A stretch of 64,000 nucleotides of DNA from Streptomyces sp. NRRL F-525 (GTDB lineage Bacteria > Actinomycetota > Actinomycetes > Streptomycetales > Streptomycetaceae): positions 1 to 64,000 of the forward strand of contig NZ_JNXE01000007.1 of NCBI RefSeq assembly GCF_000716605.1. The letters run 5' to 3'. Of this stretch, positions 1 to 64,000 are shown one piece after another. The position numbers and the translations under genes were made by a program. Each line of letters starts with the position of its first letter. Position 1 is the stretch's first letter. Below the pieces are notes generated by a model. That model had not been told where the DNA came from. It was given only the letters and a program-made list of their open reading frames with translations, and made no database searches.

Positions 1-2592
1 ACGTTGGCGATCGCCTCGTCCGAGGAGCGGCAGGACGGTGCTGCCCTCGCCGCGATGATCGACTTCAACGGCGTCGACAGCGCGAGTGTGGTGCCGTCGC
101 TGCTGGGAGCCCTTGAGCCGAAGTCGGTTGCGGGGGTGGGGAATTGGGTGCTGGGCGCGGAGCGGTTGGAGGCTGGTCTCGCGACGAAGTGGCGTGCGGG
201 CGCCAGGGTTTGGAACACCTATGGCCCGACGGAGGCGACCGTAATCACTACAGCGGTTCTGCTGGACGAGGGCATAACGGGTGAGGATGCGCCGCCTGCG
301 ATCGGCCGCCCGCTGCCCAATATCCGTACGTACGTGTTGGATTCCTTCCTGCGGCCTGTTCCGGTGGGCGTGGCGGGGGAGTTGTACATCGCGGGAGACG
401 GTCTGGCCCGTGGCTACATCGGCCGCTCCGACCTGACAGCGGAGCGGTTCGTGGCGTGCCCGTTCGGTGACGGCACGGGGCGGATGTATCGCACCGGCGA
501 CTTGGCACGCTGGACTTCGGACGGGCAGCTGGAGTTCGTGGGGCGTGCCGATGCGCAGGTGAAGATCCGGGGGTTCCGGGTCGAACTCGGCGAGGTTGAG
601 GCGGTGTTGGCCGCTCACGCGCAGGTGCAGCGGGTCGCGGTGCTGGCGCGAGAAGGTCGGCTGATCGGATACGTCGTCGGTGATGCGGACGGCGAGGCGC
701 TGCGGGCCTTCGCCGCCACCCGCCTCCCGGAGTACATGGTCCCGTCGGCGGTCGTCGTACTCGACGCGTTCCCGCTCACAGTCAACGGCAAGATCGACCG
801 CTCGGCCTTGCCGACACCGGAAGCCGCGGTGAGTGCCGGTCGGGCTCCGGAGACTCCTGCCGAGAAGGTGTTCTGCGCCCTGTTCGCTGAGGTGTTGGGG
901 CTGGAGGAGGTCGGGGTCGGGGACGGGTTCTTCGAGTTGGGCGGCGATTCGATCATGTCGATGCAACTCGCGTCCCGGGCCCGTGCCGCAGGGTGGACCG
1001 TTTCGCCGCGGCAGGTGTTCGAGGAGAAGACGCCGGAACGGTTGGCGCTGGTGGCGGTCGCGGTGTCCGGCGGGGCGGCGGGGCAGAAGTCGGACACGGG
1101 TGTCGGGGAGGTGCCGTGGACCCCGGCGATGCGATCGATGGGTGCGCACGCGCTGCGGGGCGAGTTCGCGCAGTGGACGGTGATCGGTGCGCCGGCCGGG
1201 CTCGGTGTCGACGTACTGGCGTCAGGTGTGGGCGCGTTGCTGCGGGCGCACGGGATGCTCCGGGCCCGGACCGGGAGCGACCTTCGGACGCTGACGGTTC
1301 CGGAGGCGGCTGGGATCGACGCGTCCGGGCTGGTGGTCCGGGTGGATGCCGTAGGCCTCGCCGAGGATGAGGTGGACCGGGTGGCGGTCGAGGCCGCTCG
1401 GCCCGCGGTCGGGCGGTTGGATCCGGCGGCCGGGGTGATGCTGCAGGTGGTGTGGGTGGATGCCGGGCCCGAGCGGGTCGGTCGGATTGTGCTGGCCGCT
1501 CATCACCTGGCGGTCGACGGGGTGTCGTGGCGCGTTCTGGCGCAGGATCTGGGAACCGCGTGCGAGGCGGCGGCCGTTGGCCGACGACCGGTCCTCGAAC
1601 CGGCGCCGACCTCCTTCCGCACCTGGGCACGGGAGTTGGAGCGGTCGGCGGAAACACCGCAGCGGGTCGGGGAGTTGGCGAACTGGGTCGAACTGGTGCG
1701 AACCGCCGGTGAGCCGCTGATCGGCCGTCGCGCGCTGGACCCGGCCGTCGACACGGTTGCGTCGTTGCGACGTTCTTCGTGGTCGGTTCCGGTGGGTGAG
1801 GCTGCGGTGCTCGTCGGTGAGGTGCCGGGCGTGTTCCACTGCGGGCTGCACGAGGTGCTGTTGGCGACGCTGGCCGGTGCGGTGGCGGGGTGGCGGCCGG
1901 GCTTCGGGGCTGAGCCGGGTGGGTTCCTGGTGGAGGTCGAGGGGCACGGCCGTGAGCCGTTGTCGGAGGGGATGGATCTGTCGCGGACGGTGGGCTGGTT
2001 CACCGCGGCCTATCCGGTACGGCTGGACGCCTCAGGTGTGGATCTGGCGGAGGCTACGGCCGGTGGTGCGGCGGCCGGTGCGCTGGTCAAACGGGTGAAG
2101 GAGCAGGTGCAGGCGGTGCCCGGGGACGGGCTCGGATATGGCCTGTTGCGTCATCTGAACCCGGAGACCGCGTCGGTGTTGGAGGGTCTGCCGGTGCCGC
2201 AGATCGGGTTCAACTACCTGGGCCGGTTCGCGACCGCCGGTGGTGCCGGGGCGAGGTCGGCCGAGCCGTGGCAGTCGGCCGGGGACACCGCCGTCGGTGG
2301 TGCCGCCGATCCGGGCATGCCGGTGCCGCACGCGCTCGACGTGGGCGCCGTGGTGGCGGACACCGTGAACGGGCCCGAGTTGACGCTCACCCTGAGCTGG
2401 CCCGAGGCGCTGCTGGACGAGGCCGACGTACAGGAGCTGGGGCTGGCCTGGCTCGGGCTGCTGAACGGTCTCGCCGCGCACACCGCCGACCCGTCGGCCG
2501 GTGGGCACACCCCCTCCGACTTCTCCCTCCTCGATCTCGACCAGGACGAAGTCGACGATCTGGAGGCCGAGTTCGCCGACGACCAGCTCTGA
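1..2592 (+). CDS. NRPS subunit, 3' part: adenylation (partial)-PCP-epimerization
   Basis: This is the C-terminal 863 residues of an NRPS subunit; the gene begins left of the window, inside the A domain just after the FDAAVLD (A4) region. The A domain retains [35 protein letters not shown] and NGKIDR (ending near nt 810). A PCP follows with GGDS (Ser codon at 949). An epimerization domain runs from about 1090 to 2440 with HHLAVDG (1501), EGHGRE (1939) and [12 protein letters not shown] (from about 1987), so it looks active and should give a D-residue. The acidic tail after 2510 ([14 protein letters not shown]) resembles a donor COM docking segment that would pair with the N-terminus of the next subunit, 144 bp downstream. 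The visible specificity residues (S278, V299, G301, T322, V330, I331, K517 in GrsA numbering, by hand) equal those of both later A domains. Substrate not assigned. Confidence 0.95.
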
Positions 2593-2736
2593 TTCCGGGC
2601 CACTGCCACTCGGCCTTCGTCCCCCCCGACCTGTGACCACCGCTCACTGCCGACCACCCCCCCCACAGCTCCGCCCGCACCGCTCTGTCCCTGCCGCCGA
2701 ACCGAAGTTGCGAACCGCTGTGAGGAGACGTACGCG

Positions 2737-5700
2737 ATGACCCGGACCCGGACCGCCATCGAAGACATATGGCCGCTGTCGCCGCTTCAGGAGGGGCTGC
2801 TGTTCCACGCGTCCCTCGGGGGCGAGGCCTCCGACGTGTACGCGGGCCAACGGGCCCTGGCCCTCGACGGACCGCTCGACGTGGACCGTCTCCGCCGTTC
2901 CTGGGAGGGCCTGATCGCCCGCCACGGGACCCTGCGGGCCAGCTTCCGCCGGCGCAAGTCGGGTGAGGCGGTGCAGGTCATCGCGCGAGAGGTGGAACTG
3001 CCGTGGCGTGAGGTCGATCTGAGCGGCCTGCCCGAGGCCGATGCGGAGGCCGAGGCGGCCCGGTTGTCCGGGGCTGAACTGTCCGTCGGCTTCGACGTCG
3101 CGCGGGGTCCGTTGCTGCGGCTGCTGCTGCTCCGCCTGGGCGATCGGCGTCACCGGCTGGTGCTGACGACCCATCACATCGTGCTGGACGGCTGGTCGTT
3201 GCCGATCCTGGTGAACGAACTTGAGGTGGTCTACAGGGCGGGCGGTGATGCCCGGGCGCTGCCCGCGATCAGGTCGTACCGCGACTACCTGGCCTGGCTG
3301 GGTCGTCAGGACCGGGAGGCGGCGCGGGCTGCGTGGCGGGAGGAGTTGGCGGGGGCGGAGGAACCGACCCTGGTCGTGCCCGCGAACCCGGCCCGGCTGC
3401 CACTCCGGCCCGAGACGGTACTCGGCGAGTGCGACGCGGAGTTGACGCTGGCGCTGGACGACGTGGCCCGTCAGGGCGGCGTGACGATGGCGACGGTGGT
3501 GCAGGGTGCGTGGGCTGTGGTGTTGGCTCGGTTGTCGGGGCGTCGGGATGTGGTGTTCGGGACGACGGTTGCCGGCCGGCCGGCGGATCTGCCGGGTGCG
3601 GAGTCGCTGATCGGGCTGTTCATCAACACCCTGCCTGTACGGGCTGAGTTGGCCGGTGGTCTGTCGGTGGCGGGGCTGTTGTCCGAACTCCAGGCCCGGC
3701 AGGTGAGCTTGATGGGGCATCAGTACCTCGGGCTGGCGGAGATCAAGCAACTCGCCGGTCCGGGCGCCGAGTTCGACACACTCGTCGTCTACGAGAACTA
3801 CCCGCACTCCGCCGCTCCGGCACCGTACGACCCGGACACCCTTGTCATCGGGCCGGGCGGCGCACCGCAGGACGCCAGCCACTATCCGCTGGGGCTGATC
3901 GTCATCCCGGGCGAGCGGATGGAACTCCACCTCGACTACCGCCCCGACCTGTTCGACCGGACCCGTGCCGAAAGCGTGCTGGCCTCGCTGGTAAGGGTGT
4001 TGGAGCAGTTCGCGGCGGACCCGAGTCTTCGACTGAGCGACATCGATCTGCTGGATGAGGCGGAACGGACCGTAGTCGTCGAGGAGTGGAACGCCACCGC
4101 GCGGGATGTGGACGCGTCGACGGTACTGGAGCGGTTCCGTGGGTGGGCGGTGCGGACGCCGGACGTTACTGCGCTGCGATCTCGGCAACACGCCTTGTCC
4201 TACGGCGAGTTGGATGCGCGGTCGGATGCGTTGGCTCGTGGGCTGATTGCCCGTGGGGTGGGGCGTGAGTCCCGGGTGGGTCTGTGCTTGCCGCGTGGGG
4301 TCGAGATGGTGACCGCGATGTTGGCGGTGTGGAAGGCGGGCGGTGCGTACGTTCCGCTGGATCCGGAGTATCCGTCCGACCGGTTGCTGTTCATGGTGGC
4401 CGACAGCGGTGCGGAGTTGGTCCTGGTGGCTGAGGAGACCGTAGACCGGTTGTCGGCTGACGTGGAGACGTTGCTGCTGGGCGAGTTGGGGGCCGACTCG
4501 GGCGACCTGCCGGAGGTTGTCGGTGGCCAACTGGCCTACGTCATTTACACATCAGGGTCCACCGGTCGTCCGAAGGGCGTGGCGGTGGCGCATGCCTCCG
4601 TGGCGAACCTTGCCTCGGCGATGGGTCCCGTACTCGGCGTGGAGTCCGGTGTCGCGGCTCTCCAGTTCGCGTCGTTCAGCTTCGACGCGGCGGTGCTGGA
4701 CGTGGCCGTGACCCTCGCTGCCGGAGGCACGCTGGCGATCGCCACGACCGAGGAGCGGCAGGATCCGTCTGCTCTCGCCGCGATGGTCGAGGCGGCCGGT
4801 GTGGTCACGGCGAGCGTGGTGCCGTCGTTGCTGGGAGCCCTGGAGCCGAAGTCGGTTGCCGGGGTGGGGAATTGGGTGCTGGGAGCGGAGAGGTTGGAGG
4901 CTGGTCTCGCGGCCCGGTGGCGTGCGGGTGCCCGGGTGTGGAACACGTACGGGCCCACCGAGGCGACCGTCATCACCACCGCCGTTCTGCTGGACGAGGG
5001 CATAACGGGTGAGGATGCGTCGCCTGCGATCGGCCGCCCGCTGCCCAACGTCCGTACGTACGTGCTGGATTCCTTCCTGCGGCCTGTTCCGGTGGGTGTG
5101 GCGGGGGAGTTGTACATCGCGGGAGACGGTCTGGCCCGTGGCTACATTGGCCGCTCCGACCTGACGGCGGAGCGGTTCGTGGCGTGCCCGTTCGGTGACG
5201 GCACGGGGCGGATGTATCGCACCGGGGACCTGGTCCGCTGGACGTCGGGCGGGCAGCTGGAGTTCGTGGGGCGTGCGGACGCGCAGGTGAAGATCCGTGG
5301 GTTCCGGGTTGAACTCGGCGAGGTCGAGGCGGTGTTGGCCGCTCACGCGCAGGTGCAGCGGGCCGCGGTGCTGGCGCGAGAAGGTCGGCTGATCGGATAC
5401 GTCATCGGTGATGCGGATGCCGAGGACGTACGGGCCCTCGCCGCCACCCGCCTCCCGGAGTACATGGTCCCGTCGGCGGTCGTCGTACTCGACGCGTTCC
5501 CGCTCACCGTCAACGGCAAGATCGACCGCGCCGCCCTCCCCGCCCCCGACCTCGGAGCGGGCGGTTCCCGGGGTCCGGAGACGCCGACGGAAGAGGCGTT
5601 GTGCGCGCTGTTCGCGGAGTTGCTCGGGCTGGCGGAGGTCGGGGCGGAGGAGAGTTTCTTCGGGCTGGGCGGCGACTCGCTGCTGGTGATGCGGTTGATC

Positions 5701-8700
5701 GCGCGGATGCGGGCGGAGTTGGACGTGTCGGTGGGGGTCCGCGAGGTGTTCGCGGATCCGACGGTGGCCGGGGTGGCACGCCTGGTCGACGGGGCCGGGG
5801 CATCCGACGGCGCGCCGCTGCGCCGCCGGGAACGTCCGGAGCGGGTGCCGCTGTCGTACGCGCAGCAGCGGATGTGGTTCCTCAACCGGATCGAAGGCGC
5901 CGACGGCGACGGCGAAGGGGCCGCCGCCTACAACCAGCCGTTCGCCCTGCGGCTGTCGGGCCGGCCGGACGTGGCGGCGCTGGAGGCGGCGCTCGGTGAT
6001 GTGGCGGACCGGCACGAGAGCCTCCGTACGGTCTTCCCGGATGTGGAGGGCGTGCCGTACCAGGAGATCCGCGAGGGGGTCGAGGGCCGGCCCCGGCTTC
6101 GGGTCGTCGAGGCCGGCGAGCGCTGGCGGGAGGTGATGGCGGAGGAGACCGGGCGGGGCTTCGACATCGGGGTCGAACTGCCTTGGCGGACCAGCTTGTT
6201 GAGGGTCGCGGAGGAGGAGTGGGTGCTGCTGCTGGTGTCCCATCACATCGCCTCCGACGGCTGGTCGATGGGCGTCCTGGCGCGGGACCTCAGGACGGCG
6301 TACCGGTCCCGGCACGGCGGTCGCCCGCCGGAGTGGGAGCCCCTGCCGGTCCAGTACGCGGACTACGCGCTGTGGCAGCGGGAGGTGCTCGGCGAACTGG
6401 ACGACCCGGACAGCGCGGGGGCCGGTCAGATCGCGCACTGGAGGCAGGCGCTGGCCGGGGCGCCGCAGGAGACGGCGCTGCCCTTCGACCGCCCGCGCCC
6501 GGCGACGCCGTCGTTCCGCAGTGGTTCGGTGCCGGTCGGGGTGGACGCGGCGACGCATGCCCGGTTGGCGGAGCTGGCCGCCCGGAGCGGGGCGACCATG
6601 TTCATGGTGGTGCATGCCGCGCTGGTGGTCCTGCTGGCGCGGATGGGCGCCGGGGAGGACGTCTGCATCGGCACACCCGTGGCCGGGCGCTCGGACGCCC
6701 AACTGGAGGAGCTGGCAGGGTTCTTCGTCAACACCCTCGTGCTGCGTACAAACTTGGCAGGGGATCCTTCGTTCGCCGAGATCCTGCGGCGGGTGCGTGA
6801 GTCGGACCTGTCGGCGTACGCGCACCAGGACGTGCCGTTCGAGCGCCTGGTCGACGAGCTGAACCCGGCGCGCTCCGCGGCCCGAAACCCGCTGTTCCAG
6901 GTGATGTTGGCGCTTCAGAACCTCCCCGAGGCGCGGTGGGACCTCGACGGCCTGACCGTCGAGGCGGTTCCGCCGGCACAGGCCCCCGCGGCCCGCTTCG
7001 ATCTCTCCCTGTCGTTGAACGAGCGCCGCTCCGCCGGCGGAGCCCCGGCCGGGCTCGGCGGCGGGATCCTCTACTCCGCGGATCTCTTCGACGAGCGGAC
7101 CGTAAGCCGCCTCGCCGAACGCCTGGCCCGGGTGCTGGAGCAGGCCGCGGCCGACCCCCAAGTCCGGCTGGGCGAACTGGAGTTGCTGGACGCGGCGGAA
7201 CGGTCCGCGGTCGTCGAGGAGTGGAACGGCACGGCGCGGGATGTGGACGCGTCGACGGTGGTGGAGCGGTTCCGTGGGTGGGCGGCTCGGACGCCGGATG
7301 CGACCGCGTTGTGGTTCCGGCAACAGGCTTTTTCCTACGGCGAGTTGGATGCGCGGTCGGATGCGTTGGCGCGGGGGTTGACCGCCCGTGGGGTGGGTCG
7401 GGAATCCCGGGTGGGTCTGTGTCTGCCGCGTGGGGCCGAGATGGTCGTGGCCATGTTGGCGGTGTGGAAGGCCGGTGGCGCGTACGTCCCGCTGGATCCG
7501 GAGTATCCGTCCGACCGGTTGCTGTTCATGGTCGCCGACAGCGGCGCTGAGTTGGTGCTGGTCGCGGAGGAGACCGTAGACCGGTTGTCGGCGGACGTGG
7601 AGACGGTCCTGGTGGGCGAGTTGGGGACCGACTCGGGTGTGCTGCCGGAGGTCGTCGGTGCTCAACTGGCGTACGTCATCTACACATCGGGGTCGACCGG
7701 TCGCCCGAAGGGTGTGGCGGTCGCGCATGCCTCCGTGGCGCACCTGGCGTCGGTCATGCGTCCCGTCCTCGGTGTTGAACCCGGCCTGACCACGCTGCAG
7801 TTCGCGTCGTTCAGCTTCGACGCGGCGGTGCTGGACGTGGCCGTGACCCTCGCCGCCGGGGGCGCGTTGGCGATCGCCTCGCCCGACGAGCGGCTGGACG
7901 GTGCGGCGCTCGCGCGCATGGTCGAGGCGGCCGGGGTCGAGGTGGCGAGCGTGGTGCCCTCGCTGTTGCGTGCCCTGGAGCCCAAGTCGGTTCCAGGGGT
8001 GGGGAATTGGGTGCTGGGCGCGGAGCGGCTGGAGGCTGGTCTCGCGGCCCGGTGGCGTGCGGGTGCTCGGGTGTGGAACACGTACGGGCCCACCGAGGCG
8101 ACCGTCATCACCACCGCCGTTCTGCTGGAGGAGGGCATCACCGGTGAGGACGCGCCCCCGGCCGTCGGTCGGCCGCTGCCCAACGTCCGTACCTATGTGC
8201 TGGACGCGTATCTGCGGCCCGTGCCCGCGGGTGTCACCGGGGAGCTCTACATCGCCGGTTCGGGTCTGGCCCGGGGTTATGTCAACCGGGCCGAGCTGAC
8301 CGCGGAGCGGTTCGTGGCCTGTCCGTTCGGTGACGGTGAGCGGATGTACCGCACGGGTGACCTGGTGCGGTGGCTGCCCGACGGCGACGGCAATCTGGCG
8401 TTCGTGGGGCGGGCGGACACGCAGGTGAAGATCCGCGGGTTCCGGGTCGAACTCGGCGAGGTCGAGGCCGTGTTGGCCGCTCACCCGGACGTCAGGACCG
8501 CAATCGCGACGGTGCGTGAGGACCGGCCGGGCAATCCGCGCCTCGTCGGCTACGTCCTGTCGGCCGACGCGGAGGGCGGGCGGGGTGTGGAGACCGGGAG
8601 CGTGCGCGAGTACGCCGCGACCCGCCTCCCGGACTACATGGTCCCCTCCACCGTCGTGGTCCTCGACGCCCTGCCCCTCACCGTCAACGGCAAGGTCGAC

Positions 8701-11700
8701 CATGCCGCGCTGCCCGTCCCGGAGTTGGACGACGGCGCCTCGGGTCTCCGGGCCCGGACCGAGACGGAGGCGCTGCTCTGTGCGCTGTTCGCCGAGGTGC
8801 TGGGCATCGACCGGGTGGCCGCCGACGGCAACTTCTTCGACCTGGGCGGCAACTCCGCGCTGGCGATGCATCTCGCGGGCCGGATCCGGTCGGAGGCCGG
8901 CGTCGACCTGGACATGAAGCAGTTCTTCAGCATGCCGACGCCGATCGGCGCGGCGCGCATCCTGGCCCTCAAGGAACGGCCCCCGGTGGTCGCGGTCGAG
9001 CACGAGGGCGGTGTGGCGCCGGCGACGGCCGGGCAGCGGCTCGACTGGCGGCGCGCCGCGGCCAACCCCCGGACGCGGGCCCTGCAGTCGTCCGTCGCCC
9101 TGCGCCTGCGCGGAGAACTCGACCGCGAGGCCCTGCGGGCGGCGCTGGCGGACGTGGCGGCACGGCACGACATCCTGCGGACGGTCTTCGCCGAGACCCC
9201 GGACGGCGGACTGGTCCAGCGGATCCTGGACGCCGACGACCCCGCCGCCGTTCCCGCCCTGCCGCTCGTCGCGGTGACCGAGGAGGAGCTTCCCGCCGTC
9301 CTCGACGACCACGCCGACCGACGGTTCGACCTCGGCAGCGAAACGCCTTGGGCGTCAACCCTGTTCGCGCTCTCCGACACCGACCATGTCCTCCTGCTCG
9401 TCCTCCATCGGATCGGTGCCGACGACGTGTCCAGGGACGCTCTCGTACGCGATGTCGCCGTGGCGTACGGCGCACGCCGCGAGGGCCGTGCCACCGAACG
9501 CGCGCCCCTGCCGCTGCAGTTCGCGGACTACGCGGTGTGGCAGAACAGGCAGCTCATGGAGACGGAGGGGGAGGCGGGCGCGAAGGAGGGCGGGGCCGGC
9601 GACCAGATCGCGTACTGGAAGGAGATGCTGGCGGACGCGCCGACCGCCACCGTCCTCCCCACGGACCGGCCGCGGCCCGCACGGCCCAACCACCGGGCCC
9701 GCTCGGTGCCGCTGCGCGTCCCGGCCGCGACGCACGGCCGCCTGATGGACGTGGCCCGGCCGCTCGGGGCGACCTCGGCGGCCGTCGTCCACGCGGGTCT
9801 CGCGATGCTCCTCGCCCGGATGGGCGCGGGCACCGATCTGACGGTCGGTGCCGTGACGCAGCGACCGGCCGCCGGCGGTGAACTCGAGGCCGCCATGGGC
9901 CCGTTCGCCGGGTTGCTGCCGCTGCGCACCGACGTCTCGGGCGACCCGACGTTCCGGGAACTGCTCGGCCGTGTGTGGGAGACCGCGGGGGAGGCCGACG
10001 TACGCGGGGACGTCCCGTTCGCGCGCATCGCCGAGATCCTGGGCGTCGCGGGTGAGGCGCCCGGGGATCCGCATCCGCTCTTCCAGACCGTCCTGGACGT
10101 ACGGGAGGACACCGCCGAGAAGTGGGACGTCCCGGCGTTCCCGGGGCTGAACGCCTCGACGGTCGACCTCGGCGCCCCGGCGTCCGGGTTCGATCTGTCG
10201 CTCCGGCTGACCGACCGCTACCGGGACGACGGCGGACCGGGCGGCCTCGACGGCACGCTGGACTACGCCGAGGAACTGTTCGACCGGGCCACCGCGGCCC
10301 GTCTCGCGAAGCGGCTCGTCCATGTCCTCCAGCAGGTGGCGGTCGATCCCGAACTGACCCTGAGCCGGATCGACATCCTGCTCGGCACGGCGGAGTTCCG
10401 GCGGCTGACCGAGGAGTGGAACCTCGGCGCGGCCCGGGTCCCGGACGGCACCGTCCTCCCGGCCTTCGCCGAGTCCGCGGCCCGTGACCCGCGAGCCGTG
10501 GCCGTCCGCGACCGGGACGGTCACCTCACCCGGCGCTCCCTGGACCGGGCGGCGGGTTGGCTCGCCGCGCGGCTGGACCGGCTCGGGGCCGGTGCGGGCG
10601 GTGTCGTCGTGGTGGCGGCCCGGCCCGGTACCGGCTGGGTGGTCGCCGTGCTCGGGGTGCTCAGGTCCGGTGCGGCGTGCCTGATCGCGGACCCGGACGA
10701 TCCCGCGGGCCCGCTGGCGGCGGCCGCCGCGCTGGGCTGCGAATGCCCGGCCGCGTTCGTCCGGTCCGGCGACACCGCCGTACCGGGGGCGGGAACGGTG
10801 CCGGTGCTGCGGGTGGAGGACGCGATCCGGGCCGGGAACAGCCGGCTGCGCCGCACCGCCGCGGTCCGGGAGCCGTCGCCGTCCCAGCCGGCGGTGGTAC
10901 TCCCCGTGGAGGCACCGGACGGCACTCTTGTGGGCGAGATGCTGGACCACCGGTCCCTGCTCGGCCGGGTGATCGACCGTCAGGCCGCGTCCCCTGCGGC
11001 GGGACCGGCCGACGGCGCGGTCCGTGTGGACGCGGGCGCGCCCGTCGCCGAGCTGCTCGTCGGGGTACTGGCCGCGCTGCGCGGGGACGGCACGGTCGAC
11101 GTCGTACCCACGGCGGAGCGGCCGGGACGCGAGACCGCGCGGGCCGTCGTCCCGCTGCCCCGCACCGCGCGCGCCTACGTCCTCGACGCCTGGCTCCGGC
11201 CGGTCCCGGCCGGGGTCGCAGGCGACCTGTACGTGGCGGGCCCGTCCCTGGCCCGCGCCTACGCCGGCGCGCCGGCCCGTACCGCGGGCAGTTTCGTACC
11301 CGACCCCTTCGGACCCGGTGGCGACCTGATGCTGCGCACCGGCCGGCGCGCCGCGTGGACCTCCGACGGACTGGTGGAGCCGCGCGCCGCGGACGACGGC
11401 GGCGCCGACCTGTCGGCACCCCGGCGCGCCGGACGCCGACGCGACGACCTCGACGTACTGCTGGCGCTACGGCCCGGGAACTCCCGCCCGCCGCTGTTCT
11501 GCCTGCACCACAGCACGGGCCTGGCCTGGTGCTACTCCGGCATCCTCCAGCACCTTCCCGAGGACCTTCCGGTCTACGGCCTCCAGACACCCGCCTTCGC
11601 CGGCCGCGGGGCGATGCCGGACAGCATGGACGCGATGGTGGCCGGACACGTCGAACGCATCCGCGCGGTGCAGCCCGAGGGGCCGTACCAGCTGCTCGGC

Positions 11701-12225
11701 TGGTCCTTCGGCGCGGTGCTCGCCCAGGCCGTCGCCACCGCGCTGGAGGAACAGGGTCAACGGGTCTCGCTGCTGGCGCTGCTGGACGGCTTCCCGGGCG
11801 GACACCGGGAGGCGGAGACCACGCACGCGGAGGACGGCGACGGGGTGGACCGCGAGGGACGCGTCGTGCTCAGCGGCCCGGAGGTTGGGGCGCCGCTGGC
11901 CGACGCCTTCACCCGCGACATGGAGAGGACCAAGCAGCACATGATCGGGCTGGAACGGCGGCACACACCCCGGCGCTTCGGCGGTGACGCGCTGCTGTTC
12001 CTGGCCACCGAGGGCGGTCTGGCCCAGATGTCCCTCGACGAGAAGCGCACGACCTGGGCGCGGTACATCGCCGGCCGCGTCGACAGCGTCGAGGTCCCCG
12101 CCGACCACATAGGGCTGCTGTGGGCCGAGAGCGCCGGGGTCATCGGGCGCGCGGTCACGGAACGGCTCGTACAGCAGCGGTTCACGTCGGACACGTTGGA
12201 CACATCGGACACGTCAGAGAGGTAG
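2737..12225 (+). CDS. Terminal NRPS subunit C-A-PCP-C-A-PCP-X-(relic A)-TE, GPA-like
   Basis: A 3162-residue terminal subunit. Order by residue: C1 (about 10-450, HHIVLDG at 146); A (467-935, [10 protein letters not shown] present); PCP (GGDS, Ser981); C2 (1037-1480, HHIASDG at 1169); A (1511-1990); PCP (GGNS, Ser2040); X domain (2095-2550, HRIGADD at 2224); a decayed A domain (2559-2900); thioesterase (2917-3140, GWSFG with Ser2990, Asp in LLDGFP, His in PADHIG). The start ATG follows GAGGAG, and the N-terminus [13 protein letters not shown] resembles a COM acceptor. Both intact A domains read DALSVGTVIK by hand; G301, T322 and K517 also occur in the Dpg code as I recall it (DPYHGGTLCK), but the rest differs, so I do not assign a substrate. 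The two modules plus X-TE correspond to GPA modules 6 and 7, here on one protein. The last 13 residues repeat SDT/LDT. The P450 starts 8 bp downstream. Confidence 0.96.
9019..10386 (+). other. X domain (P450-recruitment condensation-like domain)
   Basis: A C-domain-like segment after the last PCP. The catalytic HHxxxDG is replaced by HRIGADD (His codon at 9406), the HRxxxDD form that I recall for the GPA X domain, which does not condense but recruits Oxy P450s to the PCP-bound peptide. The rest of the C fold is recognisable ([48 protein letters not shown]). Its position before the TE is as in the GPA terminal module. What is unusual is the A-like remnant that follows it. Confidence 0.85.
10411..11484 (+). 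pseudogene. Relic adenylation domain fused in frame between X and TE
   Basis: About 350 residues that still follow the A-domain plan but have lost its catalytic motifs. It opens with the usual EEWN linker and a [16 protein letters not shown] start. The P-loop [10 protein letters not shown] is replaced by [20 protein letters not shown] is gone, and YRTGDL has become LRTGRRAAW. What remains recognisable is [30 protein letters not shown] (11221) and FVPDPFG. No A10 lysine motif and no PCP follow before the TE. It is translated as part of the subunit and cannot plausibly adenylate. I read it as the relic of an extra C-A-PCP module whose C domain is now the X domain. Confidence 0.8.
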
Positions 12226-12232
12226 AACGCGC

Positions 12233-13399
12233 ATGACGCAGTCGTTCGAGCTACAGGTCGACAAGCGCCGGAGCCTGCTGGACCCGGTGCCGGAACTCCT
12301 GGAGATCAGCGCGCGGGCGCCGCTGTCCAAGGCGCCCGGGGGAATGCCCGGCTGGATCGCGACCGGCCGTGAGGTGGTGCGGCAGATCCTCGGTGACTCC
12401 GAGCGGTTCTCCAACGTGCCGCCGCCGGAGCCCGGCGGCCGCAAACTCGACCAGCACGAGGGCAGCCTGCTGCACATCGACCCGCCGGAGCACAGCCGGC
12501 TGCGGCGGCTGGTGGCGCCGCTGTTCACGGTGCGGCAGATGCGGCGGCTGGAGCCGATGATGGAGCGGATCGTCGCGGACCACCTGGACGTGCTGGAGCG
12601 GGCGGGTCAACCGGCCGACCTGATGCGGCACTTCGCCCGGCCCGTGTCCGGCCTGGTCCTCGCCGAGATACTCGGGCTGCCCCGCGACGACCTGCCCGAG
12701 CTGTCCCGGCTGAGCGACTACCGGGCCGCCGGGCACAGCGCCCGCCGGAAGCCGGCGGCGACGGCGTACTTCAGGCACTTCGAGCAACTGGTAGCCGAGC
12801 AGCGCCGTAACCCGGGCGAGGGTCTGGTCGGCTCGCTGATCCGGGAGCACGGGGACGGGGTGACGGACGAGGAGCTGGCCGGACTCTGCGAGGGCATCGC
12901 CAACGGCTCGATCGAGAACACCGCGGAGGCCATCGCCCTGGGCACCCTGGCCCTGCTGCTCCATCCCGAGCAGCTGGCCCTGTTGCGGGAACGGCCCGAG
13001 CTGATGGACCGGGCCGTGGAGGAACTGCTGCGCTACGTCTCGGTGGTGGCCGTCGTCTCGCCGCGCACGGCGCTGGTGGACGTGGCGATCGCCGGCGAGG
13101 TGATCAAGGCCGGTGAGGTGGTGTCGTGTTCGGTGCTCGCCGCGAACCGCTGCCCGCACGGCGGCGGTGTCGCGGACGGGCTGGACATCGCGCGGGAGGA
13201 GTCCGCCAACCACCTGGCCCTGGGCCACGGCAACCACTTCTGCCTGGGCGCGGGGCTGGCGCGTGTGCAGATGCGGATCGCCTTCGCCGGGCTGCTGGAG
13301 CGGTTCCCCGGCCTGCGGCTGGGCGCCGGGGTGGAGGAGCTGCGGTTCCGGCTGCTGGCCCCGCAGTTCGGCATCGAGACGCTTCCGGTCGCCTGGTGA
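12233..13399 (+). CDS. Cytochrome P450, probable peptide cross-linking (Oxy-like)
   Basis: A 388-residue soluble P450. EELLRY carries the ExxR motif, and GHGNHFCLGAGLAR is the haem-thiolate loop (Cys in FCLG). The I-helix reads NGSIENTAEA. Residues 150-153 are PRDD, which I recall as conserved in GPA Oxy enzymes and part of their contact with the X domain; the second P450 in this window (47521) has VPQED there. It starts 8 bp after the terminal NRPS gene with an AGAGAGG ribosome site and overlaps the ferredoxin gene by 4 bp. Phenolic or aryl coupling on the PCP-bound peptide is inferred from context; beta-hydroxylation of a carrier-bound residue is the main alternative. It is the only P450 in the cluster part of the window, whereas typical GPAs have two to four. 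Confidence 0.9.
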   Translation: MTQSFELQVDKRRSLLDPVPELLEISARAPLSKAPGGMPGWIATGREVVRQILGDSERFSNVPPPEPGGRKLDQHEGSLLHIDPPEHSRLRRLVAPLFTVRQMRRLEPMMERIVADHLDVLERAGQPADLMRHFARPVSGLVLAEILGLPRDDLPELSRLSDYRAAGHSARRKPAATAYFRHFEQLVAEQRRNPGEGLVGSLIREHGDGVTDEELAGLCEGIANGSIENTAEAIALGTLALLLHPEQLALLRERPELMDRAVEELLRYVSVVAVVSPRTALVDVAIAGEVIKAGEVVSCSVLAANRCPHGGGVADGLDIAREESANHLALGHGNHFCLGAGLARVQMRIAFAGLLERFPGLRLGAGVEELRFRLLAPQFGIETLPVAW

Positions 13400-13668
13400 C
13401 GCCGGGGGCCGGAGCGGACGGGGGCGTGGCGCTCGTCGGGATCCGGGTGGACCGCGACAGCTGCGCGGGCTCGGGGGTGTGCGCCCTGTTCGAGCCCCGG
13501 TACTTCGACCAGTCCGAGGAGGACGGCCTGGCGCTGCCGCGCGTCCCCGAGGCGGCACCTGAAGCGCTGCCGAGGTTGCGCGCGGCCGCGGCCCGCTGCC
13601 CCGCCGGCGCCATCACGCTGGTGGCGCCCGACGCGCGGGAGAGCGCTGCCGGGGACCGGGCTGACTGA
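13396..13668 (+). CDS. Single-cluster ferredoxin for the adjacent P450
   Basis: A 90-residue ferredoxin of the actinomycete P450-partner type. CAGSGVC (Cys-x5-Cys) and a later ARCPAGAI give three cysteines, expected to bind one [3Fe-4S] cluster. The GTG start overlaps the P450 stop (GTGA), implying translational coupling. A GTG at 13426 (MALVGIRVD) is a possible shorter start that fits the family length better. It probably passes electrons to the P450 just upstream. Confidence 0.85.
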   Translation: MTPGAGADGGVALVGIRVDRDSCAGSGVCALFEPRYFDQSEEDGLALPRVPEAAPEALPRLRAAAARCPAGAITLVAPDARESAAGDRAD

Positions 13669-13730
13669 ACGGTCGCGTGGGGCGCCCGTTGCAACCTCGG
13701 TGTGACCGGGTGCCCCGTAGAACTGGTGGT

Positions 13731-14305
13731 ATGCCGAACACATTTCAGAAGCGTATGACCGGACCGGTCCTGGCGGTCCTTTCCGTGCTGACGGCCGGAA
13801 CAATGCTCGCGGGCTGTTCGTCGGACTCGAAATCGACCGACGCGTCCGACGGCAGCCAGAGTTCGTCGAATTCTTCGGGCGACTCCTCCAATTCGGCCGT
13901 GGCCTATTCGCAGTGCATGCGCGACAACGGCGTCTCGAATTACCCCGACCCGAAGGAGGACAGTCAGGGCCGGGTGCAGCTGACGGTCCCCGCGGACATC
14001 GACCAGAACTCCCCGACCTTCAAGTCGGCCCAGTCGGCCTGCCAGTCGAAGCTGGTGCAGGGCGACACCGGCGCCGCCGCCAACAGCCGGTCCTTCGACG
14101 CGACGAAGGTCGCCGCGTGGGCGAAGTGCATCCGCAAGAACGGCATGCCCAACTTCCAGGACCCCAAGGTCGACGGCAGCACGATCATCATCGACGCCGA
14201 CGCGGCCGGTATCTCCGGGCAGGACGACCCCAACTTCGCCAAGGCCACGGCCGCTTGCTACAGCATCCGGCCCGGCGGCAGCCTGATGGTCACAGGAGGG
14301 GGGCA

Positions 14306-14309
<4 letters not shown>
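13731..14309 (+). CDS. Secreted lipoprotein of an ABC efflux operon
   Basis: A 192-residue protein with a Sec lipoprotein signal peptide: basic start, hydrophobic stretch and lipobox LAGC (LTAGTMLAGCSS). A Ser/Asp/Asn-rich linker follows. The mature part contains two similar units, AYSQCMRDNGVSNYPDP and AWAKCIRKNGMPNFQDP, so it appears internally duplicated with paired cysteines. Its stop overlaps the start of the HlyD-like gene (GTGA), making it the first gene of a four-gene unit with the efflux proteins. I infer an outer-face accessory of the MacB-like transporter. Family unnamed. Confidence 0.85.
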
Positions 14310-15624
<1,315 letters not shown>

Positions 15625-15628
<4 letters not shown>

Positions 15629-16347
15629 CCGTCGCAGCCCACCCGGTGATCGAGCTGGCCGGGGTCAGCAAGTCGTACGGCGATGTGGCCGCCCTGGTCG
15701 AGACGGACCTGATGGTCCACCGCGGCGAGATGCTCGCGGTCGTCGGCCCGTCCGGTTCGGGCAAGTCCACCATGCTCAACATCATGGGCACGCTGGACCG
15801 CCCCTCCTCGGGGACGGTGGCGATCGCCGGCCACGCCGTGGACTCCCTGAACGACCGCGAGCTGTCGGCGCTGCGGGCCGGCACCATCGGCTTCGTCTTC
15901 CAGCAGTTCCACCTCGCCGCCGGAGTCCCCGCCCTCGACAGCGTGGCGGACGGTCTGCTGTACGGCGGACGGCCGCGCCGTGAGCGGCGCCGGCTCGCCG
16001 AGGCGGCCCTGCGCCGGGTGGGTCTGGGGCACCGGCTCCTGCACGAGCCGCAGCAGTTGTCCGGCGGCGAGAAGCAGCGGGTGGCGATCGCCCGCGCGGT
16101 GGTCGGCGATCCGCCGCTGCTGCTGGCCGACGAGCCGACCGGCGCGCTGGACTCCCGCTCGGGGACGGTGGTGATGGAACTGCTCCACGAGCTGCACGAG
16201 GCCGGGACGACGGTGGTCGTCATCACCCACGACCGGGACATCTCGGCGTCCCTGCCGCGTGAGGTCAGGGTCCGGGACGGCCGGATCGAGCACGATTCGG
16301 GGGCACCGGGGCCCCGGGCCCTGGCGTACACGGGGGTGGAGCGATGA
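15625..16347 (+). CDS. MacB/LolD-type ABC transporter ATPase
   Basis: A 240-residue nucleotide-binding protein with Walker [11 protein letters not shown]-loop VFQQFH, signature LSGGEKQR, Walker [13 protein letters not shown] and H-loop VVITHD. The sequence is of the LolD/MacB-type family ([20 protein letters not shown]). GTG at 15625 overlaps the HlyD-like stop, and the permease ATG overlaps its own stop, so the three proteins are translationally coupled. Probably energises export of the peptide product or of a toxic intermediate. Confidence 0.94.
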
Positions 16348-17600
16348 GTACGACGCAGTCGCCGCCGGCCGGCCGGGAGCGGCCCTGGGCCGAACTGCCC
16401 CCGCCGCCGCGGCCCCGGGCGGCCCGGCTGAGCCTGTCCGACGTGGCCCGGGTGGGCGGCTGGGGGCTGCGCTCGCGGCCCATGCGGGTCTTCCTCTCGG
16501 CCCTGGGCATCGCGATCGGCATCGCCGCGATGATCGGCGTGGTGGGCATCTCCACCTCGTCGACGAACGACCTGAACAAGCAGCTCGCCGCGCTCGGCAC
16601 CAATCTGCTCACGGTCTCCCCGGGCACCACCATGACCGGCGCGAACGCCCATCTGTCCGACGACGCCGTCGCGATGGTCGCGAGTCGGCCGGAGGTGATC
16701 TCGGCCTCCGCTGCGGGGACCACGGACGCGAAGCTCTACCGCAACGACCGCATTCCGTCGGTGGAGTCCGGCGGGCTCTCGGTCAGCGCGGCGCGGACCG
16801 ACCTGCTGCGGTCCATCGGCGGGCAGATCGTGGACGGCCGCTGGCTCAACGCCGCCAGCAGCCGTTACCCGGCCGTGGTGCTGGGCTCGGAGACGGCGCG
16901 CAGCCTCGGGATCCACCGGGCCGGCCCCGACGTGCAGGTGTGGCTCGGCAACCACTGGTTCACCGTGGTGGGTCTGCTGGCGCACAACGAGCTGCTGCCG
17001 GTCCTTGACACACAGGCCTTCGTGGGCTGGCCGGTGGCGGAGAAGGAGCTGGCCTTCGACGGCTATCCGACGACGATCTACACACGGGCGAAGGACGCGG
17101 ACGTCGAGAAGGTGCACGGCGTCCTGGGCGCCACGGTGTCCCCGGAGGACCCCAACGAGGTCAACGTCTCCCGCCCCTCCGACGCGCTGGCCGCCAAGAA
17201 CGCCACGGACAAGACGCTGAGCGGGCTGCTGCTTGGCCTGGGCGGGGTCGCCCTGCTGGTCGGCGGTGTCGGGGTGGCCAACACCATGGTCATCTCGGTG
17301 CTGGAACGGCGCTCGGAGATCGGGCTGCGCCGCTCGCTGGGCGCCACCCGGGGCCAGATCAGGATCCAGTTCCTCGCCGAGGCGCTGTTGCTGTCCGGGC
17401 TCGGCGGCCTGGGGGGTGTGCTGCTGGGCATCGGCGTGACCGACGGCTACGCCGCCTACCAGGGGTGGGCCGCCCTGGTGCCGCTGTGGGCGATGGCCGG
17501 CGGTCTGGCCGCGACCCTCGCCATCGGCGGACTGGCCGGCTTCTACCCCGCGGTCCGGGCGGCCCGGCTGCCCCCGACGGAGGCCCTCGCGACCAACTAG
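16344..17600 (+). CDS. MacB-like ABC transporter permease
   Basis: A 418-residue FtsX/MacB-type permease: an N-terminal membrane segment ([23 protein letters not shown]), a large extracytoplasmic domain, then three C-terminal segments around [21 protein letters not shown] and [24 protein letters not shown], ending in the typical [13 protein letters not shown]. It completes the lipoprotein-adaptor-ATPase-permease unit. Macrolide-type exporters and antimicrobial-peptide resistance pumps both have this form, so self-protection is as likely as export. Confidence 0.93.
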
Positions 17601-17910
17601 CGGGCGGCGACGGTGCCTTGACAGTTGACATCCGGACCGCGGCGCCCCTTGCCGTCCACCCCCGTGCGGCGGGGGCGTCGCACCCGGGGTCCGGTGTCCA
17701 AGTGCTCGGGTCGGTCGGTTGGACGCCCCTGTCGCGCGGGCGTCCGGCACGTGACACTGGTGACCCGACTGCACTCGTCCCAATTTAAACAATACCTATA
17801 TTCACGGATCGCCCTTCGGGTTGCTCCTCGAATTGGTGAGCCTTGTTCGTCTCATTAGCGGCGGCTAAGGTTTTCTCATCCACCGAGGAATACGATTCGT
17901 GGGGGCGAAT
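17601..17910. promoter_or_regulatory. Intergenic region upstream of mbtH with AT-rich promoter segment
   Basis: 310 bp without a gene. It is GC-rich up to about 17770, then unusually AT-rich (TTTAAACAATACCTATATTC around 17783-17802), suggesting a promoter for the mbtH-exporter pair. No clear terminator seen. Confidence 0.5.
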
Positions 17911-18135
17911 ATGGCGAACCCGTTCGACGACGAAAACGGGACCTTTCTGGTGCTCGTGAACAGGGAGAATCAACACTCGTTGTGGCCTGCGTTCGCGGAG
18001 ATTCCGAATGGCTGGCGACTCGCTTTCGGGGAGGCCACGCGCAAGGAATGCCTCGCCTATGTGGAGGAGAACTGGACGGACCTCCGTCCGCAGAGCCTCA
18101 TCGACGCGATGAGGAAGACCGAGGCGGCCCACTGA
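17911..18135 (+). CDS. mbtH: MbtH-like NRPS accessory protein
   Basis: A 74-residue MbtH protein with the family hallmarks [32 protein letters not shown] and the C-terminal [11 protein letters not shown]. MbtH proteins bind A domains and are often needed for their solubility and activity, so its partners here are probably the A domains of the upstream NRPS. ATG 17911 is preferred because family members begin with (M)xNPFDD and GGGGGCG lies upstream; a GTG at 17899 would add four residues. It is followed by the ABC exporter after 40 bp. Confidence 0.96.
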
Positions 18136-18175
18136 TGGCCGGCCAGACCGCGGCGACGCGACCCAGGGAGTACCT

Positions 18176-20317
18176 GTGGCCATGATGGGCGGGCCCGGAC
18201 CGGTCATGGTCCGATCCGACGGGCCGGATTCCTCGAACGACAGACAGCGGGCGAAGCCCGGAACGACGAAAAGGATCATCCCGTACACCCGCGGGCACCG
18301 CCGCTCCATCGGCTTCCTCGTGGTCTGCACCACGCTGAACGCCCTCTGCGCGGTGGCCCCGCCCCTGCTCCTCAAGTACCTGATCGACGACGGCATCATG
18401 GCCCGGGACACCGGGACCGTGGTCTGGCTCGCGGCCGCGGTCGCCGCGGTCTCCGTACTGGCCGCGCTGGTGGGGTTCGGGGAGACCTGGTTCTCCGCCC
18501 AGGTCAGCGAGGGCCTGGTCTACGACCTGCGGGTGAAGGTCTTCGACCATGTGCAGCGCCAGTCGCTCGCCTTCTTCACCCGGGCACAGACCGGCGCCCT
18601 GGTGAGCCGGCTGAACACCGACGTGATCGGCGCCCAGCAGGCGGTCACCCAGATGCTCTCCACCGTGGTGTCCTCCGGGCTGACGGTCGTGTTCGTGCTG
18701 GCCACGATGTTCTACCTGTCCTGGAAGATCACCCTGATCTCCCTGGTGCTGGTCCCGTTCTTCATCCTTCCCGGCCGCCTCATCGGCCGCCGCCTGCAGG
18801 GCCTGGCCCGCCGGCACATGCAGGTCAACGCCGAGATGGGCTCGCTCATGCACGAGCGGTTCAACGTCGCCGGCGCGCTCCTCGCCAAGCTCTACAGCCG
18901 CCCGGACCGGGAGACCGCCCGCTATGCGCGGCTCGCCGCCCGCGGCCGTGACATCGGCGTCCGCAACTCGGTCTCCATGAAGATGCTCTTCCTGTCGACC
19001 ATGTTCATCGGCTCGGTCGCCACCGCCGTGGTCTACGGCGTCGGCGGGGTGCTCTCCGTGCACGGCGCCTTCCGGATCGGCACCCTGGTGGCCCTCACCA
19101 CGCTGCTCACCCGGCTGATGGCCCCGGTGGGCCAGCTGTCGAACGCCCAGGCCGACGCCATGACGGCGCTCGTCAGCTTCGACCGGCTCTTCGAGATCCT
19201 CGACCTGAAGCCGCTGGTCACGGAGAAGTCCGACGCGGTGGCGCTGCCGCCCGCCGCGACCCGTGACACGGCCCCCGGCGTCGAGTTCCGCGGGGTGTCG
19301 TTCCGGCACCCGAAACCCGCCGACGTCTCGCTGGCCTCCCTGGAGGACTTCGCCACGCCGGTGGCCGAGCGCGACGGCGACAGCTGGGCGCTGCGCGACC
19401 TCAGCTTCACCGTCCCGGCCGGCAAACTCACCGCACTGGTCGGCCCGTCCGGGGCCGGCAAGACCACCATCACCCACCTGGTGCCGCGGCTGTACGACCC
19501 GGAGGAGGGGACCGTCCTCATCGACGGCCGTGACGTCCGAGACCTGACGCTGGAGTCGCTCGGCGACACGGTCGGGATGGTCACCCAGGACGGGCACCTG
19601 CTGCACACCACCATCCGGGAGAACCTGCTCTACGCCCGCCCGGACGCCACCGAGGAGGAACTGGTCGTGGCCTGCCGGGCCGCGCAGATCTGGCGGCTCG
19701 TCGCCTCGCTGCCCGACGGCCTGGACACCATGGTCGGCGACCGCGGCTACCGGCTCTCCGGGGGCGAGAAGCAACGCGTCGCCATGGCCCGGCTGCTGCT
19801 CAAGGCCCCGCCGGTGGTCGTGCTCGACGAGGCGACCGCGCATCTCGACTCCGAGTCCGAGGCCGCCCTGCAGCAGGCGCTCAAGACCGCGCTCGCGGGC
19901 CGGACCTCGCTGGTCATCGCGCACCGCCTGTCCACCGTCCGGGACGCCGACCAGATCATCGTCCTGGACGAGGGGCGGATCGTGGAGCGTGGCACCCATG
20001 ACGAACTGCTCGTGCTCGGCGGGCTCTACGCCGAGCTCTACCGCACGCAGTTCGCCCGGCCCGCGCTCGAGGACGAGAGCGATGTCGAGGGCCTGCCGGA
20101 GCAGCGGGTCCCGGAACCGGTGGGCCCCGGCGGCGGACCGGTCGTCTTCGGCCCGGGCGGTCCTGGAGGCCCTGGCGGTCCCGGCGGCCCGCGGGTGGTC
20201 GGCGGTCCCGGGATGGTCGGCGGACCGGGGATGGTCGGGCCCGGTCCCCAGCCGGTCGTGTTCGGTCCCGGTGGCCCCGAGGGCCCGGGCGGTCCGGGAG
20301 GCCCCCGAACCCGCTGA
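18176..20317 (+). CDS. ABC exporter (fused membrane and ATPase domains) with Gly-Pro-rich tail
   Basis: A 713-residue type IV ABC exporter half-transporter. Six membrane segments lie in about residues 40-330, followed by the ATPase: Walker [10 protein letters not shown] (423-431), signature LSGGEKQR (527), Walker B VVLDEAT and H-loop IAHRLS. GPA clusters usually carry one such exporter next to mbtH, which supports product export. The tail after about residue 640 is odd: some 65 residues built of [10 protein letters not shown] and PVVFGPGGP units, which most family members lack. GTG start at 18176 with GGGAG seven bases upstream. A strong terminator follows. Confidence 0.94.
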
Positions 20318-20330
20318 CTCCCTCCACCGA

Positions 20331-20374
20331 GCGGTGCCCGCGACGCCTCCAAGGCGGCCGCGGGCACCGCTTTT
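20331..20374 (+). terminator. Rho-independent terminator after the exporter gene
   Basis: Perfect 12-bp stem GCGGTGCCCGCG (20331-20342) and CGCGGGCACCGC (20359-20370), 16-base loop, followed by TTTT. It ends the mbtH-exporter transcript. Confidence 0.85.
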
Positions 20375-20631
20375 GACATGTCGTCAACCCCCTATGCCCA
20401 GCCGCCGACCCACCGCCGGCAGGGGTTTCGAACGCATTGAGGGACTGTTACGTTCGGTCTTGTCCGATGCGGTTGGTGTTTATGGCGCTAGGTGCCTAAA
20501 TAAGGAACATGTCGGTGTGGCCCGCACCGCACGGCAGTGATCCCGCGGCGGACGGTACGGAAGGGAATTCCTCTTCGAGAACGAGAACGGCCGCTCGTCG
20601 TGATGGCGGCGAGGACCGGTGAGGAGCAGGG
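20375..20631 (+). promoter_or_regulatory. Leader/promoter region of the first StrR-type gene
   Basis: 257 bp with no gene, partly AT-richer than its surroundings (GTTTATGGCGCTAGG, CTAAATAAGGAAC near 20475-20510). Presumed promoter of the regulator at 20632. No clear copy of the StrR GTTCGAC-type site was seen. Confidence 0.4.
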
Positions 20632-21690
20632 GTGGAAACCGGGGGAGTCATCGATCAACAATCCATAGTGGAAGTGGAAATCGACGCTTTACGGCTGACC
20701 GGATCACCACGGCTGGCCGGCGAACGGCAAGAACACATCGAGCTGCTGGCAGCGGTGCCGACCCCGCTGCCGCCGATCATCGTCCACCGTCCCACGATGC
20801 GGGTCATCGACGGCTTCCACCGGCTGCGCGCGGCCCGGTTGCGCGGGGACACCACCATCGTCGCCCGCTTCTTCGACGGCGACGAGTCGGACGCCTTCGT
20901 CCTGGCGGTACAGCTGAACGTCACCCACGGGCTGCCGCTCGCCCTGTCCGACCGGCAGAGCGCCGCGGAACGGATCATCGCCTCCCACCCCCACTGGTCC
21001 GACCGCAGAGTGGCCACGGTCGCCGGCATCGCCCCCGGAACCGTCGGCGAGATCCGCCGCCGGCTGGGCTCCGCCGCCGACCCGCAGGCGCGCCGGCTCG
21101 GCCAGGACGGCCGGATGCGCCCGCTCGACGGCACCGCCGGCCGCCTCCGCGCCGGTGAACTGCTCACCGAGGAACCCGGTCTGTCGCTGCGTCAGGTCGC
21201 CCGCGCGGCCGGCATCTCCCCGGAGACCGTGCGCGACGTGCGCAACCGCCTGCGGAACGGGGAGGACCTGCTGCCCCGCTCGCGCCGCCGCGACAGCGAC
21301 GCCGAACCGCGCCACACACCCGCACCCGAGACCGGAACCGGCACGGACACCCGGCCCGGATCCGCGCCCGTCCCGGTGGCCCGCAGCCGGCCCGCCGCCG
21401 GACGGCCGGTCCACTCCGTCGCGCAGGTCCGCGCGGACGCGGGGCCCGACCGTGTCGTCCTGGTCAAGCGGCTGATCGCCGATCCGGCGCTGCGTTTCTC
21501 CGAGACCGGCCGCAGTCTGCTGCGGCTCCTCGCGATCCACGCGGTCCGCGAGGAGGAGTGGGAGGCGATCATCGGCAACGTCCCGCCGCACTGCAGCGGT
21601 GTCGTCGCCGACCTCGCCGTCCAACTGGCCGACATGTGGGCGGACTTCGCGACCCGGGTGCGGAGTGACGTCACGGCCTCGGCCGGCTGA
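20632..21690 (+). CDS. StrR-type ParB-like pathway activator, first copy (contains TTA codon)
   Basis: A 352-residue regulator of the StrR/Bbr/Tei15* group. The N-terminal ParB-like domain has IIVHRPTMRVIDGFHRLRAARLRG; a helix-turn-helix follows (SDRRVATVAGIAPGTVGEI), then a second HTH-like segment (SLRQVARAAGISPETVRDV). Such proteins activate aminoglycoside and GPA cluster genes by binding palindromic operators. Codon 20 is TTA (20689-20691), the rare leucine codon read by bldA tRNA, so translation is probably tied to development. The second copy has TTG at the matching place. GTG 20632 follows GAGGAGCAGGGG. Confidence 0.92.
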   Translation: METGGVIDQQSIVEVEIDALRLTGSPRLAGERQEHIELLAAVPTPLPPIIVHRPTMRVIDGFHRLRAARLRGDTTIVARFFDGDESDAFVLAVQLNVTHGLPLALSDRQSAAERIIASHPHWSDRRVATVAGIAPGTVGEIRRRLGSAADPQARRLGQDGRMRPLDGTAGRLRAGELLTEEPGLSLRQVARAAGISPETVRDVRNRLRNGEDLLPRSRRRDSDAEPRHTPAPETGTGTDTRPGSAPVPVARSRPAAGRPVHSVAQVRADAGPDRVVLVKRLIADPALRFSETGRSLLRLLAIHAVREEEWEAIIGNVPPHCSGVVADLAVQLADMWADFATRVRSDVTASAG

Positions 21691-22000
21691 CCGCCGCAGT
21701 GTGCGGAATCCCGGATTCAGGCGCCCCCTAGGGCATAGGGGGCCGCGCTCCCCAATGTCCACAGGGGTTTCGGCCTGGATGTCAGGCTGTTAATTTCGGT
21801 CACATCCGAAGCATGCGAATGCCGCGCACGGATGCTCTGTCCAGGGGTGGCAGGGCGAGTCGAGGGGGTCGAAATCGCCACCTCCCGCATTCCTTGCGGC
21901 GGCAGACGGTGGATTTTCTGCAGAAAGCGTGCTTGCACGAGAAATTCTTCTTCGTGGACGGCGACGCTCTCGCAGCGGCGGGGGTATGTGAGGAGCTGGG
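21691..22000 (+). promoter_or_regulatory. Intergenic region between the StrR-type genes, with inverted repeat
   Basis: 310 bp without a convincing gene. It holds a perfect 8-bp inverted repeat GCCCCCTA (21723-21730) and TAGGGGGC (21736-21743) with a 5-base loop and no T-run, so it could be a weak terminator for the first regulator or an operator for the second. An AT-richer stretch (GTTAATTTCGGTCACATCC, near 21788-21806) may hold the promoter. Confidence 0.5.
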
Positions 22001-23002
22001 GTGGAGTCCGAGGGGGCCATAGGGGAACAGCCCGTCGTGGAGGTCGAGATCGGCTCGTTGAGCCTGTCCGGATCACCGCGGCTGGCCGGAGAGAGTCTGG
22101 AGCACATACAAGTACTCGTGGCGGCGCGGAACCCGCTGCCACCGATCACGGTGCACCGGCCGACGATGCGGGTCATCGACGGCTACCACCGGTTGAAAGC
22201 CGCCCGGCTGCGCGGCGAGAGCAGGATCGCGGCCCGGTTCTTCGACGGGGACGAAACGGCGGCCTTCGTCCTGTCGGTGAGGCTCAACGTCACGCACGGC
22301 CTGCCGCTGGCGCTCGCCGACCGCAAGCGTGCCGCCGAGCGCATCATCGTCGCCCATCCCCAGTGGTCGGACCGCAGGGTGGCCTCGGTCACCGGCATCG
22401 CCCCCGGGACCGTCGGCGACATCCGCAAACGGGTCGTCCGGGCGCCGGGGCCGGAGGGGCGCCGGCTCGGCAGGGACGGCAGGATGCGGCCGGTCGACGG
22501 CAGCAGCGGCCGCATCCTCGCCGGTGAGCTGCTCGCCGAGAACCCGGACCTCTCGCTGCGGCAGGTCGCCCGGGCGGCGGGCATCTCCCCGGAGACCGCC
22601 CGAGACGTCCGCAACCGGCTGGGCAACGGCGAGGGCCCGCTGCCCCGGCAGCGCGGACGGGAGACCGCGCCGGACGAGGAGCAGGCCGTAGGAGGGGAGT
22701 TCGGGGCGCTGAGACTGGCCCGGCCGGGGCAGCGGTCCCGGCAGGTCGTGGCGCCGGCCTCGGACCACGCCGTGCTGATCAAGCGGCTCATGGCCGACCC
22801 GGCACTGCGCTTCAGTGAGACCGGCCGCAATCTGCTGCGCCTGCTCGCTCTGCACACCCTGCGCAAGGAGGAGTGGGAGGCGATCATCAGCAACGTCCCG
22901 CCGCACTGCAGCGACATCGTGGCCGACCTCGCCCGGCAGTTCGCCGATCTGTGGTCGGAGTTCGCCGAGCGGGTCGGGGAGGACGTCGCGCAGATCGGCT
23001 GA
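22001..23002 (+). CDS. StrR-type ParB-like pathway activator, second copy
   Basis: A 333-residue paralogue of the preceding gene, close over the ParB-like domain (ITVHRPTMRVIDGYHRLKAARLRG) and both HTH segments (SDRRVASVTGIAPGTVGDI; SLRQVARAAGISPETARDV), diverging in the linker and at the C-terminus. It has no TTA at the position used by copy one. GTG 22001 follows AGGAG. Most GPA clusters I know have a single StrR-type gene, so tandem copies suggest duplication with split control or split targets. Confidence 0.92.
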   Translation: MESEGAIGEQPVVEVEIGSLSLSGSPRLAGESLEHIQVLVAARNPLPPITVHRPTMRVIDGYHRLKAARLRGESRIAARFFDGDETAAFVLSVRLNVTHGLPLALADRKRAAERIIVAHPQWSDRRVASVTGIAPGTVGDIRKRVVRAPGPEGRRLGRDGRMRPVDGSSGRILAGELLAENPDLSLRQVARAAGISPETARDVRNRLGNGEGPLPRQRGRETAPDEEQAVGGEFGALRLARPGQRSRQVVAPASDHAVLIKRLMADPALRFSETGRNLLRLLALHTLRKEEWEAIISNVPPHCSDIVADLARQFADLWSEFAERVGEDVAQIG

Positions 23003-23020
23003 GCCCGCGCCCGGACAGAG

Positions 23021-23058
23021 GGGGCCGTCGCGAAAGGTGCCGCTTTCGCGACGGCCCC
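23021..23058 (+). terminator. Strong hairpin terminator after the second StrR-type gene
   Basis: Perfect 16-bp stem: GGGGCCGTCGCGAAAG (23021-23036) and CTTTCGCGACGGCCCC (23043-23058) around a six-base loop. There is no clear T-run, as is common for actinomycete terminators. Confidence 0.8.
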
Positions 23059-23272
23059 CAGTCATGTGCGGGGTCGTGGAAAGTGGCGTGAATCATTCCG
23101 TTCTTCACCGGGAGGGGTTGTGCATTTCTTTTTTAATTTTCCATGAATTCCCTAGCGTTCAATGTCTGAAAATAACCCCCCATTCCCTGGCCGAGTGACC
23201 GAAAGTCAGCCCGTGTCGGCGTGAATGAGACGCTATCCTGAGTTGCGCTGACTGATCGGCGAAGGTACGGGG
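23059..23272 (+). promoter_or_regulatory. AT-rich promoter region of the LAL regulator gene
   Basis: The stretch around 23120-23185 (TTTCTTTTTTAATTTTCC and after) is among the most AT-rich in the cluster. It lies between a terminator and the GTG of the LAL gene, so it probably holds that promoter. Confidence 0.5.
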
Positions 23273-25993
23273 GTGCCTGTGAAGCTCAGTGAAAGGGACG
23301 GAGAACTCGGTCTGCTACGACGTCTCTACAGTGGGTGTGTGGCCGGAAAGGGTTCCTTGGTCATTGCCAATGGACCTGTGGGGTGCGGCAAGACCGCGTT
23401 GATCCAGACATTCGTCGGGCAGGTGACGGAGCAGGGGGGCGCCGTCCTGTCGGTGACCGGTTCCGCGAGCGAGAGCCTCGACAGGCTCGGACTGATCGAC
23501 CAGCTGGTCACCGCGATGGGTGCGGCGGACCTCGCCGAGGTCGCGACGGCGGCGGAGGCGAGCGGACGGGTGCCGCGCGCGCTGATGCGGCGCGTCTACC
23601 GGGCCGTCGCCGAACTCGCCGGGAAACAGCCGCTCGTCCTCCATGTCGACGACGTGCACTTCGCCGACGAGGCATCGCTCCAGTGCCTGAGGTATCTCGT
23701 ACGGCGCATCGACTCGCTGGCCGTCCTGGTCGTCCTGACCGAGAGTTCCAGCCACGAACAGGCACTCGCCACGCTCCACGCGGAGACGCTCCACCTGCCC
23801 CACTGCCATCGGATCCGGCTCGGTCCGCTCTCGGCCGAGGGGGTCGCCCGATACCTGACGGATCATCCGGCGACGCGTTCGGTGGGGCCCGAGACCGTCG
23901 AGCTGTGGGCGCGGACCAGCGGGGGGAACCCGCTGCTGCTGGACGCCCTGATCGAGGACTTCGCCGGACAGGGGGCGACGCCGACCGCGGGGCGGGGTGC
24001 CCCGGCGCCGTGCGAGTCGTTCCGGAACGCCTTTCTGCGCTGCCTCCACCGCTGCGAGCCGACCCTGCTCGCCGTCGCGCGCGCCGCCGCCGTCCTCGGC
24101 AGATCCGTGACACCCGCCCTGATCGGCGACCTTCTCGGGGCGGACGCGACCTCCGTACGCCGGAGCGTCACCGACCTGCGCGCGGCCGGGCTGTTCTCGG
24201 GCTCGTGGTTCGGCCACGAGCGCGCCCGGCTGACCGTCCTCGCGGACATTCCCGGCAAGGACCTCCCCGCCCTGCGCGCCCGGGCCGCCGAACTGCTCCG
24301 CGAGAGCGGTGCGCCCGCCGGGGTGGTGGCCGAACAACTGCTGGCCGGCCACGACTCGGCGCAGGCCGGCTGGCACCCCGACATCCTCCGGGAGGCCGCG
24401 CGCGAGGCCCTGGCCGCGGGAGACATCGGTGCCGGCGTCGACTATCTGCGGCACGCCTCCGGCCTCTGCACGGACGCCAATCAGGAGGCGGAGGTGATCG
24501 CCGCCCTCGCGGAGGCGCAGTGGCTCATCGACCCCGCGAAGGCGTCCCGCTACCTCCCGCAGCTCAGCCGCATGGTGCGCGCCGGGCTGCTCACCGGGTC
24601 CGACGCCCTGGTCGTGGTGAAGCAGAAGGTGTGGCGGGGCGAGTTCGCGCAGGCCGACGACCTGCTGCGGATCATCGAGGCGCGCGAGGGCGCCGGTGCG
24701 GACAACGCCTGGGACGGAGCGGGCTACTCACGGGCCGTCATCCGCTCGGACCACACCCTCGTCCGGGTGTGGCTGTCCTTCTGCTGCCCCGGACTGCGGC
24801 GCGGCACCACGATGTCGCCCCGCACCTTCGTCAGGCTCTCGGCCGACCTCGTCGAACTCGGCAAGGACCCGGCCCCGGACGAACTGCTGCGCGGCACCGG
24901 CCGGGCCGGCCCGTTCGCGGACACGCTGGTGGCGTTGATCTTCCTGATCGGGGCCCAGCGGCTGGACGAGGCGCTGCTCTGGTCGGAGCGGCTGCTGGAC
25001 GAGCCCCGTAACCGGCGTGCCCCCATGCGGCGGGCGTTCCTGGAGACGATCCGAGCGGCCGCGGCCCTGAGCCGGGGCGACGCCGCCCACGCGGGCGAGG
25101 CCGCCGGTACCGCGCTGAGCCTGGTCGGCCCGGAGGCCTGGGGCATCGCGATCGGTCTGCCGCTGGCCCTCGCGATCCGCGCGGCGACCGAGAGCGGCGA
25201 TGTCGACACGGCCAGGACCTACCTCGACCTGCCTGTGCCCATGGTCATGTTCGGCACCCCCTTCGCGCTGCCCTACCTCCAGGCCCTGGGCCGCTTCCAC
25301 CTCGCCCTGGGCCGGCCGCGCGCCGCCCTGCGGGACTTCGAGTCGTGCGGCGAGCTGATGACGAAGTGGCGGCTCGACGCACCGGAACTCGTGGACTGGC
25401 GCAACGACGCGGTCGCCGCCCTCATCGCCATGGGCGATCACCGGCGGGCCCGGGAGCGGGTCGAGGAACATCTCGGCCGGCTCGGTGAGCGGCCCACCCG
25501 CGCCCGCGGCATCGCGCTGCGCCATCTCGCGGCGGTGGGCCCGTCCCGGAACAGGCTGCGGCTGCTCCAGGAGGCGGTACAGATCCTCGAAACCTGCGGC
25601 GACGGGCTGGAGTCCAGGCGCGCCCGGGCCGAGGAGGAAGCCGCGCGCCGCGCGGAGGAGCAGACCACCGAGCTCGGGCGCGAGCACCCGCTGGGCGCGC
25701 TGTGGGACGCTCCGTCCCCGCCGGTACGGCGCGCGGTCCCGACGGGCCCCGCCGACACGGACGTGGTGCCTCCGGCGCTGGCCGAACTCACCGAGGCGGA
25801 ACGCCGGGTCGGAGCTCTCGCCGCGTCCGGCTGCACCAACCGCGAGATCGCCGACTTGCTCTCCATAACGGTCAGTACGGTGGAACAGCATCTCACGAAA
25901 ATATATCGGAAATTGAAGGTGCGCGGCAGAGCGGATCTTCCGATGTCACTCGTGCGTTTTTCCGAGGTCGCTTGCCCTCCGCACGGACGGTGA
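23273..25993 (+). CDS. LAL (large ATP-binding LuxR-type) transcriptional regulator
   Basis: A 906-residue regulator with an N-terminal AAA/STAND ATPase domain (Walker A GPVGCGKTAL near residue 34, Walker B LVLHVDDVHFAD), a long helical middle of TPR type, and a C-terminal LuxR HTH (LTEAERRVGALAASGCTNREIADLLSI, STVEQHLTKIYRKL). LAL proteins are usual cluster-situated activators in streptomycetes. It lies between the StrR pair and the arylglycine operon, so it could act on either. GTG 23273 is used; GTG 23279 is an alternative two codons on. Compared with the StrR pair it has its own promoter and no TTA that I noticed. Confidence 0.93.
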   Translation: MPVKLSERDGELGLLRRLYSGCVAGKGSLVIANGPVGCGKTALIQTFVGQVTEQGGAVLSVTGSASESLDRLGLIDQLVTAMGAADLAEVATAAEASGRVPRALMRRVYRAVAELAGKQPLVLHVDDVHFADEASLQCLRYLVRRIDSLAVLVVLTESSSHEQALATLHAETLHLPHCHRIRLGPLSAEGVARYLTDHPATRSVGPETVELWARTSGGNPLLLDALIEDFAGQGATPTAGRGAPAPCESFRNAFLRCLHRCEPTLLAVARAAAVLGRSVTPALIGDLLGADATSVRRSVTDLRAAGLFSGSWFGHERARLTVLADIPGKDLPALRARAAELLRESGAPAGVVAEQLLAGHDSAQAGWHPDILREAAREALAAGDIGAGVDYLRHASGLCTDANQEAEVIAALAEAQWLIDPAKASRYLPQLSRMVRAGLLTGSDALVVVKQKVWRGEFAQADDLLRIIEAREGAGADNAWDGAGYSRAVIRSDHTLVRVWLSFCCPGLRRGTTMSPRTFVRLSADLVELGKDPAPDELLRGTGRAGPFADTLVALIFLIGAQRLDEALLWSERLLDEPRNRRAPMRRAFLETIRAAAALSRGDAAHAGEAAGTALSLVGPEAWGIAIGLPLALAIRAATESGDVDTARTYLDLPVPMVMFGTPFALPYLQALGRFHLALGRPRAALRDFESCGELMTKWRLDAPELVDWRNDAVAALIAMGDHRRARERVEEHLGRLGERPTRARGIALRHLAAVGPSRNRLRLLQEAVQILETCGDGLESRRARAEEEAARRAEEQTTELGREHPLGALWDAPSPPVRRAVPTGPADTDVVPPALAELTEAERRVGALAASGCTNREIADLLSITVSTVEQHLTKIYRKLKVRGRADLPMSLVRFSEVACPPHGR

Positions 25994-26022
25994 AAAGAAA
26001 AGGCCTCACATCCGTCGGCCGG

Positions 26023-26053
26023 CTCCCCGTCCAAGTCAACTCCCCGTCCAAGT
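26023..26053 (+). repeat. Direct repeat upstream of the arylglycine operon
   Basis: CTCCCCGTCCAAGT occurs at 26023-26036 and again at 26040-26053, a 17-bp period. It lies about 105-135 bp upstream of the fusion gene start, in the only gap before the Hmo/HpgT-dpgABCD genes, so it may be an activator site. Could also be chance. Confidence 0.4.
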
Positions 26054-26156
26054 GGCGGTTTCGGACCGTTGGACAGTGTTGTGGTGAGGATTACGACCGT
26101 GTGATCCTGAATGCCGAATCAGCCTTCCAATAACCGATTCAGCCGGGAGGAATTCC

Positions 26157-28427
26157 ATGGCCGGACGGAGCCTCGACGACTATGCGCGACTGGCCCGGAA
26201 AGAATTCGATCACCTTCTGGCGGAATCCCTGGAAGCCGTTGAACGGGCCTCCGAGGCGAACAGGGCGGCCTTCGACCTGACCGGTCTGCGGCCGGCCCGT
26301 TCCACCCGGCCCGGGCCGCCCGACACCACCACCAAGATCCTGGACCGCCCCTGGGCCGCGCCGATCGCCGTCGGCCCGCTCGCCGGACTCGCCCGGCCCG
26401 CGGACGAGCCCGCCGTGCTGCGGGCGGCCGACGCGGCGGGACTCCCCGTGGTGGTCGACATGGTCACCCCGGACGACCTCGCGCACCCGGTGCCGGCCGG
26501 CGACGGGCCGCGGTGGCTCCGCACGTACGGCCAACGGGAGCCCGGTGACATCGAGCGGTCGGTGGCCGACGCGGAGCGCGCCGGGTTCGCCGCGCTGCTT
26601 CTCTCTCTGGGGTCCCCGGGACTCTCTTTGGGGTCCCAGGGACGCGGCCGAATCGCGCGCCCCGATGCTCCCCACGCGGACTGGTCCGACGTGGAGCGGC
26701 TGCGCGCCACGTCCACGCTGCCGCTGCTCGTCGCGGGCGTTCGCACCGCCGCCGATGCCTCCCGCGCGTTCGACGCCGGGGCCGACGGCATCGTCACCGA
26801 CGCGCTGGACGCGCTGCCCGACCTCGCCGCGGTCGCGGGCACGCACCGGCCCGTCCTGCTCGGCGGCGGCATCCGCCGGGGCGCCGACATCCTGCTCTCC
26901 CTGGCCGCGGGGGCCGACGCGGTCCTCGTGGGACGGCTGGTGCTGGAGGGGCTGATCGTCGACGGGGAGGCAGGCGTCACCGAGGTGCTGGGCGCTCTCG
27001 TGCGCGAGCTGGAGGAGGCGATGACGTTCACCGGAACCGCCTCGATCGCCGAGACCCGCGCCGACAGCCTCCGTACCGGACACCGTCCACCGCCCCGCGT
27101 ACACCCGACGGACACCCCTGTCGGTGCCGTCGGAACCCTGCGCAAGGACGACCTCCACCCCAGCCTCTCCGACCCCGTCCTGGACACGATGACCTTTCTG
27201 AACGAGGTCACCCACCGCTACCCGGACGCCGTGTCCTTCGCGCCCGGGCGGCCCTACGACGGGTTCTTCGACACCGAGCAGATCTTCACGTACCTCCGCC
27301 GCTACCTGGACCATCTGGCCGCGCAGGGGCACACCGAGCAGGACATCCGCACCGCGATGTACCAGTACGGGCCCACCGCCGGCCAGATCCGTGGGATCGT
27401 CGCCGACTCGCTGCGCGCGGACGAGGGCATCGACGTCCCGGCGGAGTCGATCGTCATCACCGTCGGCGCGCAGGAGGCCATGCTCCTGGTGGTGCGGGCC
27501 CTCACCGCAGGCCCCGACGACGTGCTCCTCGCGGCGAGCCCCTGCTACGTCGGCATCACCGGCGTGGCCCGCCTGCTGGGCGTGCCGGTGACGGCCGTGG
27601 AGGAGCGGGAGGACGGGTTCTCCTGCGCCGATCTGGAGGCCGCGATCGTGCGGGAGCGCGCCCGGGGACGGCGGCCGCGGGCCCTCTACGTGATTCCCGA
27701 CCACTCCAACCCGTCGGGCACCACGATGGACGCGCCGACGCGTGCCGCGCTGCTGGAGACGGCGGAGCGCCACGGCATCCTCCTCATCGAGGACAGCCCG
27801 TACCGCAGGGTGAGCCCCGGGACGCCGTTGCCCACGCTCAAGTCCATGGACCGTTCGCGGAGCGTCGTCCACCTGGGCTCGTTCGCCAAGACGGTCTTCC
27901 CCGGCGCCCGGGTCGGCTTCGCGGTCGCCGACCAGCAGGTGGTCGACGCGTCGGGCCGGACCGGTCTCCTGGCCGACGAGCTTGCCAAGATCAAGAGCAT
28001 GGTGACGGTCAACACCTCGTCCCTGAGCCAGGCCGCGGTGGCGGGCGCCCTGCTGGCGGGCGAGGGCCGGATCTCCGAGATGAACGCGGAGCCGGCGGCC
28101 TATTACGGCAACGCCATGCGGACCACGCTGCGCAATCTCGACGCCCGTCTCCCGGCGGCCCGGCGCGCCGCTCTGGGCGTGCGCTGGAACGAACCGACGG
28201 GAGGTTTCTTCCTCACGGTCCAGGTCCCCTTCCGGGCGGACAACGCGGCGCTGACCCGGTCGGCACAGGAATTCGGCGTGATCTGGACCCCGATGAACTA
28301 CTTCTATCCGCAGGGCGGCGGCCATCAGGCCCTCCGTCTCTCCACCAGCTATCTGACGACGGCCGATATCGAAGAGGGCACCGCGCGGCTCGCGCGGTTC
28401 ATCGAGGCGCAGTCCTCGGCGTCGTGA
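26157..28427 (+). CDS. hpgT: Fusion of degenerate hydroxymandelate oxidase-like domain and HpgT-type aminotransferase
   Basis: 756 residues. Residues 1-310 follow the FMN alpha-hydroxyacid oxidase fold (4-hydroxymandelate oxidase, Hmo, in Hpg synthesis). They keep the phosphate-binding GGGIRRGAD (236-244) and VLVGR but lack the catalytic set: the Lys of the usual VLKGI strand is absent (LPLLVAG, 188-194), SNHGGRQLD is replaced by TDALDALPD (214-222), and the Asp loop is a seven-residue tandem duplication LSLGSPG/LSLGSQG. Residues about 330-756 are a fold-I PLP aminotransferase with GPTAGQIRGI, DHSNPSGT and Lys578 in SFAKT, matching HpgT, which makes both Hpg and Dpg from the arylglyoxylates. 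The transaminase half looks intact, so its likely job here is Dpg formation with the dpg genes downstream. ATG 26157 has GGGAGG upstream. Confidence 0.9.
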   Translation: MAGRSLDDYARLARKEFDHLLAESLEAVERASEANRAAFDLTGLRPARSTRPGPPDTTTKILDRPWAAPIAVGPLAGLARPADEPAVLRAADAAGLPVVVDMVTPDDLAHPVPAGDGPRWLRTYGQREPGDIERSVADAERAGFAALLLSLGSPGLSLGSQGRGRIARPDAPHADWSDVERLRATSTLPLLVAGVRTAADASRAFDAGADGIVTDALDALPDLAAVAGTHRPVLLGGGIRRGADILLSLAAGADAVLVGRLVLEGLIVDGEAGVTEVLGALVRELEEAMTFTGTASIAETRADSLRTGHRPPPRVHPTDTPVGAVGTLRKDDLHPSLSDPVLDTMTFLNEVTHRYPDAVSFAPGRPYDGFFDTEQIFTYLRRYLDHLAAQGHTEQDIRTAMYQYGPTAGQIRGIVADSLRADEGIDVPAESIVITVGAQEAMLLVVRALTAGPDDVLLAASPCYVGITGVARLLGVPVTAVEEREDGFSCADLEAAIVRERARGRRPRALYVIPDHSNPSGTTMDAPTRAALLETAERHGILLIEDSPYRRVSPGTPLPTLKSMDRSRSVVHLGSFAKTVFPGARVGFAVADQQVVDASGRTGLLADELAKIKSMVTVNTSSLSQAAVAGALLAGEGRISEMNAEPAAYYGNAMRTTLRNLDARLPAARRAALGVRWNEPTGGFFLTVQVPFRADNAALTRSAQEFGVIWTPMNYFYPQGGGHQALRLSTSYLTTADIEEGTARLARFIEAQSSAS

Positions 28428-28497
28428 ATTCTCCGGGAAAGGCGAAGCACGTGATCGGGAACAGCAATGCACGGATACCGCGGTCGAAGCCGCGCAT

Positions 28498-29682
28498 GTG
28501 GGGGTGGACTTTTCGATGACCATCAATCTGGACCTGCCGGAAGGACTGGAGGCCGACGTCCTGGCGGACGATTTCCCGCGGCCCGTCGTCCTGACCGGTG
28601 ACGGCGCCCTGAAGACGCAGTACCGGCCGCGGATCGTCGGGGTGGGGACCGCCACGTCGGCCGCCGTCTACTCCCAGCAGGAGGTGCTCGACGCCTTCCG
28701 TATCACCGACCCGAAGATCCAGTCGGTCTTCGCCAACAGTGCCATCGACCGGCGCCACCTGACCCTCCCGGAACCGGACGCCGACGGTGTCCGCGCCCCC
28801 GAGCCGCAGGGCGACCTCCTCGACAAGCACAAGGCCATGGCGACGGAGATGGGCGCCGAGGCACTGCGCGCCTGCCTGAAGCGGGCCGGCGCCGAACTCT
28901 CCGATCTGCGCCACCTGTGCTGCGTGTCCTCCACCGGCTTCCTCACCCCCGGCCTGAGCGCCCTGATGATCCGCGAACTGGGCATCGACCGGCACTGCAG
29001 TCGCAGCGACATCGTCGGCATGGGCTGCAACGCGGGGCTCAACGCGCTGAACGTCGTGGCCGGCTGGTCCGCCGCCCACCCGGGCGAACTCGCCGTCGTC
29101 CTCTGCACGGAGGCCTGCTCAGCGGCGTACGCGATGGACTCCTCGATGCGGACCGCGGTCGTCAACAGCCTCTTCGGAGACGGCGCGGGAGCGATCGCCC
29201 TGAGGTCCGGCCCCGGCGACGAGGCGTCCGGCGCGGCCGAGGGCCCGACCCTCCTGAAGTTCGCCAGCTGCATCATCCCCGACGCGATCGGCGCGATGCG
29301 CTACGACTGGGACCGCGACCTGGACCGCTTCAGCTTCTACCTCGACCCCCAGATCCCCTACGTCGTCGGTGCCCACGCCGAGATCGTGGTCGACCGCCTG
29401 CTCCAGGACACGGGCCTGCGCAGGAGCGACATCCGCCACTGGCTCGTGCACTCCGGCGGCAAGAAGGTGATCGACGCGGTGGTCGTCAACCTCGGCCTGA
29501 CCCGCCACGACCTGCGCCACACCGTCGGCGTCCTGCGGGACTACGGCAACGTGTCGAGCGGATCGTTCCTTTTCTCGTACGAACGCCTCCTCGACGAGCA
29601 GGTGACCCGGCCCGGCGACTACGGAGTGCTCATGACCATGGGCCCGGGGTCCACGCTCGAGACGGCGCTGGTCCAGTGGTGA
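28498..29682 (+). CDS. dpgA: DpgA, type III polyketide synthase (3,5-dihydroxyphenylacetyl-CoA synthase)
   Basis: A 394-residue chalcone-synthase-fold enzyme. Cys177 lies in GMGCNAGLNALN, with later active-site features in DPQIPYVVGAHAEIVVD, WLVHSGGKK and GNVSSGSFLF. DpgA condenses four malonyl-CoA to 3,5-dihydroxyphenylacetyl-CoA, assisted by DpgB and DpgD. The GTG start gives MGVDFSMT, which matches the N-terminus I recall for GPA DpgA proteins; ATG 28516 is the alternative. It leads the classic dpgA-B-C-D order and sits 70 bp after the HpgT fusion gene. Confidence 0.97.
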   Translation: MGVDFSMTINLDLPEGLEADVLADDFPRPVVLTGDGALKTQYRPRIVGVGTATSAAVYSQQEVLDAFRITDPKIQSVFANSAIDRRHLTLPEPDADGVRAPEPQGDLLDKHKAMATEMGAEALRACLKRAGAELSDLRHLCCVSSTGFLTPGLSALMIRELGIDRHCSRSDIVGMGCNAGLNALNVVAGWSAAHPGELAVVLCTEACSAAYAMDSSMRTAVVNSLFGDGAGAIALRSGPGDEASGAAEGPTLLKFASCIIPDAIGAMRYDWDRDLDRFSFYLDPQIPYVVGAHAEIVVDRLLQDTGLRRSDIRHWLVHSGGKKVIDAVVVNLGLTRHDLRHTVGVLRDYGNVSSGSFLFSYERLLDEQVTRPGDYGVLMTMGPGSTLETALVQW

Positions 29683-29699
29683 CGACAGGAGAGAGCGCA

Positions 29700-32522
<2,823 letters not shown>

Positions 32523-32649
32523 GGTGATCCGGGTCCGCCGACGGGGGTGAACTCGTCGGCGGACCCGGGCGGTTGGGCTTCCGAGCAGCGCGGCGGACCG
32601 CTCCGTCCGCCAGGGGCCGCCCCACAGCGGGCGGCGGAAGGACAGGACG

Positions 32650-33462
32650 ATGCCGTTCGCACGCGTCAACGGAACAGCTCTCAGCTACGACGACCACGGC
32701 GGCCCGGGGGAGCCCGTCGTGCTGGTCGCCGGCACCGGCAGCCCGGGACGGGTCTGGCGGGCCCACCAGGTTCCCGCCCTCAAGGCGGCCGGCCACCGTG
32801 TCATCACGCTCGACAACCGCGGCATCCCGCCGACCGGTCCGTCCCCCGCCGGATTCACCCTCGACGACATGGCCGCGGACGTCGCCGGTCTGATCGAGCA
32901 TCTGGGCGCGGGGCCCTGCCAGGTCGTGGGCCACTCGCTGGGCGGGCTCATCGCGCAGGAACTCCTCCTGGCCCGGCCCGAACTCGTCACGCGGGCCGTG
33001 CTGATGGCCAGCTGCGGACGGGCGGACGCGCTGATCACCGCCATGTCGGCCGCCGACATCGAGCTGGCCGACAGCGGCGTCAAGATCCCTCCCGCCGTGT
33101 CCGCGTACCGGCAGGCGCTGCAGAACCTCTCACCACGGACCCTCAACGACGAGGAGCGGCTCCGGGACTGGCTCGGCATCCTGGAGCTCTCCGGCCCCGA
33201 CCCGTCGACGATCCGCGCACAACTGGGCCTGGAAGTCGTCCCGAACCGCCTTCCGCACTACCGCCGCATCACCCGCCCCTGCCTAGTCATCGCCTTCCAG
33301 GACGACCTGGTCGTCCGCCCGCACCTCTCGCGCGAACTCGCCGCGGCCATCCCGGCGGCCGCGTACACCGAGATTCCCGGCTGCGGCCACTACGGCTACC
33401 TGGAACGGCCCGACGCCGTGAACGAGGCGGTCGTCGGATTTCTCAGCGGAGCTGCCCGCTGA
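32650..33462 (+). CDS. Alpha/beta hydrolase, cluster-associated
   Basis: A 270-residue alpha/beta hydrolase with nucleophile motif GHSLGG, a DNRG strand before it, an Asp near VIAFQDD and a His in CGHYGYLERPD. It starts 127 bp after dpgD, same strand, and ends by overlapping the convergent SulP gene by 20 bp, so I take it as the right-hand end of the cluster. Possible roles are editing of mis-loaded carriers or hydrolysis of a CoA or peptide ester; the sequence does not decide between them. Confidence 0.85.
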   Translation: MPFARVNGTALSYDDHGGPGEPVVLVAGTGSPGRVWRAHQVPALKAAGHRVITLDNRGIPPTGPSPAGFTLDDMAADVAGLIEHLGAGPCQVVGHSLGGLIAQELLLARPELVTRAVLMASCGRADALITAMSAADIELADSGVKIPPAVSAYRQALQNLSPRTLNDEERLRDWLGILELSGPDPSTIRAQLGLEVVPNRLPHYRRITRPCLVIAFQDDLVVRPHLSRELAAAIPAAAYTEIPGCGHYGYLERPDAVNEAVVGFLSGAAR

Positions 33463-34906
33463 GGGTCTGGTGGATGCGGGCGCTGGGCTCGTTCAGGCTG
33501 ATGATCTCGACGGTCTTGCCGCGCTGGGCGTACTTCGCCTCGACGGCGTCGAGCGCGGCCACCGAAGAGGCGTCCCAGATGTGCGCGGCGGACAGGTCGA
33601 TGACGACCTTGTCGGGGTCGGTGGCGTAGTCGAACCGGCCGACGAGGTCGTTGGAGGCGGCGAAGAACAGTTCGCCGGTGACGGAGTAGACCACCCGGCT
33701 GCCGTCGGGGTCGGTGACCGAGGTGACGTCGGCCTGGTGGGCGACGCGCTTGGCGAAGACGACCATGGCCGTGACGCTGCCGACGACGACGCCGACGGCG
33801 AGGTTGGAGGTGGTGACCACGCAGGCGACGGTGATCACCATGACGGTGATCTCCCCGGCGGGCATCCGCCTGAGGGTGCTGGGCGCGACGGAGTGCCAGT
33901 CGAAGGTCGCGAAGCACACCATCACCATGACGGCGACCAGGGCGGCCATCGGGATGTCGGAGACGACCGGACCGAAGACGACGCACAGCACCATCAGGAA
34001 CGCGCCGGCCAGGAACGTCGACAGCCGCGTGCGGGCCCCTGAGGCCCGTACGTTGATCATGGTCTGGCCGATCATCGCGCAGCCGCCCATCCCGCCGAAG
34101 AAGCCGGTGACGATGTTCGCGATGCCCTGCCCGACCGACTCGCGGGTCTTGTCGGAGTGCGTGTCGGTGATGTCGTCGACGAGCTTCGCGGTCATCAGCG
34201 ACTCCATCAGACCGACCAGGGCCATGGCGAACGCGTACGGCGCGACGATCTTCAGCGTTTCCAGGGTGTACGGCACGTCCGGCAGCCCCGGCACCGGGAG
34301 CGAGGACGGCAGCTCGCCCTTGTCGCCCACGGTCGGCACCGCGATCCCGGCGGCGACGGTGATGACGGTCAGGACGACGATGGACACCAGCGGTGCCGGG
34401 ACCACCGTGCTGACCTTCGGGAAGAACACCAGCAGGGCCAGGCCGGCGGCGAGCAGCGGACAGACGGCCCAGGGCACGTCGTGCATCTCCGGCACCTGCG
34501 CCATGAAGATCAGGACGGCAAGGGAGTTCACGAAGCCGACCATCACCGAGCGCGGCACGAACCGCATCAGCTTCGCGACGCCGAGCGCGCCGAGGACGAT
34601 CTGGAAGACACCGGCGAGGATCACGGCCGCGACCAGATAACCGAAGCCGTGCTCGCGGTTGAGCGGACCGATGACCAGGGCGACGGCACCCGTGGCCGCG
34701 GAGATCATGGCGGGCCTGCCGCCGACGACCGCGATGGTCACGGCCATCGTGAACGACGCGAACAGGCCGATCGCGGGGTCGACCCCGGCGATGACCGAGA
34801 ACGAGATCGCCTCCGGGATCAGCGCGAGGCCGACCACCAGACCGGCCAGCACCTCGGTGCGCAGCACCTTCGGCGACCACCAGGACGGGCGACGGGAGCC
34901 GGTCAT
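33443..34906 (-). CDS. SulP-family anion transporter with STAS domain
   Basis: 487 residues, about 10-12 membrane helices, beginning LVVGLALIPEAISFSVIAGVDPAIGLFAS, with the SulP stretch GFFGGMGGCAMIGQTMINVRASG and a C-terminal STAS domain (VVIDLSAAHIWDASSVAALD). Substrate may be sulfate or bicarbonate; not decidable here. ATG 34906 (MTGSRRPSWW) is preferred over an upstream TTG at 34948. It is convergent with the alpha/beta hydrolase gene and probably belongs to the ordinary chromosome. Confidence 0.93.
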   Translation of the reverse strand: MTGSRRPSWWSPKVLRTEVLAGLVVGLALIPEAISFSVIAGVDPAIGLFASFTMAVTIAVVGGRPAMISAATGAVALVIGPLNREHGFGYLVAAVILAGVFQIVLGALGVAKLMRFVPRSVMVGFVNSLAVLIFMAQVPEMHDVPWAVCPLLAAGLALLVFFPKVSTVVPAPLVSIVVLTVITVAAGIAVPTVGDKGELPSSLPVPGLPDVPYTLETLKIVAPYAFAMALVGLMESLMTAKLVDDITDTHSDKTRESVGQGIANIVTGFFGGMGGCAMIGQTMINVRASGARTRLSTFLAGAFLMVLCVVFGPVVSDIPMAALVAVMVMVCFATFDWHSVAPSTLRRMPAGEITVMVITVACVVTTSNLAVGVVVGSVTAMVVFAKRVAHQADVTSVTDPDGSRVVYSVTGELFFAASNDLVGRFDYATDPDKVVIDLSAAHIWDASSVAALDAVEAKYAQRGKTVEIISLNEPSARIHQTLSGQLR

Positions 34907-35304
34907 CCACGCGGCAGGGGACAGGGGGGACCGTGCGGAGGGGGACAAGACGCGATGAACCTGTCGTGCTCGGGCACGCCCGGTGTCACCGTGGGCGCGC
35001 GGGGAGGCATAGGGGAAGGAAGGGAAGAGACGGCTGGCGGACCGACGTCAACGGTCGGACCTCGCCGGGGGCTTCGTCGGCCCCGACACGGTGGGAACGG
35101 GCACGGCACAGCGCACGCAGCTCCCGACGCCGGGGAACTCTACCCGCGACCTGCTGGAGGCCACGGACCACCTGGACTCCGGCGAGGAACTGCCGGTCCC
35201 TGGAACGAGCGGCCCCCGGACGGCGATGTCAGTGGTCACCACTAGTTTGGAGTCACTGAAGATCGGCCGCACCGGCCGACCGGGCCTTTGGGGAGGGGTG
35301 TGCT
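34907..35304. promoter_or_regulatory. Divergent intergenic region, SulP gene / WGR gene
   Basis: About 400 bp between divergent starts. No convincing gene. Presumably holds both promoters. GGGAGGGG (35291-35298) is the ribosome site of the downstream gene. Confidence 0.4.
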
Positions 35305-36771
35305 GTGTCCGCTGCGCAGACACGACAGTCGGGGAACACGACGTACCTGGAGCTGTCTCAGGAGAGTGGTGGCGCCCACAAGTTCTACGAGGTGACTGTC
35401 GAGGCGACCACCGTCCACGTGCGCTACGGCCGGATCGGCGTCGACGGGCAGCACCAGACCTCCGCCTTTCCGACCGCAGAGAAGGCGCAGGCGGCAGCGG
35501 CGAAGAAGATAGCCGAGAAGGTACGCAAGGGGTACGCGCCCGCGGTCCAAGGGCAGCGCGCGGCCCGCCCCGTGACGCGCCGTCAGGTGACGTCCGCCCC
35601 GTCGACGGCGCGGGCGACCGCCCCGGTGCTGTGGCGGTTCCGCACCGGGGCCTCGGCGTTCGGCATCCACGTGGACGAGGACCGCTGCTGGGTCGGCAAC
35701 CAGCACGGCAGCGTCTACAACCTGAGCCACGACGGTGAGGTGCTGGCCCACTACTCCCTGCCCGACGGCGTCAAGTGCCTGGTGGCCGACGACTTCTGGA
35801 TCTACGCGGGCTGCGACGACGGCCGGGTGTACGACCTCTCCTCGAAGGTGCCGTTCGCGGCCTACGACATCGCGGCCGAGGTCGACATCTTCTGGCTGGA
35901 CATCCACGCGGGCGTGCTGAACGTCTCGGACCGCAACGGCGGCCTGACGGTCATCGACCACGAGGACGAACTCCAGTGGTCCCGCAACTCGTCCGGGGAC
36001 AACGCCTGGATGGTGCGGGCCGACGACCACGCCGTCTACCACGGGCACAGCCAGGGTGTGACGGCCTACGCGGCGGACGGCGCCAGACAGCTCTGGCACA
36101 CCGCGACCGACGGCAACGTGCTGTTCGGCTGGCAGGAGGAGCACGCGGTCTACGCCGGGACCGGACGGCGGGTCGTCCAGCGCCTCGCGAAGTCCTCCGG
36201 GGCCATCGAGGCCTCGTACCAGTGCGATGCCGCCGTGTACTCGTGCGCCACGTCCGCCGGTGGCAGGTACGTCTTCGCGGGCGACTCGGCGTCCTCCGTC
36301 TACTGCTTCACCGCCGACGGCACCCGGCTGTGGAAGCTCGGCACGGGCGGCGGTTCGGCGCTCTCGATGCAGTACCACGACGAACGGCTGTACATCGTCT
36401 CCACGGACGGCTCGCTCGCCTGCATCGACGCGAGCGAGGCCGCGATCACCGCCGCCCAGTCGGGCACCGTCCCGGTCGCCGCGGACATCAAGCTGGCGGC
36501 CGCCATGCCGACGTACGCACCGCTGACCACCGCCGCGTCCGTCGCCACGGTGAGCGCCGTGCCCGCGGCCGGGAGCGGAGTCGTCGTGGAGTGCTTCGAG
36601 CAAGGCGGCCGCGTGCGGGTCCATGTGGTCTCCGAGGGCTATGAGCAGGGCTGGAACGTCCAGTTCCCGCGTGCGATACGCGAGCCCGGAGCGCGCTACG
36701 TGGTGGACGCGCTGCATTCCTCCTCGGCCGGCTTCTACCGGGTGCGCGGGGAGATCAGGCGCCTGGTGTGA
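35305..36771 (+). CDS. WGR domain fused to a PQQ-like beta-propeller
   Basis: 488 residues. The first about 75 form a WGR domain (KFYEVTVEATTVHVRYGRIGVDGQ, then FPTAEKAQAAAAKKIAEKVRKGY), known from PARPs and MolR-type proteins as a nucleic-acid-associated module. After a basic linker (QRAARPVTRRQVTS) come six or seven blades with repeated W/G patterns (VLWRFRTGASAFGIHVDEDRCWVGNQHG; LFGWQEEHAVYAGTGRRVV). No signal peptide, so cytoplasmic. GTG start with GGGAGGGG seven bases upstream. Function unknown; a DNA-damage or stress sensor is only a guess. Confidence 0.85.
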   Translation: MSAAQTRQSGNTTYLELSQESGGAHKFYEVTVEATTVHVRYGRIGVDGQHQTSAFPTAEKAQAAAAKKIAEKVRKGYAPAVQGQRAARPVTRRQVTSAPSTARATAPVLWRFRTGASAFGIHVDEDRCWVGNQHGSVYNLSHDGEVLAHYSLPDGVKCLVADDFWIYAGCDDGRVYDLSSKVPFAAYDIAAEVDIFWLDIHAGVLNVSDRNGGLTVIDHEDELQWSRNSSGDNAWMVRADDHAVYHGHSQGVTAYAADGARQLWHTATDGNVLFGWQEEHAVYAGTGRRVVQRLAKSSGAIEASYQCDAAVYSCATSAGGRYVFAGDSASSVYCFTADGTRLWKLGTGGGSALSMQYHDERLYIVSTDGSLACIDASEAAITAAQSGTVPVAADIKLAAAMPTYAPLTTAASVATVSAVPAAGSGVVVECFEQGGRVRVHVVSEGYEQGWNVQFPRAIREPGARYVVDALHSSSAGFYRVRGEIRRLV

Positions 36772-36939
36772 CGGGCGGGCAGTGAGGGTCGGGCCGTGCG
36801 TCGCGCTCTCGTCCGGGACAGTTGTGCGGACTCGTCCCGAATAATCGGCGCCCCCTCCTGATCACGCCGACTCCCGCGACTGACACGATCGGAGTGGGAC
36901 AGCGCATCGGATTCGGACAGAGAGGACAGGGAGACACAC

Positions 36940-37425
36940 ATGGGTACTCCACGCGTGAGCAGTACGCCGTTGCCGGGGATCGGTGTCCGGTACGACCTGA
37001 CGACGCGTGAGCAGCGTCGTGTCTCGGTGGTCGCGCACCGGGACGGCGAGCGCACGCTGAACGCGTACCGCACGGACGACCCGGACGCCTGCGCCCTGTC
37101 GGTGCGGCTGACCGCGGGGGAGACCACGGCGCTCATCGACGCCCTGCTGCCCTCGCACCACAGCCCGAATCTGCTGTCCACGACCGAACTCGGGCTGGTC
37201 GCGGAGCGCGTCCAGTTGTCGGCGCTCTCGTACTGGAACGGCCGCGTGCTGGGCGAGACCCGGATGCGCACCGAGACCGGCGTCTCGATCGTGGCCGTAC
37301 TGCGCCGGGCCGAGGCCGTGCCGTCTCCCACGCCGGACTTCCGGCTGGCCGGCGGGGACACCCTGATCGTGATCGGCACGCGCGAGGGCGTCGAGGCGGC
37401 CGCGGCGATACTCGGGCGGGAGTGA
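36940..37425 (+). CDS. KhtT-like regulatory subunit (TrkA-C/RCK_C) of a cation:proton antiporter
   Basis: 161 residues, soluble. The C-terminal half is an RCK_C domain (VLGETRMRTETGVSIVAVLRRAEAVPSPTPDFRLAGGDTLIVIGTREGV). KhtT-type proteins gate their partner antiporter in response to nucleotide or pH. The ribosome site AGAGAGGACAGGGAG precedes the ATG. The antiporter gene begins 4 bp after this stop. Confidence 0.9.
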   Translation: MGTPRVSSTPLPGIGVRYDLTTREQRRVSVVAHRDGERTLNAYRTDDPDACALSVRLTAGETTALIDALLPSHHSPNLLSTTELGLVAERVQLSALSYWNGRVLGETRMRTETGVSIVAVLRRAEAVPSPTPDFRLAGGDTLIVIGTREGVEAAAAILGRE

Positions 37426-37429
37426 ACCG

Positions 37430-38665
37430 GTGCATTCCTCCGCGAGGTTCCTGATCGAGTTCGGCGCGATCATCCTGGCCCTGGGACTGCTGGGCCGGTT
37501 CGCCGCGCGCTTCCAGTTCTCCCCGATACCCCTCTATCTGCTGGCCGGACTGGCTTTCGGCGAGGGCGGGTTGCTCCCCCTGGGCACGAGCGAGGAGTTC
37601 GTCGCCATCGGCGCCGAGATCGGCGTCATCCTGCTGCTGTTGATGCTCGGCCTGGAGTACTCGGCCAGCGATCTCGTCTCCAACCTCAAGACCCAGTACA
37701 GCGCGGGACTCGTCGACGCCGCGCTCAACGCGCTCCCGGGCGCGGCCATGGCCCTTCTCCTCGGCTGGGGACCGGTCGCCGCGGTGGTGCTGGCCGGGGT
37801 CACCTGGATCTCCTCCTCCGGTGTCATCGCCAAGGTCCTCGGCGACCTGGGCCGTCTCGGCAACCGCGAGACCCCCGTCATCCTCAGCGTCCTGGTCCTG
37901 GAAGACCTCTCCATGGCCGTCTACCTGCCGATCATCACCGCCCTGCTGGCCGGCACGGGCCTCGCGGCGGGCAGCCTCACCCTGGCCGTCGCGCTAGGCG
38001 CCGCGGCACTCGTCCTGCTCGTCGCGGTCCGCTACGGCCGCCACATCTCCCGCTTCGTCTCCAGCGACGACCCGGAGAAGCTGCTGCTGGTCGTGCTGGG
38101 CCTGACCCTGCTGGTCGCAGGACTCGCCCAGCAGCTCCAAGTCTCGGCCGCTGTGGGCGCGTTCCTCGTCGGCATCGCCCTGTCCGGAGAGGCCGCGGAG
38201 GGCGCGCACAACCTGCTCTCCCCGCTGCGGGACCTGTTCGCCGCCGTGTTCTTCGTCTTCTTCGGCCTGCACACCGACCCGGCGAGCATCCCGCCGGTCC
38301 TGCTCCCCGCGCTCGCCCTCGCGGTCGTCACCGCCGGCACGAAGATCGCCACGGGGTACTGGGCGGCCCGGCGTGCCGGGATCTCGGCGAAGGGCCGCTG
38401 GCGGGCGGGCGGCACGCTGGTCGCCCGGGGCGAGTTCTCCATCGTCATCGCCGGACTCGCCGTCACCGCCGGTATCGAACCCTCCCTCGGCCCCCTGGCC
38501 ACCGCGTACGTGCTGATCCTGGTCATCGTCGGCCCGCTCACCGCCCGCTACACCGAGCCCCTGGCCACCCGCCTGACCGGGCGGCGCCGCAAGCCAGCAC
38601 CTACGGCTGACACGGCGGGCGAACTGGAGAGCGTGACGGAGGAGCCGCACGAGGTGGGCCAGTGA
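37430..38665 (+). CDS. KhtU/KefB-like CPA2 cation:proton antiporter
   Basis: A 411-residue membrane protein with about 12 helices of the CPA2 Na+/H+ exchanger type (PIPLYLLAGLAFGEGGLLPLG; GVILLLLMLGLEYSASDL; ISSSGVIAKVL; LEDLSMAVYLPI). The C-terminus is short and has no RCK domain, which fits regulation in trans by the gene just upstream. Likely K+ efflux or pH control at the cytoplasmic membrane. GTG start at 37430. Confidence 0.93.
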   Translation: MHSSARFLIEFGAIILALGLLGRFAARFQFSPIPLYLLAGLAFGEGGLLPLGTSEEFVAIGAEIGVILLLLMLGLEYSASDLVSNLKTQYSAGLVDAALNALPGAAMALLLGWGPVAAVVLAGVTWISSSGVIAKVLGDLGRLGNRETPVILSVLVLEDLSMAVYLPIITALLAGTGLAAGSLTLAVALGAAALVLLVAVRYGRHISRFVSSDDPEKLLLVVLGLTLLVAGLAQQLQVSAAVGAFLVGIALSGEAAEGAHNLLSPLRDLFAAVFFVFFGLHTDPASIPPVLLPALALAVVTAGTKIATGYWAARRAGISAKGRWRAGGTLVARGEFSIVIAGLAVTAGIEPSLGPLATAYVLILVIVGPLTARYTEPLATRLTGRRRKPAPTADTAGELESVTEEPHEVGQ

Positions 38666-38774
38666 TCCGGTCTCTCTGAGCGCAACAGCGCCGTGGCCGA
38701 CGGGAGTTGGGTCCTGTCGGCCATGAGAGGGATGTGCCGGACTCTACGACCCGTGCCCCGTGCGGACCTGCTGC

Positions 38775-39707
38775 CTAGAGCGGGGTCGCCGCGTGCAGGA
38801 GCAGCAGCAGTGTCACGGCCGAGTTCGCCGAGAACGTCGCGGACAGCGCGGCACCCGCCGCCGCGCTCCAGAGCGCGAGACCCACGGCGGTGAAGAGCGG
38901 TGGCCAGGTGCGCGCCGGGGGCGGCGGGGCCAGCAGGGCGGCGACCCTGCGGGGGAGCGGGCCCGGCGCCGCGAGGGCCGCGAGCGTCGGTGCCGGCGTG
39001 CCGCGGGAGACGAGCGCCGCCTTGCCGATCGCGCGGGCGACGGCTCTACGGCTGCCGACGGACCGGGCGGCTTCCTCGTCCGCCCAGCGCTCCGTGACGT
39101 AGGAGACCGCCGAGCGCAGCGGCAGCAGGAACGGGTTGGCGCGGGCGGCCAGTTGGACGATCAGCAGGTGGCGGTGGTGCCGGGCGGTGAGGTGGGCCCG
39201 CTCGTGGGCGAACAGGGCTTGGCGTTCACGGGAGTTGAGGCAGGCGAGCAGGGCGGTGGTCACCACGATGCGGTCGCGTGGGCCGCCGGGGAGGGCGTAG
39301 GCGTACGGCGCGTCGTCGGGGAGGACCGCGACCGATGTGTCGCGCAGTCCGGCGAGTGCCGTGTGGGCCCGGCGCCGAACTCGGCGCTGGCGCAGGAGAG
39401 TTCGGCCGCAGCCCATGAGCACGGCGAGGAGGACGGGAATCGCGGCCTTGCCCACGATCTCGTCGTGGGGCACGCTCTCCCGCACCTCGGGGTCCGACCA
39501 GCCGTCCGGCAGCGGATTGCCCGGGAGCTGGGCGGTGCCGACCACCATCAGCAGGCCCAGGCAGAGCGTGCTGCACAGGGCCATGACGGCGGCCATCGCG
39601 CTCAACAGGCCTGTGGCGGTGCGGGGATGGAGGTGCTGGGTGGCCAGGTGGGCGATCGGCCAGGCCGTCAACGGCAGGACGAGTGGCAGGAAGACGAAGA
39701 CGCCCAC
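38775..39707 (-). CDS. M56/M48-type membrane metalloprotease (BlaR1-like partner of BlaI)
   Basis: 310 residues with two N-terminal membrane segments, one in the middle, and one near the C-terminus. Zinc motif HERAH (168-172) follows the hydrophobic LLACLNSRERQALFA, with the third ligand expected in VTERWADEEAAR. Such proteases are encoded next to BlaI repressors and inactivate them on signal. No penicillin-sensor domain is present, so the signal is unknown. The GTG start lies 6 bp beyond the blaI stop, so the two are one transcript. Confidence 0.87.
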   Translation of the reverse strand: MGVFVFLPLVLPLTAWPIAHLATQHLHPRTATGLLSAMAAVMALCSTLCLGLLMVVGTAQLPGNPLPDGWSDPEVRESVPHDEIVGKAAIPVLLAVLMGCGRTLLRQRRVRRRAHTALAGLRDTSVAVLPDDAPYAYALPGGPRDRIVVTTALLACLNSRERQALFAHERAHLTARHHRHLLIVQLAARANPFLLPLRSAVSYVTERWADEEAARSVGSRRAVARAIGKAALVSRGTPAPTLAALAAPGPLPRRVAALLAPPPPARTWPPLFTAVGLALWSAAAGAALSATFSANSAVTLLLLLHAATPL

Positions 39708-39713
39708 GGGACG

Positions 39714-40103
39714 TCAGCCCGCCGACTCGTCGCCGGCCTGGTCCAGCAGGTCGCGCAGCAACTGCTCGTCGTCCTCCGGAAGGGCGGTGATGAAGCTGGC
39801 CAGCACCGCCCGGCGGTCCTGTTCGCGATCGAGCACCTTGCGCATCTTCAGCGCGGCGAGTCCCGCCTCGTCCGCGGCCGGCGACCAGGCGAACGAGCGG
39901 CCCTCCCGTACGCGGGTCACGGCCTGCTTCTCCAGGAGCCGGCTGAGCACGGTCATCACGGTCGTGTACGCGAGTTCGGCGTCCAGGCGCTCCTGCACCC
40001 AGGCCGCGGTCACCGGTGCGTCGGCCGTGCGCAGGACGGTGAGCACCTGTGTCTCCAACTCGCCCTGCGCCCGCCGCTGAGGGCGCGGATCCGGTCTCGC
40101 CAC
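39714..40103 (-). CDS. blaI: BlaI/MecI-family transcriptional repressor
   Basis: 129 residues with a winged helix (GELETQVLTVLRTADAPVTAAWVQERLDAELAYTTVMTVLSRLLEKQAVTRV) and a C-terminal dimer region (FITALPEDDEQLLRDLLDQ). GTG at 40103 follows AGGAGGGAG. It precedes the M56 protease gene and diverges from terD across a region that carries a BlaI-like operator. Confidence 0.93.
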   Translation of the reverse strand: MARPDPRPQRRAQGELETQVLTVLRTADAPVTAAWVQERLDAELAYTTVMTVLSRLLEKQAVTRVREGRSFAWSPAADEAGLAALKMRKVLDREQDRRAVLASFITALPEDDEQLLRDLLDQAGDESAG

Positions 40104-40224
40104 GCTCCGTCTCCCTCCTGTTTGCCACTGCGCCGCCGCGGGGTCGCGATCGTCCCATCGTATCGACGGGGCACTGCCCGGCCGTACCGTCCGCTGCTGT
40201 CTCGTCCCGTCCCCTCGATCATTT

Positions 40225-40238
40225 CTACAGTGTTGTAG
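40225..40238. promoter_or_regulatory. BlaI-like operator between blaI and terD
   Basis: CTACAGTGTTGTAG: half-sites CTACA and TGTAG around four bases, resembling the TACA/TGTA operators of BlaI/MecI repressors. Its right end overlaps a putative -10 TAGATT (40236-40241) for terD. On the other strand TAGAAA lies at the matching place for blaI. The same 14-mer recurs at 41653-41666. Confidence 0.7.
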
Positions 40239-40296
40239 ATTTTGGTTGGGTCCGTGCCGCGGACCCGAACCGTCGGTACGCGTGGAGGAATGAGTC

Positions 40297-40872
40297 ATGG
40301 GTGTTTCCCTGTCCAAGGGTGGCAACGTTTCGCTGAGCAAGGAGGCACCGGGGCTTACGGCGGTGCTGGTCGGCCTGGGCTGGGACGTGCGCACCACGAC
40401 CGGCACCGACTTCGACCTGGACGCCTCGGCGCTGCTGCTCAACGCCTCGGGCAAGGTCCTCTCCGACCAGCACTTCGTCTTCTACAACAACCTCAAGAGC
40501 CCCGAGGGTTCGGTGGAGCACACCGGCGACAACACCACCGGTGAGGGCGAGGGCGACGACGAGTCCATCAAGGTGGACCTCGCCGCCGTACCGGCCGAGG
40601 TCGACAAGATCGTCTTCCCGGTCTCGATCCACGACGGCGAGAACCGCCAGCAGTCCTTCGGCCAGGTCCGCAACGCGTTCATCCGCGTCGTCAACCAGGC
40701 CGGCGGCGCCGAACTCGCCCGCTACGACCTGTCCGAGGACGCGTCGACCGAGACCGCGATGGTCTTCGGCGAGCTGTACCGCAACGGTGCGGAGTGGAAG
40801 TTCCGCGCGGTCGGCCAGGGTTACGCGTCCGGACTGGCGGGGATCGCCGCCGACTTCGGCGTGGGTGTCTGA
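40297..40872 (+). CDS. terD: TerD-family stress protein
   Basis: 191 residues, full TerD length, with the usual start [19 protein letters not shown], Ca2+-binding [12 protein letters not shown] and [22 protein letters not shown], and [21 protein letters not shown]. TerD proteins bind calcium and are linked to tellurite and other stress responses; streptomycetes have several copies. GTGGAGGAATGAGTC precedes the ATG. The upstream BlaI-like operator overlaps its presumed -10 box. Confidence 0.96.
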
Positions 40873-41131
40873 GAACCGGTAGCGGGAGAGACCGCGTGGG
40901 TCGGTCGGCCTGGACAAGGTGCGGCGGACCGGCCTGAGCAAGTCGGCCGGCGGCGACCTGAGTTCGGTGCCGCAGTGCGGAACGCCCTTCTGGCGCCGCC
41001 CATTTGTGGCAGCGCTGCCGAACTGCGGCTCCCGTCACGGGAGTTGGCGAACGGTACGCGGCAGCCGATGAGCCGGGTCGCGCCCGGGGACCTGCTCATC
41101 GACTGCCGCGGTCGCTCACTACACTCCCTCA

Positions 41132-41356
41132 ATGAACAACTTGCGGTGCACTCAATGCGGTGCGGTGGGGTTGGAGCCGGGCTTCGCCGAGGACTCCGGA
41201 CAGGGCTCCCGCGGGTTCGTCCGGTGGATCGCGGGCCCCCTTGAGCGAGGTCCACTCGGCAACGCCAAGAAGATGGGCCGACCGCGCTGGCAGATCGACG
41301 CCTTCCGCTGCCCCAACTGCGCACACCTCGAACTGTTCGCCGCCCGGCCGGACTAG
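41132..41356 (+). CDS. Small zinc-ribbon protein, function unknown
   Basis: 74 residues with CTQCGAVGLEPGF near the N-terminus and CPNCAHLELF near the C-terminus, two CxxC pairs expected to bind one zinc ion. No other domain. It stands alone between terD and tatA. Not recognised further. Confidence 0.7.
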   Translation: MNNLRCTQCGAVGLEPGFAEDSGQGSRGFVRWIAGPLERGPLGNAKKMGRPRWQIDAFRCPNCAHLELFAARPD

Positions 41357-41434
41357 GCGGGCGGTGGGCGAGCGAGATCACCAGCAGCCAACCAGCAGGC
41401 CGACGCGGTCCGTCCTCAGTCGTGCCCCACGCCG

Positions 41435-41593
41435 TCAGGGGCGCCGGGAGTCGTCCTCCTTGAGCGCCCTGGCCTCGCTCTTGAAGATCCGGGTCGCCTT
41501 GCCCGCCGAACGCGTCAGCTCCGGCAGCTTCTTGATCCCGAGGACGACCACGACGACGAGAAGGATCACGGCCAGTTCGCTCAAGCCGAACAT
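41435..41593 (-). CDS. tatA: TatA/TatE-like twin-arginine translocase subunit, short
   Basis: 52 residues: a single N-terminal membrane helix (SELAVILLVVVVVLGIKKLPEL), the hinge, and an amphipathic helix (TRSAGKATRIFKSEARALKED). This is the TatA pattern but short for the family (usually 60-95). It stands alone, without tatB or tatC. The leader carries the same BlaI-like operator as blaI/terD at its presumed -10. Confidence 0.88.
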   Translation of the reverse strand: MFGLSELAVILLVVVVVLGIKKLPELTRSAGKATRIFKSEARALKEDDSRRP

Positions 41594-41652
41594 CAGGTCT
41601 GCTTTCTCCCGGGGAGCAAGGCCGCTACGGCGTACCGGCCACACGCTTCAAT

Positions 41653-41666
41653 CTACAGTGTTGTAG
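41653..41666. promoter_or_regulatory. Second BlaI-like operator, upstream of tatA
   Basis: CTACAGTGTTGTAG, identical to the copy at 40225-40238. Read on the minus strand it runs into TAGATT (complement of 41650-41655), a putative -10 box about 55 bp before the tatA start. This is nearly the same geometry as at terD. Confidence 0.7.
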
Positions 41667-41778
41667 AAGTCTCTCCCGAGGTGCGATCGCTCAACAACCC
41701 CGCCTGATCGTCCGGTTGGCGGGGCCGAGAGCCGGCACGGCCGACCCGGTGCGCGCTCACGGTGAGCGGATCCGCAGA

Positions 41779-42153
41779 TCAGGGGCTCAAGTGCTCGTGC
41801 CGCATCCTCCACCCGCCCTCCCGCTTCACGAGCACGTTCGTGCCGCGTCCCTGTCCTGACCGAGGCCGGCCGTCGACCACCCCCGTCCAGGAGAAGCGAT
41901 ACCGGCACACGGCGTGGTCGGCGGCCAGGACGACCCACTCAAGATCCCGGATTTCGTACACCTCGTCCTGGATGGCCGCGAAGGTCCGCTCGATCGCTCC
42001 CGTGATCTCGCCCAGGCCCCGATGGGAACCGTCGGAGAACCAATAGACGGCGTCCGCGTCGATCAACGGCGTTACACGGTCGATGTCGTGGGTGTTGGTG
42101 GCCTGCTCATAGCGCGTCATGAACGCGGTGAGTTCGGCAGTGGGATCTGACAT
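41779..42153 (-). CDS. SnoaL/SgcJ-like NTF2-fold protein
   Basis: 124 residues (MSDPTAELTAFMTRYEQATNTHDIDRVTPLIDADAVYWFSDGSH) of the SnoaL-like/SgcJ-EcaC group. It ends LVKREGGWRMRHEHLSP, the family's usual closing strand. ATG 42153 is chosen with GGAAAGGG upstream. No pathway context. Confidence 0.85.
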   Translation of the reverse strand: MSDPTAELTAFMTRYEQATNTHDIDRVTPLIDADAVYWFSDGSHRGLGEITGAIERTFAAIQDEVYEIRDLEWVVLAADHAVCRYRFSWTGVVDGRPRSGQGRGTNVLVKREGGWRMRHEHLSP

Positions 42154-42244
42154 GGGGACGGCCCTTTCCAGTGTCGAAGCCATGAACAGTCAAAGCCACG
42201 AACGAGCTTGGCGGGCTTGGATTTCCCCGTGCTTTGATGGCGGT

Positions 42245-43018
42245 GTGAGTCAGCAGGTGGTCTGGCAGGTGGTCTGGTCCGAGTGTCGCCCGGGCTCTGA
42301 TCACTCCACACGGCGCTCGTTCGTGATCAAGCGACCACTCTCGACGATTCCTGGCACCGTGTGGACGCCGAACGGCCGGTCAGGGGCAGTCCCTTTGGTG
42401 CTGCTGGGGCACGGCGGCAGCGGGCACCGGCACAGCGACCGGGTCTTGTCGATGGCCGACCGGATCACCTCGTCCGGCTGTGCGGCCGTGGCGATCGATG
42501 GGCCGTTCCACGGTGAGCGGGTGGCATCGGCTCTCACGACGGTGGAGTACCAGAGCCGGATGGCCGCCGAGGGGGTCGGTCGGGTGCTGGATCGCATGGC
42601 TGACGACTGGGTCGCCGCTCGTGACCTCCTGGTGGACGCCGGGACGGCCGACCCGACACGTCAGGCGTACTTCGGGCTGTCCATGGGCACGCGCTTCGGT
42701 CTCGCCGCGGTACGCGCCCTCGGGCCGGGGCTGAGGTGCGCGGTGTTCGGAAAGTTCGGCACGCGGTCAACTCCCGGAATCAATCCCGGACTTCACGCCC
42801 CGCACCGCGTCCTGAACGACGCCTCCGCCATCACCGCACCGGTCCTCTTCCACCTCCAGTGGGACGACGAGATCTTCCCGCGCCCGGGCCAACTCCAGTT
42901 GTTCGACGCCTTCGTGAGCTCCGGCAAAGAACTCCTCGGCTTCGCGGGAGGTCACCGGGACACCCCGGAACACGCCGCTGCCGTGTGGCACGGTTTCATC
43001 AACCGCCATATCGCGTAA
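42245..43018 (+). CDS. Alpha/beta hydrolase (dienelactone hydrolase-like)
   Basis: About 257 residues: GHGGSGHRHSDRV, AVAIDGPFHGER, nucleophile loop FGLSMGTRFG, then LHLQWDDEIFP-like Asp and GGHRDTPEH with the catalytic His. Start uncertain: GTG 42245 (MSQQVVW) has a weak ribosome site. It may be divergent from the SnoaL-like gene. Substrate unknown. Confidence 0.78.
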   Translation: MSQQVVWQVVWSECRPGSDHSTRRSFVIKRPLSTIPGTVWTPNGRSGAVPLVLLGHGGSGHRHSDRVLSMADRITSSGCAAVAIDGPFHGERVASALTTVEYQSRMAAEGVGRVLDRMADDWVAARDLLVDAGTADPTRQAYFGLSMGTRFGLAAVRALGPGLRCAVFGKFGTRSTPGINPGLHAPHRVLNDASAITAPVLFHLQWDDEIFPRPGQLQLFDAFVSSGKELLGFAGGHRDTPEHAAAVWHGFINRHIA

Positions 43019-43059
43019 GCCGACCGCTGCGCACTCCTGACGTGTCCTACAGTCCCCAC

Positions 43060-43659
43060 ATGCGGCGAAGGACGGGACTGGCGATGGCCGGGGCGGCGGC
43101 CCTGGCCTGGGGTGAGTGGTTGAACTGGCGCTGGTCCCGGGTTCTGGTGGGGAACGGCGAGGGTGCTTCGGAGGCCGTGGTGGTCTTGGGGTACCGGAAT
43201 CCCCAAGCGACGGCGAACGTGATCAACCGATGGCGGGTCCGTGCCGGCATCCGTTCCATCGCCGATGACGGTGAGCGGCGGACGCGTGTGATCTTCAGCG
43301 GTGGTGCGCCCGGCCGGGGCACGGCGGAGGCCCAACTGATGGCCGACTATGCGAAGTTGGTGCTTGAGTTCGACGGCACGGTGCTCCTGGAGGACCAGAG
43401 CGCGACGACGTGGGAGAACATCACGAACGTGATCCCCCTGCTTGAAGACGTGGACCGCATCAAGATCGTCTCCCAGCCGGCTCAGGCGCTCAAGGCCCGC
43501 GCGTACTTGCGGCGGCAGCGCCCCGATCTGGCGGAGAGGTTGGTGCGCGCGGACGACTACCGGCCCGGCGAGTGGGTGGTCGTGAAGCCGTTGCTTGCTC
43601 TGTACGGACTGTGGACACTCCGTGGCCTCAAGGCCGACGAACGGAAAGTCTCGCTGTAG
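43060..43659 (+). CDS. YdcF/SanA-like DUF218 protein
   Basis: 199 residues with an N-terminal hydrophobic segment (AMAGAAALAWGEWLNW) and a DUF218 domain: AVVVLGYRNP, RVIFSGGAPGRGTAEAQLMADYA, LEDQSATTWENI, IVSQPAQALKARAYLRRQ. This fold acts in the cell envelope of other bacteria; the reaction is not settled. ATG 43060 starts at the basic MRRR. Confidence 0.85.
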   Translation: MRRRTGLAMAGAAALAWGEWLNWRWSRVLVGNGEGASEAVVVLGYRNPQATANVINRWRVRAGIRSIADDGERRTRVIFSGGAPGRGTAEAQLMADYAKLVLEFDGTVLLEDQSATTWENITNVIPLLEDVDRIKIVSQPAQALKARAYLRRQRPDLAERLVRADDYRPGEWVVVKPLLALYGLWTLRGLKADERKVSL

Positions 43660-43835
43660 ACAACTGCCCTGTTCCGTAAGGGTGTTCGCCCACCCGCAGG
43701 CCTTTGCTTGACGGCGCCGATCGCCATTCCGGACGGACGCGCACAGCGACCGACGCGGCTCTCACCCACCCACATATCCCTCCCATTCACCCCGAACCCG
43801 CGACCCATGAACCCCCGATCCCGCCATGCCGTATC

Positions 43836-43865
43836 TTTGGCCTAGGACAAACTTTGGCATAGGAC
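43836..43865 (+). promoter_or_regulatory. Direct-repeat operator upstream of the MocR gene
   Basis: TTTGGCCTAGGAC (43836-43848) and TTTGGCATAGGAC (43853-43865) match in 12 of 13 positions with a 17-bp period. They lie 31-61 bp upstream of the MocR-type regulator start. MocR proteins often bind direct repeats in their own promoter region, so this is a likely autoregulatory site. Confidence 0.65.
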
Positions 43866-43896
43866 GAAACCCCCATGTACGGGCGGAGCTGATCAC

Positions 43897-45222
43897 GTGG
43901 GCATCAAGGGCACCACCGCGGCCGAGATCGCGGGCAGCGTCCGGGACCAGGTCGCGTCGGGCGAGTTGGCACCGCGGGCGAGTCTGCCCCCGGTGCGCGT
44001 GCTCGCGGCCGAGCTGGGGGTCAACCGGAACACGGTCGCCCTCGCGTACCGGCGGCTGGTCGAGGCGGGCGTGGCCGAGACGCGGGGCCGTGGCGGCACG
44101 GTGGTCGCGGCGGTGCCGCAGCTCGCGCGGGAGGGTGTGGGTGCCGGTGTCGGGGGTGACTGCGTCGATCTGGCCAGTGGCAATCCCGACCCGGTGCTGT
44201 TGCCCGACCTGCTCGGCGCCGCCCGGCGCGGGGACTACAGCCCGCCGCTGTACGGTGCGCCCGCCGTCGACCCGGGGCTGGACGCCTGGGCCCGCGCCGA
44301 CTTCGCCGAGGACATCGACCAGCCGTTCCGCACGCTGGTGACGCACGGAGCGGTGGACGCCACCGAGCGGCTGCTGAACGCTCACCTCACGCGCGGTGAC
44401 CTGGTCGCGATCGAGGACCCCTGCTTCCTGGCGAGCATCGGAACCCTGCGGCTGAGCGGTTACCGCTCCGCGCCCGTCGCGGTCGACGGCGCCGGTATGC
44501 GCCCGGACGCGCTGCGGGCCGCCCTGGAGGCCGGTGCCCGCGCGGTCGTCTGCACGCCCCGCGCCCACAACCCGACCGGCGCGAGCCTCACCGAGGAACG
44601 GGCGGCCGACCTGCGGGCGATCCTCGCCGAACACCCCCAGGTTCTGGTGATCGAGGACGACCACTTCTCGGCGGTCTCCGCGCGGCCGTACCACCGGGTC
44701 ACCCCACCGGGCAGTACGCGCTGGGCGCTGGTGCGGTCCGTGTCCAAGTTCCTCGGACCGGATCTGCGCCTCGCCCTCGTCGCCGCCGACGCCGAGACGA
44801 CCGCGCGCCTGGAGGCACGGTTGAGCGCGGGCACCACCTGGGTCAGCCGCCTGCTGCAACACGCCGCCCGTGAACTCCTGTTGGATCCCCGGGTCCACGA
44901 ACTCCACGAACGGGCGCGGGAGTTCTACGCCGGGCGCAGTGGTCTGCTCGTCGAGCGGCTGCGTGCTCAGGGCGTCGAAGTCCTGTACCGGCCCGACGGG
45001 TTGAACGTGTGGGTCGAACTCGACATCGACGCACGCGTCGTGGTCGCAGCCCTCGCGCAGCGGGGCTGGGCGGTACGCCCGGGTCACCTCTTCGCGCCGG
45101 ATCCGGCCGCCCACCACGGCGCGATCCGGGTCACCTCCTCGACCATCACCGAGCCGCAGGCCGAGGAGTTCGCCGCCGAACTCGCCGCGGTCCTCGCGGA
45201 GTTGCGCTCCACGCCCAACTGA
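43897..45222 (+). CDS. MocR-type GntR regulator with aminotransferase-like domain
   Basis: 441 residues. An N-terminal GntR winged helix (AGSVRDQVASGELAPRASLPPVRVLAAELGVNRNTVALAYRRLVEAG) is joined to a fold-I aminotransferase domain with PRAHNPTGASLTEERA, EDDHFSA, and a PLP-Lys in SVSKFLGPDLR. Such regulators sense PLP or an amino-acid derivative. GTG 43897. The DapA-like and MFS genes follow on the same strand, probably its targets. Confidence 0.92.
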   Translation: MGIKGTTAAEIAGSVRDQVASGELAPRASLPPVRVLAAELGVNRNTVALAYRRLVEAGVAETRGRGGTVVAAVPQLAREGVGAGVGGDCVDLASGNPDPVLLPDLLGAARRGDYSPPLYGAPAVDPGLDAWARADFAEDIDQPFRTLVTHGAVDATERLLNAHLTRGDLVAIEDPCFLASIGTLRLSGYRSAPVAVDGAGMRPDALRAALEAGARAVVCTPRAHNPTGASLTEERAADLRAILAEHPQVLVIEDDHFSAVSARPYHRVTPPGSTRWALVRSVSKFLGPDLRLALVAADAETTARLEARLSAGTTWVSRLLQHAARELLLDPRVHELHERAREFYAGRSGLLVERLRAQGVEVLYRPDGLNVWVELDIDARVVVAALAQRGWAVRPGHLFAPDPAAHHGAIRVTSSTITEPQAEEFAAELAAVLAELRSTPN

Positions 45223-45266
45223 CCGAACCCGATCACCCGCCCATCCACTCGACTCAAGGAGCCACC

Positions 45267-46160
45267 ATGTTCCGCGGCCTGAGCGCCTTCCCCCTCACCC
45301 CCACCAACGAGCAGGGCATCGACGAACCCGCGTACACGACACTCGTCGCCCGCCTCGCCGCCGCCGGTGTGGACTCCATCGGCGCGCTCGGCTCCACCGG
45401 CAACTACGCCTATCTCACCCGCGAACAGCGCGCCCACGCCGCGAAGACCGCGGTCGAGGCCGCCGACGGGACGCCCGTCATCGTCGGGATCGGCGCGCTG
45501 CGCACCTCGCACGTGTTGGAGCTGGCCGAGGACGCCCAGAAGGCGGGCGCCTCCGGAGTGCTGCTCGCCCCGATGACGTATCAAGTCCTCACCGAGGACG
45601 AGGTGTTCGGCCTGTACGAGGACGTCACGCGCGAACTGTCCGTGCCGCTGTGCGTCTACGACAACCCGGGCACCACACACGTCCACTTCACCGACGAACT
45701 GCACGGCCGTATCGCGCAGTTGCCGAACGTCGGCTCGATCAAGATCCCCGGTGTGCCCGAGGACCCGCGCGAGGCCGAGCTGCGTGTCGCCGCGTTGCGT
45801 GCGCTGATTCCCGACACCGTCACGATCGGGGTGAGCGGGGACTGGACGGCCGCACGCGGCCTCAACTCCGGTTGCGACGCCTGGTATTCGGTCCTCGGCG
45901 GCACCTTCCCGGAGACCGCCCTCGCGATCACCCGCGCCGCCCAGGCCGGCCACGCGGACCAGGCGGTCGAACTGTCCGAGCGGCTCGAACCGCTGTGGGC
46001 CCTGTTCCGCCGCCACGGCAGCCTGCGCGTCATCTCCGCCGCCGCCTCCCACCTCGGCCTGACGGACGAACCGAACCTGCCGCGCCCCCTGCGAGGACTG
46101 GACGAGACCGCCCGCCAGGAGGTCGCCGCCACGCTGGACACCCTCGGCCTCACCTCCTGA
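45267..46160 (+). CDS. DapA/NAL-superfamily aldolase
   Basis: 297 residues, class I aldolase barrel with the Schiff-base Lys in SIKIPG and Tyr in YDNPGTT. The usual GTTGE substrate motif is GSTGNYAYL, so it is probably not a dihydrodipicolinate synthase but a pyruvate- or keto-acid aldolase of the same superfamily. AAGGAG precedes the ATG at 45267. It sits between the MocR regulator and an MFS transporter, suggesting uptake or breakdown of an unknown compound. Confidence 0.9.
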   Translation: MFRGLSAFPLTPTNEQGIDEPAYTTLVARLAAAGVDSIGALGSTGNYAYLTREQRAHAAKTAVEAADGTPVIVGIGALRTSHVLELAEDAQKAGASGVLLAPMTYQVLTEDEVFGLYEDVTRELSVPLCVYDNPGTTHVHFTDELHGRIAQLPNVGSIKIPGVPEDPREAELRVAALRALIPDTVTIGVSGDWTAARGLNSGCDAWYSVLGGTFPETALAITRAAQAGHADQAVELSERLEPLWALFRRHGSLRVISAAASHLGLTDEPNLPRPLRGLDETARQEVAATLDTLGLTS

Positions 46161-46172
46161 GCACGAACCACC

Positions 46173-47432
46173 ATGCGACAGCAGCACACAGCAAGTACGC
46201 CCAGGGCGAGGGGAGTTGACCCCTCGCCCGGAAGAGCAGGTGGCAACGGCCTGGCGCGCTACGTCGTCGCCGCGGCCCTCGCCCGCACCGCCGACGGCGG
46301 GGCCGTAGTAGCCGTCGTCCTGCTCGTCACCTCGTCCGGTGGCTCCGGGACGCTCGCCGGAGTCCTCGGCGCCTGCATCACCGCCCCGCACCTGCTCGGC
46401 CCCTTCGTAGCACGGCCGTTGGACCTCGCCCGGGACGGCCGGAAGGTCATCGCGGCGGCCTGCCTGCTGTACGCCACCGCGCTGGCCGCGGGAGTACTGA
46501 CCTACGGGCACGCGCCTGCCGTACTCACCGGGTTGCTCCTGGCCGCGGCCGGCACCTGCGGGCCGTTGCTGACCGGCGGTATCAGCAGCCGGCTGCCCGC
46601 CATCGTCGGGCCGCGGCCACCCCTGCGCACACAGCGGCGGGCCCAGGGCTGGGACGTGGCGACCTACGGCATCGGCGGCACGGTCGGCCCGTCGCTGGTG
46701 GCCGCGCTGTCGGGGTGGGTGTCGCCGACCGCGGCGGCGCTCGCCCTCGCGCTGGGGGCGGCCACGGCGGCCGGGGGAGTGCTGCTCCTGCCGTTCACCG
46801 CGCCGTCCCACGGCGGCGACAGGTCGGCGATCCTCAGGCCGGGTGCGACCCTCGCGCTGATGGCCCGCTCCGGCCCGCTGCGGCGCACCGTCTACCTGAC
46901 GATGGCCGTCGCCCTGAGTGTGGCCGCCCTGCCGATCACCGCGGTCCACCTGACGAAACTCCTCGACGTCGCACCGGCCACCGCGGCCGTACTGACCGCC
47001 GCGTACGGCCTCGGCAACCTCACCGGGTCCATAGCCGTCATGGTCTTCCCGCTCACCGGCGACCCGGAGCGGCTGATGCGCCGCCTCGCCCTGGGCGTCG
47101 TCGCCGGCCTCCTCACCGTCACCGCGAGCCCCGCCTTCACGGTGACCGTCTCGGCGTACGCCCTCACCGGGATCCTCAACTCCTTCTTCTTCGCCTCCAC
47201 GCTCGCGGCCCGCACGGAGTACGCGCCGAGCGGAGCGCGCGGCCAGGTCTTCATCTGGGTCGCGGCCCTGAAGATCACGTCCGGTTCAGCCGGAACGGCG
47301 TTGGCCGGTTCCCTGACGGGAGTGGCCGTCCAACTGCCGCTCGTCGTCGGCCTTTTGGCCGTCTCCGCGGCTGTCGTCGCCGCGACCGTCGAGACGCGTT
47401 TCGGGGGAGCCGACGAGAAACGCCGCCCGTGA
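46173..47432 (+). CDS. MFS transporter
   Basis: 419 residues, about 12 membrane helices, starting VVAAALARTADGGAVVAVVLLV and including LLGPFVARPLDLARDGRKV at the loop after helix 2. It begins 12 bp after the aldolase stop and is likely co-transcribed with it. Direction and substrate are not evident; no diagnostic motif for sugar or drug subfamilies was seen. Confidence 0.88.
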   Translation: MRQQHTASTPRARGVDPSPGRAGGNGLARYVVAAALARTADGGAVVAVVLLVTSSGGSGTLAGVLGACITAPHLLGPFVARPLDLARDGRKVIAAACLLYATALAAGVLTYGHAPAVLTGLLLAAAGTCGPLLTGGISSRLPAIVGPRPPLRTQRRAQGWDVATYGIGGTVGPSLVAALSGWVSPTAAALALALGAATAAGGVLLLPFTAPSHGGDRSAILRPGATLALMARSGPLRRTVYLTMAVALSVAALPITAVHLTKLLDVAPATAAVLTAAYGLGNLTGSIAVMVFPLTGDPERLMRRLALGVVAGLLTVTASPAFTVTVSAYALTGILNSFFFASTLAARTEYAPSGARGQVFIWVAALKITSGSAGTALAGSLTGVAVQLPLVVGLLAVSAAVVAATVETRFGGADEKRRP

Positions 47433-47520
47433 CGGTGCGGGTGACAGGCGAATCGAACCGACACAGCCTGTTTCCGGGACGGCAACTCCGCCATGTCCGT
47501 ACATGATCTAGCCTGGCGCG

Positions 47521-48855
47521 ATGCGCACCACTACTTCGTTGCTGCCGGCCTTTCGACCGCAGGTCCAAGAGCGCCTCTACGACTTCTACGAGGAGCTGCG
47601 GAACGCCGACGAACTCTTCTGGGACCGTAACCTCAGCGCCTGGATCGCGGTGGGGCACGGAGTGGTCAGCAGCGCGACGGGCAACCCGGCGCTGTCGTCG
47701 GTGCGTTATCCCGACATCGAGGCCGTGTCCGAGGAACTGCGGCCGCTGGCCCGGGTGTTGAGCCGTCAGATGCTCTACAACGACGCCCCGGACCACTCCC
47801 GGCTGCGGGGCCTGATCAGCAAAGCCTTCTCCCCGCGGGCAGTTGAGACACTCCGCGCCAGGATCAGTGAGGCCGTCGACCGGATCATCGACGAGGCGGC
47901 GCCGACCGGGCGGATGGACATCGTCGCGGACCTCGCCCGCCCTCTGCCGATGACCATCATCTGCGACCTCCTCGACGTACCGCAGGAGGACCGCCCCGCC
48001 CTCACGGCCTGGTCCGAACCGGTCGCCGAGGCCATCGGCAACTCCCGCCTCGACGCAGACCGCAACCGCGAGGCCTCGCAGAGCATGGCGGACATGCTCG
48101 CCTACTTCCGCGAGCTCCTCACCAGCCCGGACACCCCGCCGGCCCCGGACAGCCTGCGCGCCCTGGTGACCGCACAGGCCGAGAACACCGGCCAGGACGC
48201 CGACGAACTCCTCGCCAACTGCGCCCTGTTGCTCATCGCCGGGCACGAGACCACCACCCACTTCATCGGCAACGCCACCCTCGCCCTCCTCCACCACCCG
48301 GATGCGGCAGACCAACTCCGCAAGCGGCCGGACCTGTTGCCCGCCGCGGTCGAGGAACTCCTGCGCTACGACGCCCCCGTCCAGCTCATGCTGCGCCGCG
48401 CCCGGCACGACCTGGACCTCGCGGGCCGTGCCATCGCCGAAGGACAGACGGTGCTGTTGGTGTGCGGCGCGGCCAACCGGGATCCTGCCGTGTTCCCCGA
48501 TCCCCACGTGCTGGATTTCGAACGGCCCGGCGGCGGACGGCACATGGCGTTCGGACACGGCCCGCACTTCTGCCTCGGCGCGGCACTGGCCCGGCTGGAG
48601 GGCACCATCGTCCTGGAAGCCCTCCTCACCCGCCTCCCCGACCTGCGCCTCGACACCGCCGAGCCCCCGAAGTGGCAGCGCAGCCTCAACTTCCGTGGCC
48701 TGACCCGCCTGGACGTCGCCTTCACCCCGCCGACGGACGAGGCCGGCGGTACGCGTGCCGCGTCGGCCGACGGTTCCCCGAGCGCCCTCGACCCCACGAC
48801 GCACGCCGCTGAGTGCCCCTTCCGCCTGGAGCCCGGAGACGCCCCGGGCGTGTGA
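47521..48855 (+). CDS. Cytochrome P450, not cluster-linked
   Basis: 444 residues with classic motifs: I-helix AGHETTTH, EELLRY (ExxR), FGHGPHFCLGAALAR. It carries VPQED where the cluster P450 has PRDD, so it is not of the Oxy type by that feature. A C-terminal extension of about 35 residues (GGTRAASADGSPSALDPTTHAAECPFRLEPGD) exceeds the normal P450 end. No ferredoxin gene is adjacent. Substrate unknown. Confidence 0.92.
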   Translation: MRTTTSLLPAFRPQVQERLYDFYEELRNADELFWDRNLSAWIAVGHGVVSSATGNPALSSVRYPDIEAVSEELRPLARVLSRQMLYNDAPDHSRLRGLISKAFSPRAVETLRARISEAVDRIIDEAAPTGRMDIVADLARPLPMTIICDLLDVPQEDRPALTAWSEPVAEAIGNSRLDADRNREASQSMADMLAYFRELLTSPDTPPAPDSLRALVTAQAENTGQDADELLANCALLLIAGHETTTHFIGNATLALLHHPDAADQLRKRPDLLPAAVEELLRYDAPVQLMLRRARHDLDLAGRAIAEGQTVLLVCGAANRDPAVFPDPHVLDFERPGGGRHMAFGHGPHFCLGAALARLEGTIVLEALLTRLPDLRLDTAEPPKWQRSLNFRGLTRLDVAFTPPTDEAGGTRAASADGSPSALDPTTHAAECPFRLEPGDAPGV

Positions 48856-48978
48856 CCCGGCCGGACATCGTGCTGCCGTCGACCCGACGTCGCCCCTTCC
48901 CAACGCGGTTTTCCCGAAAGCCTGTTGCACCCGTAAGGGCGCCGGACACGTAGGGGCAGACGCCAGGGAAGGAAGCAC

Positions 48979-49503
48979 ATGCCCATTGCCACCGAAGCCC
49001 AGTTCACCGAGGTGTACCGGGCGCACTACGAGGACGTGCTGCGGTTCGTCCGCCGCCGCGCGCATCCGATGAACGTCGACGACGTCGTCGGTGAGACGTT
49101 CCTCGCCGCGTGGCGCCGACGGCGCGAACTGCCCGAGGACGCGCGGCCGTGGCTGTTCGGCACCGCCCGCAATCTGATGCTGAACGCGAACCGCGGTATG
49201 CGCCGGCAGTCCGCGCTCGTCGTGCACATCGGCCGCACCGCCACCGCCGACGCCCACGACCCGACGGACGGCGTGGACAGCAGGCTGGAGCTGGTCGAGG
49301 CCTGGCAGGCGCTCGCCGCGGCCGATCAGGAAGTCCTCGCGCTGCACGTCTGGGAGGACCTCACGGCGAAGGAGGCGGCGCGGGTACTGGGCTGCACGCG
49401 GGCCTCCTACTCGATGCGCCTGACCCGTGCGAAGCGGCGCCTGGCCGGCCAACTGGGCCACGCCGGCGCCGAGTCGGCGGCGCTCTCCCTCTCCACGCGC
49501 TGA
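48979..49503 (+). CDS. ECF-type RNA polymerase sigma factor
   Basis: 174 residues: sigma2 (FTEVYRAHYEDVLRFVRRRA, DDVVGETFLAAWRRR, ARPWLFGTARNLMLN) and sigma4 (AADQEVLALHVWEDLTAKEAARVLGCTRASYSMRLTRAKRRL). GAAGGAAG is the ribosome site. The next gene codes for a membrane protein, likely its partner; no zinc anti-sigma motif is present. Confidence 0.93.
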   Translation: MPIATEAQFTEVYRAHYEDVLRFVRRRAHPMNVDDVVGETFLAAWRRRRELPEDARPWLFGTARNLMLNANRGMRRQSALVVHIGRTATADAHDPTDGVDSRLELVEAWQALAAADQEVLALHVWEDLTAKEAARVLGCTRASYSMRLTRAKRRLAGQLGHAGAESAALSLSTR

Positions 49504-49558
49504 CCTCATGCGCATCTCACGCACGTTCCCCGCACTGAACAGGAAGCCAGGAATTCCC

Positions 49559-50344
49559 ATGACCAATGACCTGCTCGCCCGCCTCGCCGACCTCGACGCC
49601 GCACCGCGCCGCACGCCGTCCGCCCAGGAGACGGACCGTGAGGAGACGCTGCTGCGGACCATCCTCGACGACGACGAGCGCCCCGGCCGTACGGTCGGCG
49701 CCACCTTCCGCCGCCCGCTGGTACGGCGGCTCTCCTTCACGGCGGCCGGTGCGTTCGCAGCCGGACTCGCGCTGGTCGCGGTGAACGGCGGTGTGCCCGG
49801 CATGGGCGGTTCGGGCCCGCTGTCCTCCTCGGAACTGGCCAGCTGGACCGGCGCCCCCAAGGCGATGGACGTCGCCACCGCGCGTGCCTCCGACGCCGGT
49901 AAGTGGTGCCTGGACGCGACGGACCTGAACGGCACCGGCACCGACCCGGTGATCAGCAACGCGGACCTGCGCGGGAAGATCGCCTCGATGGTCGTCACGC
50001 GCGGCGACGTCTCGGCCTACTGCCTGGCCGGTTCGGACGGTGGCGCGTCGATGGGAATCTCCCCGGTGCGCCAGCAGCCCGACGGACACATCAAGGTGGA
50101 CACGCTGGGCTCCCGGGGCAGCGGTGACGAGGAGCTCAACTACGTGGTGGGCTGGGCGGGTTCGGACGTCGAGGGCATCACCGTACGGGACCACGGGCAC
50201 ACGATCGAGGCCACGATCCAGGACGGCCGCTTCACCGCCTGGTGGCCCGACGGCGACCCCGACGGTGCCATCACCGGCACTCTCACCCTGCACCTGGCCG
50301 ACGGCTCGACGCGCACGGTGAAGGGCGACACCCTGCTCGGCTGA
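49559..50344 (+). CDS. Membrane-anchored protein paired with the ECF sigma factor
   Basis: 261 residues. An N-terminal cytoplasmic part (LLARLADLDAAPRR, DREETLLRTILDDDE) is followed by one membrane helix (LSFTAAGAFAAGLALVAVNGG) and an extracytoplasmic domain ending GTLTLHLADGSTRTVKGDTL. This arrangement after an ECF gene is common in streptomycetes, and the cytoplasmic part may be an anti-sigma. ATG 49559 is 56 bp after the sigma stop. Confidence 0.75.
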   Translation: MTNDLLARLADLDAAPRRTPSAQETDREETLLRTILDDDERPGRTVGATFRRPLVRRLSFTAAGAFAAGLALVAVNGGVPGMGGSGPLSSSELASWTGAPKAMDVATARASDAGKWCLDATDLNGTGTDPVISNADLRGKIASMVVTRGDVSAYCLAGSDGGASMGISPVRQQPDGHIKVDTLGSRGSGDEELNYVVGWAGSDVEGITVRDHGHTIEATIQDGRFTAWWPDGDPDGAITGTLTLHLADGSTRTVKGDTLLG

Positions 50345-50382
50345 CCGGACCGGGCGAGCCGCCGCGCGGCGCACGTGGACCG

Positions 50383-51018
50383 TCAGACCTGGTCGGGTCC
50401 GACGGTCCGTCTCAACCAGGTGTCGATGACCGCCGCCGACTCGTCGTGACCGGTGAAGACGTGTCCGTTCATGCCCATGGCCCGCGCGGCGCGTACGTTC
50501 TCCGCGCGGTCGTCGACGAAGAGGAAGTCGCCCGGGGCGGCCCGCAGGGCCTCGACGCAGTGCTGGAAGGCGGCCGGGTCCGGCTTCGCCGCCCTGATCT
50601 TTCCGGAGAGGGCGACGTGGTCCAGACGCCGCAGCCAGGGCTGCGCGGCGAGGAAGGCGTCCGCGTGGTCCGAGGGGATGTTGGACAGCAGGGCGACCTC
50701 GGCGACATCGCGGAGGGACAGGACGTACGCGACCATTCGTTCGTCGACGCGCGACCAGCTGTCGATGTCGGTGAGGCGCAGCTCCTCGATCGTGTCGGGG
50801 TCGGCGGACCGGGAGAGTCGTCGCAGTACGGCGGTCCAGTACTCGGACGCGGACTGCCGGCCGGCGTCGTAGGGCGGGCGGCAGTCCCAGTAGGCCGTGG
50901 TGAAGGCGTCGGTGGGTGTGTGGCAGCGGGCGGCCATCTTGCCCAGGGCGCCAGGGAGTTGGTGGCGGGCGATGACCCCGAAGAGGTCGAACAGCACGAT
51001 GCTGCGGGCGGTCGGCAT
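50383..51018 (-). CDS. HAD-superfamily hydrolase
   Basis: 211 residues with HAD motif I as LFDLFGVI (second Asp replaced by Phe-Gly), LLSNIPSDHAD (motif II), K in GKIRAAKPDPAAF (III) and FVDDRAEN (IV). It matches the YihX/epoxide-hydrolase-N-like subfamily. ATG 51018 follows CCGGAGGAAC. It lies 82 bp from the MFS gene, same strand. Confidence 0.88.
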   Translation of the reverse strand: MPTARSIVLFDLFGVIARHQLPGALGKMAARCHTPTDAFTTAYWDCRPPYDAGRQSASEYWTAVLRRLSRSADPDTIEELRLTDIDSWSRVDERMVAYVLSLRDVAEVALLSNIPSDHADAFLAAQPWLRRLDHVALSGKIRAAKPDPAAFQHCVEALRAAPGDFLFVDDRAENVRAARAMGMNGHVFTGHDESAAVIDTWLRRTVGPDQV

Positions 51019-51100
51019 GGTGGGAGTTCCTCCGGGTTCTGGTGGCCGGGGCGGGAGGAGAAGCCTGTGCGGCACGGAGTGAGCCGTGCCGCACAGGCGG

Positions 51101-52306
51101 TCAGCGGGTGCCGTGTGCCAGTTCGGGCGTGCGGTCGGATCCGGTGCGCAGGATCCCGGCGGCCACGGCGGTGACCGCCGCGCACAGCAGGATCAGCAGG
51201 ACGAAGGCGTGGTTCAGGGCGACGAGGTGGGTCAGCCAACCGATGGCGGCGGGGCCGGCGAGCATGCCGACGTAGCCGAGCCCGGCGACGCGGGAGACGT
51301 TGGCCCCCGCGGCGGAGGGATCGGCGTGCCCGGCCGCGCTGAACAACTGCGGGACACAGCCGGACAGCCCCAGACCGAACAGCGCCCACCCCGCGAACGC
51401 GGTCCATATCCAGGGGGAGACGGTCACGATCGTGATGCCGACCGCGGCCGTCGTCGCGCCGTAGCGCAGGATCGCCATGGACCCGAACCGGGTGACGAGG
51501 CGGTCGGCGAGCAGGCGGCCGATGGTCATGGTCGCTGCGAAGGTGCCGTAGGCGAAGGCGGCGACGCTCGCGGGTGCGCCGAGGACGTCCTTCAGGTGCA
51601 GTGCGCTCCAGTCGTTGGCGGCTCCCTCGCACAGCATGACCATCAGGGCGAGAGCGGCGAGGATCCAGATGCGCCTGCGGGTGCCGCGGCGGTCGGCGGA
51701 CGGTGCGTGCTCGATCTCCACCGAAGGGTCGGCGTCGGCAGTGGTGGGGGTGGCCGGCAGCAGGGCGCGGGCCGACACCAGGGCGATCACGATGCCCAGG
51801 ACTCCCATGGCGGCCATGCCCGCGGCCGGGCTCAGGCCCGCGCTCGCCGTAGCCGCCCCGACCAGCGCGGCGAGGACGCCGCCGACCGAGAACGTGGCGT
51901 GGAAGGCCGACATGACGGGACGGCCGTAGGCCTTCTCGACGTGGACGGCGTGGGCGTTCATGCTCACGTCCAGGCAGCCGTTGCAGAAACCGAAGACCAG
52001 CAGGGCACCGCCCAGTGTCCACGGGTCCCGGGGGAGACCGGGCAGCACCAGGGTCGCGCTGCACAGCACGGCGGTGGCGGGGACGACGACGCGCGCCCCG
52101 AGCCGGTCGGTCAGGCGCCCGGCCACCTGCATGCCGATGAAGGCGCCGAGGCCCAGCAGCACCAGCAGCCCGCCGAGCGTCGCGTGCGTGATGCCCACGC
52201 GCTCCTCGACGGCCGGGATGTTCACCACCCAGGTGCCCATCAGGGTGCCGCACAGGCTGAAGTAGACAAAGGTCGCTATGCGGGCGCCTCGGAGCGAATC
52301 ATTCAT
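51101..52306 (-). CDS. MFS transporter, divergent from DeoR gene
   Basis: 401 residues, about 12 helices, with the FucP/YbjJ-like features TFVYFSLCGTLMGTWVVNIPAVEERVGI and GFCNGCLDVSMNAHAVHVEK. It starts at ATG 52306 and is divergent from a DeoR-type regulator. The 89-bp gap carries repeated TTGAATGTT half-sites, so DeoR control is likely. Substrate probably a sugar-like molecule. Confidence 0.9.
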   Translation of the reverse strand: MNDSLRGARIATFVYFSLCGTLMGTWVVNIPAVEERVGITHATLGGLLVLLGLGAFIGMQVAGRLTDRLGARVVVPATAVLCSATLVLPGLPRDPWTLGGALLVFGFCNGCLDVSMNAHAVHVEKAYGRPVMSAFHATFSVGGVLAALVGAATASAGLSPAAGMAAMGVLGIVIALVSARALLPATPTTADADPSVEIEHAPSADRRGTRRRIWILAALALMVMLCEGAANDWSALHLKDVLGAPASVAAFAYGTFAATMTIGRLLADRLVTRFGSMAILRYGATTAAVGITIVTVSPWIWTAFAGWALFGLGLSGCVPQLFSAAGHADPSAAGANVSRVAGLGYVGMLAGPAAIGWLTHLVALNHAFVLLILLCAAVTAVAAGILRTGSDRTPELAHGTR

Positions 52307-52322
52307 GCCGACCACGGTAACG

Positions 52323-52390
52323 AACATTCATGGCGATTGAATACTGTCATTTCGCACACATTGAATGTTTGTTTTGGTTGGTGTTCAATC
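52323..52390. promoter_or_regulatory. Divergent promoter/operator region of the MFS-DeoR pair
   Basis: The gap is AT-rich with related elements: AACATTCA (52323-52330), its complement TTGAATGTT (52361-52369), and GATTGA/TTCAATC near 52335 and 52384. The spaced inverted half-sites fit a DeoR-type operator acting on both genes. Confidence 0.6.
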
Positions 52391-52395
52391 GCGGT

Positions 52396-53160
52396 ATGAG
52401 CAGCAACGCAGACCGGCACGGGACGATCGCGCAGGCCGTCAGGGAGTCGGGCAGGGTCACGGTCCAGGAACTCGTCGAACTGACCGGCGCCTCCGAGATG
52501 ACGATCCGGCGCGACCTCGACGCGCTGTCGGCGCAAGGCGTCCTGGAGCGTGTCCGCGGTGGCGCGCGCACCCTGCTGCTCAGGGGTGAGGAGCCGCCCT
52601 TCGGGCTGCGTGCCCACGAGTCCGTCGACGCCAAGCGCCGCATCGCCGCCGAGGTGTCCTCGCTCATCGCCGACGGCGAGACCGTCCTCCTCGACAGCGG
52701 CACCACCTGCCTGGAGGTCGCCCACCTGCTGCGCCGACGGCCGGTCACGGTGATGCCCCTGTCCCTGCAGGCCATCCACGTGTTCGGCGAGACCCCGGGC
52801 CCGGCCACGCTGATGGTGCCCGGCGGCCAGCCCCGGGCCGCCGAGGGAGCCCTCACCGGACCCCTCACCCTCGCGTCCCTCGCGGCACTGCGCTTCGACA
52901 CGGCCGTCATGGGCTGCTGCGGTCTCAGCGCGGCTCAGGGCCTGACCGCCTACGACCTCGACGACGCGGCCGTGAAGAAGGCGGGCATCGCCGCCGCGCG
53001 CCGCATCATCGTCGCCGCCGACGGCAGCAAACTCGGCCACACCGCCTACGCCTACGTCGGCCCCTCCACCCTCCTGCACACCCTCGTCACCGACACCGCG
53101 GCACCCGCCGACGAGGTCACCGCGCTCGAGGACACCGGCACCGTCGTCAAGGCCGTCTGA
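52396..53160 (+). CDS. DeoR-family transcriptional repressor
   Basis: 254 residues with an N-terminal HTH_DeoR (RHGTIAQAVRESGRVTVQELVELTGASEMTIRRDLDAL) and a DeoRC sensor (RIAAEVSSLIADGETVLLDSGTTCLEVAHLL; FDTAVMGCCGLSAAQGLTAYDLDDAAVKKAGI). The sensor binds phosphorylated sugars in the family. ATG 52396 gives MSSNADRHG. Confidence 0.93.
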   Translation: MSSNADRHGTIAQAVRESGRVTVQELVELTGASEMTIRRDLDALSAQGVLERVRGGARTLLLRGEEPPFGLRAHESVDAKRRIAAEVSSLIADGETVLLDSGTTCLEVAHLLRRRPVTVMPLSLQAIHVFGETPGPATLMVPGGQPRAAEGALTGPLTLASLAALRFDTAVMGCCGLSAAQGLTAYDLDDAAVKKAGIAAARRIIVAADGSKLGHTAYAYVGPSTLLHTLVTDTAAPADEVTALEDTGTVVKAV

Positions 53161-53184
53161 CCGAGCGGCAGGGCGTGGAGCGGT

Positions 53185-54039
53185 TCAGCCCTTCCAGAAC
53201 GCGGCGACCTGCGCCGCGACGGTGCGTCCCAGCTCGCGACCGGCAAGGGCGGACGGCTTGCGTACGCCCGGGTCGAGCGGGTTGGTGCCGAAAGCGGCGA
53301 CCGCGGCTTCGTCCGCGTAGATGACGTGCACGCGCGACGGCGCGAGGGCCTCGAGTTCCGCGGGGTCGATCGAGTATCCCGCAGCGGTGCGCTCTGGCTG
53401 CGGGATGAGCACCAGAACGGGGTCGAAGCCGACGGCGAAGTCGGCGTTCGCCAGCGTGCGCACGCCTCCGTCGATGTAGAGGTGCCCTGCCAGCGGAACG
53501 ACGGGCCAGATTCCCGGCACGGCCGAACTCGCCTCGACGGCGTCGACGAGCGAGACGCCCGATGTCCGGTCGAACACGATCGGAACCCCGGTGTCGGCAT
53601 CCACCGCGGTGATGCGGAGGTCGCGGTCGCTCCAATTCATGCCGGGGAGCCGACCCTCGATGATGCTGCGGCGAACCGCGCGGTCGGCCGTCGTCGTGTT
53701 CTTGGCGATGGTGCCGATCCGGCGCCGTGCGTCGTCCGGCGAGGTCGCCTCGCTGTGTGCCGCGGCCATGGTCGCCATGAAAGTGTCGAAGTCGACTTCG
53801 ACGTACACCTCATGGGTCGTCTCATGGACCTGGCGTTCGAACAGGTCGTCGAGCGGTGTGCCCGCGGAGATCTGAGCGGAGACGTTCGAGCCGGCCGACG
53901 TGCCGATCAGGGTTGTCGGCGCCCCGATGATGCGCGCGGCCGCCTCGGGCTCGACATCCTGGATGCCGAGCAGTACCCCCGTCTCCCACGCGATCCCCGC
54001 GAGACCTCCGCCGGCCAGAACCAGTGCGCCGTTCGTCAT
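53185..54039 (-). CDS. Patatin-like phospholipase
   Basis: 284 residues with the patatin oxyanion loop GGGLAGIAWETG, nucleophile GTSAGS, and catalytic Asp in DGGVRT. The size and motif order fit bacterial patatin-like lipases of Ser-Asp dyad type. No signal peptide. It stands alone, 24 bp downstream of, and convergent with, the DeoR gene. Confidence 0.91.
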   Translation of the reverse strand: MTNGALVLAGGGLAGIAWETGVLLGIQDVEPEAAARIIGAPTTLIGTSAGSNVSAQISAGTPLDDLFERQVHETTHEVYVEVDFDTFMATMAAAHSEATSPDDARRRIGTIAKNTTTADRAVRRSIIEGRLPGMNWSDRDLRITAVDADTGVPIVFDRTSGVSLVDAVEASSAVPGIWPVVPLAGHLYIDGGVRTLANADFAVGFDPVLVLIPQPERTAAGYSIDPAELEALAPSRVHVIYADEAAVAAFGTNPLDPGVRKPSALAGRELGRTVAAQVAAFWKG

Positions 54040-54148
54040 GCGCGGAGCCTATGTCGACCCCGCGCCGACGTTCAAGGAACTAAGGGGCAGCAGCGCGATC
54101 GGCGGAGGGTGTCGCACCGGAGCACGGCACCCTCCTGGTTCGCGTGGA

Positions 54149-54982
54149 TCAGCGGAGTCCGGCGAAGAGGTCGTTCTCGGGTACGGGTGCGTCGGTGGTG
54201 TCCTGGACGCGTACGAAGGTCTCGACGCCCATCAGCTCGCCGAACCTCTCCTTGCCCATCTTGAGGAAGAAGATGTTGTCGCCCTGGCTGGCGTGCGCGG
54301 CCAGCGAGTCGAACTTCTGGCCGCTGAACGCGGTGGTGTCCACCCAGGTGGTGATCTCGTCGTCGGGGAGCCCCATCTTGGCCATCTCGGCGAGCTCGGC
54401 GGGGTCCGGCTCCGGCATCTCCGGATGGAACTCGCGGATGATCTCCCCGAACCGCCGCGTCGCCGAGCGGGGCATCGTCGTCCAGTACACCTTCGGCGTC
54501 AGCTCGGTCATCTCCACCGCCGCCATCGTGATGCGGTGGGCCTGGATGTGGTCGGGGTGGCCGTAGAAACCGTTCTCGTCGTACGTGACGACCACATCGG
54601 GCCGGTAGTGCTGCATGAGGTCCGCGAGCCGGGCCGCGCCTTCCTCCACCGGGGTCTGCCAGAAGGATCCGGGGGCGTCGTTGCTCGGCCAGCCCATCAT
54701 TCCGGAGTCGGCGTAGTCCAGCATTTCCAGGTCGCTGATCTTCAGGACGTCACAGCTCGCCTCGAGTTCCTGACGACGCATCGCGGCGACGGATGCCGGG
54801 TCGTGGCCGGGATCGCCCGGCTTGACACCTCCCGGTCCGTCACCGCAAGCGCCGTCGGTACAGGTCACGAGCACCGTGCGGATGCCTTCCGCCGCGTACC
54901 GCGCGAGGATCCCTCCGGTGCTGGTGGCCTCGTCGTCGGGGTGGGCGTGCACTGCCATGATCGTCAAGGGCCGGTCAGTCAT
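54149..54982 (-). CDS. PIG-L/MshB-type N-deacetylase or amidase
   Basis: 277 residues with zinc motifs AVHAHPDDEAT near the N-terminus and GHPDHIQAH in the middle, typical of the PIG-L family that includes mycothiol MshB and Mca. YDENGFYGHPDH matches Mca/MshB-like proteins. ATG 54982 is supported by AGGAGGAATC directly upstream. Which member it is cannot be fixed from sequence alone. Confidence 0.9.
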   Translation of the reverse strand: MTDRPLTIMAVHAHPDDEATSTGGILARYAAEGIRTVLVTCTDGACGDGPGGVKPGDPGHDPASVAAMRRQELEASCDVLKISDLEMLDYADSGMMGWPSNDAPGSFWQTPVEEGAARLADLMQHYRPDVVVTYDENGFYGHPDHIQAHRITMAAVEMTELTPKVYWTTMPRSATRRFGEIIREFHPEMPEPDPAELAEMAKMGLPDDEITTWVDTTAFSGQKFDSLAAHASQGDNIFFLKMGKERFGELMGVETFVRVQDTTDAPVPENDLFAGLR

Positions 54983-55271
54983 GAAAGATTCCTCCTGCAG
55001 AAATACGTCGTGGTCCATCTAAGTGCGCGGCGGTCACACCGCGATCCCGGGGCCCGGATCCCGGCGGGGCGGACGACCTTGCGGTCCCGTGTACCCCGCA
55101 CTTACGGCGCCGGTCCCTCGCTCGATGCAACCCCGCCCGCCGGACCAACTGTTCCCGGTCCGGTCACTCGGCCTTCCGAGGCGAGGCGTCGGATGCGGTC
55201 AGCACCGTCGTACCCCTACCCGAGAGATCGCCTCGGCCAGGTGTTTCGTGTGGCGGTGGCATCCTTGGCCG

Positions 55272-55934
55272 GTGTACTCACCTGATCACGTCGGAGCTGT
55301 GTTCTTCGACGTCGACGGCACCTTGGTCCCGGGGACCAGTTCGTCGGTCTTCCTGGCCGGCTTTCTCGGTCATCGTGACGAGTTGGCCAAGGCCGAGGAC
55401 GACTACGCCTCCGGCGCCTGGGACAACCGGCGAGTCTCCGAGCTGGACGCTGCGGGCTGGGCGGGCGTGCCGGTGGAGCAGATCCCTCGCTGGCTGGACG
55501 GGCTGCCGTTGGTCATGGGTATCGCGGAGACCGTGGCCTGGTGCCGACGGAACGGTCTGGTGCCGGTGCTGGCCACCTTGGCCTGGTCCCCGGTCGGCGG
55601 CTACTTGGCAGACCGCTTCGGGTTCCACTCGTTCAGCGGACCTCGGCTGGAGACTGCCGACGGCCGGTTCACGGGACGGGTGGCGCGCCACTTCGACGAG
55701 CACGACAAACGGGACTTCGCCCTCGCCCAGGCGCAAGAGTTGGGACTGACCCCTCGCTCGTGCGGAGCCGTCGGAGACAGCCGATCCGACCTGCCGCTGT
55801 TCTCGTCCGTCGGGTTGAGCGTGGCGTTCAACGCGTCGGCGGGCGCGCGGGCGTTGGCGACAGCCGCTGTGGACGGTGACGACCTGCGAAGCGTGCTTCC
55901 CGTCCTGAATCGCCTGGTCACAGCCGGTCGTTGA
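55272..55934 (+). CDS. HAD-IB (SerB-like) phosphatase
   Basis: 220 residues with motif I FFDVDGTLVPGTSSSVF, motif II as VLATLAWSPVGG, a Lys in KRDFALAQA, and motif III GAVGDSRSDLPLFSSVG. It is of the phosphoserine phosphatase-like HAD-IB type. GTG 55272 is an assumed start. Confidence 0.85.
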   Translation: MYSPDHVGAVFFDVDGTLVPGTSSSVFLAGFLGHRDELAKAEDDYASGAWDNRRVSELDAAGWAGVPVEQIPRWLDGLPLVMGIAETVAWCRRNGLVPVLATLAWSPVGGYLADRFGFHSFSGPRLETADGRFTGRVARHFDEHDKRDFALAQAQELGLTPRSCGAVGDSRSDLPLFSSVGLSVAFNASAGARALATAAVDGDDLRSVLPVLNRLVTAGR

Positions 55935-56012
55935 TGACCGCAACGCGGACCGTCGCCTCGTAGATCCTCGTCCTCACCGGATCACCAGGGCCGACCGCTG
56001 CCACAAGGCAGG

Positions 56013-56582
56013 TCAGCCTCCAGTAGCGCGGTGGTGCTGGAAGAGTCCCAGGGCCGCCACCGACGCCGCGTCCTTGAACCGGCCTCCGGCGATCAACTGC
56101 CACACGTCCGCCTCGGAGAACCAGCGGCTGACCAAGCCGGCTTCCTCGTCGTCCAGGTCGGGTTCACCGGCGGTGAGATCGGTGGCGAGGACGACATGAA
56201 AGCCCTGGTCGCAGTATCCGTATGCCTCGTACAGGTGCCCCAGCGGAGTGAGCGTTCCGGCCGTCAGCCCTGTCTCCTCCGCGAGTTCACCGCGTGCCAG
56301 GGCGAGCGGGTCCGCATCCGGCCGGTCTTCCCATGTGCCCTGCGGAAACTCCCAGTAGCGCGCCCCGACCGGGTAGCGGTACTGCTCCACCAGATGGAAA
56401 CCACCGTCTGCATAGGGAACGATCAACGAGAAGTCGGGCTTGTGCACCACGCCGTACAAGCCCTCCGCGCCGTCGTGGCGCAGCGTCCTGTCCTCGCGAA
56501 CGGTCATCCAGCGGTTCTGGTAGACCACGGTTGAACTGGTTGCCGTGAGTTCGTGCTCTGGCAACGACGCGTCGGAGATCAT
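56013..56582 (-). CDS. NUDIX hydrolase (ADP-ribose pyrophosphatase-like)
   Basis: 189 residues. The NUDIX box GTWEDRPDADPLALARGELAEETGL has the core E-x2-EE, with Arg one place early (RGEL instead of REL). FSLIVPYADGGFHLVEQYRYPVG and FPQGTW fit NudF-like enzymes. ATG 56582 is used; the open frame continues upstream without a convincing N-terminus. Confidence 0.9.
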   Translation of the reverse strand: MISDASLPEHELTATSSTVVYQNRWMTVREDRTLRHDGAEGLYGVVHKPDFSLIVPYADGGFHLVEQYRYPVGARYWEFPQGTWEDRPDADPLALARGELAEETGLTAGTLTPLGHLYEAYGYCDQGFHVVLATDLTAGEPDLDDEEAGLVSRWFSEADVWQLIAGGRFKDAASVAALGLFQHHRATGG

Positions 56583-56733
56583 GTTCTGAACGCTAGCCGA
56601 TGTCGTGTCCGCGATGTCAGGGCAGCCGGAAATGCCCAACTGCCGCCGCCCCCACCGAACTTGTGACAGCCCTGTGACTGGAATTATGGCCTCCGTCACA
56701 CGTGCGGGGTTCACGCGCTGATCAGATGACCGG

Positions 56734-57693
56734 ATGCCCAGACCCGCCTCGCACCACCCGGCTCCCGCCCGCACCGCCCCCTACCTGTCGGCCCTCGCCG
56801 CGACCGCTCTGCTGCTCACCGCCTGCGGGACGGAGCGCGCCGACGTCGGCAACACCGGTGTCGGCACGGCCGAGTCGACATCCCGTGCGCAGGTCGCCGA
56901 TCCGGGGAAGGACGGCGTACGGGTCACCTCGCTGACCTTCCCTTCGCCTTCGCCCACGCCCACCAGCAGCCAGTCCGTCGCCGCCGACGGCCTCGCCACG
57001 GACTCGGGGATCGTCGCCGCCTACGAAGTCGTCAACAAGACCACGGAAACCCTGACCTACTCGGTCGTCATCACCTTCATGAGCGCCGACGGCGGGGCCA
57101 TGGGCAACCAGACCGTGACCGTCCGGGACGTCGGCCCCGGAAAGACCGTACGGGGCACGGTCCGGGCCGGTGAACTGCCGCCCGGCACACCGCAGGTGAC
57201 CCAGGCCAAGGTGCTCGAAGTGACCAAGGTCCCCTCGAGCGAGGCGCCGGCCGCGCCGGGTACCTGCCCCGCCTCCGGGATCCGGGTCAGCGCCGACCGG
57301 GGCGACGCGGCCATGGGTCTGCGCGTGGTGGGCCTGCACCTCGACAACTGCGGTACGCGCGACTACACCGTCGACGGTTACCCGGTGCTGGAACTCCTGG
57401 ACGACGACCTCAAGCACGTCGACGGCGTCAAGATCCTGGACAGTACCGGCGCGGTCACCCCAGGCAGTGCGGACGACAAGCAGCAGCCCGGACCCGTCAC
57501 GCTCAAGCCCGGCGAGTCGGCGACCGCCAGCCTGGTCTGGCGCAACACCACCGAGTTCGGCACACCGGTGAACGTGCCCTACGTACGGGTCCGGGCGAAG
57601 GCCGGTGCCGACCCGGTGATCGTGACCCCGAACCTCGACCTCGGCACCACCGGAAAGCTCGAGGTCACATCGTGGCAGGAGACGGAGAACTGA
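56734..57693 (+). CDS. DUF4232-like secreted lipoprotein
   Basis: 319 residues with a lipoprotein signal (APYLSALAATALLLTACGT, lipobox LTAC). The middle has a FxxLyD-like beta domain (GIVAAYEVVNKTTETLTYSVVITF) and the C-terminus a DUF4232-type domain (MGLRVVGLHLDNCGTRDYTVDGYPVLELLDDD). Surface anchored; function unknown. Confidence 0.87.
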   Translation: MPRPASHHPAPARTAPYLSALAATALLLTACGTERADVGNTGVGTAESTSRAQVADPGKDGVRVTSLTFPSPSPTPTSSQSVAADGLATDSGIVAAYEVVNKTTETLTYSVVITFMSADGGAMGNQTVTVRDVGPGKTVRGTVRAGELPPGTPQVTQAKVLEVTKVPSSEAPAAPGTCPASGIRVSADRGDAAMGLRVVGLHLDNCGTRDYTVDGYPVLELLDDDLKHVDGVKILDSTGAVTPGSADDKQQPGPVTLKPGESATASLVWRNTTEFGTPVNVPYVRVRAKAGADPVIVTPNLDLGTTGKLEVTSWQETEN

Positions 57694-57795
57694 GGGAAGT
57701 GGCCGAGAGTCGGCGGCAGTTGCAGGAACTGGTCGCCGAGGTGTGCGAGGCGGCCCGCGCGGCCGGCTTCTGAAGTCGGAAGCAGGGGCGTGGTT

Positions 57796-58713
57796 TTAGG
57801 AGGCGGAGGGACCGGGCGGCCAGGGGATGGACATGGGACTCGTCGCCGAACCGGAGGCGTCGTCCTCGGCGCCGCTCGCGGCCCAACTGGCCAGCAGGTT
57901 CAGGGCGTTGAGTGCGGGTGAGGCGGGTTCCGCGCTGTAGGCCATGATGGTCAGTCCGGTGTCGGCGGGCAGTTCCAACGCGTCGTAGTCCAGGGTGAGT
58001 TCACCGACGACGGGGTGGCGGAGGCGTTTGGTGCCGCCACGGTGCAGGTGGACGTTGTGGGTGGCCCAGCGGGTGCGGAACAGGTCGCTCCGGGTGGAGA
58101 GTTCGCCGACCAGGTCGGTCAGGGCCCTGTCGTGGGGGTCGCGTCCGGCCTCGGCGCGCAGGATCGCGACGGTGCCGGCGGCCATGCGTTCCCAGTCCGG
58201 GTAGTAGTCGCCCGCCGCGGGGTCGAGGAACATGAAGCGGGCCACGTTCGGCGGTCGGCCCGGCGTCGCGAGGATCGGGCTGATGAGGGCGCTGCCGAGG
58301 CGGTTGGTGGCCAGGATGTCCAGGCGGCGGTTGCGGACGTAGGCCGGGGTCGTGGACATGGAGTCCAGGACGCGCTGGATGCTCGGGCGGACGTGGGGTC
58401 TCGGGGTGCGCGCGGGCGTCCGTGTGCCGGTGCCGGCGGCGTGGGCCAGGGCGAACAGGTGGGCGCGCTCGGCCTCGTCGAGACGGAGGGCGCGGGAGAG
58501 GGCCTCCAGGACGCTGTCGGAGACGCCGCCGGCGTTGCCGCGCTCCAGCTTGATGTAGTAGTCGGCGCTGACACCGGCCAGCAGCGCGACCTCCTCGCGC
58601 CGCAGACCGGTCACCCGGCGATTTCCGCCGTGGACGGGCAGACCGGCCTGCCCGGGGGTGATTCCGGCGCGCCGGGAGGTGAGGAAGTCGCGGAACTCGG
58701 AGCGGGCGTCCAT
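57796..58713 (-). CDS. XRE-family regulator with MmyB-like ligand domain
   Basis: 305 residues: HTH (EFRDFLTSRRAGITPGQAG, RRVTGLRREEVALLAGVSADYYIKLERG) followed by the MmyB-like domain (SIQRVLDSMSTTPAYVRNRRLDILATNRLG; DYYPDWERMAAGTVAILRAEAG). These regulators usually control a neighbouring oxidoreductase. It is divergent from the aldo-keto reductase gene over 185 bp. ATG 58713. Confidence 0.93.
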   Translation of the reverse strand: MDARSEFRDFLTSRRAGITPGQAGLPVHGGNRRVTGLRREEVALLAGVSADYYIKLERGNAGGVSDSVLEALSRALRLDEAERAHLFALAHAAGTGTRTPARTPRPHVRPSIQRVLDSMSTTPAYVRNRRLDILATNRLGSALISPILATPGRPPNVARFMFLDPAAGDYYPDWERMAAGTVAILRAEAGRDPHDRALTDLVGELSTRSDLFRTRWATHNVHLHRGGTKRLRHPVVGELTLDYDALELPADTGLTIMAYSAEPASPALNALNLLASWAASGAEDDASGSATSPMSIPWPPGPSAS

Positions 58714-58898
58714 ACCCGCAACGGTACGTCCGTCTCCGCGCGCGTGAGAGGCCCTGGCAATACCTGTAACGGCAGGAATCCCCTGGTGGGAGGCCATGTG
58801 CGGCGATACGTGCCACGGTGGGGAAGTGAAGGCGACACCCTTCTGGAACACCCGCACAGGCACGTCGCACAAGCCCCCGCACCGAGGTGGAGCAAGCC

Positions 58899-59879
58899 AT
58901 GGAATACACGCGACTGGGAACGTCAGGGCTCAAGGTCAGCCGTATCGCCCTGGGCGGCATGAGCTTCGGCGACCCCTCCAGGAGAACGACCTGGGCGCTC
59001 GACGACACCGCCGCCGAGCCGGTCTTCCGCCAGGCCGTCGAACTCGGCATCACGTTCTGGGACACCGCGAACATCTACGGCATGGGCACCTCGGAGGAGA
59101 TCGTCGGACGGGCCACGCGCAAGTACACCCGGCGCGAGGACGTGGTCCTGGCCACCAAGCTGTGGGCGCCGATGCACGAGGGCCCGGGCGGATCCGGCCT
59201 GTCCCGCAAGGCCGTCATGGAACAGATCGACGCCTCGCTACGACGTCTGGGCACCGACTACGTCGACCTCTACCAGATCCACCGCTTCGACCCGGAGACC
59301 CCGGTCGAGGAGACGATGCAGGCGCTGCACGACGTGGTCAAGGCGGGCAAGGCCCGCTACCTCGGCGCCTCGTCGATGTGGGCCTGGCAGTTCGCCAAGA
59401 TGCAGCACGCCGCGCGGACCAACGGCTGGACCCGCTTCGTCTCCATGCAGGACCAGTACAGCCTGATCCACCGCGAGGAGGAACGCGAGATGTTCGGCCT
59501 CCTCGCCGACCAGGGCGTCGGCAGCATCCCGTGGAGCCCCCTGGCCGGCGGACTGGTCACCCGCCCCTGGGGCGAACGCGCCACACCGCGCGCGGAACTC
59601 AACCGCACGGTCGACCAGCAGAACCGCCCGATCTTCCTCGACAGCGACCGGGCCGTCGTCGAGGCCGTCCAGCGCATCGCCTCGGCCCGCGGTGTGTCGA
59701 TGGCGCAGATCGCGATGGCCTGGGTCCTGAAGAACCTGGTGGTCTCCGCCCCGATCGTGGGCGCGACCAAGCCGCACCATCTCGCGGACGCCGCCGCCGC
59801 GCTCGACATCGAGCTCACGGCCGAGGAGATCGACTCCCTCGAGGAGCCGTACATCACCCGCCGGCCCACGTTCTTCTGA
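58899..59879 (+). CDS. Aldo/keto reductase
   Basis: 326 residues with AKR features: EYTRLGTSGLKVSRIALGGMSFG, catalytic Asp/Tyr in FWDTANIYGMGTSEEIVG, Lys in VLATKLWAPMHEG, His in YQIHRFDPETPVEE, and cofactor-binding C-terminus APIVGATKPHHLADAAAAL. ATG 58899 follows GAGGTGGAG. Probable target of the divergent XRE regulator. Confidence 0.95.
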   Translation: MEYTRLGTSGLKVSRIALGGMSFGDPSRRTTWALDDTAAEPVFRQAVELGITFWDTANIYGMGTSEEIVGRATRKYTRREDVVLATKLWAPMHEGPGGSGLSRKAVMEQIDASLRRLGTDYVDLYQIHRFDPETPVEETMQALHDVVKAGKARYLGASSMWAWQFAKMQHAARTNGWTRFVSMQDQYSLIHREEEREMFGLLADQGVGSIPWSPLAGGLVTRPWGERATPRAELNRTVDQQNRPIFLDSDRAVVEAVQRIASARGVSMAQIAMAWVLKNLVVSAPIVGATKPHHLADAAAALDIELTAEEIDSLEEPYITRRPTFF

Positions 59880-59987
59880 CGGAACGTTCGCTGTCGTGAG
59901 GCCACCGTCCGCCCGCCCGGGTGCAGTTCACGCACCCCACGGGTGATCCTCACCGGCCGCCGTCACGAGTCCGGGTGTGATGGCCCC

Positions 59988-62003
59988 ATGACCGACCCCG
60001 CCACACCCGCACCGGACGCGTCCGACAACTCCCCGTTGCCCCAGCCGCCCCCCGAGTACCTTCCCGAGCCCCTCTCCTACCGTCTCAAGCGCTGGCTGCT
60101 CGGGCCGCCGTTGGTCACCGGGCGCATCCAGCGGGAGAAGCTCGACAACCGGACGGCGCTCGGGGTGCTCGCCTCGGACTGCGTCAGTTCGTCGGCGTAC
60201 GGCAGTGAGGAGATGCTGCGGGTCCTGGTGCCCGTGGTCGGGGTCGCCGCCTTCACGCTGCTCATGCCGGTGACGGGCGCGATCCTGCTGATCCTGGTGC
60301 TGCTGACGCTCTGTTACAGCGACGTCGTCACGATCTACACGCGGGCCGGCGGCTCCTACGTCGTCGCACGCGAGAACTTCGGCCCCGACATCGCCCAGGT
60401 CGCCGCCGTGGCCCTGCTCGTCGACTACGTCGTCACGGTTGCCGTCCAGGTCTCGGCGGGCACGAACGCGCTCATCTCGCTCGCCCACCTCGTCGGCAAC
60501 GGCTGGACCGGCCTCGACCACCTCCAACTCCCGGTCAGCGTAGGGGTGGTGCTGATTCTGGTGTACGGCAATCTGCGCGGCCTGCGCGAGGCGGGGCGGG
60601 TGTTCGCGGTGCCCGCCTACCTGTTCATGGCCGCGGTCGGACTGATGCTCGCCGTGGGCCTGGTCCGCTGGGGCTTCGGGGATCTGCCGCACGCCGACGT
60701 CCACGCGCAAGGTGTCGTGCCGCTCGGTACGCCGGGGGACGGGTGGCTGTACGGGGCGTCGCTGTTCATGGTGCTGCGCGCCTTCGCGAACGGCGGCTCC
60801 TCGCTCACCGGCCTGGAGGCGATCTCCAACGGCATCTCCGTCTTCCGCGAACCGCAGGGCCGCAACGCCCGCCGCACCCTCGTCACCATGAGCTGCGTCC
60901 TGGGCGTCCTTGTGCTCGGCGTCTCCGGTCTCGCCCACCTCACCCACGCCGTCCCGTACACCGACGGCACGCCGACCGTGATCGCGCAGGAGGCCCGACT
61001 CGTCTTCGGCAGCGGTGTGTTCGGCACGGTGGGGCTGGTGTTCGTCCAGCTCGCCACCGCGCTGATCCTCTACACCGGAGCGAACACGCCCTTCACGGGC
61101 TTTCCCTACCTGGCCAGTTTCGTCGCCGAAGACCGTTTCCTGCCACGGCAGTTGACCCGGCGCGGACACCGACTGGCCTTCTCCAACGGCATCATCACCC
61201 TCGCCGTCGTCGCCCTCGCGCTGCTGCTGGTGACCGACGCCAACGTGGACCGGCTCGTCGCGCTGTACGCCATCGGGGTGTTCACCGCGTTCACCATGGC
61301 GGGCGCCGGCCTGACCGTCCACCACGCACGCCGTCGTGAACCCGGCCGAGGATGGAAGATCGCGGTGAACGCGACGGCGGCGGTCGTCTCGGCGCTCGTC
61401 GTGCTCATCTTCGCGGTCACCAAGTTCACCGAGGGCGCCTGGCTGGTCGTCGTGGTCTTCCCGCTGGGGGTGTGGGCCCTGATCCGCATCAACCGTGAGT
61501 ACCGCGCGGAGGCCGCCGAGGTGGAGTCGCTCCCGCCCGCCGGCCAGAGCGACCGGCCGCGTCGGCGCCGCCACGTCGTGTGCGTCCTCGTCGACGCGGT
61601 GGACCCGGCCGTCTTCCACGCGCTGCGCTACGCCCACGAGTTGAGGCCCGACGAGGTGCGGGCCGTACACATCGCCGTCGACGCGGTGCGCGCCCGCCAC
61701 CTGGTGGCGCGCTGGGAGGCCGTAGGAGCCACGGACGTCCCGCTGGAGCTTGTCGATTGCCCCGACCGCCGATTGGAGCGGGCCCTGACCGAACTCGCCG
61801 CCCGCGAGACGACCGACGGCCGCACCGCGCTCACGCTGCTCATCGCCCGTCGCACCTACACCACCGTGCTCGGCCGCCTCCTGCACGGCGGCACCTCCGA
61901 ACGCATCGCCCGCGCCCTGGAGGATCTGCCGTCCGTGGTGGTGACGATCCTGCCGTACAGCGTGGTGGTGGGTGCCCTTGAGGACCGTGCCCAACGCCGA
62001 TGA
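59988..62003 (+). CDS. APC-family permease, KimA-like potassium/amino-acid transporter
   Basis: 671 residues: an N-terminal cytoplasmic segment, about 12 helices, then a C-terminal domain (RRRHVVCVLVDAVDPAVFHALRYAHEL) of about 150 residues resembling a universal-stress-like fold. LASDCVSSSAYGSEEMLRVLVP near helix 1 and the overall plan match KimA-type K+ symporters rather than small amino-acid permeases. ATG 59988. Confidence 0.88.
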   Translation: MTDPATPAPDASDNSPLPQPPPEYLPEPLSYRLKRWLLGPPLVTGRIQREKLDNRTALGVLASDCVSSSAYGSEEMLRVLVPVVGVAAFTLLMPVTGAILLILVLLTLCYSDVVTIYTRAGGSYVVARENFGPDIAQVAAVALLVDYVVTVAVQVSAGTNALISLAHLVGNGWTGLDHLQLPVSVGVVLILVYGNLRGLREAGRVFAVPAYLFMAAVGLMLAVGLVRWGFGDLPHADVHAQGVVPLGTPGDGWLYGASLFMVLRAFANGGSSLTGLEAISNGISVFREPQGRNARRTLVTMSCVLGVLVLGVSGLAHLTHAVPYTDGTPTVIAQEARLVFGSGVFGTVGLVFVQLATALILYTGANTPFTGFPYLASFVAEDRFLPRQLTRRGHRLAFSNGIITLAVVALALLLVTDANVDRLVALYAIGVFTAFTMAGAGLTVHHARRREPGRGWKIAVNATAAVVSALVVLIFAVTKFTEGAWLVVVVFPLGVWALIRINREYRAEAAEVESLPPAGQSDRPRRRRHVVCVLVDAVDPAVFHALRYAHELRPDEVRAVHIAVDAVRARHLVARWEAVGATDVPLELVDCPDRRLERALTELAARETTDGRTALTLLIARRTYTTVLGRLLHGGTSERIARALEDLPSVVVTILPYSVVVGALEDRAQRR

Positions 62004-62453
62004 CCTGCGGCCCGTCGCGCACGGTCCGGACATGCTGCCCGGTTCCTGACCAAGGCGATGAACCTGCTGCTCGGGAATTTCGGCATTCCGGCGCGCATGC
62101 CCGAATTCCCTGAATGCCGCCGTGACAGGCGCTCGCTGATGGGCAACAGCCCATGCCTCGCGGCGAGTTCGGCACCGAAATCGACACTAGAGGTTTTCGG
62201 GGTTCACGCAAGCCGGATTCAACACGCTCAACATTTCGATGTGTTGGCCGGCATCCCGTGGTGAATCGGCGTGGATCAGCGTGAATTGGGGTGTTCGGAA
62301 TCGCGGGGGGTGTAAACCGAATTCCGCGAGTGCTTCGACGCCTTCCTTCGCGCCCTGATGGACGACGTACCCGGCGGGCAATCTGGCGGAAGCCGACCGT
62401 TCGTACGGAAACCGGCCAACTCGCCATCAGCGCCCGCCATTTGGAGGTACACG
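62004..62453. other. Intergenic region before the FabH-like gene
   Basis: 450 bp with no convincing gene. It is somewhat AT-richer than its flanks. It contains nested inverted elements (GGGAATT at 62073, AATTCCC at 62104; CGGCATTC at 62081, GAATGCCG at 62112) that could form alternative hairpins. The frame of the downstream gene is open from 62316, after a TAA at 62313. Confidence 0.4.
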
Positions 62454-64000
62454 GTGTCCCCAGCGCCGAGCATCGGCGTCCTCGCCACCGGCACGTGCTT
62501 ACCCGAGCGCGTCCTGACCAACGACGAGGTCGCCGAGGCGGCCGGCGTCGACCCCGACTGGATCGTCCAGCGGACCGGCGTACTGCGCAGGCACATCGCG
62601 GAGCCCGGACAGGCGGCCTCCGATCTCGCCGCCGAAGCCGTGCGGAAGGCGCTCACCGCGGCCGGTCTCCCGGCCTCCGCGCTCGGGCTGCTCGTCCTCG
62701 CCACCTCCACCCCCGACGAGTTGGGGCCGTCGACCGCGTGCCGGGTCCAGGCCCTGGTGGGCGCGGACCGGGCGGTCGCCTTCGACGTGGCGGCGGCCTG
62801 CTCCGGCTGGCTGTTCGCCGCCCGGGTCGCCCACGACTGGCTCCGTGCCGGCACCGGCGAACGGTATGCCGCCGTGGTCGGTGTCGAGGTCTACTCCCGT
62901 TTCGTCGACCCGGCCGACCGCGCCACGGCGGTGCTGTTCGCCGACGGCGCGGCGGCGACGATCCTCGGGCCCGTCCAGGGCGGCAAGGGGTTCGCCCCGA
63001 TCCGGCTGGGGTCGGACGGTACCGCGGCGGGCGACGTCCTCATCCCGGCCGGCGGCAGCCGACTGCCCGCCTCCCCGCAGACCCTCGCCGACCGACGCCA
63101 CAAGGTCCACATGGACGGCAAGGCCGTACGGGACTTCATCCTGCGGATCTTCCCGAAGCTCCTCGGCGACGCCCTGCACCGCAACGGCCTGGGCCTGACG
63201 GACATCGACCTGCTGATCTCCCACCAGCCCAACCCCCTCCTCCTACGCCGCGCAGCGGCCGACGCCGGAGTACCCGAGGACCGGGTGGTGATCATCGGCC
63301 ACGAGGTCGGCAACATCGGCGCGGCCTCCATCCCGTACGCCCTGGCGAGCGCGGACCACGACGGTCGACTGTGGGCTGGTAGCCGGGTACTCGTCACCGC
63401 GTTCGGCGCGGGTCTGACCTGGGGGAGCACGGTCCTGACCTGGACCAGGGCCCAGAGGCACGGGGTCGTCCCAGCGCCCCGCGCTGAAGCTCCCCGTACC
63501 GGAGCGCCTCCCGCTGAAGCGCCCTCTGCTGGAGCGCCTCCCGCTGAAGCGCCCCGAACCGAAGCGGCTCGCACGGAAGCGCCCCGGATCGAGGCCCCCC
63601 GCGGTGACGCAACCCGGGTCGAAGTGCCCCGTGCCGAGGTATCCGGCGGCGTAGTGCCCCGTGCGGAAGTGCCCCGGGCCGAGGTATCCGGCGGTGAAGT
63701 GCCCCGTGTCGAAGTGCCCCGCGCCGAGGCATCCAGCGGCGTAGTGCCCCGTGCGGAAGTGCCCCGTGCCGAGGCATCCAGCGGTGAAGTGCCCCGCGTC
63801 GGAGCACCCCGTGCCGAGATGCTTTGGGCGGAAGCACCCCGGTCCAAGACATCCAGCGCTGACGCACCCCGCGTTGAAGCACCCCGCGCCGAGGTGACTT
63901 ACAGCGAAGCGCCCCGGACCGAGGCGTCCCGCGGTGAAGCACCCCGCGTCGAAGCACCCCGCACCGATACCCCCGGCGCCGAAACCCCCCGCACCAAAGC
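62454..64000 (+). CDS. FabH-like 3-oxoacyl-ACP synthase III with long pentapeptide-repeat tail (5' part)
   Basis: The gene runs off the window. Residues 1-333 form a KAS III fold with the full triad: Cys in AACSGW, His in SHQPNP, Asn in GNIGAASIPYALA. Start GTG 62454 follows TTGGAGG. Codon 16 is TTA (62499-62501), hinting at bldA control. After WGSTVLTWTR the frame continues for 35 pentapeptide units (xPRxE type) to the window end. FabH proteins normally stop near residue 320-335, so this tail is unusual. The enzyme may start a polyketide or fatty acid; its partners lie outside the window. Confidence 0.85.
   Translation, partial: MSPAPSIGVLATGTCLPERVLTNDEVAEAAGVDPDWIVQRTGVLRRHIAEPGQAASDLAAEAVRKALTAAGLPASALGLLVLATSTPDELGPSTACRVQALVGADRAVAFDVAAACSGWLFAARVAHDWLRAGTGERYAAVVGVEVYSRFVDPADRATAVLFADGAAATILGPVQGGKGFAPIRLGSDGTAAGDVLIPAGGSRLPASPQTLADRRHKVHMDGKAVRDFILRIFPKLLGDALHRNGLGLTDIDLLISHQPNPLLLRRAAADAGVPEDRVVIIGHEVGNIGAASIPYALASADHDGRLWAGSRVLVTAFGAGLTWGSTVLTWTRAQRHGVVPAPRAEAPRTGAPPAEAPSAGAPPAEAPRTEAARTEAPRIEAPRGDATRVEVPRAEVSGGVVPRAEVPRAEVSGGEVPRVEVPRAEASSGVVPRAEVPRAEASSGEVPRVGAPRAEMLWAEAPRSKTSSADAPRVEAPRAEVTYSEAPRTEASRGEAPRVEAPRTDTPGAETPRTK
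63474..64000 (+). repeat. 15-bp tandem repeat array coding for (A/V)PR(x)E units
   Basis: 35 in-register 15-bp units coding mainly APRAE, APRVE, VPRAE and APRTE. From 63624 to 63803 four 45-bp higher-order copies occur: VPRAE, then (V/A)S(G/S)G(V/E), then VPR(A/V)E or G. A 15-bp unit keeps all six frames open, which explains the long antisense frames here. Confidence 0.9.

Follow-up and report, generated by a model that had tools for sequence, protein, structure and literature searches.

A probable relic of an extra NRPS module between the X domain and the thioesterase of GPA synthetases

What lies between the X domain and the thioesterase (TE) of a GPA synthetase? The question is raised by Streptomyces sp. 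NRRL F-525, in which the first 64,000 nucleotides of contig NZ_JNXE01000007.1 (the window) encode a terminal NRPS subunit, belonging to the synthesis of a vancomycin-related antibiotic, with a long segment at this place (Table 1). The original prediction read the segment as about 350 residues of dead adenylation (A) domain, and this is borne out. In the subunit, Pfam marks Condensation in three stretches, AMP-binding in four, PP-binding in two and Thioesterase in one; AMP-binding matches the segment itself in two stretches (72.4 bits, E 4.1e-20). A profile search of the segment against A-domain models, proposed with the prediction, returned clear A-domain similarity: an A-domain HMM of 497 columns, built from 120 intact A domains, aligns the linker to columns 2-223 and 324-395, with no match to columns 224-323. 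As predicted, the translation keeps both LDAWLRPVP and GDLYVAG and has lost the P-loop (A3) and YGPTE (A5); the ribose-binding Asp and A8-A10 are missing as well, and LRTGR stands at the place of YRTGD. Neither Pfam nor the HMM found a PCP, a P-loop, YGPTE or an A-sub with the A10 Lys between X and TE of this subunit. Judged on its translation, the segment is a relic and not a functional NRPS A domain, A similarity being retained and the catalytic motifs gone. Structure modelling predicts an A-core fold for it, positions 11161-11430 match PDB chain 6eby_B at 2.3e-17, and the same arrangement recurs in rows P0003-P0012. The best structures matched by the predicted X-relic-TE model are C-A and C-A-PCP-TE (pTM only 0.35, so we claim no packing).

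Table 1. Features of the window that bear on the terminal NRPS subunit
Feature	Coordinates	Strand	Remarks
Preceding NRPS subunit, C-terminal part only (G000:C7:1)	1..2592	+	
Terminal NRPS subunit, 3162 aa	2737..12225	+	Single ORF without in-frame stops; C-A-PCP-C-A-PCP-X-(dead A core)-TE
X domain (C-type, HHxxxDG motif missing)	9019..10407	+	phmmer to 4tx2 and 6m7l; X HMM 715 bits
A-core relic between X and TE	10408..11484	+	Residues 2559-2916 (from 10411) of the 3162-aa ORF
A2-like stretch, [16 protein letters not shown]	10648..10695	+	Counterpart exists in relatives
Place of the lost A3 P-loop, [22 protein letters not shown]	10894..10959	+	
Best-conserved relic block, A6 to A7 region	11164..11379	+	Identity 0.92, dN/dS 0.08 vs L069
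Thioesterase domain	11485..12201	+	Pfam Thioesterase 4.5e-31; GWSFG at 11698-11712
Cytochrome P450 with motif PRDD	12233..13399	+	Pfam p450 1.1e-20; GLPRDDL in translation
MbtH-like protein gene	17911..18132	+	PF03621 98.9 bits; phmmer to MbtH-like chains, including one common to 6ea3 and 6eby

By sequence comparison, the third C-type domain of the subunit is a genuine X domain. With phmmer it matches the solved X domains 4tx2 (teicoplanin X, 3.3e-110) and 6m7l (1e-101), and HHxxxDG is replaced by HRIGADD at 9406-9426, the HRxxxDD form. The gene adjoining downstream encodes the PRDD-bearing P450; PRDD is given as the mark of P450s recruited by X domains in the available part of a 2022 review (PMC8949500). 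DpgA and DpgC are encoded in the window too, at 28498 and 30343. One ORF of the window, 26157-28427, carries an FMN-dependent dehydrogenase and an aminotransferase in a single frame, as if two steps that we take to belong to late hydroxyphenylglycine supply had been fused. The preceding NRPS subunit is incomplete because the window starts at base 1 of contig 7 of the assembly. Variants of the X motif occur elsewhere: the X-type domain at residues 1044-1498 of P0218 (607 bits) has HHIAADA, with the second His retained, and the X subgroup of L048/L002, L049, P0047 and P0048 has HPIAADE in place of the HR motif.

To place the window among X-domain synthetases, we took X-type domains from two protein searches (the best 120 of 1728 and the best 120 of 926 matches), from one scan of named genomes and from the window. 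Of the 65 loci of the scan, 29 were used, and one further translated locus duplicates L048. From the 130 rows that passed as X, four without a TE in frame (P0013, L054, L068 and L072) were set aside, giving 126 X-to-TE linkers, 122 of them distinct. P0213, which scored just above the X threshold, was not counted as X, because its domain is of the ordinary C type (HHIAGDG) and an intact A domain goes with it. In Streptomyces sp. GKU 895 (L072:11678-12740) and Streptomyces sp. F001 (L054 after 12001) the X frame stops within the linker; relic motifs, and in L072 TE motifs too, continue in other frames, through either a sequencing error or a real pseudogene. Plasmid records yielded partial matches only.

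Among the matches listed, 55 distinct linkers are long (at least 340 aa), one has 183 aa, 61 have 104-130 aa and five, of 35-69 aa, are without an A match; these counts come from best-match lists and are not frequencies in nature. Among linkers without a match, P0088, P0177 and P0178 keep, by eye, a few residues resembling the relic end. Streptomyces varsoviensis has two X-domain NRPS loci (L062 and L074) that fall in different X clades, with linkers of 49 and 69 aa and no A match. Against the A-domain HMM, 2520 shuffled linkers reached at most 8.3 bits, and all short and all long relics score at least 35.9 and 85.1 bits, respectively. A negative control taken from the region that separates X from the last working A domain was dropped; its stretches scored up to 60.4 bits, apparently because they hold the true end of that A domain. 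The belief that X is directly followed by the TE in known GPA synthetases, on which the original prediction had built, does not hold for most of them: 117 of the 122 distinct linkers carry some relic.

A comparison with known clusters, also proposed with the prediction, gave a mixed answer: the relic is short in the subunit of the teicoplanin producer, long in that of corbomycin and absent from the kistamicin type. The short form is found in A. teichomyceticus (P0139), A. balhimycina (P0158), A. orientalis (P0159), N. gerenzanensis (P0153) and S. toyocaensis (L067); in the first three a 119-aa linker aligns to A columns 327/328-398. These teicoplanin/vancomycin-kind subunits (P0139 and 57 other short rows) share with the window the order of X, A relic to the same hinge column and TE, but have about 72 A columns left in a linker of 111-120 aa, whereas the window relic is long. 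The corbomycin subunit (L058) comes from Streptomyces sp. WAC 01529, which the available part of PMC7567792 identifies as the strain that makes corbomycin. It has a long relic and the same joint as the window, but the relic is fuller, with a 446-aa linker covering columns 1-400, the window being without columns 224-323. In 297 genomes of one other family at least five matches scored like X domains, and three, all outside the 122, were read further. L184 has the short form (40.8 bits). The kistamicin-type L182 and L183 likewise have X and TE, but the two matches lie 51 and 44 aa apart, with no A match in between. Against 6m7l, the L182 X domain scores 975 bits. The title of that entry is a complex of OxyA with an X-domain from GPA biosynthesis, which we infer from the available part of PMC6565677 to be the kistamicin complex; the motif HRxxxDE given there also fits the L182 X domain. 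Pfam AMP-binding left the short form unmarked in all four linkers tested (L067, L073, P0139 and P0158). With the short block of L067, phmmer does find A domains in PDB (8.9e-10).

The idea of a dead module is itself already known, because it was published for complestatin in 2007: the available part of Rausch et al. describes adenylation remnants after X* and draws the same extra-module conclusion (PMC1894796). As in the window, X of the complestatin NRPS is followed by an A domain, there with large insertions and deletions; compared by that description, the two differ in that the remnant is reported, in the text available, for that cluster only, whereas here it forms a graded series. The short form has apparently been published as well, as a 120-aa extension for which the 2022 review cites Peschke 2018 (PMC8949500, available part). 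In the open-access literature searched, we found no statement of a common joint, of a graded long-short-none series on the tree, of repeated trimming or of purifying selection, and these are what the present analysis adds.

The relics share one joint. All 121 detected relics (117 distinct) stop at A-HMM columns 394-402, just before A8, at the hinge between A-core and A-sub, and the TE match starts 21-38 aa beyond the relic end. Full relics start at A column 1-3 directly after X and extend to the A-core end. None of the 126 linkers (122 distinct) of these X-type NRPSs has an A-sub or a PCP remaining after X. Of the YRTGD motif, the Tyr survives in none of the 59 long rows and in none of the 58 canonical short ones, and the Asp survives in 2 and 0 of them, respectively, compared with 120 of 120 intact A domains; four of the 59 long rows are duplicates. 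Outside the tabulated rows, L101 also has an Asp at this position.

The 103 X representatives form one clade with support 1.0 (FastTree, 213 C domains); in the C-domain tree rooted on a C domain of a GPA synthetase, the group next to X consists of 75 ordinary C domains. Long relics stand on both sides of the first X split in two IQ-TREE trees (54 and 57 X domains), one side being supported at 90 and 93 and the other weakly, at 65 and 41. Separate from the canonical clade (100) are the short P0047/P0048 (100, sister to L048/L049), the short L101 (100, with P0225) and the middle-sized L064 (99); the kistamicin-type X branches as the sister group of the canonical clade (98). There are at least five separate relic losses among the sampled linkers, and the kistamicin-type lineage in addition. 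On these trees the long relic looks ancestral within the X clade and would later have been trimmed or lost repeatedly. The fewest steps are needed if A-sub and PCP were lost once, earlier than the ancestor shared by all sampled X domains, and trimming then occurred repeatedly. The 16 full relics tested also form one clade; in a tree with 170 of 293 representative A domains, some 1.8 substitutions per site separate it from the closest intact A domain, a very long branch that points to no particular source A domain.

Is the relic decaying freely? Its dN/dS (Nei-Gojobori) lies at 0.32-0.65 in 11 of 11 pairs, with 0.38 for the window against L069, and exceeds that of X in 9 of the 11; 13 pairs had been set up, two of them without a relic value, and the pairs share members and hence are not independent. 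In neutral simulations of the L058 linker (446 aa; four GC settings, two distances, 320 replicates) the medians were 0.96-1.48 and the lowest value was 0.67; they are based on this linker only, and wider scatter would be expected for the short L067/L073 linker (117 codons). Pooled over up to 12 pairs, dN/dS is 0.52 for columns 1-223, 0.50 for 224-322, 0.32 for 323-402 and 0.60 for insertions; the aligner set the N-lobe of the window as insertions in this alignment, and for the window only the A6-A7 block is quoted (Table 1). The window relic is 90-96% identical to those of P0003, P0005, P0006, P0008, P0009 and P0010, the adjoining active C and A domains being 91-98% identical; for P0011 the values are 84% and 89-91%. 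These ratios point to selection that is relaxed yet not absent. Third-position GC of the relic is 0.90-0.92, as in X and TE; second-position GC is 0.60-0.66, against 0.50-0.52 in X and TE. The relics of P0011, P0015 and L065 contain low-complexity, repeat-like insertions.

We consider it likely that the segment is the inherited dead A core of an extra C-A-PCP module whose C domain became X, and that what remains works as a structural spacer or platform. The observed basis of this reading is A homology, the predicted fold, the common joint, the loss of the YRTGD Tyr in all tabulated rows and of the Asp in nearly all, X monophyly, repeated shortening and in-frame purifying selection. The extra module would originally have followed the last working module, ahead of the TE, and its C domain would have turned into X, the P450-recruiting domain. 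The loss of A-sub and PCP would be explained most simply by a single event, older than the last ancestor common to the sampled X domains, that also fused the A core with the TE. Catalytic motifs would have disappeared from the A core too, and the relic itself should catalyse nothing. X and the A core may still pack like an ordinary C-A pair, the A6-A7 block may form an N-terminal extension of the TE, and the spacer would let the last carrier protein reach the X-bound P450s and then the TE. The original prediction's derivation of X from the C domain of a lost C-A-PCP module thus finds support in X monophyly and the common joint, though as a novelty it was anticipated in 2007 (PMC1894796, available part); its term 'fossil', read as free decay, is disfavoured by dN/dS. 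It had also held that the same segment in all GPA terminal modules would speak against it. Most of those sampled do share the relic, which is absent from 5 of 122 distinct linkers and the kistamicin type, and such sharing argues for common descent.

The relic has probably been retained to serve as a structural spacer that separates X from the TE. It is not essential: those five linkers and both kistamicin-type ones do without it. That the relic is functionless and simply being lost strikes us as unlikely. The at least five losses and the kistamicin-type lineage would fit such a course, as would internal deletions, low-complexity insertions (e.g. P0011, P0015 and L065) and a dN/dS above that of X in 9 of 11 pairs. 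Truncations of Tcp12 affecting the minimal TE, the extended TE or the whole linker-TE were all expressible, with A-domain activity about that of wild type, and the protein without the whole linker-TE region was purified as well (PMC6333238, available part). We infer that the 'extended' part of the Tcp12 TE is the short relic; the short form is then not needed for folding of the rest, and crosslinking and release lie outside that result. Yet none of the 11 pairs reaches a dN/dS of 1, all of them fall under every one of the 320 neutral simulations of the L058 linker, the A6-A7 block has a pooled dN/dS of only 0.32, and the identity of the window relic to six close relatives comes near that of active C and A domains (the seventh, P0011, being at 84% against 89-91%). 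More specific is the proposal, which we regard as conceivable though doubtful, of a pseudo-adenylation domain with a job, in which relic and X would form a C-A-like platform and the A6-A7 block a TE extension that sets crosslinking before release. On this proposal, canonical GPAs, P0047/P0048, L101 and L064 would have kept nearly the same 70-odd columns because the block does the work. Such parallel retention is weakened as a strong argument for function: from a long relic, four lineages retained the block (L064 slightly more than that), while hardly any of it is left in L062, L074 and P0088, and it is gone from the kistamicin-type lineage too.

Could the A6-A7 block instead have been retained because it binds an MbtH-like protein that makes the synthetase more stable at its end? 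Its match in PDB is 6eby_B, which has 77 aa and bears the name 'Amino acid adenylation', and 6eby also holds an MbtH-like chain; the Ala and Arg of ObiF1 that contact MbtH (PMC6668435 and PMC7593251, available parts) lie within the matched range; long rows keep the Ala in 47 and the Arg in 53 of 59 cases, and the window has an MbtH gene. The coincidence of the short block with this chain and the contact region suggests a fragment able to stand alone. However, canonical short rows keep the Ala in only 15 of 58 cases and have Pro there in 38, many with a deletion just before, and the Arg is kept in 30 of 58; the window likewise carries Pro instead of the Ala and retains the Arg. MbtH binding by most short forms is unlikely, and with the contact Ala so often replaced we do not prefer MbtH docking as the main reason for retention, which we hold to be rather improbable. 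Later domain shuffling could also have inserted an A relic from outside X's own module, a history for which the very long branch and unplaceable source of the relics leave room. It appears quite improbable: full relics start at A column 1-3 right after X and reach the A-core end, the 16 tested form one clade as X does, and the listing of the 25 closest intact A domains includes no member of an X-bearing synthetase. We give hardly any credence to an assembly or frame artefact. Frames are broken in this part of two relatives (L054 and L072) and second-position GC is raised, but third-position GC is as in X and TE, the arrangement is identical in P0003-P0012, and dN/dS in frame is below 1.

An inherited A core, dead as an enzyme and probably kept as a spacer, turns a single published remark on complestatin into a testable graded series, in which a module would have been dismantled and its C domain given the new task of recruiting P450s. 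Should the dead A core prove to be structural, those who cut or swap X-TE regions should treat the linker as a domain and not as filler.
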